Origin: Bacillus sp. FJAT-22090
GTDB lineage: Bacteria; Bacillota; Bacilli; Bacillales_A; Planococcaceae
NCBI RefSeq assembly: GCF_001278755.1
Contig: NZ_CP012601.1
Coordinates: forward strand, 248,001 to 312,000
DNA length: 64,000 nucleotides
Direction: 5' to 3'
A model generated the notes under the pieces. It was given only the letters and a program-made list of their open reading frames with translations, was not told the origin of the DNA and made no database searches. Shown here piece by piece: positions 1 to 64,000 of the stretch. The first letter of the stretch is position 1; every line of letters starts with the position of its first letter. Both the position numbers and the translations under genes were made by a program.

Positions 1-1227
1 TTTGGACTTGTTGGTAAAGAGCTTTTATCGAGTAAGCCAGAATCATTAGCAATTTGGATACCTTCTTTCGCAAATGAATCGATTTTAGATGCGGATATTG
101 CATACTTGGCAGCAGAGGGAATTGGAATGGGTTCTTTTACATTTGAAGGATATAAAACAACCTCAAATGTACCAGATTATTATTTACCAGCTATTGAGCT
201 TTTAACGCAGGAAGAGTCGGATGAAGTTGTATCATACTTTGAAATCGGTTCTATTTATGCGGATGCTGTTAATGAGGCGAGAATATTAGTGAATACTCCT
301 GGTAATGTTCTTACCTCTACGCAGTTAGGCGAATATGCAAGAGAACTTGGCAATACATATGACTTTGAAACAGAGATCTTAGGTAAAAAAGAAATAGAAG
401 AACTTGGCATGGGTGCACTTCTTGCAGTCAACCAAGGTTCTGTCGAAGAGCCTCGATTAATTGTATTGAAATATCAAGCTACTGAAGAATGGGAAGATGT
501 AGTTGCTTTAGTAGGTAAGGGAATTACATTTGATACGGGTGGTTATTCGATAAAAACAAAAACAGGTATTGTTGGAATGAAAGGCGACATGGGTGGTGCT
601 GCTGCAGTGCTAGGAGCTATGCAAATAATAGGAGAGCTTCGTCCAAATAAGAACGTTATTGCTGTTATTGCTTCCACAGATAATATGATTTCTGGCAATG
701 CGTTCAAACCAGATGATGTGATCACGTCCATGAGTGGTAAAACAATTGAAATTTTAAATACAGATGCTGAGGGTCGATTAGTTTTAGCAGATGCAGTAAC
801 CTATGCAAAACAACAAGGTGCAAATTATATTGTAGATGTGGCGACATTAACAGGCGGTGTAATTACAGCACTTGGGTACGATAAGACAGGTGCACTTACA
901 AACAATGAAGCGTTTTTTGAAACATTTATGGAATCCTCTATTGAAACAGGTGAATTTACATGGAGATTACCATTAACTGAAAATGATAAAAAACGAATTC
1001 GTAAGAGTGATGTAGCAGACTTAAATAATTCACCAGGTGGAGATGGCCATATGATTTTTGGTGGTGGATTTGTAGGAGAGTTTGTAGAGGATACACCATG
1101 GATTCACTTAGATATCGCTGGTACTTCCGATACAAAGTCTGCACATGATCTAGGTCCAAAAGGTGGGACTGGTGTAATGGTTCGTACACTTGCTACATTA
1201 ATTGAGAGAATGGCGGAGGAAGAATAG
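1..1227 (+). CDS. pepA: Leucyl aminopeptidase (M17), 5' end missing
   Basis: The reading frame is open from the first base of the window, so the N-terminus lies outside; 408 codons plus TAG remain. This is the catalytic part of a cytosolic M17 leucyl aminopeptidase, which removes N-terminal residues from peptides with two divalent metals. The metal-ligand motifs are all visible: [10 protein letters not shown] (Lys and Asp), MKGDMGGAA (Asp) and the family signature NTDAEGRL (Asp, Glu and the catalytic Arg). A TTG at position 106 is internal and not a start. The closest B. subtilis counterpart I recall is YuiE. Family assignment is firm; the substrate is inferred from the family. Confidence 0.93.
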
Positions 1228-1286
1228 GCAAAGCACTCAGCCAGGAAAACCCCAAATGCATACACTGAGATGAAAGGAGGAGCAGC

Positions 1287-1493
1287 ATGGTAAGATTTCA
1301 TCGAGGTGGTTTTGGGGGTCCATTTTTTGGTGGCTTTGGAGGTCCATTACTAGGAGGCTTTTTTGGAGGACTACTCGGTTCTTCGCTAGGTTATGGTTTT
1401 GGGGGGTATAGACAGCCTTATTATCCATATCCTTACTATCCATATCCATATTCATATCCGTATTATCCATATCCTTATTATGGTGGTTATTAA
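1287..1493 (+). CDS. Gly/Tyr-rich small protein, function unknown
   Basis: A 68-residue protein with a strong ribosome binding site (AAAGGAGG, 1273-1280) ahead of the ATG. Residues 6-42 are almost all Gly, Phe and Leu (GGFGGPFFGGFGGP), and the last 25 residues are Tyr/Pro repeats of the type YPYPYY ending GGY. The 3' DNA is a run of near-identical tatccatatcc units. It has no catalytic motif or clear transmembrane segment. The composition resembles structural proteins such as spore coat or exosporium components, but that is only a composition-based guess. A long hairpin terminator follows directly, which supports a real, separately transcribed gene. Confidence 0.7.
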   Translation: MVRFHRGGFGGPFFGGFGGPLLGGFFGGLLGSSLGYGFGGYRQPYYPYPYYPYPYSYPYYPYPYYGGY

Positions 1494-1502
1494 TAAAAAA
1501 AT

Positions 1503-1543
1503 AAGCTTTTGCAAACGCAAAGTATTGCGTATTGCAAAAGCTT
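1503..1543. terminator. Bidirectional terminator between the Gly/Tyr-rich gene and mrpG
   Basis: AAGCTTTTGCAA (1503-1514) pairs perfectly with TTGCAAAAGCTT (1532-1543), and an inner ACGCAA/TTGCGT stem extends it. A-rich sequence precedes and T-rich sequence follows, so it can stop transcription from both sides. Confidence 0.85.
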
Positions 1544-1552
1544 TTCTTATTT

Positions 1553-1912
1553 CTATTGATTTTCTCTTCTTTTCTTTACTACTTCTGCAAGATCATCACG
1601 TACTGATTTATCCCATAATTTTATCCCGGATAAATAAGCTGCTCTACCCATCATATGACCACCAACAGGACCTGTTATGAAAAGAAAGACTATTCCAAGT
1701 AGTATACGGGAGTTAAAATGACCTTCATTGAGCCAAAAGTGAAAGAACACACCAAGTAGAATGCTCATAACCCCTAGTGTCGCACTCTTAGAAGCCGCAT
1801 GTGCACGTGAATAGGCGTCGGGAAGCCGTATTAAACCTATAGCAGTAACTAGTATAAAGATTGTTCCGAAAGATATGGTAGCGATTATTAGAATATTAGC
1901 TATTACGGTCAC
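1553..1912 (-). CDS. mrpG: Na+/H+ antiporter subunit MrpG
   Basis: A 119-residue membrane protein of the MnhG/MrpG family and last gene of the mrp operon. It shows three hydrophobic segments and the family region VTAIGLIRLPDAYSRAHAAS near residues 22-41. The start is a GTG that overlaps the end of mrpF by 17 bp, which suggests translational coupling. MrpG is one of the small subunits needed to assemble the hetero-oligomeric Mrp antiporter in the cytoplasmic membrane. Assignment rests on sequence and on the complete seven-gene context. Confidence 0.93.
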   Translation of the reverse strand: MTVIANILIIATISFGTIFILVTAIGLIRLPDAYSRAHAASKSATLGVMSILLGVFFHFWLNEGHFNSRILLGIVFLFITGPVGGHMMGRAAYLSGIKLWDKSVRDDLAEVVKKRRENQ

Positions 1913-2177
1913 GTTGAATGATTACTCCCTTCTCCGTGAATTTAGAAAAAGCAACTGTACCTATGAATGAAAGGATTGCTAAGAGTAATATAACCTCTAA
2001 GAAAAAGCCAGTATCAAAAAGAATGGAAATAAGCCCTATCAATGAAATCAATCCAACTCCAATTGCATCTAATGCGATTACACGGTCTGGTGTAGTCGGC
2101 CCTTTCACTAGGCGATATAAAAAGCCTAAAAGCGATAGACTTATCAAGACAACAATAACCCATAGAAAGGTTGTCAT
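1896..2177 (-). CDS. mrpF: Na+/H+ antiporter subunit MrpF
   Basis: A 93-residue protein with three transmembrane segments. The conserved stretch LVKGPTTPDRVIALDAIGV near residues 23-41 is typical of MnhF/MrpF. Its ATG overlaps the mrpE stop codon by 4 bp, and its 3' end overlaps mrpG. It is a small subunit of the Mrp complex, which exports Na+ (and in some species cholate) in exchange for protons. Confidence 0.93.
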   Translation of the reverse strand: MTTFLWVIVVLISLSLLGFLYRLVKGPTTPDRVIALDAIGVGLISLIGLISILFDTGFFLEVILLLAILSFIGTVAFSKFTEKGVIIQRDRNS

Positions 2178-2653
2178 GATCTGCTCACCTCCAATATTGC
2201 TTTTTCAAACGTATTTTGTATTGATTGGATTGCTTCATCTATATCCTCAAAGTCAAGTGAGTGAATATATAAGGTTTTATTGTCATCCGAAATATCAATT
2301 ACAATCGTTCCTGGTGTTAGTGTAATGAGACTCGATAATAGTGTTATTTCCCAATCCTTTTCAAGAACAGTGGGCATCGCAAAGATTGCAGGTCGTATAG
2401 GCATCTTTGGTTTAATAATTAGCATTAAAACAGAAAAGTTAGATAGCGTTAACTCTTTAAGGAATAATAGAGTAAGTTTAATAACTGCCCAAACTTTGTC
2501 TAAATAGAATCTGGTACTAAATGATTTACGAACCATAAATAACATTAGCAAACCTAAAATATATCCTACGATAAAAGTGGAAGGTTTAAATGACACAGAT
2601 AAGAACATCCACGTTACTGCAATAAATACATTCAACAAAATTTGAAATGGCAT
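2174..2653 (-). CDS. mrpE: Na+/H+ antiporter subunit MrpE
   Basis: A 159-residue MnhE/MrpE protein. Two hydrophobic segments lie near the N-terminus, followed by a cytoplasmic domain with the family motif ITLTPGTIVIDIS near residues 109-121 and a conserved HSLDFED further on. The start ATG shares a base with the mrpD stop codon (TAATG), so the two are probably translationally coupled. In B. subtilis, MrpE is needed for full antiport activity. Confidence 0.93.
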   Translation of the reverse strand: MPFQILLNVFIAVTWMFLSVSFKPSTFIVGYILGLLMLFMVRKSFSTRFYLDKVWAVIKLTLLFLKELTLSNFSVLMLIIKPKMPIRPAIFAMPTVLEKDWEITLLSSLITLTPGTIVIDISDDNKTLYIHSLDFEDIDEAIQSIQNTFEKAILEVSRS

Positions 2654-4143
2654 TATTTCAACCCTCCAAACACAGCATCCGTATAGACGGAAGGATCTAG
2701 TAAAACTGTTGAGGCATCTGTCATAAACGGTACAAGGTATTCGGAACCAACACCATAAAATACTGTTATAGCAACTAAAGTAATTGCCGGAAACAATAAC
2801 TGTCGGTATGTTTTTGGACTAATTGTATGTAATCCAACTTTATCTTCACCCCAGAAAGCATAGATAAAGATTCGGATAGCAGAAAGTAAAACAATTAAGC
2901 TTGATGCAAGAATAAATATACTTTGCCAAATATATTCTCCTTCAAATCCACCTTGTACAACTAGAAGTTTGCCGACAAATCCACTTAATGGAGGGATACC
3001 TGCTAGACCAAATGCTGCTATCAAATAACTCCAGGCCAGTGCTGGATAGCGCTTCATCAGACCACCCATTTTTCTTAAATCGGATGTGCCTGTAATTTTA
3101 ATAATAATCCCAATCAATAAAAACAAGGCACCTTTAATGAGGATGTCATGTATTAAATAAAATACGGAACCAAGCATTCCACTTTCGTTCATAATAGATG
3201 CACCAAACAAGATAACACCTACTGCAATGACAATATTATAAATAATGATTTGTTTCAAATCGAAATATGCTAGAGCGCCAACACATCCTGCAATGATCGT
3301 GATAATTGAAATGACCATGAGTAATTCATGTGTATATCCAATATCAGTTGTAAAGAACAATGTATAGGTACGCATGATAGCATATACGCCTACCTTTGTT
3401 AGTAGTGCTCCAAACAGCGCCAAGACGGGAACAGGTGGAGCAGCGTATGAACCAGGAAGCCAGAAGAATAATGGAAAGATAGCTCCTTTAATACCGAATA
3501 CTATCAAAAATAGTACAGCTATTACTGTTACTATTCCTGATTGTCCTATCTCCGATAGTTTTATAGAAATGTCAGCCATATTAAGTGTTCCAACTACAGA
3601 GTACAAGTAACCAACAGTAATAACAAATAACGAAGAGGAAACGATATTAACTAGTATGTACTTAATAGATTCTCTTAACTGAACTTTTTCCCCACCTAAT
3701 ACGATCAAGACATAGGAGGACATAAGCAATACTTCAAAGAAAACGAACATATTGAAAATATCTCCCGTTGTGAATGCACCATTCACACCTGTCAACATGA
3801 ACATGATCGCTGGATAATAAAAAGCTTTTTCACGATCTTCACCAATGGAAGTGTAGCTATACCATACAACGAAAATAGCGATGAGCAGGGAAGACAGGAC
3901 TAATAAAACCGATATCATATCAGAAACCATTGTGATTCCAAACGGAGGTGCCCAACTACCAAGCGTAACTGTTTGAACACCATCTGTTTTTACTTTTACT
4001 AATAGGACGATAGCTGAAGTTAGTGCCAATAAAAGTCCAATCATTACCGTAATTCGCTGTGCTTTGACTTTTTTCGGGAAAAACAACAAAATGGCTGCAA
4101 AAAGGAACGGGATGAGGACCGGAAATAATAATAAATTAATCAT
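2653..4143 (-). CDS. mrpD: Na+/H+ antiporter subunit MrpD
   Basis: A 496-residue polytopic membrane protein of the proton-conducting membrane transporter family (related to NuoM/NuoN of complex I) with about 14 hydrophobic segments. Typical features are the GIKGAIFPLFFWLPGSYAAP region, with a conserved Lys, and a conserved Glu in the MFVFFEVLLMSSYV helix. Together with MrpA it is thought to form the ion-translocating core of the antiporter. The start overlaps mrpC by 8 bp. Its length matches MrpD of other Bacillales. Confidence 0.95.
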   Translation of the reverse strand: MINLLLFPVLIPFLFAAILLFFPKKVKAQRITVMIGLLLALTSAIVLLVKVKTDGVQTVTLGSWAPPFGITMVSDMISVLLVLSSLLIAIFVVWYSYTSIGEDREKAFYYPAIMFMLTGVNGAFTTGDIFNMFVFFEVLLMSSYVLIVLGGEKVQLRESIKYILVNIVSSSLFVITVGYLYSVVGTLNMADISIKLSEIGQSGIVTVIAVLFLIVFGIKGAIFPLFFWLPGSYAAPPVPVLALFGALLTKVGVYAIMRTYTLFFTTDIGYTHELLMVISIITIIAGCVGALAYFDLKQIIIYNIVIAVGVILFGASIMNESGMLGSVFYLIHDILIKGALFLLIGIIIKITGTSDLRKMGGLMKRYPALAWSYLIAAFGLAGIPPLSGFVGKLLVVQGGFEGEYIWQSIFILASSLIVLLSAIRIFIYAFWGEDKVGLHTISPKTYRQLLFPAITLVAITVFYGVGSEYLVPFMTDASTVLLDPSVYTDAVFGGLK

Positions 4144-4477
4144 TGTCTTCTGTTCCTTTCATTAAATCCATATTGTCTGTACCTAGCTCTTTATAGGTTC
4201 GATAAGCTAATACTAAAGAAAATGCGGTAACACCAAAGCTAATAACGATAGCTGTAAGTATTAATGCTTGGGGAAGTGGATCAACATAATCTGTTACCCC
4301 ATCAGCTAAAACAGGAGCAGCTTTTCCATTTAGCCCGCCCATTGTTATAAGTAAGAGATGTGTTCCATGACTAAGCAAGCCCGTTCCGATAATAATTCGA
4401 AGTAAGCTTCTAGAAAGTATTAAATAAATGGCTGCCATAAATAGAAAGCCGATTAAAATGGACATTAATATTTCCAT
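4136..4477 (-). CDS. mrpC: Na+/H+ antiporter subunit MrpC
   Basis: A 113-residue protein with three transmembrane segments of the NuoK/MnhC family. It includes GTGLLSHGTHLLLITMGGL near residues 31-49 and VDPLPQALILTAIVISFGV near residues 66-84, both typical of MrpC. The start ATG shares a base with the mrpB stop (TAATG). It is a small membrane subunit of the Mrp Na+/H+ antiporter. Confidence 0.95.
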   Translation of the reverse strand: MEILMSILIGFLFMAAIYLILSRSLLRIIIGTGLLSHGTHLLLITMGGLNGKAAPVLADGVTDYVDPLPQALILTAIVISFGVTAFSLVLAYRTYKELGTDNMDLMKGTEDND

Positions 4478-4899
4478 TATTCATCTCCTCCTATCATTTG
4501 AATGATTGTCATTGTTACTCCGACTACAACTAAGTATACGCCTGTATCGAAAAACATTGCTGTATGGATCGACGTTTCACCAAGTAAAGGTAAATTAAAA
4601 TAATCATAGGCATGTGTAAAAAATGGCACATTAAAGAATATAGAACCAGCGGCAGTTGCTAAAGAAATTAATAAGCCGGTTGCAGTAAGAACCGTATAGT
4701 TTATAGGAAGCATCTCTTTTACTGTTTTCAAGTCGAAAGCTAATAATAATAAAACAATAGCACTAGACATCAACAATCCGCCGACAAATCCTCCACCAGG
4801 TGTATAATGTCCTGCAAAAAAGATATGAATGGAGAAGAGAAAAATAATGAAAAATACTACTTTCGTGGTCGTTTGAATAATTAAATCATTCGTTTTCAA
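4477..4899 (-). CDS. mrpB: Na+/H+ antiporter subunit MrpB
   Basis: A 140-residue, four-helix membrane protein of the MnhB family. It includes the conserved FAGHYTPGGGFVGGL loop near residues 28-42 and FFDTGVYLVVVGV near residues 115-127. The predicted start is a TTG that overlaps the mrpA stop (TTGA), with AGGAGA upstream, so translation is probably coupled to mrpA. It is a small subunit of the Mrp antiporter. Confidence 0.93.
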   Translation of the reverse strand: MKTNDLIIQTTTKVVFFIIFLFSIHIFFAGHYTPGGGFVGGLLMSSAIVLLLLAFDLKTVKEMLPINYTVLTATGLLISLATAAGSIFFNVPFFTHAYDYFNLPLLGETSIHTAMFFDTGVYLVVVGVTMTIIQMIGGDE

Positions 4900-7319
4900 C
4901 TTTTTCTATCTCCTTTCTTTTTTGCTAGACGCAGTGTAATCATTCCTATAATTCCTAGAGAAGCAATTGTTAACACACTTATTTCAAATAAAGTATCAAA
5001 TCCACGGTAATCTACTAAAATAACGTTTACGATATTTCCGCCACCAGCTTCTGAGTAAACAGTTTCCTTATAATAATCTGCTATAGAAGGAATAAGCTTT
5101 TGAGAATGAGAAGAGATAGCGATCAATGTAACCATTACACCTACTCCAAGAGCGATAAGGAAGTTTCCAAGTCGGAAACCTCTATCTTCTTTTCCTTTTT
5201 CATGCTTGTCCATTTTAGGCAAATGATAAAATGCCCCTAAAAATAATGCTACTGAAACTGTTTCAATTACTAATTGTGTTAAAGCAAGATCAGGAGCCTT
5301 AAAGATGATGTAGAATAAAGCAACCGTGTATCCTACTGCTCCTAGTGCAATTATCGCTGTAAGTCTTGATTTCGTAACCAAAATTGTAATAGTTCCGACG
5401 ATTAATATAATTGAAATAAGTATCTCAAAGAAACGAATTGGTGCTAAGTTTTCAAAACTAATTACAAATGCATCTTCAAACCACATTGTACCTGCGAGTA
5501 ATAGGATGATCGCAGCAAACATAAAGACAAAATAAGAACGAATAGAACCTGTCATATACATGGATGAAAAGCGATGAGCTCCTCCATCTGCAAGTCGCAT
5601 TATTCCTTCATACATATTGTTTAAAGTGAATTTTGATGGCAACTTTTCGTAAACTGGAGTCCATTTTGGTATGGTTTTATAGAATAAGAAACCAACTAAA
5701 AAGATACCAAGTGTCATGTATAAAGCAGGCGAGTTAAAACCATGCCAAGCTTTTATTGTAAAGCCTACTTCCGCAGGAACTTTGTATGCTAAAGGTTGAA
5801 TAGCAGCTACCGCCGGTTTAATAAACGTAGTACCAATAAAATTTGGAACAAAGAAAATAACTATAACAAGAGTTGCTAGTATACCTGGTGAAACTAGCAT
5901 TCCAATTGGAGCTTCGTGAGCTGCTTTAGGTAATTGTTCCGGTTTATGTTTCCCACGGAATGTATGAAAAACAAAATAAAGACTATAAACAAATGTAAAT
6001 ACACTAGCGATCCATGCGATAATTGGAATCAATATGCCCCAAGTATCGAATGCATACAGGTCGAAATGCTGTAACTCTAAAGTAGCGTCCAAGAACATTT
6101 CCTTGCTTAAAAATCCATTAAAAGGTGGAACTCCTGCCATTGATAAGCTCCCGATTAATGCAATCGTAAAACTGATTGGCATTAAACTCATGAGTCCACC
6201 AAGTTTTCGGATATCTCTTGTACCTGTTTCATGATCAATAATACCTGCAATCATGAATAAGCTCCCTTTAAATGTAGCGTGATTAATTAGATGGAAGATT
6301 GCCGCAAAGGTTGCAAATGTAAATGTAGCAACTAAGTCACCCGTAACATGATAAGCGACAGAACCGATTCCAAGTAAAGACATGATTAGACCAAGTTGAC
6401 TGACAGTTGAAAAAGCAAGTATCGCTTTTAGATCCGTTTGTTTGACAGCAAAGAAGGAACCCCATAATAATGTGATGATACCTACTCCGGTAACAAGCCA
6501 TATCCAAACTTCGGATAGAGCAAAGATCGGAGTAAATCTTGCTACTAAATATAAGCCTGCTTTTACCATCGTAGCAGAATGCAGATACGCACTGACTGGA
6601 GTTGGTGCTTCCATTGCATCAGGTAACCAAATATAAAATGGGAACTGAGCTGACTTTGTAAATGCCCCAAGTAAAACGAGTACAAGTGCCCAAACAAATA
6701 GATCCTGACTAACTAGAGCAGGTGCTTGTTCAATTAGCTCACGAATTGAAAATGTTTCTCCGATAATGCCAAGAATCAAGAAGCCTCCTAGCATCATTAA
6801 TCCACCGAAAACAGTAATCATCATGGATTTAAGAGCACCAAATCGAGAACGATCTTTCGTATACCAATATCCAATAAGAAGAAAAGAAGATATGGACGTT
6901 AATTCCCAAAAGAAATACAAACTTATTAGATGATCTGACTGAACAACTCCGAGCATAGCAGTCATAAACATTAATAAATAAACGTAAAAATTGCCAAGCT
7001 TTTCTTTTTTCTTGTTCATATAAAAGATGGAGTAAAGAACAACAAGTGCTCCTATTCCTGTAATTAACAACGAAAAAAGCAAGCTTAACCCGTCTAAATA
7101 AGAGATAAAGGATATCTCGAGTGACGGTATCCAAGGGAGCTCCTCCATATAAGTGGATCCCTTCATAATAGAAGGTATGTAGGTTGCATAAAAACAAACA
7201 AGTGCAACGGGTACAAGTAATACAAACCAGCCGGTATGTATAGTAGGAACCCTTTTAAATAACAAAGGGATCACAAGTGCAACAATGACGGGTGCGAATA
7301 TTGCAAAAACTAAGGACAA
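4896..7319 (-). CDS. mrpA: Na+/H+ antiporter subunit MrpA
   Basis: The largest Mrp subunit, 807 residues with the TTG start chosen here. An earlier in-frame TTG at 7337 lies just before the AAAGGAGG that serves the start at 7319, so it was rejected. The N-terminal two thirds are NuoL-like, with WELTSISSFLLIGYW and a conserved Lys in AFTKSAQFPFYIWLPDAM. The C-terminal third is an MbhD/MbhE-like extension with FKAPDLALTQLVIETVSVAL. First gene of the seven-gene operon mrpABCDEFG, in which neighbouring genes touch or overlap. A TATAAT at 7370-7365 on the minus strand is a candidate -10; no good -35 is visible. The complex exports Na+ using the proton gradient and is important for alkali and sodium tolerance. 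Confidence 0.95.
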   Translation of the reverse strand: MSLVFAIFAPVIVALVIPLLFKRVPTIHTGWFVLLVPVALVCFYATYIPSIMKGSTYMEELPWIPSLEISFISYLDGLSLLFSLLITGIGALVVLYSIFYMNKKKEKLGNFYVYLLMFMTAMLGVVQSDHLISLYFFWELTSISSFLLIGYWYTKDRSRFGALKSMMITVFGGLMMLGGFLILGIIGETFSIRELIEQAPALVSQDLFVWALVLVLLGAFTKSAQFPFYIWLPDAMEAPTPVSAYLHSATMVKAGLYLVARFTPIFALSEVWIWLVTGVGIITLLWGSFFAVKQTDLKAILAFSTVSQLGLIMSLLGIGSVAYHVTGDLVATFTFATFAAIFHLINHATFKGSLFMIAGIIDHETGTRDIRKLGGLMSLMPISFTIALIGSLSMAGVPPFNGFLSKEMFLDATLELQHFDLYAFDTWGILIPIIAWIASVFTFVYSLYFVFHTFRGKHKPEQLPKAAHEAPIGMLVSPGILATLVIVIFFVPNFIGTTFIKPAVAAIQPLAYKVPAEVGFTIKAWHGFNSPALYMTLGIFLVGFLFYKTIPKWTPVYEKLPSKFTLNNMYEGIMRLADGGAHRFSSMYMTGSIRSYFVFMFAAIILLLAGTMWFEDAFVISFENLAPIRFFEILISIILIVGTITILVTKSRLTAIIALGAVGYTVALFYIIFKAPDLALTQLVIETVSVALFLGAFYHLPKMDKHEKGKEDRGFRLGNFLIALGVGVMVTLIAISSHSQKLIPSIADYYKETVYSEAGGGNIVNVILVDYRGFDTLFEISVLTIASLGIIGMITLRLAKKKGDRKS

Positions 7320-7414
7320 AGGAATCCTCCTTTCCAAGCTATGTATTTAAAATGCATCCCTAAAATTATAACGTAAATGTATAGTAATTGCATTGATGAA
7401 AAATAGATATCTAC

Positions 7415-7444
7415 TTGCAGAATATACCTTTTCTTCGATATGAT
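7415..7444 (+). promoter_or_regulatory. Candidate sigma-A promoter for the YufK-like gene
   Basis: TTGCAG (7415-7420) and TATGAT (7439-7444) are separated by 18 bp, 35 bp ahead of the ATG at 7480. It lies in the divergent mrpA/yufK intergenic region. Confidence 0.5.
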
Positions 7445-7479
7445 ACAAAAGTATGGATACTAGAATAAGAGGAGAAGCT

Positions 7480-8040
7480 ATGAAGAACCCATATGTGTTT
7501 GGATTTTTACCACTCATCACTATTTTGTTATTTAGTTTATCTTTTTCTATTTTTACAATGAACAAAGCGATAGATCTTTTTAAAGTAATTGGTGTTTATA
7601 GTGGGATGAGAGAGTTTTTATCCGATTTGGAATTGAAACTGTTCTTAGTTATTATCCTAGCACTTATTTATTTTATGCTTTTTTCTGCACTTAAGTTGAT
7701 TGCTGAAACAATACATGAGATTGGGATGTTGTTTTTCTCAAAAGATTTAGAAGGTAAGACTATTTCTCAAGCACGTGGTGGATACGTCATTTTTTTTATT
7801 GGATCATTTATTTCAGCAATCGGTTTTCAATCTCTTCAAATATTGCTCATCATTTTTTTAGCTACAGCTTTTGTTTATTTTGTATACGTCATATTCAAAT
7901 TAAGCAGTTCAATGAGCATGATGGGGACGGTAGGGTTAATAATGTTCGAGTTTATGGTATGGAGTCTATTTTTAACATTAGTCATCTATGTGACGATTAA
8001 ACTTTATAATGGAATAGTGGCAAGTTTACCATTTTTATAA
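7480..8040 (+). CDS. yufK: YufK-like integral membrane protein
   Basis: A 186-residue, very hydrophobic protein with five to six transmembrane segments and no catalytic motif. The start was placed at the ATG at 7480 because a good ribosome binding site (AAGAGGAG) lies just ahead; an earlier in-frame ATG at 7453 lacks one. Length and position next to mrp match B. subtilis YufK as I recall it, an uncharacterised membrane protein. The function is unknown. Divergent transcription from mrpA may link its expression to ion stress, but nothing in the sequence proves this. Confidence 0.7.
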   Translation: MKNPYVFGFLPLITILLFSLSFSIFTMNKAIDLFKVIGVYSGMREFLSDLELKLFLVIILALIYFMLFSALKLIAETIHEIGMLFFSKDLEGKTISQARGGYVIFFIGSFISAIGFQSLQILLIIFLATAFVYFVYVIFKLSSSMSMMGTVGLIMFEFMVWSLFLTLVIYVTIKLYNGIVASLPFL

Positions 8041-8102
8041 TTGTCACAAAATCGCTAGTTTATGAGGAATAATTATACATTTAAAGTTACTAAGCGGCAT
8101 AA

Positions 8103-8176
8103 CGAGACCAATTCATTCTTTACCGAGACCAATTGAAGCCAATTGAAAACTAATTAGCAAGAAACCGAGACCAAAT
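8103..8176 (+). repeat. Three short phased direct repeats (CGAGACCAA)
   Basis: CGAGACCAATT occurs at 8103-8113 and 8124-8134, and CGAGACCAAAT at 8166-8176. Start-to-start distances are 21 and 42 bp, about two and four helical turns. They lie between the yufK stop and the following terminator. Confidence 0.6.
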
Positions 8177-8184
8177 AAAAAAAG

Positions 8185-8214
8185 AAGAGTCATCTCCATT
8201 TGGAGATGACTCTT
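8185..8214. terminator. Bidirectional terminator between yufK and pbpD
   Basis: A perfect 14-bp stem AAGAGTCATCTCCA/TGGAGATGACTCTT with a 2-nt loop, with A-rich sequence before and TTTTCT after. It serves both convergent genes. Confidence 0.85.
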
Positions 8215-8216
8215 TT

Positions 8217-10076
8217 CTATTTCTCTCTCATAATTTTGTTAAAAATAGAATGATGAATTTTTCTAGATTCGATTGATTTCATATTTTTAGGCATGTCATA
8301 GCCAATCCATACTGCTGAGGTATATGTATCTGTTAACCCAGCAATCCAATAATCATAAAAGTCATTCGTAGTTCCAGTTTTAGCGCCAACGTAGGTAGCA
8401 GGAATAGAGATTCCTTTTCCAGTTCCATTTTGCACTACATCGGAAAGTAATCCCCTCATAGTTTGAACTGTTTTAGGTGACCAAACCTCTGTTTTTTCTT
8501 CATTCCATTCATATAAAATGTTTCCCTTTTTATCTGTAACTTTTCGAATGGCATGAGCAGGCTTATACATGCCATCAATAAAGCTGCTATAAGCATCGGC
8601 CATTTCTAATACTGTAACGCCATGTGTTAATCCACCAAGTGCGGCAGCATAAGTATGATCTTCATTCGTTAAATGATTAAATTGGAATGGCTCTAGTTTT
8701 GCAAATGCATTATCTATTCCAACGGTTTCTAATAACCGTACTGCAGGAGTATTGTGACTGAAGCGAAAAGCTTGCTTAATCGTTACATTCCCGTACAGTG
8801 CGCCTCCATAGTTTTGAGGACAGTATGAGCCAATACAAAGTTTCCCGCCATTTATCGAGTTATTAGGAGTTAATGTAGTTGTTTCAAAAACTGGTGCGTA
8901 CACAAGTAATGATTTTAATGCTGATCCCGGTTGTCTAACTGCTTGATACGCACGATGAAAATCAAATTTTTTATACTCTTTACCTCCGTATAAACTGATG
9001 ATTTCTCGTGTTTCGTTATTAATGACAACCGAAGCAGCCTGTAAATCAGGCGTTTTAACTAATAGTTTATTTACGTACTTTTCATCGTCTAGTTGTTTCG
9101 ACGGATCAAGAGCTGTATAAATTGTCACTCCTTGTGCTATCACTTCATTCACTTTAGTTTGAAGTTCATTTTCTAATAAGAGCTTTTGCTGTTCATTTTG
9201 GGCAGTTGCTATTTTCTCGGAAAAACCTTCTTTTGATGCAACTAAATTCTTCAACTCTTCTAAAACATAAGTGCTATAGGTAGGGTACAGCTGTTTTTTT
9301 GTTTTTGTCTTCAGGACGATTGGTTCAGCCTTTATTGCTTCTCCACTTTCCTTTGGTATTTTTCCGTTTTTCACTAGGACATCTATAAGTAATTCCTGTC
9401 TTTTCTTTGTTGCATCAAAATTATCTATAGGATCGTAGATTGTTGGATTGTTTGGAATCGCACTAATAAAGGCAAGTTCTGCATCTGACAACTCGTGTAA
9501 TGGTCTTCCAAAATAATAAGTTGCAGCAGCTCCAATACCATAGACCTGATTACTAAAATATATTTCATTTAAATAATTCGTTAATATTTCATCTTTTGTA
9601 GCTTGCTTTTCCATTTCATATGCATAAATAAGCTCCGTCACTTTTCGTTCATACGTTTTCTCAGTAGATAAATATCGTATTCTTACTAATTGTTGCGTAA
9701 TTGTACTAGCACCTTGTTCTTTTGCATTGGCAGAAGCATTGGCAAAAACAGCTCGGAATATTGCGCTAAAATTAAATCCAATATGATTGTAAAATTCTAC
9801 ATCCTCGCTTTGAATGAACAACTCTTGTACAAATAAAGGTATTGACTCAAGCGGTAGGGGGTCTCTCCATTCCACGTAATCCTCTGAAAAGATTTGTTCA
9901 TTTTCGTCTAACAATACAACTGGTGAAGACAGGGGAGGGGTTGATAATTGAATGGATTGTTTTAAATCATCTTGAAAAGAAGACGCGGACAATATTTCTG
10001 CATGGATAAAGGATGTCAACATCCATATTAAAGGGAAACATAATAAAATAAGGAGAAACCCTATTACTTGTCGCAT
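8217..10076 (-). CDS. pbpD: Class A penicillin-binding protein (PBP4-like)
   Basis: A bifunctional peptidoglycan synthase of 619 residues with an N-terminal membrane anchor (about residues 4-24). The glycosyltransferase domain (about residues 55-225) contains QSEDVEFYNHIG with the catalytic Glu, and GASTITQQLVR. The transpeptidase domain has the three serine-acyltransferase motifs: PGSALKS (SxxK), SHN and KTGTT. The ATG at 10076 was preferred over a GTG at 10085 because GGAG sits 8 nt before it. Length and neighbours (yuxJ on one side, yufK on the other) match B. subtilis pbpD. It acts outside the membrane in cell wall synthesis. Confidence 0.88.
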   Translation of the reverse strand: MRQVIGFLLILLCFPLIWMLTSFIHAEILSASSFQDDLKQSIQLSTPPLSSPVVLLDENEQIFSEDYVEWRDPLPLESIPLFVQELFIQSEDVEFYNHIGFNFSAIFRAVFANASANAKEQGASTITQQLVRIRYLSTEKTYERKVTELIYAYEMEKQATKDEILTNYLNEIYFSNQVYGIGAAATYYFGRPLHELSDAELAFISAIPNNPTIYDPIDNFDATKKRQELLIDVLVKNGKIPKESGEAIKAEPIVLKTKTKKQLYPTYSTYVLEELKNLVASKEGFSEKIATAQNEQQKLLLENELQTKVNEVIAQGVTIYTALDPSKQLDDEKYVNKLLVKTPDLQAASVVINNETREIISLYGGKEYKKFDFHRAYQAVRQPGSALKSLLVYAPVFETTTLTPNNSINGGKLCIGSYCPQNYGGALYGNVTIKQAFRFSHNTPAVRLLETVGIDNAFAKLEPFQFNHLTNEDHTYAAALGGLTHGVTVLEMADAYSSFIDGMYKPAHAIRKVTDKKGNILYEWNEEKTEVWSPKTVQTMRGLLSDVVQNGTGKGISIPATYVGAKTGTTNDFYDYWIAGLTDTYTSAVWIGYDMPKNMKSIESRKIHHSIFNKIMREK

Positions 10077-10115
10077 TTGTTGCACTCCAGTTCTTATAAT
10101 CTAATAAAAAGAATA

Positions 10116-10140
10116 GCACACTTTCTATTGGAAAGTGTGC
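10116..10140 (-). terminator. Terminator after the YuxJ-like gene
   Basis: GCACACTTTC/GAAAGTGTGC with a 5-nt loop. On the minus strand it is followed by TTCTTTTTATT, so it ends the MFS gene transcript ahead of pbpD. Confidence 0.8.
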
Positions 10141-10146
10141 TCATTT

Positions 10147-11385
10147 TTAATTTGTTTGTTTAGCGTGAAGTTCTTCTTCCAATAAAACATCTTCAAAGTC
10201 TTGAACTGGTTTTTTTCTCGCAAAGTAGATGATTAAATAGCCACATAAAAACAGTGACCCTGTTACATAGAAAACGGAAGATATACCAATGTATCCACTG
10301 ATGAATCCACCAAACATCGGACCAATAATATTGCCTAAAAAGCGGAAGCTTGTGTTATAGCCCATTAGTTCACCTTGTACTTCAATAGGGGCTTCTCTTC
10401 TTATCAAGGCAGTTGTAACAGGTATCAACCCACCTGATGCAATACCAAAAAGGAAGCGTAGTATGATTAATTGCCATAAATCCGTTACCCATGCTTGTGG
10501 GACAATGAAAATTAAGGCCAATATCAGCAAAATAGATAATATTTTTTCGTATCCGTGGGTATCCCCTAGTTTTCCCCATGTTCTAGCAAATAGCAAACTG
10601 CCGACTCCTGTAGCACTGAAGGTGACTCCTGCAAGTAGTGCAACTTCAGTTGAATTGGTCAGATGCGATACATATAAGGACAAAAGAGGCTGGATACTAA
10701 ACAAACCTATTTGTATAAGAGAAGTAATCATTAAAACGTTTAATATGAGGCGATGATGAAAAATTCCCGAAATTACTGTTTTTCTAGAATATTCATGATC
10801 TCCTTTTTTCTTTTCTCTTCTTATTTCATGTACGCCAAAAATAACGAGTAACGCAGCAATTGATACAGCACTGGAAGTAATAATAAACGTATATTGAAAG
10901 CCGAATGTATCCGCTAGAAATCCTCCGAATATAGGTCCAAATAATGTACCAGAAACACTTCCCATTTGAAGAGTTCCCATTGTTTTACCTGCAATTTTTT
11001 TAGGAGTCTGGGAGCTAATAAAAGCCAATGATGTAGGGATGAAACCAGTAACGACTCCCATAAATAATCGAAGAACAAAAAATGCTTCAACAGAAGAAAC
11101 AAATCCCATTAATAAAACACTGATAGCAATACCGAAGCCATTAATAATTAAAATAGGCTTGTACCCATATTTATCAGCAATTCTTCCCCAAATCGGAGAC
11201 ATTAAAAAGGCCGATACGAATGTTGCCCCGAACACAAGACCAGACCATTTTTGAACATAGGCATCCGAAAAGTCTCCCATTGTGTTGATGTACAAAGATA
11301 AAAAGGGCATAATCATTGTCATTGTTCCAGATACTAAAAAGTTAGAAAACCACATAATAATAAAGTTTCTTTTTTGTACGCTCAT
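10147..11385 (-). CDS. yuxJ: MFS exporter, YuxJ-like
   Basis: A 412-residue, 12-helix major facilitator with two six-helix halves. The loop 2-3 motif is GRIADKYGYKP, and the helix 5 antiporter-type motif region is GTLFGPIFGGFLADTFGF. It resembles DHA1-type drug exporters. Ribosome binding site GAAGGGA precedes the ATG. In B. subtilis, yuxJ lies beside pbpD, so position supports the name. The substrate is not deducible. It is transcribed toward pbpD but separated from it by a terminator. Confidence 0.8.
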   Translation of the reverse strand: MSVQKRNFIIMWFSNFLVSGTMTMIMPFLSLYINTMGDFSDAYVQKWSGLVFGATFVSAFLMSPIWGRIADKYGYKPILIINGFGIAISVLLMGFVSSVEAFFVLRLFMGVVTGFIPTSLAFISSQTPKKIAGKTMGTLQMGSVSGTLFGPIFGGFLADTFGFQYTFIITSSAVSIAALLVIFGVHEIRREKKKGDHEYSRKTVISGIFHHRLILNVLMITSLIQIGLFSIQPLLSLYVSHLTNSTEVALLAGVTFSATGVGSLLFARTWGKLGDTHGYEKILSILLILALIFIVPQAWVTDLWQLIILRFLFGIASGGLIPVTTALIRREAPIEVQGELMGYNTSFRFLGNIIGPMFGGFISGYIGISSVFYVTGSLFLCGYLIIYFARKKPVQDFEDVLLEEELHAKQTN

Positions 11386-11613
11386 CCAAATCCCTTCTTT
11401 CTATTTGTTGCGTACCTTCTCAAAAAAATAGTTAAGTAATTACTTTATTTAAAAACTTTCAAGACTCCAAGCACCAGCCACTCAATGTCAAATGTGCAAG
11501 CTTGTGCTTTTCTTTTACCCATTATAGGTTATTTTGTGTAGCGAATAAAGTTAGATACTTTGTCACTGAAAATGACTTTTCAATATGTTAGAATTATTTG
11601 GGGTGAATAAACT

Positions 11614-12339
11614 GTGAAAAAGATTATTTTTTTATTATTAATAAGCGCTGTTTTGATAGTAGGGGCATGCGGTGACAAAAAGGTAGTTAATACAGAAACG
11701 GAAAATACAACAACGGAAAATACAACAACGGAAAATGAAGGAGACAAAATTATGTATCCACAACTTTCAACAGAAGTTGCTTCAAATGAAGCTTTAGTTA
11801 TTATGAATACATCAAAGGGACCTATTAAAATTAAATTATTCCCTGAACTTGCACCTAAAACGGTTGAAAACTTTTTAACTCACGCTGAAGAGGGCTATTA
11901 TGATGGTCTTATTTTTCACCGAGTGATCGAAGACTTCATGATTCAAGGGGGAGACCCAACAGGTACTGGTATGGGTGGAGAAAGTATTTACGGTGAAGAA
12001 TTCGAAGATGAGTTTTCGATGAACCTGTTTAACTTAAGAGGAGCATTATCGATGGCTAATGCTGGACCTAATACAAATGGAAGTCAATTTTTCATTGTAC
12101 AAGCATCAAGTGCTCAAGCAGAGGCTAAACAATTAGAAGACGGTGGATGGCCAGCAGAAATTGCAGCTGCGTATGAGAAAAATGGCGGAACTCCACACTT
12201 AGATCAAAAACATACCGTTTTTGGACAAGTTATAGAAGGTATGGAGATCGTTGACCAAATTGCAGTTGTAGAAAAAGATGAAAATGACAAGCCACTAGAA
12301 GACATTACGATAGATTCTATTGAAATCGTACAAAAATAA
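11614..12339 (+). CDS. Cyclophilin-type peptidyl-prolyl isomerase lipoprotein
   Basis: A 241-residue lipoprotein. The signal peptide ends in the lipobox VGAC with Cys19 as the lipidated residue. A low-complexity linker follows with a twice-repeated ENTTT unit, then a full cyclophilin domain (about residues 58-239). Conserved active-site features include [19 protein letters not shown] (Phe, His, Arg and Gln) and GSQFFI. The start is GTG with GGGGTGA upstream. It probably speeds folding of exported proteins on the outer face of the membrane. The following small gene starts 17 bp downstream and is likely cotranscribed. Confidence 0.9.
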
Positions 12340-12355
12340 ATAGGGAAGTGTTTAG

Positions 12356-12568
12356 ATGTTGCAGTTTTTACAACTAGGTTTTTTATATTTATATTTTCCG
12401 GAAGATAAAACGGAGTATATTCCAGTGGTTATTGAATTAGTTGTTTTAGTTATTCTATGTATTTTTGTTTTTAGATGGTTAAAAAGAAAATCGATTAAAG
12501 ACGCAGCGAAAGCAAAAGAGTTAGAAGAGAGAATTATGCAGGCAAAGAAGGAACAACTGGATAAGTAA
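12356..12568 (+). CDS. Small single-pass membrane protein, unknown
   Basis: A 70-residue protein with one transmembrane segment (about residues 22-42, IPVVIELVVLVILCIFVFRW) and a charged, probably helical C-terminal tail rich in Lys and Glu. AGGGAAG precedes the ATG. It lies 17 bp after the cyclophilin lipoprotein gene, and a terminator-like hairpin follows. No family was recognised. Confidence 0.7.
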   Translation: MLQFLQLGFLYLYFPEDKTEYIPVVIELVVLVILCIFVFRWLKRKSIKDAAKAKELEERIMQAKKEQLDK

Positions 12569-12613
12569 CTTAATACAAATAAAAACGCCTTTTATAAGGC
12601 TGTTTTAGATTAT

Positions 12614-12658
12614 TGACAAAAAGTATTGTGAGGGTTGTCCTTCCAATACCTTTTGTCA
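12614..12658 (+). terminator. Terminator after the cyclophilin operon
   Basis: TGACAAAAAGTATTG (12614-12628) pairs with CAATACCTTTTGTCA (12644-12658) in 14 of 15 positions, followed by a T-rich run. A weaker GCCTT/AAGGC hairpin lies just upstream at 12587-12600. Confidence 0.7.
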
Positions 12659-12755
12659 TTTTTTATGTTTTTAATAGTTAAACACAGGATCTGATACTTC
12701 AGGATTGTTATTATATAGTATTGATGAGTGTTTTGCTTATAAAGCATCCAGTTTA

Positions 12756-12875
12756 TTGGAACGGAGGGCGGCGACTCCAGCGGGACAAGCGCGTCCAGGT
12801 GAGACCCCACAGGAGCTTGCGACGAGGAGGCTCACGGACCGCCCGCGGAAAGCGTCCGTCCGCAGTGGAAATCAA
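12756..12875. repeat. GC-rich structured repeat element (type C)
   Basis: A strikingly GC-rich block of about 120 bp in an AT-rich spacer. Internal arms can pair: GGGCGG with CCGCCC, GTGAG with CTCAC, and a small GCGGA/TCCGC hairpin at the right side. It contains no credible gene; frames across it lack ribosome binding sites and family features. From memory, very similar blocks are scattered in intergenic DNA of many Bacillaceae, but I cannot verify this here. On the reverse strand it shares GAGCCTCC, CGTCGC and GGGGTCTCA with element A at 59518. The rest of the 12569-12986 spacer holds only terminators. Confidence 0.75.
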
Positions 12876-12907
12876 GGATATACGATATTATTTATCAGTG
12901 AAAAAAA

Positions 12908-12949
12908 GACAGTAGACAAACTCGAGAATCTTCAAGTTTATCTACTGTC
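12908..12949 (-). terminator. Terminator after patB
   Basis: GACAGTAGACAAACTC pairs with AAGTTTATCTACTGTC, about 14 pairs. On the minus strand a run of seven T follows. A second small hairpin (AAACAGC/GCTGTTT, 12952-12974) lies between it and the patB stop. Confidence 0.75.
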
Positions 12950-12986
12950 TGAAACAGCTATACAATGGCTGTTTTATTTGAATTAT

Positions 12987-14156
12987 TTAAGAAAGTGCTT
13001 TAATAAATCGTGCAACTCCATCTTCTAAAGTATGTCTTGGACAAGCTACGTTCATTCTTAAAAAGCCTTCTCCCGTTTTTCCGTATTTCGTACCTGGCTC
13101 AAGGGCTAACTTACCTTTTGTTAAAAGCAAGTCCATAATCTCTTTTTCTGATAACCCTGTATCTCGATAATCTATCCATAAAAGATAAGTTGCCTCAGGT
13201 TTAGACACTTTTATTCCTTTTAACTTGTTCGTTAATTGTTCTACTACATAATCCATATTGGAGGATACAACCTCTAGTAATTCCTCCAGCCAAGGCTCCC
13301 CATGTTCGTATGCTGCTTGAAAAGCAGTCAGTGAAAATATATTTAGTTCCATTTGTCCACGTTCTAAGGCTTGATTCTCTAGGATTTTTCTTTTTTGTTG
13401 GTCTGGCACTATAATTGTAGCTGCTTGAATTCCCGCTAAGTTAAATGTTTTAGTTGGTGCAAAGAAAGTAATAATATTATTAACATTTTCCGCTACCGAA
13501 AGAATGGGTATATGCTTGTTTGGCTTAAAAACTATATCTGCATGGATTTCATCAGATATTATAAGTACATTATATCTTTCGCATAAAGCTGCAATTTTAG
13601 TTAAATCTTCTTTGGTCCACACTTTTCCACCTGGATTGTGGGGACTACAAAGAATAAAAGCTTTAACACCAGATGAAAGCTTTTGCTCAAAGTCATCGAA
13701 ATCGATTTCAAATGAACTATTAATCTCCATGAGATCACAAGTCTCTACAATACGACCAAGTCGTGTAGGTACATGATTAAATGGTGGGTACACTGGAGAA
13801 TGTATTAAGATTTTATCTCCTACTTCGGTAAAAGCATCTAATACAGAAGCCATCGCAGGTATTACACCTTGTTGAAAGAATATCCATTTACTTTCTATTT
13901 TTAATTGATGTTTTTTTTCCAACCAATTTGTAAGTGCAAGTTTTGTTTCTTCGGGTACAATGTTGTATCCAAAAACTGGGTGTTCTAATCTCTTATGTAA
14001 TGCATCGATAATAGTGGAAGGGATAGCAAAGTCCATATCTGCAATCCACATAGGAAGCACGTCGGATGCATCTGGAATGGAATATATTTGTTCTAGCAAG
14101 TCCCACTTAGTAGAATGTGTATTACGTCTTTCAAAAACGGTAGAAAAATCAGGCAA
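12987..14156 (-). CDS. patB: Cystathionine beta-lyase / C-S lyase PatB
   Basis: A PLP-dependent fold type I enzyme of the MalY/PatB family, 389 residues from the TTG at 14156. That start was chosen because AAAGGGG lies 8 nt upstream; the longer frame from 14174 would begin before this site. Key motifs are SPHNPGGKVW, DEIHADI with the PLP-binding Asp, and APTKTFNLAG with the Schiff-base Lys. It cleaves C-S bonds of cystathionine or cysteine, releasing a thiol or H2S plus pyruvate and ammonia. The divergent neighbour is yugE, as in B. subtilis. Confidence 0.9.
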   Translation of the reverse strand: MPDFSTVFERRNTHSTKWDLLEQIYSIPDASDVLPMWIADMDFAIPSTIIDALHKRLEHPVFGYNIVPEETKLALTNWLEKKHQLKIESKWIFFQQGVIPAMASVLDAFTEVGDKILIHSPVYPPFNHVPTRLGRIVETCDLMEINSSFEIDFDDFEQKLSSGVKAFILCSPHNPGGKVWTKEDLTKIAALCERYNVLIISDEIHADIVFKPNKHIPILSVAENVNNIITFFAPTKTFNLAGIQAATIIVPDQQKRKILENQALERGQMELNIFSLTAFQAAYEHGEPWLEELLEVVSSNMDYVVEQLTNKLKGIKVSKPEATYLLWIDYRDTGLSEKEIMDLLLTKGKLALEPGTKYGKTGEGFLRMNVACPRHTLEDGVARFIKALS

Positions 14157-14232
14157 ATTAATTACCCCTTTCAATTTGTAATTATTATGTTATTATAACC
14201 CTAACTAATAAAAACTAGTAAGGTGAAAATAT

Positions 14233-14493
14233 ATGGACACAATTGAAATGAATCGAAAAGCACTTTGGACATTACAAGAATGGGACCCATTTAATATAGG
14301 TGTTGATAGTTATGACGCCGAAGCTGCTGATGTAGTTGCAGATCTTCAAAGTATTGACCATCCTTCTGAGTTGGCCAAAAGAATACAAACCATTTATGAA
14401 CATTCTTTTGAACAGTGGATACCACTTGAAAAGTGTGTAGAAGTTTCATATAAATTGATTGCATTAAAATATGAAATGAAATGTATTATTTAA
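14233..14493 (+). CDS. yugE: DUF1871 family protein YugE
   Basis: An 86-residue acidic cytosolic protein without membrane segments. It contains LQEWDPFNIG near the N-terminus and a helical remainder. Length, sequence type and position beside patB match B. subtilis YugE (DUF1871). AAGGTGA lies upstream of the ATG. The biochemical role is unknown. Confidence 0.82.
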   Translation: MDTIEMNRKALWTLQEWDPFNIGVDSYDAEAADVVADLQSIDHPSELAKRIQTIYEHSFEQWIPLEKCVEVSYKLIALKYEMKCII

Positions 14494-14517
14494 GTATAGT
14501 AGTTATCGTGAAACAAA

Positions 14518-14549
14518 AAAAGCTTTCGGTTAAAAAACCGAAAGCTTTT
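14518..14549. terminator. Bidirectional terminator between yugE and the XRE gene
   Basis: AGCTTTCGGTT (14521-14531) pairs perfectly with AACCGAAAGCT (14536-14546), flanked by A and T runs on the two sides. Confidence 0.88.
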
Positions 14550-14760
14550 ATTCGTTTTGTAAGCCATCTAATAGGTTAGATGCTGGTACTTCTAATGCAT
14601 TTGAAAGTTTCAATAATGTTTGAACAGATGGAGTTTCACTTCCCGCTTCATAAGCCTCTAACTTTGATGCTCCTATAGTAGCCTTATGGGCAAGCTGTTC
14701 TAAAGAAATATTTCGTTCTTCCCTCAGTTGACGTAATTGTATGTGAAGTTCTTGTTTCAT
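14548..14760 (-). CDS. Small XRE-family DNA-binding regulator
   Basis: A 70-residue protein that is essentially one Cro/C1-type helix-turn-helix domain: LRQLREERNISLEQLAHKA then GASKLEAYEAGSETPSVQTL. There is no effector domain. The ATG at 14760 is preferred over an ATG at 14772 that directly abuts the purine-rich site AAAGGATGG. Target genes are unknown; the NSS transporter gene lies upstream on the same strand. Confidence 0.85.
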   Translation of the reverse strand: MKQELHIQLRQLREERNISLEQLAHKATIGASKLEAYEAGSETPSVQTLLKLSNALEVPASNLLDGLQNE

Positions 14761-14855
14761 AGTTACATCCATCCTTTCAAAGAAGTAATAAGTATAACTA
14801 TATTATAGCACAAACATTTTAGAACAACATTTTTGAGATAGCCTATAAAAAATTT

Positions 14856-16193
14856 TTAGACAAATAATTTCATTACTCCCTGAATGAAGACGATAATAAT
14901 TGCTATTGGAGCGGCAAAACGCACGATAAAACGCCATGTATTCAATAGAAATTGATTTACCTTCAAGTCATTTTGTAACTCAGATTTGGTAAGGACATAA
15001 CCCGCAAATAAAGAGGTAAACAATGCTCCTAATGGTAGCCCAAAGCTACTTGTTAAAAAGTCCGCAAAATCAAAAATGGACATTCCTAAAATGTGACTAT
15101 CAGAAAGAATCCCAAAAGACAACGCACTCGGAATACCTATTAGAAAGATTAGGACTCCATATACCCATGCAGCTCGTTTCCTACGTTCATATTTTGACTT
15201 AATACCGATGGATACAACAATCTCTAACATGCTGATTGATGAAGTTAACGTAGCAAAAAGCAACAAAACGAAAAATAGTATTAAGAAAAATTGTCCAAAT
15301 ATTATTTGCTCGAAAACAGCAGGTAAAATGATGAAAACTAGACCCGGTCCTTCATTTGGTGAGAATCCAAGAGCAAAAACAGCAGGGAAGATAACAAGTC
15401 CAGCCATAATGGATACACCGATATTGAGAAGTGAGACACTTAGTGCTGAATTGCCTAATCTAGTCTCTTTTGGCAAATAAGACGCATAAGTAATCATTGC
15501 GGAAACACCTACGCTTAAGGAGAAAAAGGCTTGCCCTAATGCCAGTAGAGCTGTCTCCCATGTGAAATAAGACCAGTCAGGAACGAATAAAAATTTAACT
15601 CCTTCCATTGCACCTTCCAAAGTTAAAGAGCGAACTGCTAAAACTAAAAAGAATATTAAAAGAAGAGGCATCATCCATTTACTAGCCTTCTCAATTCCTC
15701 CCTGGATTCCACCCGATACAATCCATATTGTTAGAAAGATAAAGGCACCTTGTCCGACTATAACTTCCCATGGATTTGAAATGACACTATTAAACAAATC
15801 CTCATAGAAGGTCTCGTTTGTTCCGTTCAAGCTAAATGTGAGAGCTCTTATTAAATAAGATAATATCCATCCCCCAACTACACTATAAAAAGATAGAATA
15901 ATAATAGAAAAGAAAAACCCAGCCCATCCAATTACAAACCATGGTTTCCTAGGAGCAAGTTTTTTAAAACTAGTCACTGCATCTGCTTGACCTTTTCTTC
16001 CTATAATGAATTCTGCTAATAAAATCGGTAGACCAATTAATAAAGTACACAAGATAAATAGTAAGACGAATACGCTTCCACCATTCGTTCCGGCCATATA
16101 TGGAAATTTCCAAATAGCACCTAAGCCAATTGCACTTCCAGCCGCTGCTAATACAAATCCGATTTTAGATCCAAAATGATCTCGCTTTGCCAA
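14856..16193 (-). CDS. Neurotransmitter:sodium symporter (SNF) family transporter
   Basis: A 445-residue protein with 11-12 transmembrane segments. The NSS signature is at the N-terminus: AAAGSAIGLGAIWKFPYM, where the unwound helix 1 forms the Na+ and substrate site. Other typical parts are the FYSVVGGWILSYL helix and SLSVGVSAMITYASYLPK. Bacterial members import amino acids or tryptamine-like compounds with Na+. It is similar in type to B. subtilis YhdH and YocR. The substrate is unknown. It is divergent from the ECF sigma gene. Confidence 0.9.
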   Translation of the reverse strand: MAKRDHFGSKIGFVLAAAGSAIGLGAIWKFPYMAGTNGGSVFVLLFILCTLLIGLPILLAEFIIGRKGQADAVTSFKKLAPRKPWFVIGWAGFFFSIIILSFYSVVGGWILSYLIRALTFSLNGTNETFYEDLFNSVISNPWEVIVGQGAFIFLTIWIVSGGIQGGIEKASKWMMPLLLIFFLVLAVRSLTLEGAMEGVKFLFVPDWSYFTWETALLALGQAFFSLSVGVSAMITYASYLPKETRLGNSALSVSLLNIGVSIMAGLVIFPAVFALGFSPNEGPGLVFIILPAVFEQIIFGQFFLILFFVLLLFATLTSSISMLEIVVSIGIKSKYERRKRAAWVYGVLIFLIGIPSALSFGILSDSHILGMSIFDFADFLTSSFGLPLGALFTSLFAGYVLTKSELQNDLKVNQFLLNTWRFIVRFAAPIAIIIVFIQGVMKLFV

Positions 16194-16261
16194 AATAATT
16201 CCTCCTTTTTTACAACTGTCTTATTGTACATGAGGTTTACAAGAAAATGTAGACAAACAAA

Positions 16262-16290
16262 TGAAACATTCGTGAAATATCTTTCGTATC
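16262..16290 (+). promoter_or_regulatory. Candidate ECF-type (autoregulatory) promoter
   Basis: TGAAAC (16262-16267), a 17-bp spacer, and CGTATC (16285-16290). This strongly resembles promoters read by ECF sigma factors such as SigW and SigM. It lies just ahead of the ECF sigma gene, so autoregulation is the simple inference. Confidence 0.72.
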
Positions 16291-16318
16291 ATCAATACAT
16301 AGAGAGCGAGGGGGAGCA

Positions 16319-16873
16319 ATGTCCGAAAATGAAATAATCGAGCGAGCGCAGCAAGGAGACAAAGCTGCATATACAGCTCTTATTCAAAAACATCACCGAA
16401 CAGTTGAAAAGTTTGCTTTTCAATGTGGTGTCAAAGTGAACGATATTCCTGATGTCACTCAGGAAGTGTTTGTAAAGCTTTACCGTTTTTTACATCAATT
16501 TAAACGCGAACGGTTTACAACATGGCTCTACAAAATAACTTTAAATGCTACAAGAGACTATTATCGTAAGGAAACAAAAGAAATAGAAAAGGAAAAAAAG
16601 CTAAATCATCATAATATGAATATCTCCACTAAGTCCACGGAAGATCGTATATTACTATTTGAAGAAGACAAGGAGTTGCATCAAGCAATTCAATCACTAG
16701 ATATAAAATATCAGCATCCAATAATTTTATTTTATTTTCATGATTTATCGTACGAACAAATTGCTGATATATTAAGTGTTCCGATAACTACAGTAAAAAC
16801 AAGATTACTACGAGCAAAAAGCCAACTAAAAAACCTACTTTCATCGAATGGAGGTGCCAAGCATGGACGATAA
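16319..16873 (+). CDS. ECF-type RNA polymerase sigma factor
   Basis: A 184-residue sigma-70 family protein with only regions 2 and 4. Region 2 (about residues 10-80) includes DIPDVTQEVFVKLYRFL and FTTWLYKITLNATRDYYR. Region 4 (about residues 120-175) includes LSYEQIADILSVPITTVKTR, a helix-turn-helix for the -35 element. A strong GAGGGGGAG site precedes the ATG. An ECF-like promoter lies upstream, and the next gene overlaps by 11 bp. The pair looks like a sigma factor with its membrane regulator. The inducing signal is unknown. Confidence 0.92.
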   Translation: MSENEIIERAQQGDKAAYTALIQKHHRTVEKFAFQCGVKVNDIPDVTQEVFVKLYRFLHQFKRERFTTWLYKITLNATRDYYRKETKEIEKEKKLNHHNMNISTKSTEDRILLFEEDKELHQAIQSLDIKYQHPIILFYFHDLSYEQIADILSVPITTVKTRLLRAKSQLKNLLSSNGGAKHGR

Positions 16874-18569
16874 GCAGCTTGAGGAACGATTGGACTTATT
16901 AAAAACATCATACGATAGAGTTCCATCGAGTATTGACACGGATGAAATTCTAAATAAAATCGAATTGGAAAAAGTAGAACCTCTAAGCAAGAATAAAACT
17001 ACTAAATCAAAATGGCAAAAAGTTGCGGAATTGGCTGTTAGTATTGCAAGTATATTAATTATTGGAATACTAGGAGCAACATTTTTATTAGAAGACGAAA
17101 CGAGACAAGGGAAAGAGATACAGAATGAGGAATCGAAAGCCTTTCTAGAGAAATTGAAAAAGAATTATCCAATAGAGAGAAAAAAACGTCGTGAAATGCT
17201 GAACCTATCAGAAGAGGAGTTTTCTCAAATAGAATTTATTAGGTCTGCGGATATGAATTTTCAGCATTACACGGATGATAGGTCTAGCCCTTTTATTGAT
17301 GGAACTATTTATACCGACTTAGATGAACGGTATGAGGAAATTATGAATAATTTAAAACTACCATCTGAGATGGTTAAAGAAATTCACCAAGGAAAGAAAT
17401 TAAATAAAGCAGAAACAGTAAGTTTTTTAAATGAATATTACTTAAAAATCAATAATTTTAGGACGTATGCAAATGAAAAACTAAATGAGTACAAAGAGGA
17501 GCTATCCATTTACAAAGTAGAAGGCCACTATAGTATAAATGAAATCATTGAAAATGAACCTTTCCTTCCAGAGGAATTTAATAATTTAAGATATATTGCA
17601 CATAATCAGGGTCTTCAATTAAAAATAATGGAGGATGGAATTGATCTTACTTTTCGTATCGATCTTACACTTACTCCCACATTGTTTTCAGGCAATTTAA
17701 ATTCAATAGCTGATGGTTATTTGCAAATGATGGCATTTGAGCCATTTACTTATGCATGGGAATTAATATTTCCGATGAATGATACATTTGTTGTATTGAA
17801 GAATATGGAGAACTATTTGCTGGATGATTATATAAACAATAATTTTGGAGACTCCAAAATGGAATCGTATTACACGAGCGTGTTCTATTTTTTAGTAAAA
17901 GGGACGAAAGAGAATCCAGTTTTCGATAAAAAGGGTATTGTAAAAGATGAATATAGAGAACTATGGAGATTAATGACTCAAACTAATGGTAACTCCCCAT
18001 TTCCATATTTATTAATTCCAATAGTCAATGAATTTGAAAAGACAGGATGGACAAAATCTGAAGAATGGAATAATTTCTCATACGCTCATATCGAAGATGC
18101 TCTTCACCTTGCGAAAAACGGGGATATAGAAAAATTTATGCCAAATTTAATAACAAAAGATCAAGTTGTGAATCATGATTTTTTACAGCGAATTCATGTC
18201 CTATATAAATCATTTGCAGCAACTCACGATCAAACAGTATTGAAAGATGCAACTCCGGAAGAGATTGTTAGTCTATATTATTATTGCTCACTGATGGAGG
18301 ATTATGAAACAAAGTACGAGTTGTATATAAAAGATGATTCGTACGTTCAAATACCAAAAGAAGAATATATGAAGGGTACACATCAAAAAATAACAGATAT
18401 TCGGAAGGAGTTCTCATCACTACACTTTGAACAACGATCGGATAAAGAGGGATATGTAATCATAACAATGGCTCCGGAACGTACAATTCACTTAGAAGAG
18501 CCAGTAGTTGGCTTTAGTATTATCCAAACTGAAAATGGCTGGCGAGCAGCTTTTATGCCTACTCAGTGA
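16863..18569 (+). CDS. Putative membrane anti-sigma partner of the ECF sigma factor
   Basis: A 568-residue protein starting at the ATG at 16863, with GGAGGTG 6 nt upstream. This start lies inside the 3' end of the sigma gene, implying coupled expression. A cytoplasmic N-terminus of about 55 residues is followed by one transmembrane helix (LAVSIASILIIGILGATFLL), then about 490 residues probably outside the cell. The N-terminal part lacks the HxxxCxxC zinc motif of ZAS anti-sigma factors. No known domain was recognised in the outer part. The anti-sigma role is inferred from topology and gene order only. Confidence 0.7.
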   Translation: MDDKQLEERLDLLKTSYDRVPSSIDTDEILNKIELEKVEPLSKNKTTKSKWQKVAELAVSIASILIIGILGATFLLEDETRQGKEIQNEESKAFLEKLKKNYPIERKKRREMLNLSEEEFSQIEFIRSADMNFQHYTDDRSSPFIDGTIYTDLDERYEEIMNNLKLPSEMVKEIHQGKKLNKAETVSFLNEYYLKINNFRTYANEKLNEYKEELSIYKVEGHYSINEIIENEPFLPEEFNNLRYIAHNQGLQLKIMEDGIDLTFRIDLTLTPTLFSGNLNSIADGYLQMMAFEPFTYAWELIFPMNDTFVVLKNMENYLLDDYINNNFGDSKMESYYTSVFYFLVKGTKENPVFDKKGIVKDEYRELWRLMTQTNGNSPFPYLLIPIVNEFEKTGWTKSEEWNNFSYAHIEDALHLAKNGDIEKFMPNLITKDQVVNHDFLQRIHVLYKSFAATHDQTVLKDATPEEIVSLYYYCSLMEDYETKYELYIKDDSYVQIPKEEYMKGTHQKITDIRKEFSSLHFEQRSDKEGYVIITMAPERTIHLEEPVVGFSIIQTENGWRAAFMPTQ

Positions 18570-18572
18570 TTT

Positions 18573-18602
18573 TTGCTTGCTCTCTTTCTATTATGTTATA
18601 AT
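18573..18602 (+). promoter_or_regulatory. Candidate sigma-A promoter for yugI
   Basis: TTGCTT (18573-18578), an 18-bp spacer, and a consensus TATAAT (18597-18602), 53 bp ahead of the yugI ATG. Confidence 0.6.
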
Positions 18603-18654
18603 TTAACATGACCATAAGGGTAGATGCGCATAAGAGAAATCGGGAGTGAACAAA

Positions 18655-19029
18655 ATGAATAATGAAAATAAGGTAGGAGATGTTGTCACAGGTAAAGTTA
18701 CTGGAATTCAACCATATGGAGCGTTTGTTAGTTTAGACGAAAATACACAAGGTCTCGTGCATATTTCTGAAATTACTTACGGCTATGTAAAAGAAGTCGG
18801 TGAATTTTTAACTGTAGGCCAAGAAGTAGAAGTGAAAATCTTAGAAGTGGATAGTGAATCTGGTAAAATCAGCTTGTCTATACGTGAACTACAAGAAAAA
18901 CCTACTATTTCTAAAAAAGATGATAAACCAAGGAAATCTTTACAAGCTCGTGTTGATGAACATGATGAAGAAGGATTTAATACATTAAAAGAAAAGCTTG
19001 CAGAATGGATTAATCAGTCCGTTCAATAA
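18655..19029 (+). CDS. yugI: S1-domain protein YugI (general stress protein 13)
   Basis: A 124-residue protein with an N-terminal S1 RNA-binding domain (about residues 5-75). It includes GDVVTGKVTGIQPYGAFVSL, GLVHISEI and SGKISLSIREL. A short Lys-rich linker and a helical tail follow. The ATG at 18655 with GGGAG 8 nt upstream is preferred to a GTG at 18646. It corresponds to B. subtilis YugI (GSP13), which binds RNA or ribosomes. A terminator follows. Confidence 0.9.
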   Translation: MNNENKVGDVVTGKVTGIQPYGAFVSLDENTQGLVHISEITYGYVKEVGEFLTVGQEVEVKILEVDSESGKISLSIRELQEKPTISKKDDKPRKSLQARVDEHDEEGFNTLKEKLAEWINQSVQ

Positions 19030-19032
19030 ATG

Positions 19033-19083
19033 AAAAGGTGACTCCTAAATGTTGTGAATTCACAGCTTTAAGAGTCACCTTTT
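19033..19083. terminator. Bidirectional terminator between yugI and the RocR-like gene
   Basis: AAAAGGTGACTC (19033-19044) pairs with GAGTCACCTTTT (19072-19083). A palindrome TGTGAATTCACA sits in the loop at 19053-19064. Confidence 0.82.
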
Positions 19084-19096
19084 TAATTATTCAAAC

Positions 19097-20404
19097 TTAT
19101 AGTTTCATTTTTCTGCGACGGTATTGTAAGTTTTGACGGCTCATTCCTAATGCTTCTGCAGCTTTTGTTACATTGCCATCATATTTATCTAGAGCTTTTT
19201 GTAAATAATATCTTTCCGCTTCACGCAAATATTCTTCCAAAGGCAACAAATCTTTTTCAGCAGTGAATACAAAATCCTCTGCTTTCTTTGAGGATTCATT
19301 GAAATCCTGTACTTTCAACTTAAAGTGAAGTGGGAGCATATCAAACTTAAGCACCTGCTCAGTAGTAATCATCGAGCTGATTTCATCTAAAAGAAGTTCA
19401 AGCTCTTTTAAATTTCCTGGCCATTCATACGTTAAAAATGCTTGAATGACATCATCTTCAATTTTATTGATCGTCGAGCCATACAGATTAAGATATCGAT
19501 TAAAATAATCATTCATAAAAGGTAAAATATCCTCTGTGCGCTGACGGAGTGGTGGAATTGTAATAGTCACAGTTGCAAAATAGTAATACAATTCTTTGTT
19601 TAATTTATCCTTTGCTATTAAATCTACTGGATCTTCACCAATGCTTGCGATGAATAAATTATTTCCGTCTTTATTTGAATTTAAAATATCTAAAAGCTGT
19701 TTTTGCAATTCGAGGGATAATAAATCGATTCTTTCACAAAATATTGTACAGTTTGAGATATGTTCAAGTTCTTTTTTAAATTTATTAATTAAGTGAATAT
19801 CTGAACTATGGCAAAATAGGGAAACAAATTGATTATTAGCTGGAGAGAGCTGATTGTGAATTCCTTCTGCTATTAAATCTTTGCCAGTACCAGCTTCTCC
19901 GATTAATAATACAGGCATTCGAACATGGGCTGCTTTTATAGAACGCTCCAATACTGCTTGCATGGCAGGAGAAACAGCTGTAATGGTAGAAAGGGTGATT
20001 TGTTCGTTGTACCTTTTTAATGGTTGATAAATTAATCGTTCAAGTGCAGTGATATCTCTAGAAAATTCAACTGCTCCGATAAGTTCATTATCATCCAAAA
20101 CAGGGTATGTATCATTTATAGTCGTTATTTCTTGCCCATTACGATTCCAGTATGTTTGTTTAACGCGTAATACAGGTTTTCCACTATGGAGGACTTTTAA
20201 TAACGTACTTTCATGCTGTTCAAATTGAAAAAGTTCCAAAATGGAACGGTCTTCAACGTCTACAGAATTTAAGCCCTCGATTTCTTTCATTTTTTCATTA
20301 TAAATGACTGTTTTTCCTGTTGTATCAACTGCGTGGATGCCGATAGCTACTTGTTCGGCAGCAAATTTATAAAAAGGAAAAAGCTTTTCATTTTTCTCAC
20401 TCAC
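19097..20404 (-). CDS. RocR-like PAS/AAA+/Fis regulator with degenerate AAA+ core
   Basis: A 435-residue protein from the GTG at 20404, which has GAGG 6 nt upstream (a GTG at 20413 overlaps that site). An N-terminal PAS domain (IHAVDTTGKTVIYNEKM) is followed by an AAA+ region with a normal Walker A (GEAGTGKD). The C-terminal Fis helix-turn-helix is good (NVTKAAEALGMSRQNLQYRR). The ELFG-GAFTGA segment is absent. The Walker B region reads CTIFCERID instead of GTLFLDEI, and the usual DLYYRL is ELYYYF. It probably regulates the divergent rocA-rocD genes, as RocR does in B. subtilis, but activation through sigma-54 looks doubtful. Confidence 0.85.
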   Translation of the reverse strand: MSEKNEKLFPFYKFAAEQVAIGIHAVDTTGKTVIYNEKMKEIEGLNSVDVEDRSILELFQFEQHESTLLKVLHSGKPVLRVKQTYWNRNGQEITTINDTYPVLDDNELIGAVEFSRDITALERLIYQPLKRYNEQITLSTITAVSPAMQAVLERSIKAAHVRMPVLLIGEAGTGKDLIAEGIHNQLSPANNQFVSLFCHSSDIHLINKFKKELEHISNCTIFCERIDLLSLELQKQLLDILNSNKDGNNLFIASIGEDPVDLIAKDKLNKELYYYFATVTITIPPLRQRTEDILPFMNDYFNRYLNLYGSTINKIEDDVIQAFLTYEWPGNLKELELLLDEISSMITTEQVLKFDMLPLHFKLKVQDFNESSKKAEDFVFTAEKDLLPLEEYLREAERYYLQKALDKYDGNVTKAAEALGMSRQNLQYRRRKMKL

Positions 20405-20448
20405 ACGGCTCACCTCAAAAAAAATTTTAACATTTTAGAATTTAACAC

Positions 20449-20477
20449 TTGAAAAACGCAACAATCTTTTGCATTAT
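20449..20477 (+). promoter_or_regulatory. Candidate sigma-A promoter for rocA
   Basis: TTGAAA (20449-20454), 17 bp, CATTAT (20472-20477). It is only a moderate match. No GG-N10-GC (-24/-12) arrangement was found anywhere in the rocA upstream region. Confidence 0.4.
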
Positions 20478-20511
20478 TATATATGTAAACGGATTAAAAG
20501 AGCAAATAATT

Positions 20512-20537
20512 TTTGCACTAAAATAATTTGCACTAAA
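20512..20537 (+). repeat. Two 11-bp direct repeats ahead of rocA
   Basis: TTTGCACTAAA occurs at 20512-20522 and again at 20527-20537, 15 bp apart, just before the ribosome binding site of rocA. A related TTTTGCAT lies at 20467-20474. It could be an operator or an mRNA leader element; the role is unknown. Confidence 0.55.
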
Positions 20538-20556
20538 TTTAAAGGAGGATTTTTCC

Positions 20557-22101
20557 ATGATAGATTATAAACACGAAGCATTTACAGACTTCTCTAAAGA
20601 AGAAAACAAAAAAGCGATTAAAGAAGGCTATAAAGTAGTTGAAGGTTACCTTGGAAATGAGTTCCCATTGATCGTTGGTGGGGAAAGAATTACAACAGAA
20701 GGTAAAATCACTTCTTATAACCCAGCAAATAAAGAGCAAGTAGTAGGTGTTGTTTCTAAAGCAACTCAAGAAATAGCAGCTAAAGCAATGCAAATAGCAG
20801 ATGAAGCATTTAATACTTGGAAAAAAGTAAAACCTGAAGTACGTGCAGATGTACTTTTCAAAGCAGCAGCTATTATTCGCCGTCGCAAATTTGAGTTTTC
20901 TGCTCTTTTATCTAAAGAAGCGGGTAAAACTTGGGTTGAGGCTGATGTAGAAGTAGCAGAAGGAATTGACTTCTTAGAGTATTATGGCCGTGAAATGCTA
21001 CGTTTAAAAGATGGAGCACCAGTAGAAAGCCGTCCAGGCGAATATAACCGTTATGACTACATTCCATTAGGTGTAGCAGTAGTTATTTCTCCATGGAACT
21101 TCCCATTTGCAATTATGGCAGGTACTACAGTTGCAGCGGTGGTAGCAGGTAACACAGTACTATTAAAACCAGCTTCAACAACTCCAGTTGTTTCTTACAA
21201 ATTTGTTGAAGTATTAGAAGAAGCAGGTTTGCCAGCAGGTGTAGTAAACTTCATCCCTGGTTCTGGTGCGGAAATCGGTGACTTCTTAGTTGAACACCCA
21301 CGTACTCGTTTAATCAGCTTCACAGGTTCTCGTGATGTTGGTCTAGGAATCGTTGAAAAATCATCAAAATTGGCTCCAGGTCAAATCTGGATCAAACGTT
21401 CTATCCTTGAAATGGGTGGTAAAGATACAATCGTTGTAGACAAAGAAGCTGACTTAGAATTAGCTGCTCAATCTATCGTGAAATCTGCTTTTGGATTTAG
21501 TGGTCAAAAATGTTCTGCTTGTTCACGTGCAGTAATCGTAGAAGATGTATACGATCAAGTAGTAAGCCGTGTAGAAGAGTTAACAAACAACTTAACTGTT
21601 GGTGTTCCTGATAATGATGAGCACTTTGTTGGTCCAGTTATCGATGGAGGTTCATTCAAGAAAATTATGAGCTACATCGAAATTGGTAAAGGCGAAGGAC
21701 GTTTAGTTACAGGTGGTACTGGTGACGATTCAAAAGGATTCTTCATCCAACCAACAGTAATAGCTGACCTATCTCCAACAGCTCGTATTATGCAAGAAGA
21801 AATCTTTGGACCAGTTGTAGGTCTTACAAAAGCTAAAGATTTTGACGAAGCAATCGAAATTGCTAACAACACTGAATATGGTTTAACAGGTGCTGTTATT
21901 ACAAATAACCGTATGAACTTAGAAAAAGCTCGCGAAGATTTCCACGTTGGTAACCTTTACTTCAACCGTGGATGTACAGGTGCGATTGTTGGATACCAAC
22001 CATTCGGTGGATTCAATATGTCAGGTACAGATTCAAAAGCAGGTGGTCCTGACTATATCGGACTTCATATGCAAGCAAAAACAACTTCTGAAATGCTTTA
22101 A
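20557..22101 (+). CDS. rocA: 1-pyrroline-5-carboxylate dehydrogenase RocA
   Basis: A 514-residue aldehyde dehydrogenase that oxidises pyrroline-5-carboxylate/glutamate semialdehyde to glutamate with NAD+, the last step of arginine and proline degradation. The catalytic Glu285 is in ILEMGGKD and the nucleophile Cys319 in SGQKCSAC. The NAD-binding stretch is SPWNFPFAI. Length matches the 515-residue B. subtilis enzyme. A strong AAAGGAGG precedes the ATG. It stands next to rocD and a RocR-like regulator. Confidence 0.95.
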
Positions 22102-22109
22102 TTTTTACG

Positions 22110-22137
22110 GGTAGACTCACCTTAATGTGAGTCTACC
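22110..22137 (+). terminator. Hairpin between rocA and rocD
   Basis: GGTAGACTCAC/GTGAGTCTACC with a 6-nt loop. No good T-run follows, so it may be a partial terminator or an RNA processing or stability element. Confidence 0.55.
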
Positions 22138-22165
22138 TACTATTTGAAGAGAAGGAGAGTATCTA

Positions 22166-23359
22166 ATGACAATTTCACATGAGATCATTGAACAAACAAA
22201 TAAATTTGGTGCGAATAATTATAATCCACTTCCAATCGTTGTATCGGAAGCGGAAGGTGTTTGGGTAAAGGATCCAGAGGGTAATAAATTTATGGATATG
22301 CTTTCTGCTTATTCTGCAGTAAACCAAGGCCATCGTCATCCAAAAATTATTCAAGCTTTAAAAGATCAAGCTGACCGTGTTACTTTAACTTCTCGTGCAT
22401 TCCATAATGATCAATTAGGACCATGGTATGAAAAAGTAAGTCAATTAACAGGTAAAGATATGGTATTACCAATGAATACTGGAGCTGAAGCTGTTGAAAC
22501 AGCATTCAAGGCCGCACGTAGATGGGCTTACGATGTAAAAGGTGTAGAAACGGATAAAGCAGAAGTGATTGCATGTAATGGTAACTTCCATGGTCGTACA
22601 ATGGGAGCTGTTTCTTTATCATCAGACCCTGAATACAAACGTGGATTTGGACCAATGCTTCCAGGTATCAAATTAATACCTTATGGTGATTTAGAAGCAC
22701 TTAAAGCTGCAATTACACCAAATACTGCTGCATTCTTAATCGAACCAATTCAAGGTGAAGCTGGAATCATTATTCCTCCAGTAGGATTTATGAAAGCTGC
22801 ACGTGAATTATGTCGCGAAAACAATGTATTGTTTATTGCGGACGAAATTCAAGCAGGTCTTTGCCGTACTGGTAAGATGTTTGCTTGTGAGTGGGAAGAC
22901 GTAGAGCCAGATATGTACATCTTAGGTAAAGCATTAGGAGGCGGGGTATTCCCAATTTCATGTATCGTTGCTAACAGCGATGTACTAAGCGTATTTAACC
23001 CAGGTTCACATGGTTCGACTTTTGGTGGTAACCCAATGGCATGTGCTGTTTCTCTTGCTGCTCTTGATGTATTAGTTGACGAAAAATTAGCTGATCGTTC
23101 ACTTGAACTTGGAGAATATTTTGTTAATGCATTAAATGAAATTGATCATCCTTCTATTAAAGAAGTTCGCGGACGTGGGTTATTTATTGGTATGGAGTTA
23201 ACGGAAGAAGCTCGTCCATATTGTGAAGCTTTGAAAGAACTAGGATTATTATGTAAAGAAACACATGATACAGTAATTCGTTTTGCACCACCTCTAATTA
23301 TTTCAAAAGAAGAGTTAGACTGGGCAATTGAAAGAATTAAAAAAGTATTTACAAAATAA
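22166..23359 (+). CDS. rocD: Ornithine aminotransferase RocD
   Basis: A 397-residue class III PLP aminotransferase that converts ornithine and 2-oxoglutarate to glutamate semialdehyde and glutamate. Recognisable parts are [19 protein letters not shown], the cofactor Asp in [14 protein letters not shown], the Schiff-base Lys in LGKALGGG, and [21 protein letters not shown] precedes the ATG. Its product feeds RocA, encoded just upstream. Confidence 0.95.
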
Positions 23360-23440
23360 TAATTTATAGACAAATTTCTACAACTATATGTTACAATTGT
23401 TCCGAAGAAATCATTATGAATTAAAGAGGCGAAATATCAA

Positions 23441-24685
23441 ATGGCTGATAATTTAAACCTGTTCACATCAACACAGGCTGTAATTCACGAAGCTTTGCAA
23501 AAATTAGGGTATGACGAAGCAATGTATGAACTACTTAAAGAACCACTTAGAATGTTGGAAGTACGTATCCCGGTTAAAATGGATGACAATACAGTAAAAG
23601 TTTTCACTGGATACCGTGCGCAACATAATGATGCTGTAGGTCCTACTAAAGGTGGAGTTCGATTCCATCCTGGTGTAACTCCTGACGAGATGAAAGCTCT
23701 TTCTATGTGGATGACTTTGAAAGCTGGAATTGTTGATCTTCCTTATGGCGGTGGTAAAGGTGGAGTTGTATGTGACCCACGTGAAATGTCTATGGGAGAA
23801 ATTGAACGTTTAAGCCGTGGATACGTTAGAGCTGTTGGCCAAATCGTTGGACCAACAAAAGATATCCCAGCGCCAGACGTTTTTACAAATGCTCAAATTA
23901 TGGCTTGGATGATGGATGAATATAGTCGTATGGACCAATTCAACTCTCCAGGATTTATTACTGGTAAACCACTTGTACTTGGTGGCTCACAAGGTCGTGA
24001 CCGTGCTACAGCACAAGGTGTAACAATCATTATTAACGAAGCTGCTAAAAAACGTGGTATTGATATGACTGGTGCACGCGTGGTAATTCAAGGTTTCGGT
24101 AACGCTGGAAGCTTCCTAGCAAAATTCTTACATGATCAAGGTGCAAAAGTTATCGGTATTTCAGATGCTTATGGTGCATTACATGATCCAAACGGTTTAG
24201 ATATCGATTATTTATTGGATCGTCGCGATAGTTTTGGAACAGTAACTACTTTATTTGAAAATACACTTTCTAACCAAGAATTATTAGAATTGGATTGTGA
24301 TATTTTAGTTCCTGCTGCAATCGAAAACCAAATTACTAATGAAAATGCTCATAATATTAAAGCTAAAATCGTAGTAGAAGCTGCTAATGGTCCAACAACT
24401 ACAGAAGCTACTAAAATACTTTACGATAGAGGAGTATTACTAGTACCAGACGTTTTAGCAAGTGCTGGTGGAGTAACTGTTTCTTATTTTGAATGGGTTC
24501 AAAATAACCAAGGTTATTACTGGACTGAAGATGAAGTAAACGATAAACTAGTTGCTAAAATGGTAGACGCTTTTGAAAATATTTACGAAGTAGCTACTAC
24601 TCGTAATATTGATATGCGTTTAGCTGCTTACATGGTTGGTGTACGCAAAACTGCTGAAGCATCACGTTTCCGTGGTTGGGTATAA
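23441..24685 (+). CDS. rocG: NAD-type glutamate dehydrogenase (RocG/GudB family)
   Basis: A 414-residue hexameric-type glutamate dehydrogenase. It contains GGVRFHPGVT, the catalytic region PYGGGKGGVVCDP with the active Lys, and the Rossmann motif GFGNAGSF. It turns glutamate from the Roc pathway into 2-oxoglutarate and ammonia. It could equally be called gudB; sequence alone does not separate them. The ribosome binding site is modest (AAAGAGGCG). It has its own terminator, and the 81-bp gap to rocD may hold a promoter. Confidence 0.92.
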   Translation: MADNLNLFTSTQAVIHEALQKLGYDEAMYELLKEPLRMLEVRIPVKMDDNTVKVFTGYRAQHNDAVGPTKGGVRFHPGVTPDEMKALSMWMTLKAGIVDLPYGGGKGGVVCDPREMSMGEIERLSRGYVRAVGQIVGPTKDIPAPDVFTNAQIMAWMMDEYSRMDQFNSPGFITGKPLVLGGSQGRDRATAQGVTIIINEAAKKRGIDMTGARVVIQGFGNAGSFLAKFLHDQGAKVIGISDAYGALHDPNGLDIDYLLDRRDSFGTVTTLFENTLSNQELLELDCDILVPAAIENQITNENAHNIKAKIVVEAANGPTTTEATKILYDRGVLLVPDVLASAGGVTVSYFEWVQNNQGYYWTEDEVNDKLVAKMVDAFENIYEVATTRNIDMRLAAYMVGVRKTAEASRFRGWV

Positions 24686-24705
24686 ACACTTCTTATAATA
24701 AGTTG

Positions 24706-24735
24706 AACCGCTTGTAAATTACAGGCGGTTTTTTT
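24706..24735 (+). terminator. Terminator after glutamate dehydrogenase
   Basis: AACCGCTTGTA (24706-24716) pairs with TACAGGCGGTT (24720-24730) with one G-T wobble, followed by seven T. Confidence 0.9.
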
Positions 24736-24771
24736 ATGATTAAAAAAGATACAAAGAAGGAGGATTTTTGG

Positions 24772-25935
24772 ATGAATGCATTTTCTTTTTATAATCCTGT
24801 AAAATTAATTTTTGGAAAAGGACAAATTAGTAAATTAAAGGACGAGTTATCCTTCTATGGAAAGAAAGTTCTTATCGTATATGGTGGGGGCAGTATCAAG
24901 AAAAATGGATTGTATGATCAAGTAATCTCTATTTTAAATGAAGCTAATATGGAAGTATTTGAATTAGCTGGAGTGGAGCCTAATCCTAGATTGACCACTG
25001 CTATAAAAGGAGCAGAACTGTGTAAGAAAGAAGGAATTGAAGTAATACTAGCAGTTGGTGGAGGCTCCGTTATTGATTGTACTAAACTTATTGCTGCTGC
25101 TGCGAAATATGAAGGGAATCCTTGGGATTTTGTTACTAAAAAAGCATTTCCAAAAGAAGCGTTACCTTTTGGAACAATCTTAACATTAGCAGCTACAGGT
25201 TCAGAGATGAATGCTGGTTCTGTTATTACTAATGAAGAAACGCAAGAAAAATATGGCTGGGGTCATCCGCTTGTCTATCCTAAATTCTCCATCTTGGACC
25301 CAGTAAATACATATACAGTGCCATTAGATCAAACTGTATATGGCATAGTTGACATGATGTCGCATATGTTCGAACAATATTATAATAATGCTACTAATAC
25401 ACCTGTGCAAGATGAGATGATCGAAGGGGTGTTGCGCTCGGTAATAGAGGCTGCCCCAAAACTTATACCTGATTTAGAAAATTATGAACTTCGTGAGACT
25501 ATTTTGTTTGCAGGAACGTTAGGATTGAATGGCTTCTTACAAATGGGTTATGCAGGTGACTGGGCAAGCCATAATATCGAACACGCGGTATCTGCCGTCT
25601 ACGATATTCCGCATGCTGGTGGTTTGGCAATCATCTTCCCAAGATGGATGCGCCATAATGTTCCTGTTAACCCAGAGAGATTTGCAAAATTAGCAACTAG
25701 AGTATTTCATGTAAATCCTGAGGGCAAATCCACGGAACAAATTGCACATGAAGGAATTGATCGATTGGCTGAATTTTGGGCTTCTTTGAATGCACCGACA
25801 AATTTAGCATATTATAATATTGACGATTCAAAAATTGACTTAATGGTTGATAAGGCAATGGCTAACGGAGAGTACGGCAATTTTAAAAGGCTAAATGCAG
25901 AAGATACTAAGGCCATACTTACTGCTTGTCTATAA
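24772..25935 (+). CDS. yugJ: Iron-containing alcohol dehydrogenase YugJ
   Basis: A 387-residue group III (iron-activated) alcohol dehydrogenase, probably an NADH-dependent butanol-type enzyme. The ATG at 24772 follows AAGGAGG; upstream in-frame codons overlap the previous terminator. The nucleotide site is [12 protein letters not shown]. Metal ligands fit the Asp in [15 protein letters not shown] and the His residues in [20 protein letters not shown]. The length equals that recalled for B. subtilis YugJ, and yugI-yugJ are neighbours there too. It acts in fermentative or detoxifying aldehyde reduction. Confidence 0.9.
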
Positions 25936-25938
25936 AAG

Positions 25939-25979
25939 AAAAACACATGACTTGAGCTTTTGCTCAGTCATGTGTTTTT
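25939..25979. terminator. Bidirectional terminator, yugJ / cation transporter
   Basis: AAAAACACATGACT and AGTCATGTGTTTTT form a long stem with an extra TGAGC/GCTC top. The right arm contains the last codons and stop of the minus-strand transporter gene. Confidence 0.85.
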
Positions 25980-26953
25980 AATACGGTGTGTGGATCTTTA
26001 TGATGCGTCCATTTTCTTATTCCGTCATCTTCATCAAAGGCAATTGTAACATCCGTTACACTTTGTTGATTTAAGATAAGCTCTTTCAATACATCATGAA
26101 TATCATCTACTTGTGAAAATGAAAGAGTAGGATCAATTTCAACTACTAAGTCTACGTGTAAGAATTCTCCTTCTTTTATTACTTCTAATTCCTTTATGTC
26201 TTTTACATCTTTGTTCTCAGAAACGATATGTGCAATATGGACAAGCATCTGTTCATCTGTTTCTCCCAAAGCACCTCTTGCGTTATCAAGGAATACTTTA
26301 CCGACAACATAAAACATCATAAGCCCTATGATTATAGATGCAATGCCTTCTGCTTGTAAGAAACCAGTAAAGTAGGATATTAAAACTGCTACAAATGCAA
26401 GAATACCACCAGTAGTAGCGACTAAATCTTCCATGAAAACAAGCTTCGTTGCTGGCTTAGCGCGTTTTAGGTGAATAAAACTTGAAGTAAGTGGCGCTAA
26501 AAATCCACCTTTTTCTCCAACTTCATGTAGGATCTCTTTTCCGGCTTTATAAAGGACAAAAAGTTCTAAGAGTATACTAAAACCTAGTACAGCAAGACTT
26601 ATTGCTACACCAGTAGAAGCCGCGGGGTGTTGTACATGATGCCAACCTTCTTTAATGGTTTCGTATGAAAGAATACCAACAATAATAACAGCTCCGAGAC
26701 ACACTAAGTTAATTAAACGGCCAAAACCATTTGGAAATCGAGGTGTAGGGGCTTTTTTAGATAATGCTGAACCAAAAAACACAAAATATTGATTAGCTGC
26801 ATCTCCTATTGAATGCATCATTTCAGCGAACATGGCGACATTTCCTGTAAAAAAGAATGCAACACCTTTTACAATTGCGATAATTGTATTAACAATTGCA
26901 GCGAGAAAGGAGGATTTATTTCCACCTTTTAGTAGTTTAAAAAATTCTGTCAT
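25964..26953 (-). CDS. Cation diffusion facilitator family transporter
   Basis: A 329-residue CDF protein that exports divalent cations in exchange for protons. The ATG at 26953 follows AAAGGAG and lies 16 bp after the mgtC stop; the longer frame would overlap mgtC. Transmembrane metal-site candidates are the Glu and His in MFAEMMHSIGDAANQ (helix 2) and the Asp in FMEDLVATTGG (helix 5). A cytoplasmic C-terminal domain carries VDLVVEIDPTLSF. Metal preference (Zn, Mn, Fe) is not certain. Probably cotranscribed with mgtC. Confidence 0.88.
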   Translation of the reverse strand: MTEFFKLLKGGNKSSFLAAIVNTIIAIVKGVAFFFTGNVAMFAEMMHSIGDAANQYFVFFGSALSKKAPTPRFPNGFGRLINLVCLGAVIIVGILSYETIKEGWHHVQHPAASTGVAISLAVLGFSILLELFVLYKAGKEILHEVGEKGGFLAPLTSSFIHLKRAKPATKLVFMEDLVATTGGILAFVAVLISYFTGFLQAEGIASIIIGLMMFYVVGKVFLDNARGALGETDEQMLVHIAHIVSENKDVKDIKELEVIKEGEFLHVDLVVEIDPTLSFSQVDDIHDVLKELILNQQSVTDVTIAFDEDDGIRKWTHHKDPHTVLKTHD

Positions 26954-26969
26954 ATAATTACTCCTTTTG

Positions 26970-27689
26970 TTAGATAGATTCAACTTCTATACGTTCTATA
27001 AAGTCTTCTTGTTTCATGATGTAATAAAATTCTACTGTATTTTTTTTTGTGAGTATAGACAGACGCGCTTCAATCTCATGCTTTATCACATTATTCTCTA
27101 ATATGATATCTTTAATACGAATGCTTTCTATATATACCCCATTCTCTTTTAAATATTGATAAACCTTTTCTATATCTTCTTTATTGGGTACTAGTACCTT
27201 CAAAGATAATTCTCTCGATCGTAACCTTTTAGGTCCGATTTTAGTAAGTAGGGGAGGAATCAGTTCTATTCCTATTAATACTATACAAACTGATAAAGCC
27301 GCTTCTATATAAAAACCTGCGCCAACTGCAATACCAATTCCTCCAGCACCCCATATCATTGCAGCAGTAGTTAGTCCAGTAATACTATCGTTTCCTTTTC
27401 TTAAAATAACACCTGCACCTAAAAAACCGATACCACTTACAATTTGTGCTGCAAGACGTAGTGGATCCATTGTGATATTTATTCCATCTCGAGGATTTGC
27501 GGTATAAGCAGATTCAATCGAGATGTAAGTTAAGAGACAACTAAATGTAGCAATAACTATACTAGTTTTTAATCCAATCGGTTTTTTCTTTAATTCCCTT
27601 TCTATACCTATTATTAAACTTAATAATGCTGCCAAACATAATTTTAATATGATTTCCGTGTCTATTAAATAATGCTGAAGAAAATCCAT
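26970..27689 (-). CDS. mgtC: MgtC/SapB family membrane protein
   Basis: A 239-residue protein with an N-terminal MgtC domain of four to five helices. It includes the conserved IGIERELKKKPIGLKTSIV and GIGFLGAGVILRKG. A C-terminal ACT-like soluble domain follows from about residue 150. The ATG at 27689 with GGGGG 8 nt upstream is chosen over an ATG at 27704. Members are linked to magnesium homeostasis or ATPase regulation. The pairing with a cation exporter suggests a metal-homeostasis operon. No magnesium riboswitch was recognised upstream. Confidence 0.85.
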   Translation of the reverse strand: MDFLQHYLIDTEIILKLCLAALLSLIIGIERELKKKPIGLKTSIVIATFSCLLTYISIESAYTANPRDGINITMDPLRLAAQIVSGIGFLGAGVILRKGNDSITGLTTAAMIWGAGGIGIAVGAGFYIEAALSVCIVLIGIELIPPLLTKIGPKRLRSRELSLKVLVPNKEDIEKVYQYLKENGVYIESIRIKDIILENNVIKHEIEARLSILTKKNTVEFYYIMKQEDFIERIEVESI

Positions 27690-27873
27690 TTTTAATTCCC
27701 CCATCTATATATTCTGTATATAATGATATGTAGAGTTTTCTATTTTAGATATACAATACCTTATTCTTATCTCATTAAACGTAATTTGCTATGAACAAGT
27801 AGTGTTAAATAAGGCTCTAACAATAGATAAGAGATTAAATGATAAGAAATTATAACTTTTTTTATAAAAAGGG

Positions 27874-27902
27874 TTGATTTTTGTTTGTTGAATAGATATA
27901 CT
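27874..27902 (+). promoter_or_regulatory. rrn promoter P1
   Basis: TTGATT (27874-27879), 17 bp, TATACT (27897-27902). First of two tandem promoters before the 16S gene. The upstream spacer back to mgtC is AT-rich with no gene. Confidence 0.75.
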
Positions 27903-27957
27903 AATACTTGTCCTTCGGAACGACAGTTAAACAATTTAAATTAATTTTAAAAAGTTG

Positions 27958-27986
27958 TTGACTTCGTAACTGAAAGAAGATATACT
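27958..27986 (+). promoter_or_regulatory. rrn promoter P2
   Basis: TTGACT (27958-27963), 17 bp, TATACT (27981-27986), about 164 bp before the 16S 5' end. Strong sigma-A-type match. Confidence 0.82.
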
Positions 27987-28024
27987 AATAAAGTCGCCTA
28001 AACGAGACGACAACATGAACATTG

Positions 28025-28049
28025 AAAACTGAACATGCAAAACGTTAAG
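28025..28049 (+). other. Left arm of the 16S pre-rRNA processing stalk
   Basis: This 25-nt segment, ending GCAAAACGTTAAG, is complementary (one bulge) to 29742-29765, which begins CTTAACGTTTTGC. Together they enclose the 16S gene and would form the RNase III processing stem. Confidence 0.8.
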
Positions 28050-28150
28050 ACATAGCTTGAGAGACTAACTTCGGTTAGTCGGATAGCAAACAATTTTGAC
28101 ATCATTTAATGATGATGCCAGCAAAACAAAATGAGCTTTTTAAGTTCTCT

Positions 28151-29710
<1,560 letters not shown>

Positions 29711-29741
29711 ATAAACACGGAATACAGATCTTTATCTGTAG

Positions 29742-29765
29742 CTTAACGTTTTGCAGTTCAGTTTT
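29742..29765 (+). other. Right arm of the 16S processing stalk
   Basis: Pairs with 28025-28049 as described there; it lies 36 nt after the mature 16S 3' end. Confidence 0.8.
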
Positions 29766-29799
29766 GAATGTTCATTCATTTGAGCATTTCAAACTTGTT

Positions 29800-29826
29800 C
29801 TTTGAAAACTGGATAAAACGACATTG
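29800..29826 (+). other. Left arm of the 23S processing stalk
   Basis: The segment containing GAAAACTGGATAAAACGACA is complementary to 32978-33002, containing TGTCTTTTATCCAGTTTTGA, flanking the 23S gene. No tRNA gene lies in this 16S-23S spacer. Confidence 0.8.
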
Positions 29827-29910
29827 AAAGCAACAAATTCAAGAAATTCAATTTGTAATCACATTCGTGATTATTTTTTGTGTAGTACTTTTAACTACTA
29901 TATTTGAGGG

Positions 29911-30021
29911 TTTCAAGACACAAGCAGTTCGAGGAAGCGAGTGAGTGAACACCGGAACGTACTAACGTACGTGAGGATGTGAACGAGCGAAGCTGACGAA
30001 GAAATGCGCCGTGTATTGAAA
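29911..30021 (+). repeat. Hairpin repeat element in the 16S-23S spacer
   Basis: A 111-bp element bounded by TTTCAA and TTGAAA, with inner arms ACAC/GTGT, GCA/TGC and TTCG/CGAA and a central CGTAC-TAA-CGTACG hairpin. Its core (CGAGGAAGC, CGTACTAA, AAGCTGACGAA) is shared with the triple tandem repeat at 34579-34950. It ends 9 nt before the 23S 5' end. Confidence 0.82.
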
Positions 30022-30030
30022 GCCGAATTA

Positions 30031-32960
<2,930 letters not shown>

Positions 32961-32977
32961 TATGAATTTGCGAGCAC

Positions 32978-33002
32978 CAATGTCTTTTATCCAGTTTTGA
33001 AA
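32978..33002 (+). other. Right arm of the 23S processing stalk
   Basis: Pairs with 29800-29826. Confidence 0.78.
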
Positions 33003-33082
33003 GAATAAAAATTTTATTAAAAAAACTCTTGTAAAATTCTACAGAGTTGATATAATAAAACTTGTCTTTCAATAATATTCAA

Positions 33083-33199
33083 GTCTAGTGATGATGGCGA
33101 AGAGGTCACACCCGTTCCCATACCGAACACGGAAGTTAAGCTCTTCAGCGCCGATGGTAGTTGGGGGTCTCCCCCTGTGAGAGTAGGACGTCGCTGGGC
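33083..33199 (+). rRNA. rrf: 5S ribosomal RNA
   Basis: About 117 nt with the conserved core GAAGAGGTCACACCCGTTCC and CCGAACACGGAAGTTAAGC. The terminal stem pairs GTCTAGTGA with TCGCTGGGC, with G-U pairs. Ends are approximate. Confidence 0.95.
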
Positions 33200-33243
33200 T
33201 TGCAATAAAAATACATAAGTATTTAACAATTGTATATTACCCA

Positions 33244-33319
33244 GGAGGATTAGCTCAGCTGGGAGAGCATCTGCCTTACAAGCAGAGGGTCGGCGGTTCG
33301 AGCCCGTCATCCTCCACCA
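33244..33319 (+). tRNA. tRNA-Val (TAC)
   Basis: 76 nt with encoded CCA. Anticodon loop CTTACAA. First tRNA after the 5S gene. Confidence 0.97.
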
Positions 33320-33330
33320 TATTATTCTTC

Positions 33331-33406
<76 letters not shown>

Positions 33407-33412
33407 TTTTTA

Positions 33413-33485
33413 GAGCCATTAGCTCAGTTGGTAGAGCATCTGACTTTTAATCAGAGGGTCGTAGGTTCGAATCCTACATGGCTCA
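33413..33485 (+). tRNA. tRNA-Lys (TTT)
   Basis: 73 nt. Anticodon loop CTTTTAA; acceptor GAGCCAT/ATGGCTC. CCA is not encoded (TCA follows the discriminator A). Confidence 0.97.
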
Positions 33486-33509
33486 TCACTTTTTAAGTGA
33501 ATAATGCAT

Positions 33510-33594
33510 GCGGGTGTGGCGGAACTGGCAGACGCACTAGACTTAGGATCTAGCGCCGCAAGGCGTGGGGGTTCGACTCCCTTCACCCGCACCA
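33510..33594 (+). tRNA. tRNA-Leu (TAG)
   Basis: 85 nt with CCA and a long variable arm. Anticodon loop CTTAGGA. Confidence 0.97.
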
Positions 33595-33611
33595 TTTAAT
33601 TTAATAACCGA

Positions 33612-33686
33612 GCGGAAGTAGTTCAGTGGTAGAACACCACCTTGCCAAGGTGGGGGTCGCGAGTTCGAACCTCGTCTTCCGCTCCA
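33612..33686 (+). tRNA. tRNA-Gly (GCC)
   Basis: 75 nt with CCA. Anticodon loop TTGCCAA. Confidence 0.97.
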
Positions 33687-33701
33687 TAGATTCATTTAAG
33701 T

Positions 33702-33790
33702 GCCGGGGTGGCGGAACTGGCAGACGCACAGGACTTAAAATCCTGCGGTAGGTGACTACCGTACCGGTTCGATTCCGGTCCTCGGCACCA
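33702..33790 (+). tRNA. tRNA-Leu (TAA)
   Basis: 89 nt with CCA and a long variable arm. Anticodon loop CTTAAAA. Confidence 0.97.
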
Positions 33791-33810
33791 CTTTTATGAA
33801 AAAGATATAT

Positions 33811-33887
<77 letters not shown>

Positions 33888-33893
33888 TATAGA

Positions 33894-33970
33894 CGGGAAG
33901 TAGCTCAGCTTGGTAGAGCACTTGGTTTGGGACCAAGGGGTCGCAGGTTCGAATCCTGTCTTCCCGACCA
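33894..33970 (+). tRNA. tRNA-Pro (TGG)
   Basis: 77 nt with CCA. Anticodon loop TTTGGGA. Confidence 0.97.
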
Positions 33971-33984
33971 GTATTTATTAGTAT

Positions 33985-34060
33985 GGGGCCTTAGCTCAGC
34001 TGGGAGAGCGCCTGCCTTGCACGCAGGAGGTCAGCGGTTCGATCCCGCTAGGCTCCACCA
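33985..34060 (+). tRNA. tRNA-Ala (TGC)
   Basis: 76 nt with CCA. Anticodon loop CTTGCAC. Confidence 0.97.
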
Positions 34061-34083
34061 TATTATAAAAGATTTAAAAACTT

Positions 34084-34157
34084 GGCGGCGTAGCTCAGCT
34101 GGCTAGAGCATTCGGTTCATACCCGAAAGGTCGTGGGTTCGACTCCCTCTGCCGCCA
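34084..34157 (+). tRNA. tRNA-Met (CAT), elongator
   Basis: 74 nt. Acceptor GGCGGCG/TGCCGCC, anticodon loop TTCATAC. CCA is not encoded. A normal first base pair marks it as the elongator. Confidence 0.93.
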
Positions 34158-34163
34158 TCTTAA

Positions 34164-34240
34164 GGACCTTTAGCTCAGTTGGTTAGAGCAGACGGCTCAT
34201 AACCGTCCGGTCGCAGGTTCGAGTCCTGCAAGGTCCACCA
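34164..34240 (+). tRNA. tRNA-Ile2 (CAT, lysidine-modified)
   Basis: 77 nt with CCA. Anticodon CAT, but the body (GGACCTT acceptor) matches the B. subtilis tRNA that TilS converts to an AUA-reading isoleucine tRNA. Confidence 0.9.
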
Positions 34241-34250
34241 ACAATATTTC

Positions 34251-34343
34251 GGAGGAATACCCAAGTCTGGCTGAAGGGATCGGTCTTGAAAACCGACAGG
34301 CGGGTCAAACCGCGCGGGGGTTCGAATCCCTCTTCCTCCTCCA
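34251..34343 (+). tRNA. tRNA-Ser (TGA)
   Basis: 93 nt with CCA and a long variable arm. Anticodon loop CTTGAAA. Confidence 0.97.
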
Positions 34344-34406
34344 TTTCAAAATTGTTGATGAAAGAATTAATTTCTTCATTCTACAAAACTTAATATATAT
34401 TATTGT

Positions 34407-34483
<77 letters not shown>

Positions 34484-34486
34484 AAT

Positions 34487-34562
34487 GGTCCCGTGGTGTA
34501 GCGGTTAACATGCCTGCCTGTCACGCAGGAGATCGCCGGTTCGATCCCGGTCGGGACCGCCA
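34487..34562 (+). tRNA. tRNA-Asp (GTC)
   Basis: 76 nt with CCA. Anticodon loop CTGTCAC. Followed by the tandem repeat block. Confidence 0.97.
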
Positions 34563-34578
34563 TTTATTATTTAATAAA

Positions 34579-34950
34579 TTAGAGATTTAGGGTAAGCAAG
34601 CAAATCGAGGAAGCAATCGAGTGAAAGAAGAAGCGTACTAAAGTACGTGACTGACTGAACGAGTGAAGCTGACGAAAAGATGAGCAGTTTAGCGTAAATC
34701 AATTAGAGATTTAGGATAAGCAAGCAAATCGAGGAAGCAATCGAGCGAAAGAAGGAACGTACTAAAGTACGTGACTGAATGAGTGAGTGAAGCTGACAAA
34801 GAGTTGCGCAGCTTAGCATAAATCGATTAGAGATTTGGAATAAGCAAGTAGATCGAGGAAGCAATTGAGTGAAGAAAGGCGCGTACTAAAGTACGTAACT
34901 GACTGAACGAATGCAGCTGACGAAGAGATACGTAGTTTAGTGCAAATCGA
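34579..34950 (+). repeat. Three tandem copies of a 124-bp hairpin repeat inside the tRNA cluster
   Basis: Units start at 34579, 34703 and 34827, exactly 124 bp apart. Each has a 117-bp core (34584-34700, 34708-34824, 34832-34948) with pairing ends and a 7-bp linker. All share CGAGGAAGC, GTACTAAAGTACGT and GCTGAC. The ends pair as GATTTA/TAAATC in copies 1 and 2 and GATTTG/CAAATC in copy 3. No credible gene lies here. A diverged fourth copy sits in the 16S-23S spacer. Confidence 0.9.
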
Positions 34951-34954
34951 AGAA

Positions 34955-35030
34955 GGCTCAGTAGCTCAGTCGGTAGAGCAAAGGACTGAAAATCCTTGTG
35001 TCGGCGGTTCGATTCCGTCCTGAGCCACCA
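34955..35030 (+). tRNA. tRNA-Phe (GAA)
   Basis: 76 nt with CCA. Anticodon loop CTGAAAA. Confidence 0.97.
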
Positions 35031-35036
35031 TTTAAT

Positions 35037-35110
35037 GCGGGTGTAGTTTAGTGGTAAAACCTCAGCCTTCCAAGCTGATGATGAGAGTTCGATTCTCTTC
35101 ACCCGCTCCA
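35037..35110 (+). tRNA. tRNA-Gly (TCC)
   Basis: 74 nt with CCA. Anticodon loop CTTCCAA. Confidence 0.97.
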
Positions 35111-35115
35111 ATAAT

Positions 35116-35192
<77 letters not shown>

Positions 35193-35196
35193 TTAT

Positions 35197-35271
35197 TCCG
35201 AAGTAGCTCAGTGGTAGAGCAATCGGCTGTTAACCGATCGGTCGTAGGTTCGAGTCCTACCTTCGGAGCCA
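35197..35271 (+). tRNA. tRNA-Asn (GTT)
   Basis: 75 nt with CCA. Anticodon loop CTGTTAA. Confidence 0.97.
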
Positions 35272-35277
35272 TCATAT

Positions 35278-35368
35278 GGGGAAGTACTCAAGTGGCTGAA
35301 GAGGCGCCCCTGCTAAGGGTGTAGGTCGGGCAACCGGCGCGAGGGTTCAAATCCCTCCTTCTCCGCCA
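35278..35368 (+). tRNA. tRNA-Ser (GCT)
   Basis: 91 nt with CCA and a long variable arm. Anticodon loop CTGCTAA. Confidence 0.96.
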
Positions 35369-35375
35369 TATGTTT

Positions 35376-35447
35376 GGCCCCTTGGTCAAGCGGTTAAGAC
35401 ACCGCCCTTTCACGGCGGTAACACGGGTTCGAATCCCGTAGGGGTCA
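35376..35447 (+). tRNA. tRNA-Glu (TTC)
   Basis: 72 nt. Anticodon loop CTTTCAC; acceptor GGCCCCT/AGGGGTC with one G-U pair. CCA is not encoded. Last gene of the cluster. Confidence 0.96.
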
Positions 35448-35451
35448 TATT

Positions 35452-35487
35452 AAAAAGCATGTTTCCAATTCGGAAGCATGCTTTTTT
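35452..35487 (+). terminator. Terminator of the rrn-tRNA operon
   Basis: AAAAAGCATGTTTCC pairs with GGAAGCATGCTTTTT (one wobble), followed by a T-run. Confidence 0.88.
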
Positions 35488-35595
35488 TGTATATTTTTGT
35501 TTAATAACTATTTCTTTATTCTTTTCTAACTTACACAGAAGAAAATAGGATTCATTTATATCCTTTTTAATTATTTTGTAGTGGGCAATAAAAAA

Positions 35596-35621
35596 GCAAG
35601 GAAGTGTATAAACTTCCTTGC
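35596..35621 (-). terminator. Terminator after menA
   Basis: GCAAGGAAGT/ACTTCCTTGC with a 6-nt loop. On the minus strand it is followed by TTTTTATT. Confidence 0.85.
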
Positions 35622-35636
35622 CTATTTTTGTTTTGC

Positions 35637-36548
35637 TTAGATGAAATAACCTATTAATAAGCCAATTCCAAGTAAGAAAACAAAAATTGTATTTGTAAGT
35701 GCTGTATCTTTCATCGCTAAACCAACTTCAAGTGGGTTTTCTTTCTCTTTAAAAAGTTTTATGGCATGTATTGGTTTCTTCAAACTTAATAGGACTAATA
35801 AAGCCCAAGGAGTAACAACTTGTAAAATAACTAACACAGCAATCCAGAGGTAGGACACAAGAAAGAAAGAAGTTAAAATAGTGATCGCATTTTTTCTTCC
35901 TACGAGGATAGCCATTGTTTTTCTGCCACCTTTTTTGTCTTCAACAATATCTCGAATATTGTTAGATAGCATAATTGCAGCTACAAGCAATGCACTTGGT
36001 ATCGATAATAGGATCGCAGAGTTTGGTACAGAACCTACTTGAATGAAAGTAGATATTAGCACTATTAGCATTCCCATAACAATACCACTAAAAAGTTCTC
36101 CAAATGGGGTGTACGCTATCGGATAAGGTCCGCCAGTATATAAATATCCAATTAGCATACTGATTCCACCAACGACTAGTAACATCCAGGAAGATTCGTA
36201 GCATATATATATACCTAGTAAAGCTGCAAGTCCATATAACATTAATGCAAGTTGCAAAACAGTTTTAGGCTTTACACCATTACGAACAATTGCTCCTCCA
36301 ATCCCGATGGATTCCTCACTGTCTAATCCTCGTACAAAATCATAATATTCGTTAAACATATTGGTAGCAGCCTGTATAAAAAGACAAGCGAATAACATTG
36401 CTAAAAAAATAAGCCAGTTAATATTTGTGTAATAAAGTGCAATCATCGTTCCTAAAAATACAGGAGCAAATGAAGCTGTTAATGTATGGGGTCTTGTTAA
36501 TTTCCACCAAATTCGCCAACCTCTATCGGCTTGAAGTTCATGAGACAT
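35637..36548 (-). CDS. menA: 1,4-dihydroxy-2-naphthoate prenyltransferase MenA
   Basis: A 303-residue UbiA-family membrane prenyltransferase with eight to nine helices. The first Asp-rich motif lies in NMFNEYYDFVRGLD and the second in NNIRDIVEDKKGGRKT. It attaches the polyprenyl chain to dihydroxynaphthoate in menaquinone synthesis. AAAAGGAGAG precedes the ATG. It is divergent from menF, so all steps encoded here share one intergenic control region of about 150 bp. Confidence 0.93.
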   Translation of the reverse strand: MSHELQADRGWRIWWKLTRPHTLTASFAPVFLGTMIALYYTNINWLIFLAMLFACLFIQAATNMFNEYYDFVRGLDSEESIGIGGAIVRNGVKPKTVLQLALMLYGLAALLGIYICYESSWMLLVVGGISMLIGYLYTGGPYPIAYTPFGELFSGIVMGMLIVLISTFIQVGSVPNSAILLSIPSALLVAAIMLSNNIRDIVEDKKGGRKTMAILVGRKNAITILTSFFLVSYLWIAVLVILQVVTPWALLVLLSLKKPIHAIKLFKEKENPLEVGLAMKDTALTNTIFVFLLGIGLLIGYFI

Positions 36549-36702
36549 AGGTTTTTCTCTCCTTTTAAAGAATCAACCTCAATTTTAGCATATATTCATT
36601 GCTAAATGTGTGCCGAAAACGGTAGAAAGTTGTATGATTAAGGGTAGAGTAATTTAATAGATAATGAATGCATCATAAGGTTATTTAACGGAGGTAATAT
36701 TT

Positions 36703-38064
36703 ATGCCGAACACCACCGGTCAACAGAAAACAACATTACGTTTTTATACAGAAACTATCGAAGTATCAAGATTGTCAGCTCATGCTTTTTTCGAGGCGGG
36801 AGATGAAAGCTATAAAGGAAAGCGATTTTTCTGGCAAAATAAAGAGAAGTCTTTTACATTAGTCGGTTTAGGACATGCTCATATACTTACTAATGAACTA
36901 GAAGATACTAGATATACGGATATCGCTACTAAATGGAAAGAGTTATGTGAGACTTCATTAAAAGAGAAAATTGACGTTTCTCCTATTCTATTTGGTGCTT
37001 TCTCTTTTGATCCTAAAAATAACATTTCATCTGAGTGGGATACATTCCCATCTAGTTTTTTTGCTGTTCCAACATTTCAGCTTGTAATTAAAAATGAACA
37101 AGCATTTGTAAGTGTTCATTATATTACAGAGGAAGAAGATAGTATGGAGCCGTTTGAGCGATTACGGATGGAACGTGATGCTTTGATTCATACTGCACAG
37201 GTAAAAGAACTAAAAGTTCATGAAAAACCTCATTTAATTGGACGTGAAGACCGATTAAAAAATGAATATTTGCAAGCTGTAGAGAAAGTAACAAATCAAA
37301 TTCGGAACAACGAAGTTAATAAGGTAGTAATAGGTCGTTCTCTAAAGCTTACCTTTGATAAAAACTTCTCCTCTTCCACAGCAATTTATAATGCATCATT
37401 AGAGCAACCGGAAAGTTATTTATTTGGATTAGAGAAGGATGATAAAATCTTTTTTGGAGCTACACCAGAGAGATTAGTAAAAGTAGAAAGCGGTCACGTA
37501 TTATCAGCAGGACTTGCTGGTTCTGTTAGACGTGGTAAAAATTCGATGGAAGACAAACAACTAGGCGAAGGCTTATTGGCAGATAGCAAAAACCTTGGAG
37601 AACATCAATTTGTTGTTGAGATGATTCGAAAAGTGTTTAATCAATATTGTGAAGATGTTAGGATTCCATCAAGGCCAAAATTAATGAAAATTAGAGATAT
37701 ACAGCACTTATTTACTCCAATTGAAGGGAAAGTAAAAAAAGGAGTATCCCTATTTGAATTTGTTGAGGCGTTGCATCCTACACCTGCATTAGGTGGGGAA
37801 CCTCGAAAAGAGGCAGTAGAAATTATTAGAGAAGCGGAAAAGATGAATCGTGGTTATTACGCAGCACCTATTGGATGGATCAATACAGATGGTGATGGAG
37901 AATTCGCGGTTGGTATCCGATCAGCATTAATAGAAAATGATCAGGCATATCTATTTGCAGGCGGTGGAATTGTTGCAGAGTCATCTTCTATAGAGGAATT
38001 TGAAGAAACTCGTGTGAAGTTTCGACCAATGCTTCGAACACTTGGAGGAAACATGAATGAATAA
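36703..38064 (+). CDS. menF: Isochorismate synthase MenF
   Basis: A 453-residue chorismate-binding enzyme. The C-terminal catalytic domain (about residues 190-445) contains KVVIGRSLKL, LFGLEKDDKIFFGATPERLV, HPTPALGGEPRKEA and RGYYAAPIGW. It converts chorismate to isochorismate, the first committed step of menaquinone synthesis. ACGGAGG precedes the ATG. It overlaps menD by 8 bp. Confidence 0.95.
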   Translation: MPNTTGQQKTTLRFYTETIEVSRLSAHAFFEAGDESYKGKRFFWQNKEKSFTLVGLGHAHILTNELEDTRYTDIATKWKELCETSLKEKIDVSPILFGAFSFDPKNNISSEWDTFPSSFFAVPTFQLVIKNEQAFVSVHYITEEEDSMEPFERLRMERDALIHTAQVKELKVHEKPHLIGREDRLKNEYLQAVEKVTNQIRNNEVNKVVIGRSLKLTFDKNFSSSTAIYNASLEQPESYLFGLEKDDKIFFGATPERLVKVESGHVLSAGLAGSVRRGKNSMEDKQLGEGLLADSKNLGEHQFVVEMIRKVFNQYCEDVRIPSRPKLMKIRDIQHLFTPIEGKVKKGVSLFEFVEALHPTPALGGEPRKEAVEIIREAEKMNRGYYAAPIGWINTDGDGEFAVGIRSALIENDQAYLFAGGGIVAESSSIEEFEETRVKFRPMLRTLGGNMNE

Positions 38065-39766
38065 CAGCAACTATTTAACAGCTTATGTAAATCATTTTGT
38101 AGAAACAGTGAAACAGTCGGGTGTTAAAGACGTTGTTATTTGTCCCGGCTCTAGATCAACTCCGTTGGCATATGGCTTTGCGAAAAGTGAAGGATTTGAG
38201 TTCTATCGTCAAATTGATGAAAGATCTGCTGCATTCTTTGCTTTAGGAATTGCAAAAGCAAAGAAATCCCCAGTCGTATTACTTTGCACATCGGGAACTG
38301 CAGCAGCGAACTTCTTTCCAGCAATTGTGGAAGCTTATTATGCACGAATCCCTTTGTTAGTTATTACAGCTGACAGACCACATGAATTAAGAGAAGTTGG
38401 TGCTCCTCAAGCGATTGATCAAATCCATTTGTTTGGAAAGCATGTGAAATGGACAGTTGACTTTCCGATACCAGAGGCAGATGAAGAAAGTTTACCCTTT
38501 ATCGAACGTCATATTCAACGGGCGATTACTACTTCAAAAGCTTTTCCGATGGGTCCCGTGCATATTAATGTTCCATTTCGTGAGCCACTACTGATTAATA
38601 TGGAGCAGCAACAACCCTTAACTCAGATTAGTCAGTCCGAGGTGGGGCAGCTTGTCCCTAGTCAACAATTTATTTCTTGGTATATAGAGCAGTTGCAAAA
38701 AGAAGACAAAGGATTATTCATTGTTGGTGATTCACTTCCAACAACCGAAGGATTTTGGGAATTTGCTAGAACAGTTCAATGGCCAGTTTTAGCAGATCCG
38801 TTATCTAATTTACGAAGTTCAGTTCCAGAGGATTGTATGCATTTATGTATCGATCAATATGATGCGCTATTAAAGGATAATTCCTTTAAAAAATACGCGG
38901 CACCAAATATAGTCATTCGTTTTGGTGCACAGCCTGTTTCAAAACCATTGACACAATTTTTAAAGGCATGTAAACCAAACGTATTCATCGCAGTAGATGA
39001 AAGTTCTGTTTTCCGCGACTCCCTACATATTGTGACACAGCATGTGCAAGTCGGTGCAGCTACCTTATGGAATCCAATTGAAGAAAAACAAGCTTCTACT
39101 TACTTAAAAGATTGGTCAAAAGCAAATGACATTGCAACAAAACATGTACAAGCTTATTTGGAAACAGAAGAAGACGAAGGTGCACTCGCTGCCACATTGT
39201 TTGAAGTATTATCAGATGGCGATTTTTTATTTGCAAGTAGTAGCATGCCAATTCGAGATGTAGATACCTTTTACAATAAAACAACGAAGGATATTCAAAT
39301 ATATGCAAATAGAGGGACTAACGGGATAGACGGTGTAGTTTCTACTGCTTTAGGGGTATATGCAGCTACTAAACGTCCTGGATATTTGCTAATTGGCGAT
39401 TTAGCTTTTTTACATGATGTAAATGGGTTAATCGTAAGTAGGTTCCAAAAAACGGATCTCACTGTTGTAGTGATGAACAATGATGGGGGAGGTATTTTCT
39501 CTTATTTGCCACAATCAACAGAAACAAATTATTTTGAGCACTTATTTGGAACACCTACGGGTCTTAAATTTTCACATATTGCAGCTATGTATGATGCACA
39601 ATATGATGCTGTACATACAAAAGAAGACTTCCATAAGGTGTTAAGTGAGCAAAAACGAAAAGATATTCGGATTATTGAAGTATTTACAAATCGTCAAGTG
39701 AATACAGAAACACACAGAAAGCTATGGACTGCTATTTCGAAGGAGTTAGACTCAGTTTGGAATTAA
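38057..39766 (+). CDS. menD: SEPHCHC synthase MenD
   Basis: A 569-residue ThDP-dependent enzyme that adds 2-oxoglutarate to isochorismate. The N-terminal part has VKDVVICPGSRSTPLAYGFA and the activating Glu region YRQIDERSAAFFALG. The C-terminal ThDP-binding motif starts at GDLAFLHDVNGL and continues to NNDGGGIFSYLPQ. The start overlaps menF (ATGAATGAATAA), with GGAGG 8 nt upstream. Confidence 0.95.
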   Translation: MNNSNYLTAYVNHFVETVKQSGVKDVVICPGSRSTPLAYGFAKSEGFEFYRQIDERSAAFFALGIAKAKKSPVVLLCTSGTAAANFFPAIVEAYYARIPLLVITADRPHELREVGAPQAIDQIHLFGKHVKWTVDFPIPEADEESLPFIERHIQRAITTSKAFPMGPVHINVPFREPLLINMEQQQPLTQISQSEVGQLVPSQQFISWYIEQLQKEDKGLFIVGDSLPTTEGFWEFARTVQWPVLADPLSNLRSSVPEDCMHLCIDQYDALLKDNSFKKYAAPNIVIRFGAQPVSKPLTQFLKACKPNVFIAVDESSVFRDSLHIVTQHVQVGAATLWNPIEEKQASTYLKDWSKANDIATKHVQAYLETEEDEGALAATLFEVLSDGDFLFASSSMPIRDVDTFYNKTTKDIQIYANRGTNGIDGVVSTALGVYAATKRPGYLLIGDLAFLHDVNGLIVSRFQKTDLTVVVMNNDGGGIFSYLPQSTETNYFEHLFGTPTGLKFSHIAAMYDAQYDAVHTKEDFHKVLSEQKRKDIRIIEVFTNRQVNTETHRKLWTAISKELDSVWN

Positions 39767-40578
39767 TAAACTTAACTATACGAAATATTAGCATGCAAAT
39801 AAAACGGTATAATTCGGGAGCAAAAAATAAGGTAGTTTTTCTTCATGGGTTTACTGGCTCTAGTGATACTTGGGAAGAAGTAATTACTTGTCTGCCAACA
39901 TCTATGGACATCCTTACAGTTGACCTAATAGGTCACGGTCAAACATCAAAGCCAACTGATTTTGAACGCTATTATGTGGAAGAACAAATAGAGGACTTAC
40001 ACAGCCTATTTAAACAAATAAATTGGACTCATTTTACACTCGTTGGCTACTCTATGGGTGGTCGTTTAGCGCTTGCGTATGCAGCTAAATATCCAGTGTA
40101 TAAATTGATACTTGAAAGTAGCTCACCAGGATTAGAATCTAAGGAAGAACGAATAAAAAGAAAGCAGGCAGATGAGATACTTGCGGAAAGAATAATAAAT
40201 GAAGGAATTAGATCTTTTGTTGATTATTGGGAGAGTATTCCTTTGTTTCATTCGCAAAGGTCTTTGTCTCTTGGAAAACAGATGAAAATTCGCGAAGAGA
40301 GATTAGCAGGATCCAAAACAGGTCTCTCGAATAGTTTAAGGGGATTTAGTACAGGAGTGCAGCCTTCCTATTGGAATAAGTTAAAAGAGCTGAAAAATCC
40401 AACGGTGCTGCTTACTGGAGAGTTTGATCAAAAGTTTTATGAAATAGCAAAAAAAATGCAAAAAATACTTCCAAATAGTGCACACAAGCAGGTTAATAAT
40501 GTTGGACATGCAATTCATGTGGAAAAACCTGAATTGTTTGCTACAATAGTAAAGGATATTATTTTAAAGGAGGAATAA
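39757..40578 (+). CDS. menH: SHCHC synthase MenH (alpha/beta hydrolase fold)
   Basis: A 273-residue alpha/beta hydrolase-fold lyase. The start is taken as the TTG at 39757, which overlaps the menD stop region and has GGAG upstream. This gives a length close to B. subtilis MenH; an ATG at 39793 would shorten the first strand. The oxyanion region is [12 protein letters not shown], the nucleophile Ser is in VGYSMGGR, the acid in LTGEFDQK, and the His in [10 protein letters not shown]. It removes pyruvate from SEPHCHC. Confidence 0.9.
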
Positions 40579-40580
40579 AA

Positions 40581-41399
40581 ATGACTCGTGAATGGACAAC
40601 ATTACATACATATGAAGACATTAAGTATGAATTCTATAATGGAATCGCTAAAGTGACGATCAATCGTCCTGAAGTACGAAATGCGTTTCGACCAAAAACA
40701 GTTATGGAGCTTATTGATGCTTTCTCACGTGCTCGTGATGACAAAAATATTGGTGTTATTATTTTGACTGGTGAGGGTGAGCACGCGTTCTGTTCAGGTG
40801 GGGACCAAAAAGTCCGCGGACATGGCGGATACGTGGGAGAAGACGAAATTCCTCGTTTAAATGTTTTGGATTTACAGCGTTTAATTCGTGTCATTCCAAA
40901 GCCAGTAGTAGCAATGGTAGCGGGATATGCAATTGGTGGAGGTCATGTACTACACGTAGTTTGTGACTTGACTATTGCAGCTGACAATGCAAGATTTGGT
41001 CAAACAGGACCTAGAGTTGGTTCTTTTGATGCTGGTTATGGTTCTGGCTATTTAGCTCGTATTGTTGGACATAAAAAGGCTCGTGAAATTTGGTATTTAT
41101 GTCGTCAATACGATGCACAGCAAGCGCTTGATATGGGCTTAGTAAACACTGTAGTCCCATATGCACAATTAGAGGATGAAACGGTTCAATGGTGTGAGGA
41201 AATGCTTGAAATGAGTCCTACTGCACTTCGTTTCTTGAAAGCTGCTATGAATGCAGATACAGATGGTCTAGCAGGTCTGCAACAAATGGCAGGAGATGCT
41301 ACACTTCTTTACTACACAACAGATGAAGCAAAAGAAGGTCGCGATGCTTTTAAAGAAAAACGTAAACCTGATTTTGGTCAATTCCCTCGTTTTCCATGA
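40581..41399 (+). CDS. menB: 1,4-dihydroxy-2-naphthoyl-CoA synthase MenB
   Basis: A 272-residue crotonase-family enzyme that cyclises o-succinylbenzoyl-CoA. It contains [15 protein letters not shown], the oxyanion region [22 protein letters not shown] and [15 protein letters not shown]. These are all typical of MenB. AAAGGAGG precedes the ATG, which follows the menH stop by 2 bp. Confidence 0.96.
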
Positions 41400-41427
41400 T
41401 TTTTTAATGGAAAAAATGTAAGCAATG

Positions 41428-41456
41428 AAGCTGTCCTACTTTAGGGCAGCTTTTTT
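41428..41456 (+). terminator. Terminator between menB and menE
   Basis: AAGCTGTCCT pairs with AGGGCAGCTT with one wobble, followed by six T. It would reduce read-through from menFDHB into menE. Confidence 0.78.
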
Positions 41457-41480
41457 CTCTAAAGGAGATGAAGGTAAAAA

Positions 41481-42908
41481 ATGTACCCAAATTTATTATT
41501 AAAACGTGCAAGCTTGACCCCAAATCGAATCGCACTAAGCTTTGGGGAGCAAGAATGGACATTTGCTCAATTGAATGAGGAGGCAACTTTATTTGCCAAA
41601 CGACTACATTCTAAAGGTGTATTACCTGGAATGAGAGTAGCAATCTTAGCATCCTCTAGTGCTCAGTTAGTAATTGTTTTACATAGTTGTATGCAGCTTG
41701 GTTGTGAGCTAGTTCTGCTGAATGAACGTTTAACTGAGGAAGAATTAAGCTATCAATTACAAGATAGTAAAGCTGAATTTTTATTAGTTGATTCTTTTGA
41801 CAAAAGAAATCTTTTTCATGTAAACAAGCTTTCCTTTACAGAGGTTGAAAGTGTAGAAGGAGTTTCGTTCAACTTAGAAACTGAGTGGCTAAAAGATCGC
41901 ACCGTAACCATTATGTATACTTCAGGTACTACAGGCAAAGCAAAAGGGGTACGACAATCGCTTGATAATCATGTAATGAGTGCTACTGGATCCGCATTAA
42001 ATTTAGGTGTACAACCAAATGATTGTTGGTTATGTACAGTTCCATTATTTCATATTAGTGGCTTCTCTATTTTAATGAGATCAGTTTTGTATGGTATGAC
42101 TGTCCGTCTTCATACTAAATTTGATGCAGAAAAAGCAGTAGAGGAAATCTTAGGTGGGATAGTTACGGGAATGTCTCTTGTAGCTGTAATGCTCGAAAGA
42201 ATAATTACCGTACTAGAAGAGAAAGATTTATCTTTCCCAAGTACTTTTAAATCAATGCTTGTTGGTGGTGGACCAGTACCTTTAAATTATTTAGAAAGAG
42301 CAATTGAACGGAACATTCCAGTTCTTCAAACATACGGTATGACCGAAACAGCCTCTCAAACAACAACTCTTTCAAGCGAGGATGCTATTCGTAAATTAGG
42401 ATCAGCCGGTAAACCATTGTTCTTTGCGGACGTCCGAATAGATGGGGAAGAAAACATCGGTGAGATTTGTATTAAAGGCCCGCATGTAACAAGAGGATAT
42501 GTAGGAGCTTCAGAATCGAAAAATCCATTAGTTAATGGGTGGCTTCATACTGGAGATGTTGGATATATTGATGATGAAGGATATTTGTTTGTTTTGGATC
42601 GTCGTTCTGATTTAATCATATCTGGTGGTGAAAATATATATCCAGCAGAAGTAGAGCAGGCTCTAATAGAACATCCAGCAGTAAGAGCAGCGGGTGTTAC
42701 AGGAAAACGAGATGATAAATGGGGACAAGTTCCAATAGCATTTGTAGTTTTAAAAGAGAACGTGACTGAGGACGAATTAAAAGATTTCATGAAGACGCAA
42801 ATTGCTTCCTATAAACAACCGGTGGATTACTACTTTGTCGAGCATTTACCTCGAAATGCCTCGAATAAGTTAATGCGTAGAGAGCTGATGAAGCTTATCA
42901 TCGATTAA
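41481..42908 (+). CDS. menE: o-Succinylbenzoate-CoA ligase MenE
   Basis: A 475-residue acyl-adenylating enzyme. The P-loop is MYTSGTTGKAKGV; further motifs are QTYGMTETASQT, WLHTGDVGYID, DRRSDLIISGGENIYP and the C-terminal catalytic Lys in RNASNKLMRREL. It activates o-succinylbenzoate for MenB. AAAGGAGAT precedes the ATG. menC, which follows menE in B. subtilis, is not present here. Confidence 0.95.
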   Translation: MYPNLLLKRASLTPNRIALSFGEQEWTFAQLNEEATLFAKRLHSKGVLPGMRVAILASSSAQLVIVLHSCMQLGCELVLLNERLTEEELSYQLQDSKAEFLLVDSFDKRNLFHVNKLSFTEVESVEGVSFNLETEWLKDRTVTIMYTSGTTGKAKGVRQSLDNHVMSATGSALNLGVQPNDCWLCTVPLFHISGFSILMRSVLYGMTVRLHTKFDAEKAVEEILGGIVTGMSLVAVMLERIITVLEEKDLSFPSTFKSMLVGGGPVPLNYLERAIERNIPVLQTYGMTETASQTTTLSSEDAIRKLGSAGKPLFFADVRIDGEENIGEICIKGPHVTRGYVGASESKNPLVNGWLHTGDVGYIDDEGYLFVLDRRSDLIISGGENIYPAEVEQALIEHPAVRAAGVTGKRDDKWGQVPIAFVVLKENVTEDELKDFMKTQIASYKQPVDYYFVEHLPRNASNKLMRRELMKLIID

Positions 42909-42948
42909 ATAAAAAAGGAAACAAACCCCTTGTCTTATTGAAATAGAA

Positions 42949-42981
42949 AAGCCCAAAGAATTTTAAAATTTCTTTGGGCTT
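42949..42981. terminator. Bidirectional terminator between menE and the zinc lipoprotein gene
   Basis: AAGCCCAAAGAA (42949-42960) pairs with TTCTTTGGGCTT (42970-42981). Confidence 0.85.
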
Positions 42982-42985
42982 ATTA

Positions 42986-44005
42986 TTATTGTAAAGCAGT
43001 TCTCAATGTTTCTAGATTTTTGTTCATTAATGTGAAGTAGGTTTCCTTGTTTTTAATATCTTCTTTGGATAGTACACCTAAATTGTGTAATACTAAGCTT
43101 TTAGCTCCAACTTCTTGTTGAATTACTTCCGTTAGCTTGGATGAGACATTTTGTTCAAACAATATATACGATATGTTTTTATCCTTTGCAATGTCAATTA
43201 TTTCTGTAAGCTCTTTTTGAGAAGGTTCGTCTTGTGAATTAAGACCAGCAACTGCTACTTGCTCTAAATCATAGGTATTTGCAATATAACCAAATGCTGA
43301 GTGTGAAACGAAAAATGTCTTGTTCGGTGAATTTTGTGCCATTTCACTAAAATCTGCATCCAATTGTTGTAACTCTACAATCAATTCCTCGTAATTATTT
43401 TCAAAAGCATCTTTTTGTGAAGGAGCAGCTTCTATAAGAGAATCTTTTATAGAAAGAGCAAGATTTTGACTTATTTTTGGAGAAATCCATACATGAGGAT
43501 CTACCCCGCCATGATCGTGATGTTCGTGACCCTCTTCCGTATGCTCACTTGTTTCTTCCGATCCTTCGTCATGCTCGCTATGATGGTCTTCGTCCGTTGT
43601 TTCCTCATGCTCGCTATGAGATGCATCTAATTGATCGTCCGAAACTGCATCAATCGTTGCTACCATTCTAACATGCTCGTTTGCTAAAGTTTTTTTGGCA
43701 TTCTCCACAAATCCTTCTAAACCTAGTCCTATATAGAAAAATAAGTCCGCATCCGCAAGTGACATCATATCTTGTTGAGTAGGTTCAAATGTATGTTCAT
43801 TGGCACCAGCAGGATATATAGAGGACACAGAGACTGCATCTCCACCAATTCTTTCAGCAAAATATTGAAGAGGATAAACGGTCGTATAAATTTGTATTTC
43901 CTCGTTCTTTTCTTGAGTTGTTGCTTCTTCGACTGCATTATTACCGCAAGCTGCTGTAAATAAAATCAGTAGAACTATAAAAAATAGTAGAAGTGTCTTT
44001 TTCAT
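42986..44005 (-). CDS. znuA: Zinc ABC transporter substrate-binding lipoprotein (ZnuA/AdcA type)
   Basis: A 339-residue cluster A-I binding protein. The lipoprotein signal ends at FTAAC with Cys20. Metal ligand candidates are His71 in NEHTFEP, His in VDPHVWISP and His in FVSHSAFGY. A His/Asp/Glu-rich loop (about residues 130-170) is typical of zinc-specific members. A Zur-box-like palindrome overlaps the region just upstream of the ATG. The ATPase and permease genes are not adjacent, so partner proteins must be encoded elsewhere. Confidence 0.92.
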   Translation of the reverse strand: MKKTLLLFFIVLLILFTAACGNNAVEEATTQEKNEEIQIYTTVYPLQYFAERIGGDAVSVSSIYPAGANEHTFEPTQQDMMSLADADLFFYIGLGLEGFVENAKKTLANEHVRMVATIDAVSDDQLDASHSEHEETTDEDHHSEHDEGSEETSEHTEEGHEHHDHGGVDPHVWISPKISQNLALSIKDSLIEAAPSQKDAFENNYEELIVELQQLDADFSEMAQNSPNKTFFVSHSAFGYIANTYDLEQVAVAGLNSQDEPSQKELTEIIDIAKDKNISYILFEQNVSSKLTEVIQQEVGAKSLVLHNLGVLSKEDIKNKETYFTLMNKNLETLRTALQ

Positions 44006-44018
44006 TCGGTCATCTCCT

Positions 44019-44040
44019 AAATAGTAATGATTACGTTTTA
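44019..44040 (-). promoter_or_regulatory. Zur-box-like operator
   Basis: On the minus strand the site reads TAAAACGTAATCATTAC then TATTT. It closely fits the Bacillus Zur consensus built on CGTAATNATTACG. It lies about 14 bp before the zinc lipoprotein ATG. Confidence 0.75.
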
Positions 44041-44096
44041 ATATTTTTGAACTTTTTAATCTTACAAGACAATATAAAAAAAAGCAAGAAAAAAAA

Positions 44097-44122
44097 CCTT
44101 TGAAGTTATTATTTCTTCAAAG
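44097..44122 (-). terminator. Terminator after yidD
   Basis: CCTTTGAAG/CTTCAAAGG; on the minus strand it is followed by TTTTTT. The right arm includes the last codons of yidD. Confidence 0.78.
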
Positions 44123-44339
44123 GCCATTCATCTGGAACAGGATCAATACCACCTTCATGAAATGGGTGACATTTAGATATTCTTTTTACAGTCAAGTATC
44201 CACCCTTAATTGCTCCATGCTTTTGTACAGCTTCTACACCGTAATGAGAACATGTTGGATAAAATCGGCAATTTGGTCCTGTCATAGGAGAGATAAACTT
44301 TTGATAGAAACGAAAAATTCCAATGATAATATATTTCAT
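44109..44339 (-). CDS. yidD: Membrane protein insertion efficiency factor YidD
   Basis: A 76-residue protein with the family core [20 protein letters not shown] then [12 protein letters not shown], and [18 protein letters not shown] near the end. YidD is an amphipathic membrane-associated factor that helps Sec/YidC insertion. Its ATG is 3 bp after the stop of the tiny upstream gene, so the two are probably coupled. Confidence 0.93.
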
Positions 44340-44342
44340 GCC

Positions 44343-44465
44343 TTATTCAGCATCCTTTGGTTTTGCATCAATACCAGTTGGCTTTTCATTCATCGCTATT
44401 TTATATAAAAAGGTAAATCCGAATATACTCAATAAAATTGCGCAACCTAAAATCCAAAATACCAT
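44343..44465 (-). CDS. 40-residue membrane microprotein upstream of yidD
   Basis: A short reading frame starting ATG with GGAGTG upstream. The sequence begins MVFWILGCAILLSIFGF, continues as a single hydrophobic helix, then a charged tail ending KPKDAE. The stop is 3 bp before the yidD ATG. It might belong to the YtzI-type small proteins of Bacillales, but I am not sure. Ribosome binding site, helix plus tail design and tight spacing support a real gene. Confidence 0.7.
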   Translation of the reverse strand: MVFWILGCAILLSIFGFTFLYKIAMNEKPTGIDAKPKDAE

Positions 44466-44496
44466 ATTATTTTCACTCCAATATACTATTCGTTAT

Positions 44497-44522
44497 GTTT
44501 ATTGTAAGTAATTGAGTGGTAT
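44497..44522 (+). promoter_or_regulatory. Candidate sigma-B-type promoter for dps
   Basis: GTTTAT (44497-44502), 14 bp, TGGTAT (44517-44522), compared with the sigma-B consensus GTTTAA-N13-15-GGGTAT. B. subtilis dps is sigma-B dependent. Confidence 0.5.
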
Positions 44523-44567
44523 ATGAAAAGTGATTACAACTATTTGTCTAAGGAGAGTGTCGAAATT

Positions 44568-45017
44568 ATGTCAGCAGCACTAAATAAAGAATTAAATAAA
44601 CAAGTAGCAACTTGGTCGGTGATGTATACCAAATTACACAACTTTCATTGGTATGTAAAAGGGCCATCCTTTTTTACTTTACACGCAAAATTTGAAGAGC
44701 TTTACAATGAAGCAACGCTTAATATGGATGAAATTGCAGAGCGCCTTTTAACTCTAGGTGGTAATCCAGTTGCAACGTTAAAAGAACATTTAGAGCTTTC
44801 AGATGTAAAGGAAGCTACTAACCAGGAATCTGCCGATCAAATGGTAGAAGCAGTAGTAGCTGATTTTGATAAAATTATGAAGTCCCTAAAAAAAGGGATG
44901 GAAGAGGCAGCGAAAGATGAGGATGACATGACTGAAGATATTTTAAATGCTATTTACCAAAAAATCGAAAAACATCAATGGATGCTAAATGCATTTTTAG
45001 GTGATTCAAATAAATAA
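44568..45017 (+). CDS. dps: Dps family DNA-protecting ferritin-like protein
   Basis: A 149-residue Dps. The ATG at 44568 with AAGGAG upstream is chosen; an in-frame ATG at 44523 lies within the promoter. Ferroxidase-site residues have the family spacing: His27 in HNFHWYVKG, His39, Asp54 and Glu58 (NMDEIAER). Twelve subunits form a shell that oxidises and stores iron and shields DNA in oxidative stress. Confidence 0.93.
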   Translation: MSAALNKELNKQVATWSVMYTKLHNFHWYVKGPSFFTLHAKFEELYNEATLNMDEIAERLLTLGGNPVATLKEHLELSDVKEATNQESADQMVEAVVADFDKIMKSLKKGMEEAAKDEDDMTEDILNAIYQKIEKHQWMLNAFLGDSNK

Positions 45018-45067
45018 ACTTTTTACTAAAGTTTCCGATATTAAACTTGTAAAAAGGAGGAATGATT

Positions 45068-45247
45068 ATGGATATTAATTCCATTATGTCTTCACAGTTA
45101 ATGGAGCTACAACAAACGGTTCAAATGAGCGTGTTGAAAAATGCTTTGAATATGGAAACAGTAGCTGCTGTAGGACTTTTAGAAAACATGCCTCAAACTT
45201 CTGCTCCACATCCTTATAAAGGGTCTGTTGTAGATATTCAAGTTTAA
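45068..45247 (+). CDS. YjfB-type putative motility protein
   Basis: A 59-residue protein matching the YjfB pattern: MDIN start, an amphipathic helix with SVLKNALNMETVAAVGLLE, then a tail with SAPHPYKGSVVDIQV. The second ATG (45068) is used because AGGAGG is 7 nt upstream; the first ATG at 45062 is too close. In Bacillales the family is annotated as putative motility protein; its role is not known. A terminator follows. Confidence 0.8.
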   Translation: MDINSIMSSQLMELQQTVQMSVLKNALNMETVAAVGLLENMPQTSAPHPYKGSVVDIQV

Positions 45248-45252
45248 TAAAA

Positions 45253-45280
45253 AAACATGTACCCAAGTGGTGCATGTTTT
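45253..45280 (+). terminator. Terminator after the YjfB-like gene
   Basis: AAACATGTACC pairs with GGTGCATGTTT (one wobble), with a T-run after. Confidence 0.82.
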
Positions 45281-45320
45281 TTTTATTTGGAGACATACTT
45301 AACAAAAAGGATGTGTGCAA

Positions 45321-45653
45321 ATGGATTTGAAGAAAGTGTATGTTTCAGTTTCACACCGGAAAGTTTATATTTATCCGGATGAATCTCCATGGGAATATGA
45401 AATAGTAGCGGATCGTGAAATAATTCCTGTATTTCAAAAGCTTTTTGAGCAATTAAGTGATGCAGAAATGAGTAACTTTTGGAGAGCACATATTCCAATA
45501 AGATTATATCATTTAGATAAAGAAAATGATGAGTACGATATAAGAATGAAGAAATTATATGCGCTGATTCATGAATTTAGCAATGAAGAATCAAGATCAC
45601 TAATAGAGTCACTTCCATATTTTAATGAAAGTAGGAGAGTATTCGTTGAGTAG
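45321..45653 (+). CDS. Conserved-looking cytosolic protein, unknown
   Basis: A 110-residue soluble protein with several aromatic residues (YIYPDESPWEYE, IPIRLYHLD). No recognised domain. AAAGGA precedes the ATG at 45321; a GTG at 45315 is less likely. The 3' end overlaps the following gene by 8 bp, implying coupled translation. Confidence 0.7.
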   Translation: MDLKKVYVSVSHRKVYIYPDESPWEYEIVADREIIPVFQKLFEQLSDAEMSNFWRAHIPIRLYHLDKENDEYDIRMKKLYALIHEFSNEESRSLIESLPYFNESRRVFVE

Positions 45654-45816
45654 AAAAAGTGGTTATATCAAACGTAAAGGTAATGAAAATAATACGAACT
45701 ATCGTAATGTGAGTTCCCTATTGAACCAATCGCCTCAACTTAAATCGAAACAAAATATTGCACAAAATAGAGAAGAAGGAAATGAACATTATAAACTAGA
45801 CCAACAATCGGAATAA
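45646..45816 (+). CDS. Small basic/polar protein, unknown
   Basis: A 56-residue hydrophilic protein from the TTG at 45646, with TAGGAG 8 nt upstream. The start overlaps the preceding stop codon. It begins MSRKSGYIKRKGNENN, is rich in Asn, Gln and Lys, and looks unstructured. A terminator follows at 45823. No family was recognised. Confidence 0.6.
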   Translation: MSRKSGYIKRKGNENNTNYRNVSSLLNQSPQLKSKQNIAQNREEGNEHYKLDQQSE

Positions 45817-45822
45817 GAAGCG

Positions 45823-45851
45823 AAAAGACTTAGCAGGAAGCTAAGTCTTTT
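45823..45851 (+). terminator. Terminator
   Basis: Perfect AAAAGACTTAGC/GCTAAGTCTTTT stem with a 5-nt loop and a T-run. Confidence 0.9.
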
Positions 45852-45899
45852 TTCATATTTATGCTAACATAGTTAAATAAGGATACACTGGGAGGGCCT

Positions 45900-46544
45900 A
45901 TGATAAAACAAATAATATTATTGATTGCTCCAACGATTATGATTTTCCTTGGGCTTGCTGTATTAAATAATGTTTTAATCACTTTTTTTCTTTTTTATGG
46001 GTGGTTATTGTTTGTTCCTCTAATTATCAGATTTTGGGATAAAAAAAGCAGATATCGTGTAATGCTACCACTAACCAAAAAGAATATTGTAGTGGGGCTT
46101 ATTAGCGGTTTAGTGTGTTTATTTTCCATCTATAGTTTTGTATCTTATTTTCCAGTTATCGATATTACACATTTGAAGAGTTTGTTGGAAAAATGGGACT
46201 TTGTAGGAGCAAAGGTTATTTTATTTGTGCTAGTGTTAGTACTAATCAATCCTTTTTTAGAAGAATTTTATTGGAGAGAATTTATCTATTCTCGATTATT
46301 GGATAGAGTAGGCAATATTATGTCTATATTCATTCCCTCTTTTTTCTACAGCTTATATCATTTAATCATTGTAATAGAAATTTTTACTTTTCCTTTTAAT
46401 GTGTTAGCAATACTCCCCGTTTTTTTAGCAGGCTGTATGTGGGGAATATTTCGATTTAAATTAAATTCTTTAACAGCACCAATTATCAGTCATAGTTTAG
46501 CTGATATAGGAATCATGCTCGGATATTGGTCTATTATCAATTAA
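45900..46544 (+). CDS. CPBP family intramembrane metalloprotease
   Basis: A 214-residue protein with about six transmembrane segments. The three CPBP (Abi/CAAX protease) motifs are present: EEFYWREF (EExxxR), FYSLYH and HSLAD. These supply the catalytic Glu pair and metal-binding His residues. Such proteins act as intramembrane proteases in prenyl-protein processing, peptide maturation or self-immunity. The substrate is unknown. GGGAGG precedes the ATG. Confidence 0.85.
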   Translation: MIKQIILLIAPTIMIFLGLAVLNNVLITFFLFYGWLLFVPLIIRFWDKKSRYRVMLPLTKKNIVVGLISGLVCLFSIYSFVSYFPVIDITHLKSLLEKWDFVGAKVILFVLVLVLINPFLEEFYWREFIYSRLLDRVGNIMSIFIPSFFYSLYHLIIVIEIFTFPFNVLAILPVFLAGCMWGIFRFKLNSLTAPIISHSLADIGIMLGYWSIIN

Positions 46545-46566
46545 TTATTACGGTTAAATAGAGAAC

Positions 46567-46713
46567 ATGGATGTAAGCTTGACATACGCCACGTATGAAA
46601 ATTCAGAGAATCAGTAGGTCCCTGGTATCTATCCTTTTCATGAACATTACACGTTTGCGATGAGCTTTGCACAGTACCGTTTAATAGCTTGGCATATCAA
46701 CAATGAAGTATAA
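46567..46713 (+). pseudogene. Possible gene remnant with an in-frame TAG
   Basis: An ATG-started frame of 48 codons interrupted by TAG at 46615-46617 and then open for 31 codons to TAA. The second part reads VPGIYPFHEHYTFAMSFAQY and then a short tail. No good ribosome binding site. It may be a decayed gene or chance; the spacer holds nothing else. Confidence 0.25.
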
Positions 46714-46749
46714 CTAGGCGTAAAAAAAGACTTAGTAGTGAGGGAAATG

Positions 46750-47235
46750 ATGATAATTTCTTTTAAAGATTTAAATGGAATTCAAGTGGAGTTGTCATTT
46801 GAAAAAAATACTTTTTCTATTGAAGCTCGACATGTATTAGTGTTAGCAAAACATCAAAAAAAATGGCTATTAACAAAGCATCCAAAGAGGGGGATAGAGT
46901 TTCCTGGAGGTAAAGTGGAAGGGAACGAATCCATACTAGAAGCGGCTATAAGAGAAACTTGGGAAGAGACAAATGTGGAGATAAAAAATGTGGAATGGTT
47001 GGCAGAATACCTTGTACATGATGAGAAACCATTTTGTAAGGCAGTGTTTATTGCAGAGGTTGGGTATATTGAAGAGAAGAGACCAAATTTCGAAACTGAC
47101 GGTGCTCTTTGGTTAAGTACAGATGATTTTTTACATAATAATAATTTAAGCTTTCACATGAGAGATGCTGGTATGAAGGCGATATTAGAAAAGGTGAGCG
47201 CGCTTGAAGGAAAATGGAACAATCGAGAGAATTAA
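46750..47235 (+). CDS. ytkD: NUDIX hydrolase YtkD (nucleoside triphosphate sanitising)
   Basis: A 161-residue MutT-like protein. The Nudix box runs from GGKVEGNESILEAAI through RETWEETNVE, with the catalytic Glu residues in place and Asn where Gly is usual. It fits B. subtilis YtkD, which degrades oxidised dGTP. The ATG at 46750 is preferred among three closely spaced in-frame starts because GAGG is upstream. The 3' end overlaps the next gene by 32 bp. Confidence 0.87.
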   Translation: MIISFKDLNGIQVELSFEKNTFSIEARHVLVLAKHQKKWLLTKHPKRGIEFPGGKVEGNESILEAAIRETWEETNVEIKNVEWLAEYLVHDEKPFCKAVFIAEVGYIEEKRPNFETDGALWLSTDDFLHNNNLSFHMRDAGMKAILEKVSALEGKWNNREN

Positions 47236-47992
47236 AAGTTATCCATCACCAAATCCGCGTATTAAGCTATCTGAAATTACTTATTGGTCCTGCGGCTATC
47301 GGGTAAAAGGAATGCTTGCGGAGCCTATAAAAAATGGTTCTTACGAGGGTATTTTATATTGTAGGGGCGGTATGCAAAGTATAGGAATGGTAAGACCAGC
47401 CAGAATTGCACAAATTGCCTATGAAGGTTTTGTCGTATTCGCTCCTTATTACCGTGGAAACCGAGGAGGGGAAGGAAGAGATGAATTTGCTGGCGAGGAT
47501 CGGTGGGATGCAGTTTATGCAGTAGATGTTTTAAAGCAGTTTTGTCTCATGAATCGAATTCACTTATTTGCCTTTTCAAGAGGTGGTATTATGGCTCTTT
47601 GGATTGCAATTTTACGAAATGATATTACTTCCCTTGTAACATGGGCTGGTGTTTCAGATATTTTTTTAACCTATGATGAACGAACCGACATGAGACGAAT
47701 GATGAAGCGTGTTATAGGAGGTACACCGACTAAAAACGTAGAAGCATACGAAAATCGTAATGCCCTTGCACATATTAATGAAATAAAAGCAGCATCGCTA
47801 ATCATTCACGGTAAAAAGGATTTGAATGTATCATTTGAACATGCAAAGGTTTTAGAAGAAGCGTTATTAGGGAATGATAAGGTTGTAGAGACATGGTATT
47901 TTCACGACTTCACGCATTTCTTTCCAAGCAAAGTCAATCGACAAGTGGTGAAGGATGCTTGTATGTGGATGAGAATGCAGAAAGGGGTTTAA
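47204..47992 (+). CDS. Alpha/beta hydrolase (S9 peptidase-like), YtmA-type
   Basis: A 262-residue single-domain hydrolase from a TTG start with AAAGGTGAG upstream, inside the end of ytkD. The nucleophile Ser lies in FAFSRGGIMAL, the acid in HGKKDLNV and the His in HDFTHFF. This resembles the catalytic domain of S9 prolyl oligopeptidases and B. subtilis YtmA. The substrate is unknown. The next gene begins 3 bp after the stop. Confidence 0.8.
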   Translation: MKENGTIERIKSYPSPNPRIKLSEITYWSCGYRVKGMLAEPIKNGSYEGILYCRGGMQSIGMVRPARIAQIAYEGFVVFAPYYRGNRGGEGRDEFAGEDRWDAVYAVDVLKQFCLMNRIHLFAFSRGGIMALWIAILRNDITSLVTWAGVSDIFLTYDERTDMRRMMKRVIGGTPTKNVEAYENRNALAHINEIKAASLIIHGKKDLNVSFEHAKVLEEALLGNDKVVETWYFHDFTHFFPSKVNRQVVKDACMWMRMQKGV

Positions 47993-47995
47993 TAG

Positions 47996-48445
47996 ATGGG
48001 TAACATTGTCGTATCTATTGAAACAACAAGTACAAATGATAAATCTTCGTTCGCAACTAATACGAGTTTTTGGACAGATCTTTGGGATAATTATACTTCG
48101 GAATTTCAGGAAGTCGTCATTCATTGTTGGAAAGAAGAATTAGCTGCGATTGAAGAATTAAGTGCCAGAGCTATTTCGGTAATGGATGAAGGATTAATGA
48201 AGGTATTAACAATTAATCTGAATGAGGATAATCGACTTTTTTTGAGAAGTCATACAATTGACGTAAATGGTGGATTGAAATGGTTTGCTATGTTCTTTCA
48301 CGTAGACGGTGATGAACGGTTAGAGATAAGTCATTATGGATCAGAAATCATATTATATAAGGTAGACGAAGAAGAGGCGAAGAATTTTATATCCATCTTT
48401 TCTCCTTCGGTTATAACGCATTATTATGATGATTATTCAGACTAA
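47996..48445 (+). CDS. Conserved-looking protein of unknown function
   Basis: A 149-residue acidic cytosolic protein with no transmembrane segment or known motif. It contains FWTDLWDNYTSEFQEVVIHC in the first third and ends YYDDYSD. It is directly downstream of the hydrolase gene (3-bp gap) with AAAGGGG upstream, so it is likely part of the ytkD operon. No family was recognised. Confidence 0.7.
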   Translation: MGNIVVSIETTSTNDKSSFATNTSFWTDLWDNYTSEFQEVVIHCWKEELAAIEELSARAISVMDEGLMKVLTINLNEDNRLFLRSHTIDVNGGLKWFAMFFHVDGDERLEISHYGSEIILYKVDEEEAKNFISIFSPSVITHYYDDYSD

Positions 48446-48446
48446 A

Positions 48447-48483
48447 AAAGAGGATGTCACCATATGAATGGGACATCCTCTTT
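48447..48483. terminator. Bidirectional terminator before pckA
   Basis: AAAGAGGATGTC (48447-48458) pairs with GACATCCTCTTT (48472-48483). Confidence 0.88.
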
Positions 48484-48524
48484 ATTCTTTGGAAAACTAC
48501 ATTAAGCAGCTTCGCAATTTTTTA

Positions 48525-50111
48525 TTATGCTAAAGGTCCACCTTTTAGCGTGATATCTTCTGATACAGTTCCAAACTTTTTAAAGTTTTCACGGAACGCT
48601 TGAGCAAGCTCGCTAGCTTTTTGGTCGTATGCAGCTTTATCTTCCCAAGCATTACGTGGTACTAATACTTCAGAAGGAACACCTTCTACTTGTGCAGGAA
48701 TTGATAAGCCAAATACTGCGTCAGTTTCTGTTTCTACTTCATTTAGCTTACCTTCAATTGCAGCACGAACCATTGTACGTGTGTAAGAAAGCTTCATACG
48801 GTTTCCAACACCGTATTCTCCACCAGTCCAGCCAGTGTTTACTAAAAATACTTGTGCACCGTGTTCATCGATTTTCTTCCCAAGCATTTCAGCATAAACA
48901 GTTGCATGCAATGGTAGGAATGGAGAACCGAAGCAAGTTGAGAAAGCTGGTTGTGGAGAAGTTATTCCACGCTCAGTACCTGCTAATTTAGATGTGAATC
49001 CACTTAGGAAGTGGTACATTGCTTGTTCTTTCGTTAATTTACTGATTGGAGGCAATACGCCGAAAGCATCAGCAGTTAAGAAAATAATTGTATTTGGGTG
49101 ACCAGCTACAGATGGGTCTACTATATTTTCGATATTTTGGATTGGGTAAGCAGCACGTGTATTCTCAGTTAAAGAATTATCGGCATAATTAGCGATACGT
49201 GTTTCTGCATCTACTACGACGTTTTCTAAAACCGTTCCAAATGTAATCGCGTCAAAAATTTGAGGCTCATTTACGCGAGTTAGGTCGATACATTTAGCGT
49301 AGCATCCACCTTCAATGTTAAATACTCCATTATCAGACCAACCGTGTTCGTCATCACCGATTAATTTACGTCCTGCGTCTGCAGAAAGTGTTGTTTTTCC
49401 TGTTCCTGAAAGACCAAAGAATAATGCTACATCACCATCTTCACCAACGTTTGCAGAACAGTGCATAGGTAAAATGTTTGCTTCTGGCAGTAAATAGTTC
49501 ATAATAGAGAATATAGATTTTTTCATTTCTCCAGCATATTCAGTACCACCGATTAATACAATGCGTTTTTCCATTGAAACGATAATAAATGTTTCTGATT
49601 TTGTACCGTCCACTGCTGGATTTGCTTTAAAGTTAGGTGCACTGACAATTGTGAAATCTGCTTTATGGGTTGTCAGTTCTTCTTCTGAAGGACGAATGAA
49701 TAACTGATGGGCAAATAGATTGTGCCAAGCATATTCATTTATTACTTGAATTCCTATGCGTGAATCCTTATCCGCACCTGCAAATCCTTTGAACACAAAT
49801 AGTTCATCTTGTGTTGCAAGGTAGTCTGTTACTTTTTTATAGAGTGACTCGAAAATTTCAGAAGAAATTGGTTGGTTTACAGGACCCCAATCGATTTTGT
49901 CTCTTGATATAGGTTCATCTACAATGTACTTATCTTGTGGAGAACGACCTGTATATTTACCTGTTTCTGCTTTCACTGCTCCTGTAGATGTTAAAACAGC
50001 CTCACCTCTTGATGTTGCTTTTTCCACAAGTTGCGGCACTGATAACTGAATGTGTACATTCTCTCCAGCTAACAATTCGTTCAGTTCACTCACAGTATCG
50101 ATTGAATTCAT
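48525..50111 (-). CDS. pckA: ATP-dependent phosphoenolpyruvate carboxykinase
   Basis: A 528-residue enzyme that converts oxaloacetate and ATP to PEP and CO2, the entry to gluconeogenesis. It contains the substrate-loop motif [11 protein letters not shown], the P-loop [11 protein letters not shown], the metal-binding [20 protein letters not shown] region (Asp, Glu), and [10 protein letters not shown]. The neighbour metK is divergent, as in B. subtilis. Confidence 0.96.
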
Positions 50112-50260
50112 ATTGGTATACCATCCTTTTTATTGTTTTCCCTAAAAAAATAAAGGGATATAGCATTCATATGTGAATTAGTATAACACATTTAACTTAA
50201 TAGTCTATACTAATGGATTGATTATTTTTTGTTTGTGAATAAATTGTCAACAAATAAATA

Positions 50261-50289
50261 TTGACTTCTCGTTACAACTTACGTATGAT
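50261..50289 (+). promoter_or_regulatory. Sigma-A promoter for metK
   Basis: TTGACT (50261-50266), 17 bp, TATGAT (50284-50289), just before the riboswitch. Confidence 0.78.
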
Positions 50290-50304
50290 GGTAAATTGAA
50301 CGGA

Positions 50305-50422
50305 TACTCTTATCCCGAGCTGGTGGAGGGGTCAGGCCCTATGAAACCCGGCAACCTGTAATTTTTTCTATTGCAAAGGTGCCCAACCTGAGACAAGGTG
50401 AGATTCCTTGATTGATAAGAGT
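50305..50422 (+). promoter_or_regulatory. SAM-I (S-box) riboswitch
   Basis: A classic S-box leader. P1 arms ACTCTTATC/GATAAGAGT enclose the conserved GGTGGAGGGGTCAGGCCC, ATGAAACCCGGCAACC and AAGGTGCC segments. SAM binding should favour the terminator at 50447. The downstream GAAAGG (50423-50428) can pair with CCTTTC (50447-50452) as an antiterminator. It regulates metK, whose product makes SAM. Confidence 0.96.
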
Positions 50423-50446
50423 GAAAGGTGCTTATGATATTAATAG

Positions 50447-50487
50447 CCTTTCCTCATGTAATCAAACGTGAGTGAGAGGTTTTTTTT
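50447..50487 (+). terminator. Regulated terminator of the S-box leader
   Basis: CCTTTC and CTCATGT pair with ACGTGAG and GAGAGG around one bulge, followed by eight T. The left arm overlaps the antiterminator sequence. Confidence 0.85.
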
Positions 50488-50627
50488 ATAACATCGCCCT
50501 TTATCCTTGTGTGCCAAGTCCGAAACGGCTTCAAGTTTAATCTATTTGATTTGAAATGGCTTGACATGGGAATGAGTACCGTATCAATTCTTGAGAGAGA
50601 TCTCGCAGGATATAGGAGGAATATTCT

Positions 50628-51824
50628 ATGACACAACGCAGATTATTTACATCTGAATCAGTTACAGAAGGGCATCCAGATAAAATTTGTGATCAAATTT
50701 CAGATGCAATTCTAGATGCAATTCTTACGGAAGATCCAAACGCACGTGTTGCTTGTGAAACAACAGTGACTACAGGGTTAGTATTAGTTGCAGGGGAAAT
50801 CACAACATCCACTTATGTTGATATTCCAAAAGTTGTACGTTCAACTATTAAAGAAATCGGCTACACTCGTGCAAAATATGGTTTTGACTCTGAAACTTCA
50901 GCAGTATTAACTTCTATTGATGAGCAATCAGCTGATATTGCTCAAGGGGTTGACCAAGCTTTAGAGGCACGTGAAGGATCTATGACAGATTCTGATATTG
51001 AAGCAATTGGAGCAGGAGACCAAGGTTTAATGTTTGGTTACGCATGTAATGAAACACCTGAACTTATGCCACTTCCAATTAGTTTAGCTCATCAGTTGGC
51101 TCGTCGTTTAGCAGACGTTCGTAAAGACGAAACTTTAGACTATTTACGTCCAGATGGTAAAACACAAGTAACTGTGGAGTATGATGAAAATAACAATCCT
51201 GTTCATATAGATACAATTGTTATTTCGACTCAGCATCACCCAGAAGTAACGTTAGAACAAATTCAAAAAGATTTAAAAGAAGTAGTTATCAATCCAATTG
51301 TTCCTGCTAATTTAATTGATGAAAATACTAAATATTTCATTAACCCAACTGGTCGTTTCGTAATTGGTGGACCACAAGGGGATGCAGGTTTAACAGGTCG
51401 TAAAATTATTGTAGATACTTACGGTGGATATGCTCGTCATGGAGGCGGTGCGTTCTCTGGTAAAGATCCAACAAAAGTAGACCGTTCAGCAGCATATGCT
51501 GCTCGTTACGTTGCAAAAAATATTGTTGCAGCAGGACTTGCAGATCGTTGTGAAGTACAACTTGCCTATGCAATTGGTGTAGCACAACCTGTATCAATCG
51601 CAGTAGACACATTTGGTACTGGAAAAGTAGAAGAGGCAAAATTAGTTTCACATATTCGTGAATTGTTTGACCTTCGTCCAGCTGGTATTATTAAAATGCT
51701 AGACCTTCGTCGTCCTATTTACAAGCAAACAGCTGCGTATGGACATTTTGGTCGTACTGACATTGATGCACCATGGGAAAGAACAGATAAAGCAGATTTG
51801 TTAAGACAAAAAGCTGGTTTATAA
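50628..51824 (+). CDS. metK: S-adenosylmethionine synthetase MetK
   Basis: A 398-residue enzyme that makes SAM from methionine and ATP. It contains [19 protein letters not shown] with the catalytic His, [12 protein letters not shown], and the P-loop-like [22 protein letters not shown] precedes the ATG. It is controlled by the upstream S-box leader. Confidence 0.97.
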
Positions 51825-51836
51825 GAAATAATGAAG

Positions 51837-51866
51837 AAGAGGCTTCCTGTTATAGGATAGCCTCTT
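51837..51866. terminator. Terminator between metK and ytoA
   Basis: AAGAGGCTTCCT pairs with AGGATAGCCTCTT with one bulged A; T-run on the plus strand. Confidence 0.82.
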
Positions 51867-51884
51867 TTTTAAAGAAAATAAGTT

Positions 51885-52397
51885 TTATTTTTGAAGTGAT
51901 TTATAATACTGTCCTTTTTCAACGTATTCACGAATAATACGTTGAACATCTTCTTTGTCTTCCTCAGACAGCTCCCGAACAACTTTTGCAGGACTACCTA
52001 TGGCAAGTGAATTAGGGGGAATTTTCTTACCTTGGGTTACTAAACTTCCAGCACCGATAAATGCACCTTCACCGATCTCAGCTCCATCCAAAATAATAGA
52101 GCCCATTCCAACCAAAGCACCTTTTCGAATAGTACAGCTATGTAACGTTACTTGGTGTCCAATTGTCACTTCATCTTCAATAACAAGAGGGTTATTAGGA
52201 CTTTGATGCAAACAACATAAATCTTGGATACTCACTCTTCGTCCAATAATCGTAGGAGCAACGTCCCCTCTGATTACCGTATTAAACCAAATTGTAGACT
52301 CTTGTCCGATTGTCACATCGCCTGTAATTGTGACATAATCAGCAATAAATGCAGATTCATCTATTGTTGGATATTTGCCTTTAAATGGATAAATCAA
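51885..52397 (-). CDS. ytoA: Gamma-carbonic anhydrase family protein YtoA
   Basis: A 170-residue left-handed beta-helix protein with hexapeptide repeats ([19 protein letters not shown]). Candidate zinc His residues lie in CLHQSPNNP and IGHQVTLHS, as in gamma-carbonic anhydrases. The TTG at 52397 gives the usual start MIYPFKG and has AAGGAG upstream; a GTG at 52406 is too near that site. Enzyme activity is not proven for this branch. Confidence 0.87.
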
Positions 52398-52509
52398 TAT
52401 GCTCACGCTCCTTATGTAAATAGAATATAATTAATGTTATCAAATGAAGTAAAATAATCAAATAATTGAAGTAGACATTCGGTACAAAACAAAACAAGAG
52501 GTGATGTTC

Positions 52510-53301
52510 ATGTGGAAATGGGAAGCAGAAGAAAAACCTAAAGCAGTAATTGTCATTGTTCATAGTGCATATGAACATCATAGAAGATATGCTTGGTTAA
52601 TTGAAAAGTTTAGAAGTTCTAACTGTCATATTGTAATGGGAGACTTACCAGGACATGGTGAACAGACAAGAGGAAAAAAAATACATAATGAATCTTTTGA
52701 ACAATATAAAGAATATATAACGCTTGCTTTACAAGTAGCCGTTACTTATAATTTACCAATTTTTATTCTTGGCCATGGACTTGGAGCAACCCTGCTTATT
52801 AAAGTGCTACACAAATTACAAATAGAATATGCTGGTGTCATTTTAACGTCTCCTTGGTTGCAATTAAAGAAACAGCCATCTAAATGGACAAATGCACTGG
52901 CAAAATTACCAGTACAACAAAAGATTAACCATGATATTCAGCTTAAGGAATTAACGAGAAACTATGATATTTATCAACAATTTATTGATGATCCTACTTA
53001 CCATACAATCGTCTCGAATGATTGGTACATAGAACTCCAATTACTTATGAAAAGTATTTTACAATCAACGGAATCAGTACCGAATGTTCCGGTATTATTA
53101 ATGACTGCTGAAAGAGATAAGATTGCAGATATCACATCTACTGCAGCGTGGTTTAAAAAGCAAGAGCTATCTGAGTATCAATATAAGTCATGGAAAAATT
53201 GCTTTCATGATTTGCATCAAGAACCTGAAAGGGAAGAGATTTTTGAGTATTCTCATGCCTTTATAAATAATGTTCTAAGATCCATTGGTTATATTGTATG
53301 A
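52510..53301 (+). CDS. ytpA: YtpA-like lysophospholipase homologue lacking the nucleophile Ser
   Basis: A 263-residue alpha/beta hydrolase-fold protein that begins MWKWEAEEKP, like YtpA, and sits next to ytoA. The ATG at 52510 follows AGAGGTG. The elbow that should read GHSMGG reads GHGLGA, so residue 90 is Gly (codon GGA, 52777-52779) in place of the nucleophile Ser. The first oxyanion dipeptide HG is HS. The acid (AERDK) and the His (FHDLHQEPER) are retained. B. subtilis YtpA makes bacilysocin from phospholipid; this version may be catalytically inactive. Confidence 0.85.
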   Translation: MWKWEAEEKPKAVIVIVHSAYEHHRRYAWLIEKFRSSNCHIVMGDLPGHGEQTRGKKIHNESFEQYKEYITLALQVAVTYNLPIFILGHGLGATLLIKVLHKLQIEYAGVILTSPWLQLKKQPSKWTNALAKLPVQQKINHDIQLKELTRNYDIYQQFIDDPTYHTIVSNDWYIELQLLMKSILQSTESVPNVPVLLMTAERDKIADITSTAAWFKKQELSEYQYKSWKNCFHDLHQEPEREEIFEYSHAFINNVLRSIGYIV

Positions 53302-53489
53302 CTATAAATAATTCAATTTAACAGTAATATAATGAGAATTTTTAGGGTTTAGAAGTGTAATATAAAATTGGTTGAGATGCTATTACAAAGGAATATACTA
53401 ATCAATGAAACCTTTCGTATATTTATTACGAATAAAAGATATTTATGTTATAATTTATGATTGAATGAGAGAAAGTAAGGAGAATTTAC

Positions 53490-54812
53490 ATGCAAAACCA
53501 ACATATTATACGAAACTTCATTGTTGAAACATCTTCTAGACCGGGTAATTTTGCAAAAGTAGCAACTGCAATTGGAATGGCAGAAGGAGATATTGGTGAT
53601 ATTACGACGTTAAAGAGCGGTGCTTTAACAACTGTTCGTGATATTTCTATTACTTTTAAATCGGAAGAACAATTACAACAAGTTATTTCTAATATTGAAG
53701 CCATTGGAAATGGTGTTAAGATACATGCTGTTACTGATGATGTACTGAAAGCTCATGAAGGCGGAAAAATCGCGATGAAGAGTCAGCTGGATGTACGATC
53801 ATTAGGAGATTTACAAAGAATTTATACACCTGGTGTAGCGAGTGTTTGTATGGAAATTGTACATAATCCAGAGAAAGCAAATTATTTTACATCCATTGGA
53901 AGCTCCGTAGCTATCGTTACGGATGGTACAGCTATCTTAGGTCTAGGTAATATTGGTTCAGTAGCCGGTATGCCTGTAATGGAAGGGAAAGCCGTGTTAT
54001 TAGATCAGTTTGTTGGTTTAAGTGGAATACCTATTCTATTAAATACAAGTGATCCAGATGAAATCGTTGAAACTGTAAAGCATATACATCAAGGATTTGG
54101 AGCAATATTACTAGAAGATATTGGTTCTCCTCATTGCTTCGAAATAGAAGAACGTCTTAAAGCGGAACTTCCTATTCCAGTAATGCATGATGATCAGCAT
54201 GGTACTGCTGTTGTGGCACTTGCTGCAATATTATCTGCATGCAAAGCAACAGGAGTTGATCCTAAAACTGCGGTAATTGGTCAAGTTGGACTAGGTGCTG
54301 CAGGGTTGGCTATCTGTCGTATGCTAATGGCTTATGGTGTAGAAGAAGTGTATGGTTTAGATAGACAAGAAGAAGCTCAAAATCGATTGGTTAATTATGG
54401 TGGACAAACGATTGCTTCATTAGAAGAGATGATGGAGACTTGTGATATTATCATTGCAACTACTGGAGTTTCAGGATTGATTAAGCCAGAAATGGTAAGA
54501 AAGGGTCAAATAATTTTAGCTCTATCTAATCCAAATCCAGAGATCTTGCCATCTGCTGCAATAGCAGCAGGAGCAGCCTTCGCAGCAGACGGACGCTCAG
54601 TTAATAATGTTATTGGCTTCCCAGGGATATTTAAAGGAGCTTTAGATGCAGGTGCAAAGGAAATTACATACACGATGTTAATTGCAGCAGCACAAGCTAT
54701 TGTGAGCCATACCAAACCTGGTGAGTTAATACCAAACCCTCTAGATCCTATGGTGCATCATTTAGTGGCTAGAGCAGTAGAAGAAGCAGCAAATAATGAA
54801 ATGAATAGATAA
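53490..54812 (+). CDS. NAD(P)-dependent malic enzyme with N-terminal ACT-like domain
   Basis: A 440-residue protein. Residues 1-85 form an ACT-like regulatory domain ([20 protein letters not shown]). A malic enzyme domain follows, with [12 protein letters not shown] (catalytic Tyr), [13 protein letters not shown], the metal site in [25 protein letters not shown], and a Rossmann [11 protein letters not shown]. It converts malate to pyruvate and CO2. The size fits MleA-type enzymes; NAD versus NADP use cannot be decided by eye. Confidence 0.92.
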
Positions 54813-54815
54813 ATA

Positions 54816-54856
54816 AAAAGAAGATTTCAGTTTAAGACGCTGAAATCTTCTTTTTA
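54816..54856. terminator. Bidirectional terminator between malic enzyme and bpsB
   Basis: AAAAAGAAGATTTCAG (54816-54831) pairs perfectly with CTGAAATCTTCTTTTT (54841-54856). The right arm encodes the last residues of the minus-strand gene. Confidence 0.9.
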
Positions 54857-55377
54857 AATTCTTCATTATAATTAGTAGCTTCACTTAAAGCTTTTTCTTC
54901 CAAAGGTATTCGAACGGAAAGCATGGCAAGATTCAAAAGAGTAAAACAAAGAGCGGTCATATAAGCTTGAAACATTAGTGGTAGTAGTACAATTTCGATA
55001 CAGACAACCACATAATTTGGATGTTTGATAAAAAGATATGGACCCTTAGAAACAACACGTGCTCCAGGCAAAATAATGATTTTCGTATTCCAAAAAGTAC
55101 CTAAAGTTGTTAAACACCAAATACGTAAACCTTGTACAAATAAAAAAATTAGAAGAAATAAAGGGAATAGAGGAGAAATGCCTCGCTCAAAAATTAGAAC
55201 TTCTGCAATCAAGCTAACAAAAAAGCTGACGTGAAGAGCTACCATATATGGATAATGAGCAGCACCTACTTCATATGCACCTTGTGCAAGCATCTTTTTT
55301 TCATTTTGTTTAGCTATAAATACTTCCGTTATTCTTTGAATGATTACTAGTGAAATAATAATGTAAAATAACAGCAT
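54832..55377 (-). CDS. bpsB: Isoprenylcysteine methyltransferase-family protein (BpsB/YpbQ)
   Basis: A 181-residue membrane methyltransferase of the ICMT/PEMT type with four to five helices and the SAM-binding stretch GPYLFIKHPNYVVVCIE near the C-terminal half. The ATG at 55377 lies 4 nt after the bpsA stop; a GTG at 55389 overlaps the GGAG site. In B. subtilis the partner of the type III polyketide synthase O-methylates alkylpyrones. The same pairing here supports that role. Confidence 0.87.
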   Translation of the reverse strand: MLLFYIIISLVIIQRITEVFIAKQNEKKMLAQGAYEVGAAHYPYMVALHVSFFVSLIAEVLIFERGISPLFPLFLLIFLFVQGLRIWCLTTLGTFWNTKIIILPGARVVSKGPYLFIKHPNYVVVCIEIVLLPLMFQAYMTALCFTLLNLAMLSVRIPLEEKALSEATNYNEEFKKKISAS

Positions 55378-55381
55378 GTTG

Positions 55382-56464
55382 TTAATCACTCCAATTTAGT
55401 AAGACTGCTTCCCCACAAAAACCAGGTCCAAGAGCTACTAATAATCCCATTTCATCCTTCTGATGATCTTTTAACATAAATTGCTCTAAGACATAAAGCA
55501 CAGTAGGAGAAGACATGTTACCGTGTTTTTTTAATACATCACGTGAAATAGCTGTTTGATTTTCCTCGAGTTGAAGTGTTTCCTCGTATGCATGCAATAC
55601 CTTTTTTCCACCAGGATGAGCAACAAAGTTCTTAAGCTGGTCTACTGAAATTTGTTGTTCCTCCATAAATTCATGAATGAATGGACCGAGCCAGCTTGAA
55701 ATGATAGAAGGTATACTCTTTGAGAAAACAACATGTAATCCATTATTTTTAATATCCCATCCCATTACATTTTCGGAATCAGGCATCCACTTAGAGGCAG
55801 TATATATAATAGAAGGTACTCGTTTCTGCGTGTTCAATAATACTTCATCACCACAAACTAATACACAAGCAGCCCCGTCAGCAAAAAGAGAAGCACCTAT
55901 TAGATTACTTTTAGAATAATCATTAGGCTGAAAAGTGAGGCTACATAATTCCACACAAACAACTAGCACTTTTGCTTTAGGATGAGCTTTACAATAATCA
56001 AATGCTCTACTAACTCCTGCAGCTCCACCAGCACAACCTAGCCCCCATATCGGAATCCGTTTAGTTCGGTCAGAAAATGGAAGATGATTCATCACTCGAG
56101 CGTCGATACTTGGGGTAGATATGCCAGTACTACTTACAAATATGATTGCATCTATTTCATCTGGCTTAAGAGAATCTTTTAAAAAAGAAGTATTACTTAG
56201 GCAAGCTTGGATTACTTCAACACTATATTTTGTCGCTAGCTCAATATAAAGATTATTTCTTTCTTCAAAGGTGTGCTCTTTCTGATGCCATTCTAACGGT
56301 ACACAAAAATAGCGGGTATCTATGTCTCCATTTTCAAAAACTTTTAATAATCTATCTAATTGTGCAATTTTATCTTGAAACAATTCTTTTGTTAATTGTT
56401 CAATATTGGATTGCTCCAAAGCATATGGAGGATTATATGTACTAATAGAAGCGATTTTAGGCAT
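55382..56464 (-). CDS. bpsA: Type III polyketide synthase BpsA
   Basis: A 360-residue chalcone-synthase-like enzyme. The catalytic triad is visible: Cys144 in GLGCAGGAAG, His in FVAHPGG and Asn in KHGNMSSPTV. It condenses fatty acyl-CoA with malonyl-CoA to alkylpyrones or related phenolic lipids. It heads a two-gene unit with the methyltransferase. GGAGAATCCC precedes the ATG. Confidence 0.92.
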   Translation of the reverse strand: MPKIASISTYNPPYALEQSNIEQLTKELFQDKIAQLDRLLKVFENGDIDTRYFCVPLEWHQKEHTFEERNNLYIELATKYSVEVIQACLSNTSFLKDSLKPDEIDAIIFVSSTGISTPSIDARVMNHLPFSDRTKRIPIWGLGCAGGAAGVSRAFDYCKAHPKAKVLVVCVELCSLTFQPNDYSKSNLIGASLFADGAACVLVCGDEVLLNTQKRVPSIIYTASKWMPDSENVMGWDIKNNGLHVVFSKSIPSIISSWLGPFIHEFMEEQQISVDQLKNFVAHPGGKKVLHAYEETLQLEENQTAISRDVLKKHGNMSSPTVLYVLEQFMLKDHQKDEMGLLVALGPGFCGEAVLLNWSD

Positions 56465-56586
56465 GGGATTCTCCTTTATAAATTGATCAGAAAAAAACTA
56501 TTAACAATATTCTTTCCGTACGCCTAGGCTTTTTCTAATTAGTTTCTCCATGCTCTTTCAAAATATGCAAAGTAATGACAAAGAAT

Positions 56587-57156
56587 TTAAGATGTTTTCA
56601 TCTTTTCTATAGCGATGATAAAAGGTGGGTTATTTTGTTGATTTAAAAACTGATAGCATAGCACATGGACGTAGGATTGAGGTAATTGTTTAACATAATT
56701 TGTAATTGCATCTTTTTCTTCTTTACCACCAGCATGTCCGTGATAAACAACTAATACAATTAAACCTCCTATTTTCAACAATTCTAAGAGTGATTCCACA
56801 GCTAGAATTGTGGAGTTTCCTTTTGTCACGATATGATGATTGCTGCCAGGTAAGTATCCGAGATTGAAAATGGCAGCTGAAACTTCCTTTTGAACATAGG
56901 TTGAAACATGTTCATGACCATCTAATATTAAAGTAGTTCTGGACTTTAAATTTGCTTCAACTAATTTCTGCTCTGTTGACTTTAAAGCCTCAGATTGTAC
57001 ATCAAATGCATAAACATGCCCAGTTTCTCCTACCAATTCTGCTAAATATAAAGTGTCATGCCCGTTTCCTGCAGTTGCATCTACTACGTAATCTCCGGGC
57101 TTAATGACAGATGCCAATAAATCTTTTGCAAATGGTAAAACTCTTTTTAATTTCAT
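56587..57156 (-). CDS. mnmM: tRNA wobble-uridine methyltransferase MnmM (YtqB)
   Basis: A 189-residue SAM methyltransferase: motif I VVDATAGNGHDTLYLAEL, the acidic end of strand 2 in YAFDVQ, and NLGYLPGSNH. It matches B. subtilis YtqB, which I recall has been assigned the final methylation of mnm5(s2)U in tRNA. The ATG overlaps the radical SAM gene stop by 4 bp (ATGA), so the two are coupled. Confidence 0.87.
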   Translation of the reverse strand: MKLKRVLPFAKDLLASVIKPGDYVVDATAGNGHDTLYLAELVGETGHVYAFDVQSEALKSTEQKLVEANLKSRTTLILDGHEHVSTYVQKEVSAAIFNLGYLPGSNHHIVTKGNSTILAVESLLELLKIGGLIVLVVYHGHAGGKEEKDAITNYVKQLPQSYVHVLCYQFLNQQNNPPFIIAIEKMKTS

Positions 57157-58112
57157 TTCATAACACCAGTCTCTTGATAATATTTTCCCTGATAACTTTC
57201 ACGCTTAGCTAATTCTGCATCTATTCCATTTAAAACATCCCATTTGTTTACGCTCCACATCGGTCCAATCATTAAGTCAATAGGACCGTCACCAGTGATT
57301 CGCTGTACTACCATTTTAGGAGGTAAAATTTCTAATTGATCTGCTACGAGTTGAATATACGCATCTCGTTCCATAAATTCTAGTTTGCCTTTTTCGTATT
57401 GTTTCACCATAGGTGTTCCTTTAAGTAAATGTAATAAATGAATTTTTATACCTTGGACATCAAGCTTAGATACTGCTTTAGCAGTTTCCATCATCATATC
57501 TCTATCTTCCAAAGGTAATCCATTGATAATATGGGTACATATTTGAATGCCATGTTTTCTTAATTTATTTACCCCTTCTACATAAGTTGGATAATCGTGA
57601 GCTCGATTGACTAAATTAGCGGTTCTTTCATGTACAGTTTGAAGACCAAGTTCTATCCATAAATAAGTGCGTTTATTTAGTTCAGCTAGATATTCGACAA
57701 CATCATCAGGTAAGCAGTCTGGTCTTGTTGCAATGGAAATCCCAACAACGCCTTCTAAGGCAAGGGCAGCTTCAAATTTTTCTTTTAAAACAGGCAATGG
57801 AGCGTGGGTATTTGTATATGCTTGAAAATAAGCAATGTATTTTCCAGCTTTCCATTTTTCGTGCATTTTAGCTTTTATTTTATCAAACTGCACAGGAATA
57901 GAATCGACTTTATTGCCTGCAAAGTCACCACTACCTGCAACGCTACAAAATGTACAGCCGCCATATGCAACAGTGCCATCTCTATTTGGACAATCAAACC
58001 CGGCATCTAAAGCTACTTTGAAAATTTTCTGGTTAAATGTATTTCGTAAATAGCGATTCCAAGTATAATATCTTTTCCCATCAGAAGGAAAAGGAAAGTG
58101 ATATTCGGTCAT
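57153..58112 (-). CDS. mnmL: Radical SAM protein YtqA (MnmL)
   Basis: A 319-residue TIGR01212-type radical SAM protein. The iron-sulfur cluster cysteines are in FDCPNRDGTVAYGGCTFC, an expanded spacing compared with CxxxCxxC. Further core features are IATRPDCLPDDVVEYL and WIELGLQTVHERTA. B. subtilis YtqA is, as I recall, needed to make the aminomethyl precursor used by MnmM. The shared operon supports this. GGAGGAGT precedes the ATG. Confidence 0.87.
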   Translation of the reverse strand: MTEYHFPFPSDGKRYYTWNRYLRNTFNQKIFKVALDAGFDCPNRDGTVAYGGCTFCSVAGSGDFAGNKVDSIPVQFDKIKAKMHEKWKAGKYIAYFQAYTNTHAPLPVLKEKFEAALALEGVVGISIATRPDCLPDDVVEYLAELNKRTYLWIELGLQTVHERTANLVNRAHDYPTYVEGVNKLRKHGIQICTHIINGLPLEDRDMMMETAKAVSKLDVQGIKIHLLHLLKGTPMVKQYEKGKLEFMERDAYIQLVADQLEILPPKMVVQRITGDGPIDLMIGPMWSVNKWDVLNGIDAELAKRESYQGKYYQETGVMK

Positions 58113-58232
58113 TTTGACTCCTCCTTAAAGGATTATTTTATCATGTCTTTGGTAAGTTTGTTGCAACATCTTGAAGTGCCATCTGAAAAGGAATACAATG
58201 TTCAGAGTGCAAGGAGAAATGAGGTGTTATTA

Positions 58233-59408
58233 TTGCCAAAAGTAGTGTGGCTTTTAATTGTTGGAATGTTTATTAATACGACTGGAAATTCTTTTTTGTG
58301 GCCATTACATACGATTTATATGCATGATCATTTGGGGCAATCTTTAACTGTTGCTGGATTTGTTCTAATGATAAATGCTGGGACTGGTGTTATTGGTAAT
58401 CTATTAGGAGGATACCTGTTTGATCGTATTGGTGGATATAAATCTATCGTTTTCGGTATTATATTATCCATTATTCCTTTAATACTATTAACATTTTGGC
58501 ACGGTTGGCCAGAATATATTTGGTTTGTAGCCATTTTAGGTTTTAGTGGAGGTATTATATTTCCAAGCATGTATGCTTTGGTTGGAAGTGTATGGCCAGA
58601 AGGGGGAAGAAAAGCGTTTAACGCTATTTATCTGGCTCAAAATTTAGGGGTCGCTATAGGACCGGCAATAGCGGGTTTAGTAGCAGATCGTAATATAAAT
58701 AATATCTTTCTAGCTAATTTGCTAACATATGTATTATTTTTATTTATCGCTCTATTCTTTTATCGTAATATGTCAGCATCATCTAATAAGCATGTAGCTG
58801 TTATGAATGAACAAAAGAAAATCAATCAAAAAGCGCCTTTTTATGCAATGATGATTATAACTGTTGGTTATATGTTAACATGGATTGTTTATGTTCAATG
58901 GACTTCGACGATTTCTACATATGTGCTCGATTTAGGTATAACATTAAAACAATATAGCTTATTATGGACAATAAATGGTGCGCTTATTATTGCGGGTCAA
59001 CCTCTTATTAAACCAATTATTAAGAGATTGGAAAACAAGATTAAAGCACAAATGATTTTAGGAATAGTTATTTTCATGGGATCATTTGTAGTAGTTGCAT
59101 TTGCTGAAAGCTACGCTATGTTTATTACTGCTATGGTTATATTGACTATTGGAGAAATGTTCGTTTGGCCTGCCGTACCTACACTCGCTGATAAGTTAGC
59201 TCCGAAAGGTAGAGAAGGTTTTTATCAAGGAATTGTTAATAGTATGGCGACAATTGGTAGAATGATAGGACCTTTCATCGGAGGTATTTTGGTAGAAGCT
59301 TATGGCACACCAGTGATGATTCTAATTCTCACGAGCTTGATGGTCTTTGCGATAGTTACAAGTCTACTTTATGATCTTCCTCTTAAGAAGGTAGCGGATA
59401 ATGAATAA
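58233..59408 (+). CDS. MFS transporter (YttB-like)
   Basis: A 391-residue, 12-helix major facilitator. The start is taken as the TTG at 58233, giving MPKVVWLLIVGMFIN, with GAGGTG 6 nt upstream; a GTG at 58224 is the alternative. The much longer frame back to 58098 overlaps the divergent gene and adds polar residues. Loop 2-3 motif GGYLFDRIGGYKS; second-half motif PTLADKLAPKGREGFYQG. The substrate is unknown; it resembles B. subtilis YttB. Confidence 0.82.
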   Translation: MPKVVWLLIVGMFINTTGNSFLWPLHTIYMHDHLGQSLTVAGFVLMINAGTGVIGNLLGGYLFDRIGGYKSIVFGIILSIIPLILLTFWHGWPEYIWFVAILGFSGGIIFPSMYALVGSVWPEGGRKAFNAIYLAQNLGVAIGPAIAGLVADRNINNIFLANLLTYVLFLFIALFFYRNMSASSNKHVAVMNEQKKINQKAPFYAMMIITVGYMLTWIVYVQWTSTISTYVLDLGITLKQYSLLWTINGALIIAGQPLIKPIIKRLENKIKAQMILGIVIFMGSFVVVAFAESYAMFITAMVILTIGEMFVWPAVPTLADKLAPKGREGFYQGIVNSMATIGRMIGPFIGGILVEAYGTPVMILILTSLMVFAIVTSLLYDLPLKKVADNE

Positions 59409-59410
59409 AT

Positions 59411-59436
59411 AAAAACACCGTTTCTACGGTGTTTTT
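59411..59436 (+). terminator. Terminator after the MFS gene
   Basis: AAAAACACCGT/ACGGTGTTTTT with a 4-nt loop and a T-run. Confidence 0.9.
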
Positions 59437-59517
59437 TTATTTGTTGATTCTTAAATTGCGGAACATATGTAGTAGTTAAATATATTATGTTTTAAAGCAA
59501 ACGAAAGATTTCAAAAC

Positions 59518-59638
59518 GGATGTGCGCTAGCCGCACGCTACGCATGAGCCTCCGCAGGATGATTCGCTCCTTCGTCGCTCGCCCATCCTTTGCGGGGTCT
59601 CATTCTTCGCGCTCCTGCGGCGTGTAAGGCGCACATCC
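59518..59638. repeat. Repeat element A, complete
   Basis: A 121-bp GC-rich block with perfect 10-bp terminal inverted repeats GGATGTGCGC (59518-59527) and GCGCACATCC (59629-59638). The inside contains GAGCCTCCGCAGGATGA and GCGGGGTCTCATTC. No coding sense. Confidence 0.85.
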
Positions 59639-59802
59639 TGGACATTATCCGATAAAGATAGAAAAAAATCTATGAAAAGTAAGCCTTCATCCTATTCTCA
59701 GATAATTGTTTTTCGATGAAATTGAGTTTTAAACAAGTTAAAGAATTATTAATTAATAAGTCATATAAATAGAAACTTCTTTATTCATTGAATAGCATAC
59801 AC

Positions 59803-59904
59803 TGGCAATCGCGCCTTGCCAGCCGCATGACGTGCCGTATGAGACAGAAGTATGCGCTTGCGCATACAGCGGCTCATGCGGACGTGCGGCCAGCGCGAAT
59901 GCCA
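59803..59904. repeat. Repeat element B, copy 1
   Basis: A 102-bp block ending in near-perfect 12-bp inverted repeats TGGCAATCGCGC/GCGCGAATGCCA. The centre is a perfect TATGCGC-TT-GCGCATA hairpin. Intermediate arms also pair (CCGTATGAG with CTCATGCGG). Homology with copy 2 extends from about 59797 to 59922. Confidence 0.88.
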
Positions 59905-59970
59905 ATAGATAAGTAGTATTCCCTTTTGACAATAGTTAAATTAATCTTCTAATTACAGAGTAGAACTCGT

Positions 59971-60024
59971 ATGTGCGCTTGCCGCATGCTATCCATGAGC
60001 CTCCGCAGGATGAATCGCTCCTTC
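59971..60024. repeat. Repeat element A', truncated copy
   Basis: Begins ATGTGCGCTTGCCGCA and matches the first half of element A, including GAGCCTCCGCAGGATGA and CGCTCCTTC, then stops in AT-rich DNA. The right terminal repeat is missing. Confidence 0.8.
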
Positions 60025-60088
60025 ATTTAAAGTATTATTTTTTAACAATCTAATAATAGAATCTACATTTTTTATCAAGAGGATACAC

Positions 60089-60190
60089 TGGCAATCGCGC
60101 CTTGCAAGCCGCATGACGTGCCGTATGAGACAGATGGATGCGCTTGCGCATACAGCGACTCATGCGGACGTGCGGCCAGCGCGAATGCCA
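60089..60190. repeat. Repeat element B, copy 2
   Basis: Same 102-bp length and ends as copy 1 with only a few substitutions, for example GATGCGC in place of TATGCGC at the central hairpin. Homology covers about 60083-60208. Confidence 0.88.
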
Positions 60191-60362
60191 CTAGATAAGT
60201 AATATTCCTAATTAAGCTTTGGGTGGAAAAGGGTTATGCATTTACAAGATGACTCTCTTCTTTTTCAATAGTGAGATTTAGATAATCAAGCAAGGGAATT
60301 GATTAATTGTCTAACTTTTGAGATTATAAGACAGAAGTTGTTTCCAAGAAGGAGGGGAAAAA

Positions 60363-61706
60363 ATGGATAGTTTATTGGGAAAATTGTCAGTATCAGTGCT
60401 GGCACAAATATTAGAGAATGCATTCCAGTGGTTTGTTGTTGTCGATAAAGATTCTAACATACTTTATATGAATGAAGATTATTGCCGGTTTCTTGAAGTT
60501 ACGAAGGAAAATGCAATTGGACAGCATGTTGCGGAAGTAATTGAAAATACAAAAATGCATGAAGTAATCAAGTCAGGGGTTGCAGATATAGCATCACCTC
60601 ATTACATAAAGGGAACGTACATGCTGGCGAACCGTGTTCCACTTGTTGTCGATGGTGAAATTGTCGGTGCATTCGGTAGTGTTATATTTCGAGATATGTC
60701 GGATTGGAAAAAGCTAAGCTCGCACGTTCGTACAACGATGGAACGCATACAGTTAAATAAAGAAGATAATAGTTATAAAGAGTACCATTTAGTAAATATT
60801 AAAGGCACTTCTGTCGCAATGCGTAAAATAAAAGAAACAATTGAAATGATAGCTCCGAGTGATTTGCCGGTTTTAATCGAAGGAGAAAGTGGTACGGGAA
60901 AAGAAATGTTTGCACATAGTATTCATCAGCTTTCTGATCGATCAGATGAACTTTTTGTTAAGGTGAATTGTGCTGCAGTTCCTCCAGAACTATTAGAGGA
61001 GGAATTATTCGGTAAGCTCGATGTGATTACAGGACATTTACGAAAAGGAAGATATCAGCAAGCAGATAAAGGGACACTCTTTATAGATGAGATCAGCGCA
61101 CTTCCTGTAACACTGCAAGCAAAGCTTTTACGGGCAATGCAAGACAAAGAAGTTGTATGTATGCACTCTGAGAAGGGGGAACAAGTAAACGTTCGAATTT
61201 TGGCAGCATCTAATGTGTCCCTATCTAAATTAGTGGAGGAAAAGAAGTTTCGAGAAGATTTATTTTATCGAATCCAAGCAATTACCCTATCCATCCCACC
61301 ACTTCGAGACCGTATGGAAGACTTCACAGAGCTATTGAACCATTTCTTGCAAAAATTTGTTGTTCAGGCAGGACGTCGTAAAGTAGTTTTAGCTACGAAG
61401 ACAAGAGAAATACTACAATCCTATCATTGGCCAGGAAACGTTACCGAATTGCAAAATGTTCTTCAAGCTGCAGTATATTTAGCAGAGGATGATATTATTT
61501 TACCTAACGCATTACCAGTGCAAGTAAAGAAAAGGAATGCTTTATCTTTTCAAACTTCAGGTAAGCTAGCAAATATTTTACTAGATGTTGAAAAAAATGT
61601 GATTCGAGATTTACTAGAAGAAGAGCCTAATAAAGCGGTGATTGCTGAGCAATTAGGTATTAGCCGTTCCACACTTTATGAAAAAATAAAAAAATACAAC
61701 TTATGA
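60363..61706 (+). CDS. PAS/AAA+/Fis enhancer-binding-type regulator with altered GAFTGA loop
   Basis: A 447-residue regulator. PAS domain (about residues 15-115: WFVVVDKDSNILYMNEDY), AAA+ domain (about 145-370) and C-terminal Fis helix-turn-helix (VIAEQLGISRSTLYEKIKK). Walker A is GESGTGKEM, Walker B GTLFIDEI, and the arginine-finger region is FREDLFYRI, so ATPase function looks intact. The sigma-54-contact loop reads LFGKLDVITGHLRKGR where LFGHEKGAFTGA is expected. It most likely controls the downstream CoA-transferase operon. The PAS ligand is unknown. Confidence 0.88.
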   Translation: MDSLLGKLSVSVLAQILENAFQWFVVVDKDSNILYMNEDYCRFLEVTKENAIGQHVAEVIENTKMHEVIKSGVADIASPHYIKGTYMLANRVPLVVDGEIVGAFGSVIFRDMSDWKKLSSHVRTTMERIQLNKEDNSYKEYHLVNIKGTSVAMRKIKETIEMIAPSDLPVLIEGESGTGKEMFAHSIHQLSDRSDELFVKVNCAAVPPELLEEELFGKLDVITGHLRKGRYQQADKGTLFIDEISALPVTLQAKLLRAMQDKEVVCMHSEKGEQVNVRILAASNVSLSKLVEEKKFREDLFYRIQAITLSIPPLRDRMEDFTELLNHFLQKFVVQAGRRKVVLATKTREILQSYHWPGNVTELQNVLQAAVYLAEDDIILPNALPVQVKKRNALSFQTSGKLANILLDVEKNVIRDLLEEEPNKAVIAEQLGISRSTLYEKIKKYNL

Positions 61707-61712
61707 CCTAAA

Positions 61713-61748
61713 TTCCGACTTATCGGATTATATTCCGATAAGTCGGAA
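61713..61748. promoter_or_regulatory. Perfect palindrome made of two TCCGA-N4-TCGGA dyads
   Basis: TTCCGACTTATCGGA (61713-61727) and TCCGATAAGTCGGAA (61734-61748) are exact inverse complements around a 6-nt loop. Each half is also a dyad TCCGA-N4-TCGGA, with starts 20 bp apart. No T-run follows on either strand, so an operator or upstream activator site fits better than a terminator. Confidence 0.6.
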
Positions 61749-61890
61749 AAAAAATGGTGTTGTAAAATGTGATTATATTTTATTTTAATGCAAAAGTTGT
61801 CCAGTTTTTCAGAATAATTATGTGTTAAATTGACTAATAGTTGTCACAAATGGTATTGCGTGAAAATTTAGAATCTGTTTTAATTACATG

Positions 61891-61904
61891 TGAAAGCGCT
61901 TTTA
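61891..61904 (+). promoter_or_regulatory. cre-like site (CcpA) upstream of scoA
   Basis: TGAAAGCGCTTTTA differs from the catabolite-responsive consensus TGWAANCGNTNWCA at one position. It lies 33 bp before the scoA ATG, where CcpA binding would repress. Confidence 0.6.
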
Positions 61905-61936
61905 TTTCGCATCAAAAATGTAAGGAGGAAATGCAA

Positions 61937-62626
61937 ATGAAGCCGATTTATTCTTCTGCAGAGGAAGCGGTAAAAGAAATACAAGATGGTGCAACATTGA
62001 TGGTTGGAGGTTTCGGCTTAGTCGGAATTCCAGAAAAATTAATACTTGCATTAGTTGAGAAAGGTGTTAAGGATTTAACGGTCATTTCTAACAATTGTGG
62101 AGTGGACGATTGGGGTTTAGGACTTTTATTAAATAATAAGCAAATTAAAAAAATGATAGGTTCATATGTTGGTGAGAACAAAGAATTTGAACGTCAAGTG
62201 CTAGCAGGGGAAATTGAAGTTGAGTTAACCCCTCAAGGAACACTTGCAGAAAAAATAAGAGCTGGTGGAGCAGGAATTCCAGCATTTTTCACACCGGCTG
62301 GAGTTGGTACTACAATAGCTGATGGAAAAGAAATTCGTATTTATGATGGAAAAGAATATGTGTTGGAAGAATCACTACGTGCTGACTTTGCGCTCATTCG
62401 AGCTTCAAAAGCAGATAAGTTTGGAAATCTTATCTATAACAAAACGGCTCAAAACTTCAATCCTATGATGGCCGCAGCAGGAAAGATTACTATTGCAGAA
62501 GTTGAAGAAATCGTGGAAACAGGAGATTTAGATCCTGCCATTATTCACACACCAAGCATTTATGTACAAGGCCTGTTACAAGCCAATCAAGAAAAACGGA
62601 TTGAACGATTAATGACACGTTCATAG
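61937..62626 (+). CDS. scoA: 3-oxoacid CoA-transferase subunit A
   Basis: A 229-residue class I CoA-transferase alpha subunit. The ATG at 61937 has TAAGGAGG 8 nt upstream; the longer frame from 61841 would cover the cre-like site. Typical motifs are the glycine-rich [34 protein letters not shown] and [16 protein letters not shown]. With ScoB it moves CoA between succinyl-CoA and acetoacetate, so ketone bodies or short-chain acids can be used. First gene of scoA-scoB-transporter. Confidence 0.93.
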
Positions 62627-62642
62627 ATGGGAGAGATTTCAA

Positions 62643-63305
62643 GTGACAAAATTATCAAGTAGAGAACTAATTGCTATTCGAGCAGAGAAGGAAATAGAAG
62701 ATGGAAATTATGTGAATTTAGGTATTGGTATACCTACATTAGTTGCCAATTATATTTCTCCAAATAAAACAGTAGTATTACAATCAGAAAACGGACTTCT
62801 TGGAATTGGTCCTTATCCGACTCAAGATGAAGTAGATCCAGACCTAATCAATGCAGGAAAAGAAACCGTTACGACTATTCCCGGTTCTGCTTTCTTTTCA
62901 AGTGCAGAATCATTTGCAATGATACGTGGTGGCCATGTGGATGTTGCAATCCTAGGTGGAATGGAGGTTTCTGAAAAAGGAGACCTTGCAAACTGGATGA
63001 TTCCTGGAAAGATGATTAAAGGGATGGGCGGTGCTATGGATTTAGTGCATGGTGCTAAAAAAACGATTGTAATCATGGATCATGTTGCAAAAGATGGTTC
63101 GCCAAAAATTAAAAAAGAGTGCTCTCTTCCGTTAACAGGAAAAGGAGTAGTCGACAAAATTATTACAGACCGTGCCACTATAGAAGTGACACCGGAAGGA
63201 CTTGTACTTAAAGAGGTGTACGAGGGGTACACCGTACAAGATATTATTGACTCAACAGAAGCTTCTTTAAATGTTGATAATGTAAAAGAAAATGTTGAGT
63301 TTTAA
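62643..63305 (+). CDS. scoB: 3-oxoacid CoA-transferase subunit B
   Basis: A 220-residue beta subunit. The catalytic Glu is Glu49 in [31 protein letters not shown] and [15 protein letters not shown] are also typical. The start is GTG with GGGAGAG upstream, 17 bp after scoA. Confidence 0.93.
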
Positions 63306-63340
63306 TACTTCTTTATAAAACAATTCGGGGGGATTTGTTC

Positions 63341-64000
63341 ATGGAAGCATTAAGTATGATCGGCCTTATAGGAGGTCTGGCTTTACTTATTATCTTGACG
63401 ATGAAGGGTGTAAATATATTAATCGCTGGTCCAATATCAGCATTATTAGTTGCGTTAACGAGTGGAATGCCACTGTTTCCGCAATTGGCCGCTGAAGGGG
63501 AAGCAAATTTTGTAACAAGTTACATGACAGGTTTTACAGGATTTATTATGTCTTGGTATTTAATGTTCTTACTAGGAGCTGTCTTTGGGAAAGTTATGGA
63601 GGATAGCGGTGCGGCAGATTCCGTTTCAAAATGGATCGTTGATAAATTAGGAATGAAGTATGCAGTAATGGCTATCGTAATTGCCTGTGCAATCCTTACA
63701 TATGGAGGCGTAAGTTTGTTCGTTGTTGCGTTCTCTGTATATCCAATGGCAATCTCATTGTTTAAGCAAGCAGACTTACCGCGTCGTTTTATACCAGCAA
63801 CATTAGCGCTAGGCTCAGTTACGTTTACGATGACATCTGCAGGTTCACCTGAAATTCAAAACTGGATTCCAATTCAATTTTTAGGTACAGACGCTTATGC
63901 TGGTTGGGAAGTAAGTATTATTGTAGCAGCATTCATGGCGATTTTTGGGTATTGGTGGCTAAAACGTATTATCCAGAAAGCTGTTAATAAAGGGGAAAGA
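63341..64000 (+). CDS. GntP/short-chain-acid family permease, 3' end missing
   Basis: Starts at the ATG at 63341 with GGGGGGA upstream and is open to the last base of the window (220 codons). At least six transmembrane segments, beginning MEALSMIGLIGGLALLIILT; the later part has TYGGVSLFVVAFSVYPMAI and TMTSAGSPEIQNWIP. It resembles GntP-type transporters such as B. subtilis YxjC, found with scoA-scoB. It probably imports acetoacetate or 3-hydroxybutyrate; the substrate is inferred from context. Confidence 0.85.
   Translation, partial: MEALSMIGLIGGLALLIILTMKGVNILIAGPISALLVALTSGMPLFPQLAAEGEANFVTSYMTGFTGFIMSWYLMFLLGAVFGKVMEDSGAADSVSKWIVDKLGMKYAVMAIVIACAILTYGGVSLFVVAFSVYPMAISLFKQADLPRRFIPATLALGSVTFTMTSAGSPEIQNWIPIQFLGTDAYAGWEVSIIVAAFMAIFGYWWLKRIIQKAVNKGER

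Follow-up and report, generated by a model that had tools for sequence, protein, structure and literature searches.

A tandem triple of ERIC-like hairpins in a tRNA operon and its relatives at the 5' ends of stable RNAs in Bacillota

Introduction

The window analysed here is a 64,000-nucleotide stretch of the genome of Bacillus sp. FJAT-22090. Between its genes for tRNA-Asp and tRNA-Phe lies a 124-bp sequence that is repeated three times. Is this repeat a local accident of one spacer, a part of the machinery that matures the neighbouring RNAs, or a member of a family of elements that moves? To answer this question, we have analysed the folding and covariation of the repeat, its distribution, the genes it abuts, and its relation to ERIC and other palindromic repeats.

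Methods

A covariance model, R1, was built from hairpin copies; it contains no proteobacterial sequence. The alignment behind a wider model, R2, included one copy from Clostridiaceae bacterium M8S5 and two from Rickettsia tamurae. Two alignments were used: A1, made with MAFFT and nearly gap-free, holds 36 hand-picked copies from two genera, one of them that of the window; A2 holds 102 rows fitted to the model. The 5' ends of stable RNAs were assigned by homology, using similarity to the window's Rfam-called rRNAs together with ARAGORN; for 5S-like units the start of 5S similarity was taken. ERIC loci of Escherichia coli were located via published primer sequences. G and L numbers are our labels for genomes and loci; G000 is the window's own genome.

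Results

TRF reports a tandem array at 34578-34950 with a period of 124, 3.0 copies, and 0 indels, and a repeat search finds the copies at a spacing of 124, the second with 89% and the third with 83% identity to copy 1. The exact-period 124-bp triple described in an earlier, sequence-only reading is thus confirmed, as is its location: on the sense strand the order is tRNA-Asp, array, tRNA-Phe, within a 20-tRNA array 3' of a 16S-23S-5S operon. Each unit contains a 120-nt hairpin (Table 1). Over these hairpins copies 1 and 2 agree at 106/120 positions, copies 2 and 3 at 96/120, and copies 1 and 3 at 100/120. According to R1 the window holds four copies, the triple and one more in a 16S-23S spacer.

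Table 1. Hairpin copies in the window and the genes that flank them
Feature	Position in window	Strand	Evidence and remarks
ERIC-like hairpin copy 1	34583-34702	+	R1 120.3 bits at G000:282583-282702 (own genome); 31/37 consensus pairs; z -3.93
ERIC-like hairpin copy 2	34707-34826	+	R1 132.5 bits; 33/37 pairs; z -4.82
ERIC-like hairpin copy 3	34831-34950	+	R1 132.5 bits; 34/37 pairs; z -3.97; 4 nt 5' of tRNA-Phe
TTAG linker, copies 1-2	34703-34706	+	Sequence; identical four bases at 34827-34830 (after copy 2)
tRNA-Asp(GUC), upstream neighbour	34487-34562	+	ARAGORN
tRNA-Phe(GAA), stable RNA abutted by array	34955-35030	+	ARAGORN
Further copy of hairpin, 16S-23S spacer	29907-30026	+	R1 118.4 bits at G000:277907-278026; 34/37 pairs; end 4 nt before 23S
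23S rRNA gene, 5' end abutted by spacer copy	30031-32959	+	Rfam RF02541

The core of each copy had been proposed to close on itself. In fact the whole 120-nt unit does so, and the + strand folds better than shuffled sequence (0, 0, and 1 of 200 shuffles are as good for copies 1, 2, and 3); the corresponding z values of the - strand are -0.35, -2.17, and -0.44. The compensatory changes that had been noticed in the arms are real: pair 7-113 is A-U in copies 1 and 2 and G-C in copy 3, and pair 19-100 is C-G in copies 1 and 2 and U-A in copy 3. Two-sided changes among the three copies are also found at pairs 9-111, 36-81, and 40-77, and copy 1 has two broken pairs, 18-101 (G.A) and 24-95 (C.A). 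In a single long fold of the spacer with tRNA-Phe, the predicted optimum joins copies 1 and 2 instead of forming separate hairpins; copy 3 and tRNA-Phe retain their own folds.

The hairpin consists of short Watson-Crick steps with tandem G-A modules between them and a GUAC-NNNN-GUAC cap. RNAalifold, the check suggested with the sequence-only reading, gives 25 pairs for the 36 copies of A1, 14 of which show two-sided changes. A 37-pair structure is paired in 87.5% of the cells of this alignment, and the weak pairs it includes are 8-112 and 10-110 (each 10/36) and 35-82 (9/36). The number of double-change cells is 137, compared with 43.1±6.6 in shuffled alignments (0/500 shuffles reach 137), which ignore the relatedness of the 36 copies, and with no more than 26 when the structure is slid along, a control that leans towards the structure because the 37 pairs were derived from the same sequences. 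Covariation beyond both shuffled and slid controls is the hallmark of a structured RNA, and we conclude that the hairpin is conserved and that its base pairing is selected. The original proposal, that a folded RNA is what selection acts on, is therefore well supported, both by the covariation in 36 copies and by the better fold of the sense strand. Two of the grounds on which that proposal was to be given up, a lack of covariation once more copies were added and a lack of copies elsewhere, fail, given the strong covariation and the copies found beyond the locus.

From position 23 to the six-pair apical stem, steps of one to three pairs are split by internal loops of the 5'-GA/GA-3' type. In A1, columns 41-42/75-76 are G.A and A.G in 35/36 and 36/36 copies, columns 37-38/79-80 in 35/36 and 33/36, and columns 28-29/89-90 in 34/36 and 34/36, with looser G-A positions at 33-84 (GA 13, AA 12) and 45-72 (GA 27). 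The steps beside the modules swap pairs (36-81: CG 15, UA 14; 40-77: UA 20, CG 9). Most G-A modules are thus fixed and the adjacent steps covary. Seven modules can be followed in A2. Five of them occur in 24-28 of the 31 rows from the window's class, and the remaining two in 18 and 11. The counts are 3-11 of 20 rows for other Bacillota and 9-22 of 51 for the core-selected set of named genomes, where the module adjoining the selected core is the exception (43). A kink-turn reading of the conserved C-GAA-GA/GA-G module, made by eye, was rejected, the alternative register being unpaired in some copies. Rfam 15 finds 0 families in 34560-34960 even at E ≤10; its matches within the window are rRNA, tRNA, and one SAM riboswitch (50307-50421). 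A near-regular tandem G-A array along a 120-nt natural hairpin is an unusual RNA architecture.

The other suggested check, a covariance-model search of the genome and its relatives, shows that the triple is not alone. In the 4.21-Mb own genome R1 matches 27 copies at E ≤1, the triple included, all of them (27/27) in the sense orientation. Seven precede tRNA-Phe, eight (identical copies) precede 23S, five 5S, six 5S-like units, and one tRNA-Val; the last is shortened and lies 8 nt before the gene. A copy follows five of the eight 23S genes. Those without one include L527, where the spacer is empty, and the window's own operon, where the spacer is different: at 32960-33083 there is no hairpin and instead a promoter-like TTG...TATAAT stretch. 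Similar spacers occur at L505, L507, L517, and L522.

The 5S-like units are approximately 285 bp long and follow real 5S genes; at L026 (own genome, ~1899530-1902554) three stand in tandem. Each comprises a degenerate hairpin of the ERIC-like family, the 3' part of 5S rRNA (from CGAACACGGAAGTTAAGC), and a terminator-like stem. Such units are also present at L081, L128, L133, L134, and L139 and at loci in G101 and G131. The recurrence of hairpin and 5S-like piece in several families suggests that this is perhaps a conserved 5S-derived RNA, not a set of mere pseudogenes.

The 16S of the own genome is 96.8% identical over 1179 bases to that of Sporosarcina thermotolerans and 95.4% identical over 1020 bases to that of Cytobacillus oceanisediminis (partial alignments). 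The genome is thus probably that of a Bacillaceae-like member of Bacilli, and we take its class to be Bacilli and its phylum Bacillota. R1 matches 111/200 genomes of the family at E ≤0.001 and, at E ≤1e-4, 144/261 genomes of the order, 51/398 genomes and 29/145 genera of the class, and 27/398 genomes of the phylum (own genome included); absences are lower-grade evidence here, since the wide searches used stricter filters and covered many draft genomes. Within the genus, R1 matches all but 2 of the 19 genomes at E ≤0.001; these two are drafts.

We inspected the context of 122 of the 250 copies found in 11 genomes of the class (inspected/found: G103 20/21, G067 17/17, G092 7/7, G211 15/17, G101 15/17, G051 9/13, G131 4/6, G476 4/9, G012 5/8, G007 1/14, and, among the matches listed, G349 25/121). 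Of these, 112 end 0-6 nt before a stable RNA, a 5S-like unit, or the next copy: 43 before 23S, 29 before 5S, 6 before 16S, 8 before a tRNA, 1 before tmRNA (at 6 nt), 13 before a 5S-like unit, and 12 before another copy. The tally left out the weak row L459 39-145 and the M8S5 rows L497 478-601, L485 199-281, L481 992-1107, L484 199-292, and L486 601-635. The ten misfits are seven copies in or near tandem arrays in G349, L424 in a spacer after 16S, and two copies at L451, in an array with no stable RNA detected. Of 72 rows listed earlier, L126, L137, and L142 have no stable RNA or 5S-like unit just downstream. Among the inspected copies of the class, then, nearly all are sense and end 0-6 nt before a stable-RNA 5' end or another copy. 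G349 belongs to another family of the same class. The superfamily model matches it 121 times, and copies stand in tandem near 5S, 23S, and tRNA-Val; its dispersed copies may be under-counted, as 25/121 were inspected among the matches listed.

Beyond the class this placement rule weakens. In the phylum, the distance to the stable RNA downstream is 10 nt for L174 (tRNA-Gly), 29 nt for L175 (5S), 101 nt for L178 (16S), and 233 nt for L173 (23S; this copy sits in a 16S-23S spacer); most other phylum loci read are near no stable RNA named by Rfam or ARAGORN. R2 finds 116 copies in Clostridiaceae bacterium M8S5 and 80 in Rickettsia tamurae. None of 28 examined M8S5 copies sits in sense orientation just before a stable RNA, and four loci (L484-L487) abut sequence that by eye resembles the antisense of the 5S 3' end. 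We analysed the flanks of 44/116 M8S5 copies (loci L480-L499 and L530-L549). A stem of ≤ -8 kcal/mol starts within 4 nt downstream of 29/44 copies compared with 14/264 control windows, and the mean energy is -9.6 compared with -3.8 (p 7e-14). Structure is also present upstream (p 6e-10), where a small hairpin recurs before most of the 44 copies, so the downstream neighbour could belong to a longer repeat or reflect a 3'UTR habit. Several of the downstream stems are followed by a T run, as if the family were a 3'UTR element in this organism. Copies from Porphyromonas (17), Rickettsia (12), and Asticcacaulis (9) show no downstream helix (p 0.86 to 0.93), and a universal rule that the hairpin always lies 5' of a helix is not borne out there.

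A core-pattern scan of named genomes returned at least 119 stretches from many phyla. R1 matches 62/80 of the core-pattern loci listed at E ≤0.01, rows below approximately 35 bits being weak because the 17-base core used for selection supplies part of the score. An Enterobacter cloacae record (L592) has five matches, one of them 21 nt before 5S in a 23S-5S spacer. The plasmid record CP065518.1 (L201), labelled Stenotrophomonas rhizophila and carrying four annotated features, has a match that is 83.5% identical; this record is possibly mislabelled or contaminated. A plasmid origin was rejected, as this was the single plasmid record matched and has no annotation at the match. A phage origin was rejected as well, since a search of phage sequences for the hairpin gave no matches.

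The element has been gained or lost at individual sites. At 30 tRNA-Phe loci of the genus we found full copies, pairs, one triple, remnants that keep the outer arms and have lost the centre (e.g. L149, L150, L153, L155), spacers of 72-107 nt with no clear copy (L143, L144, L148), and short spacers of 22-30 nt (L152, L160, L171). Empty and filled 23S-5S spacers, as expected of a MITE-like element, occur side by side: in G010, L520 is empty and L513 filled, with matching flanks, and in the own genome L527 is empty and L504/L516 are filled, with flanks that differ somewhat. Filled and empty spacers in one genome imply that the element was gained or lost and is dispensable in some operons. A tRNA-Val copy in one species and a tRNA-Tyr copy in another are 95% identical, and the tRNA genes downstream are unrelated. 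When 67 hand-picked copies are compared with those of other genomes, 52 have their closest counterpart before the same kind of RNA, indicating that vertical inheritance in place or gene conversion is more important than jumping. The empty/filled pairs show no clean target-site duplication; their edges are ragged and differ by a few bases, and of the filled sites L513 has TA on both sides and the others do not. We conclude that the family is probably mobile. Of the two roles suggested by the sequence-only reading, a mobile hairpin fares better, given the empty and filled sites, the deletion remnants, and the near-identical copies before different tRNAs; a processing or stability element fits poorly with sister operons and some close species that have no hairpin.

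ERIC (enterobacterial repetitive intergenic consensus; also IRU or RU-1) resembles the hairpin along its full length. R1 scores two E. coli ERIC loci (pgk-fbaA and ybhJ-ybhI) at 40.4 and 40.5 bits over model positions 1-120, the next best score being 7.4; the E-value is ~9e-10 in 1.7 kb, such values being rough. ERIC lacks the exact core pattern and was absent from the R1 training set. R2 gives 49.9 and 50.9 bits, scores that are not independent because R2 contains enterobacterial rows (L208, L251, L264). The passages on ERIC in a 2007 review describe a 127-bp MITE-like palindromic repeat between genes with TA termini, first reported in enterobacteria in 1990-91, and tabulate E. coli and other enterobacteria as hosts; experimental support for movement of such elements is there called still absent (PMC2229807). 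Our hairpin shares with ERIC the imperfect palindrome (120 nt compared with ~127 bp) that forms one long stem-loop, and the ERIC centre GGAGC-UUAC...GUAA-GUGAC aligns with its GGAGC-GUAC...GUAC-GUGAC. However, its host is of the Bacillota type, not enterobacterial, and it lies in stable-RNA operon spacers, at the 5' ends of stable RNAs; it has the tandem G-A array, it lacks the TATACTC...GAGTATA arms of the two E. coli loci, and a clean TA duplication was not seen. As host and placement differ and a target duplication is not shown, we call it ERIC-like, not ERIC.

Other known families differ as well. Rickettsia palindromic elements (RPEs), according to the review, are palindromes of 105-146 bp inside protein genes and RNA genes (tmRNA, RNase P RNA) (PMC2229807); they share the palindromic form and the occurrence in RNA genes but are also found within protein genes. 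We do not equate the R2 copies of Rickettsia tamurae with the published RPEs. The Rfam family Bacillaceae-1 lies near rRNA and tRNA operons, a similar neighbourhood, but the hairpin array has no Rfam match. rRNA/tRNA processing stems and intervening sequences are hairpins in precursor RNA beside a mature end; unlike these, ours is self-contained, occurs as one family before unrelated RNAs, and is missing from some sister operons. The 'multicopy sequences' of Geobacter were considered and rejected, since they do not fit as far as they are described in the relevant parts of two papers (PMC2996986, PMC2700814). In mainly open literature we found no published ERIC-like element in Firmicutes and no rRNA/tRNA-operon hairpin repeat in Bacillaceae, which does not prove absence from print.

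Discussion

The triple is likely to be a non-coding palindromic element of approximately 120 bp, from a Bacillota branch of the ERIC/IRU superfamily, that spreads, rides on precursor RNAs, and is removed at maturation. This goes beyond the sequence-only reading in assigning the repeat to a family that extends through the genome and the class at the 5' ends of rRNA, tRNA, and tmRNA, and in relating it to ERIC. The element may spread by transposition or gene conversion. Transcribed with the operon, the hairpin would fold alone as a rod and would be cut off when the mature 5' end is made; mature 5' ends are made by RNase P, RNase M5, Mini-III, and RNase J-type enzymes, any of which might do so. 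Because it would be removed at maturation, the hairpin should do little harm in stable-RNA leaders, and insertions elsewhere would be lost or would not occur. A mild benefit may help retention if the hairpin isolates the terminal helix on its 5' strand or stacks on that strand. Tandem arrays might come about by local duplication, or because one copy is tolerated as the neighbour of the next. Under simple tolerance the copies would be expected to sit less close to 5' ends than they do, and a real function may be involved: the 0-6 nt spacing suggests either that insertion is directed to helix bases or that an abutting hairpin is favoured, by stacking or by keeping the 5' strand free. In Bacillota, a family that mostly lies 0-6 nt before rRNA, tRNA, and tmRNA genes obeys a precise and testable positional rule. 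Moreover, sister rRNA operons with and without the hairpin should make its effect on RNA maturation measurable inside one cell.

The hairpin could instead be a dedicated maturation or folding element, selected at each site for its help in the 5'-end formation of many stable RNAs, which it would give by insulating the terminal helix on its 5' strand, by stacking there, or by attracting a processing factor. The constant position before 16S, 23S, 5S, tRNA, and tmRNA, the uniform sense orientation in the own genome, the covariation, and the several remnants that keep paired outer arms all fit this idea, which we nevertheless regard as unlikely. In the own genome some 23S genes have a copy after them and others do not, L527 being empty and the window's spacer different; two draft genomes of the genus lack an R1 match; and the copies examined in Porphyromonas, Rickettsia, and Asticcacaulis have no helix just downstream. 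The RNAs that the hairpin precedes are, moreover, matured by different enzymes. The empty sister operons argue against the hairpin being necessary for 5' maturation.

We give similarly little credence to structure-directed insertion. According to this idea, the element lands just 5' of the base of a helix, be it a stable RNA, a terminator, or another copy, for example through factors that recognise single-stranded DNA or RNA. The 0-6 nt distances, similar whether an RNA gene or another copy follows, and the excess of stems downstream of M8S5 copies are in its favour. However, 15/44 M8S5 copies have no downstream stem, and such a neighbour is lacking in Porphyromonas, Rickettsia, and Asticcacaulis.

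As for the link to ERIC, the two hairpins might be unrelated palindromes that converged on purine-rich stems and a GUAC-like cap. The R1 scores are just ~40 bits with rough E-values, the lower stem of ERIC aligns with gaps and unpaired cells, the members found through the exact core pattern were partly selected for that core, and the R2 scores of 50-51 bits are not independent, given the enterobacterial rows. Convergence is nonetheless improbable in our view, as ERIC, which lacks the core pattern and was outside R1 training, matches from position 1 to 120 far above background at both loci. At the other extreme, one very old, bacteria-wide superfamily of mobile RNA hairpins might unite ERIC with the Bacillota hairpins and with further palindromic repeats of bacteria, insertion in Bacillota being steered by structure to the 5' base of a helix. 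We put this forward tentatively and rather doubt it; if true, the rRNA, tRNA, and tmRNA leaders of Bacillota would be a safe harbour for the superfamily.

Finally, a plain local tandem duplication in a tRNA spacer, with neither family nor function, would account for the exact 124-bp period but is ruled out for practical purposes by the copies elsewhere in the genome, the relatives across the class, and the covariation. Elsewhere in the window, at 1304-1481 and 11689-11736, TRF also lists tandem repeats of short period (15-27 bp).
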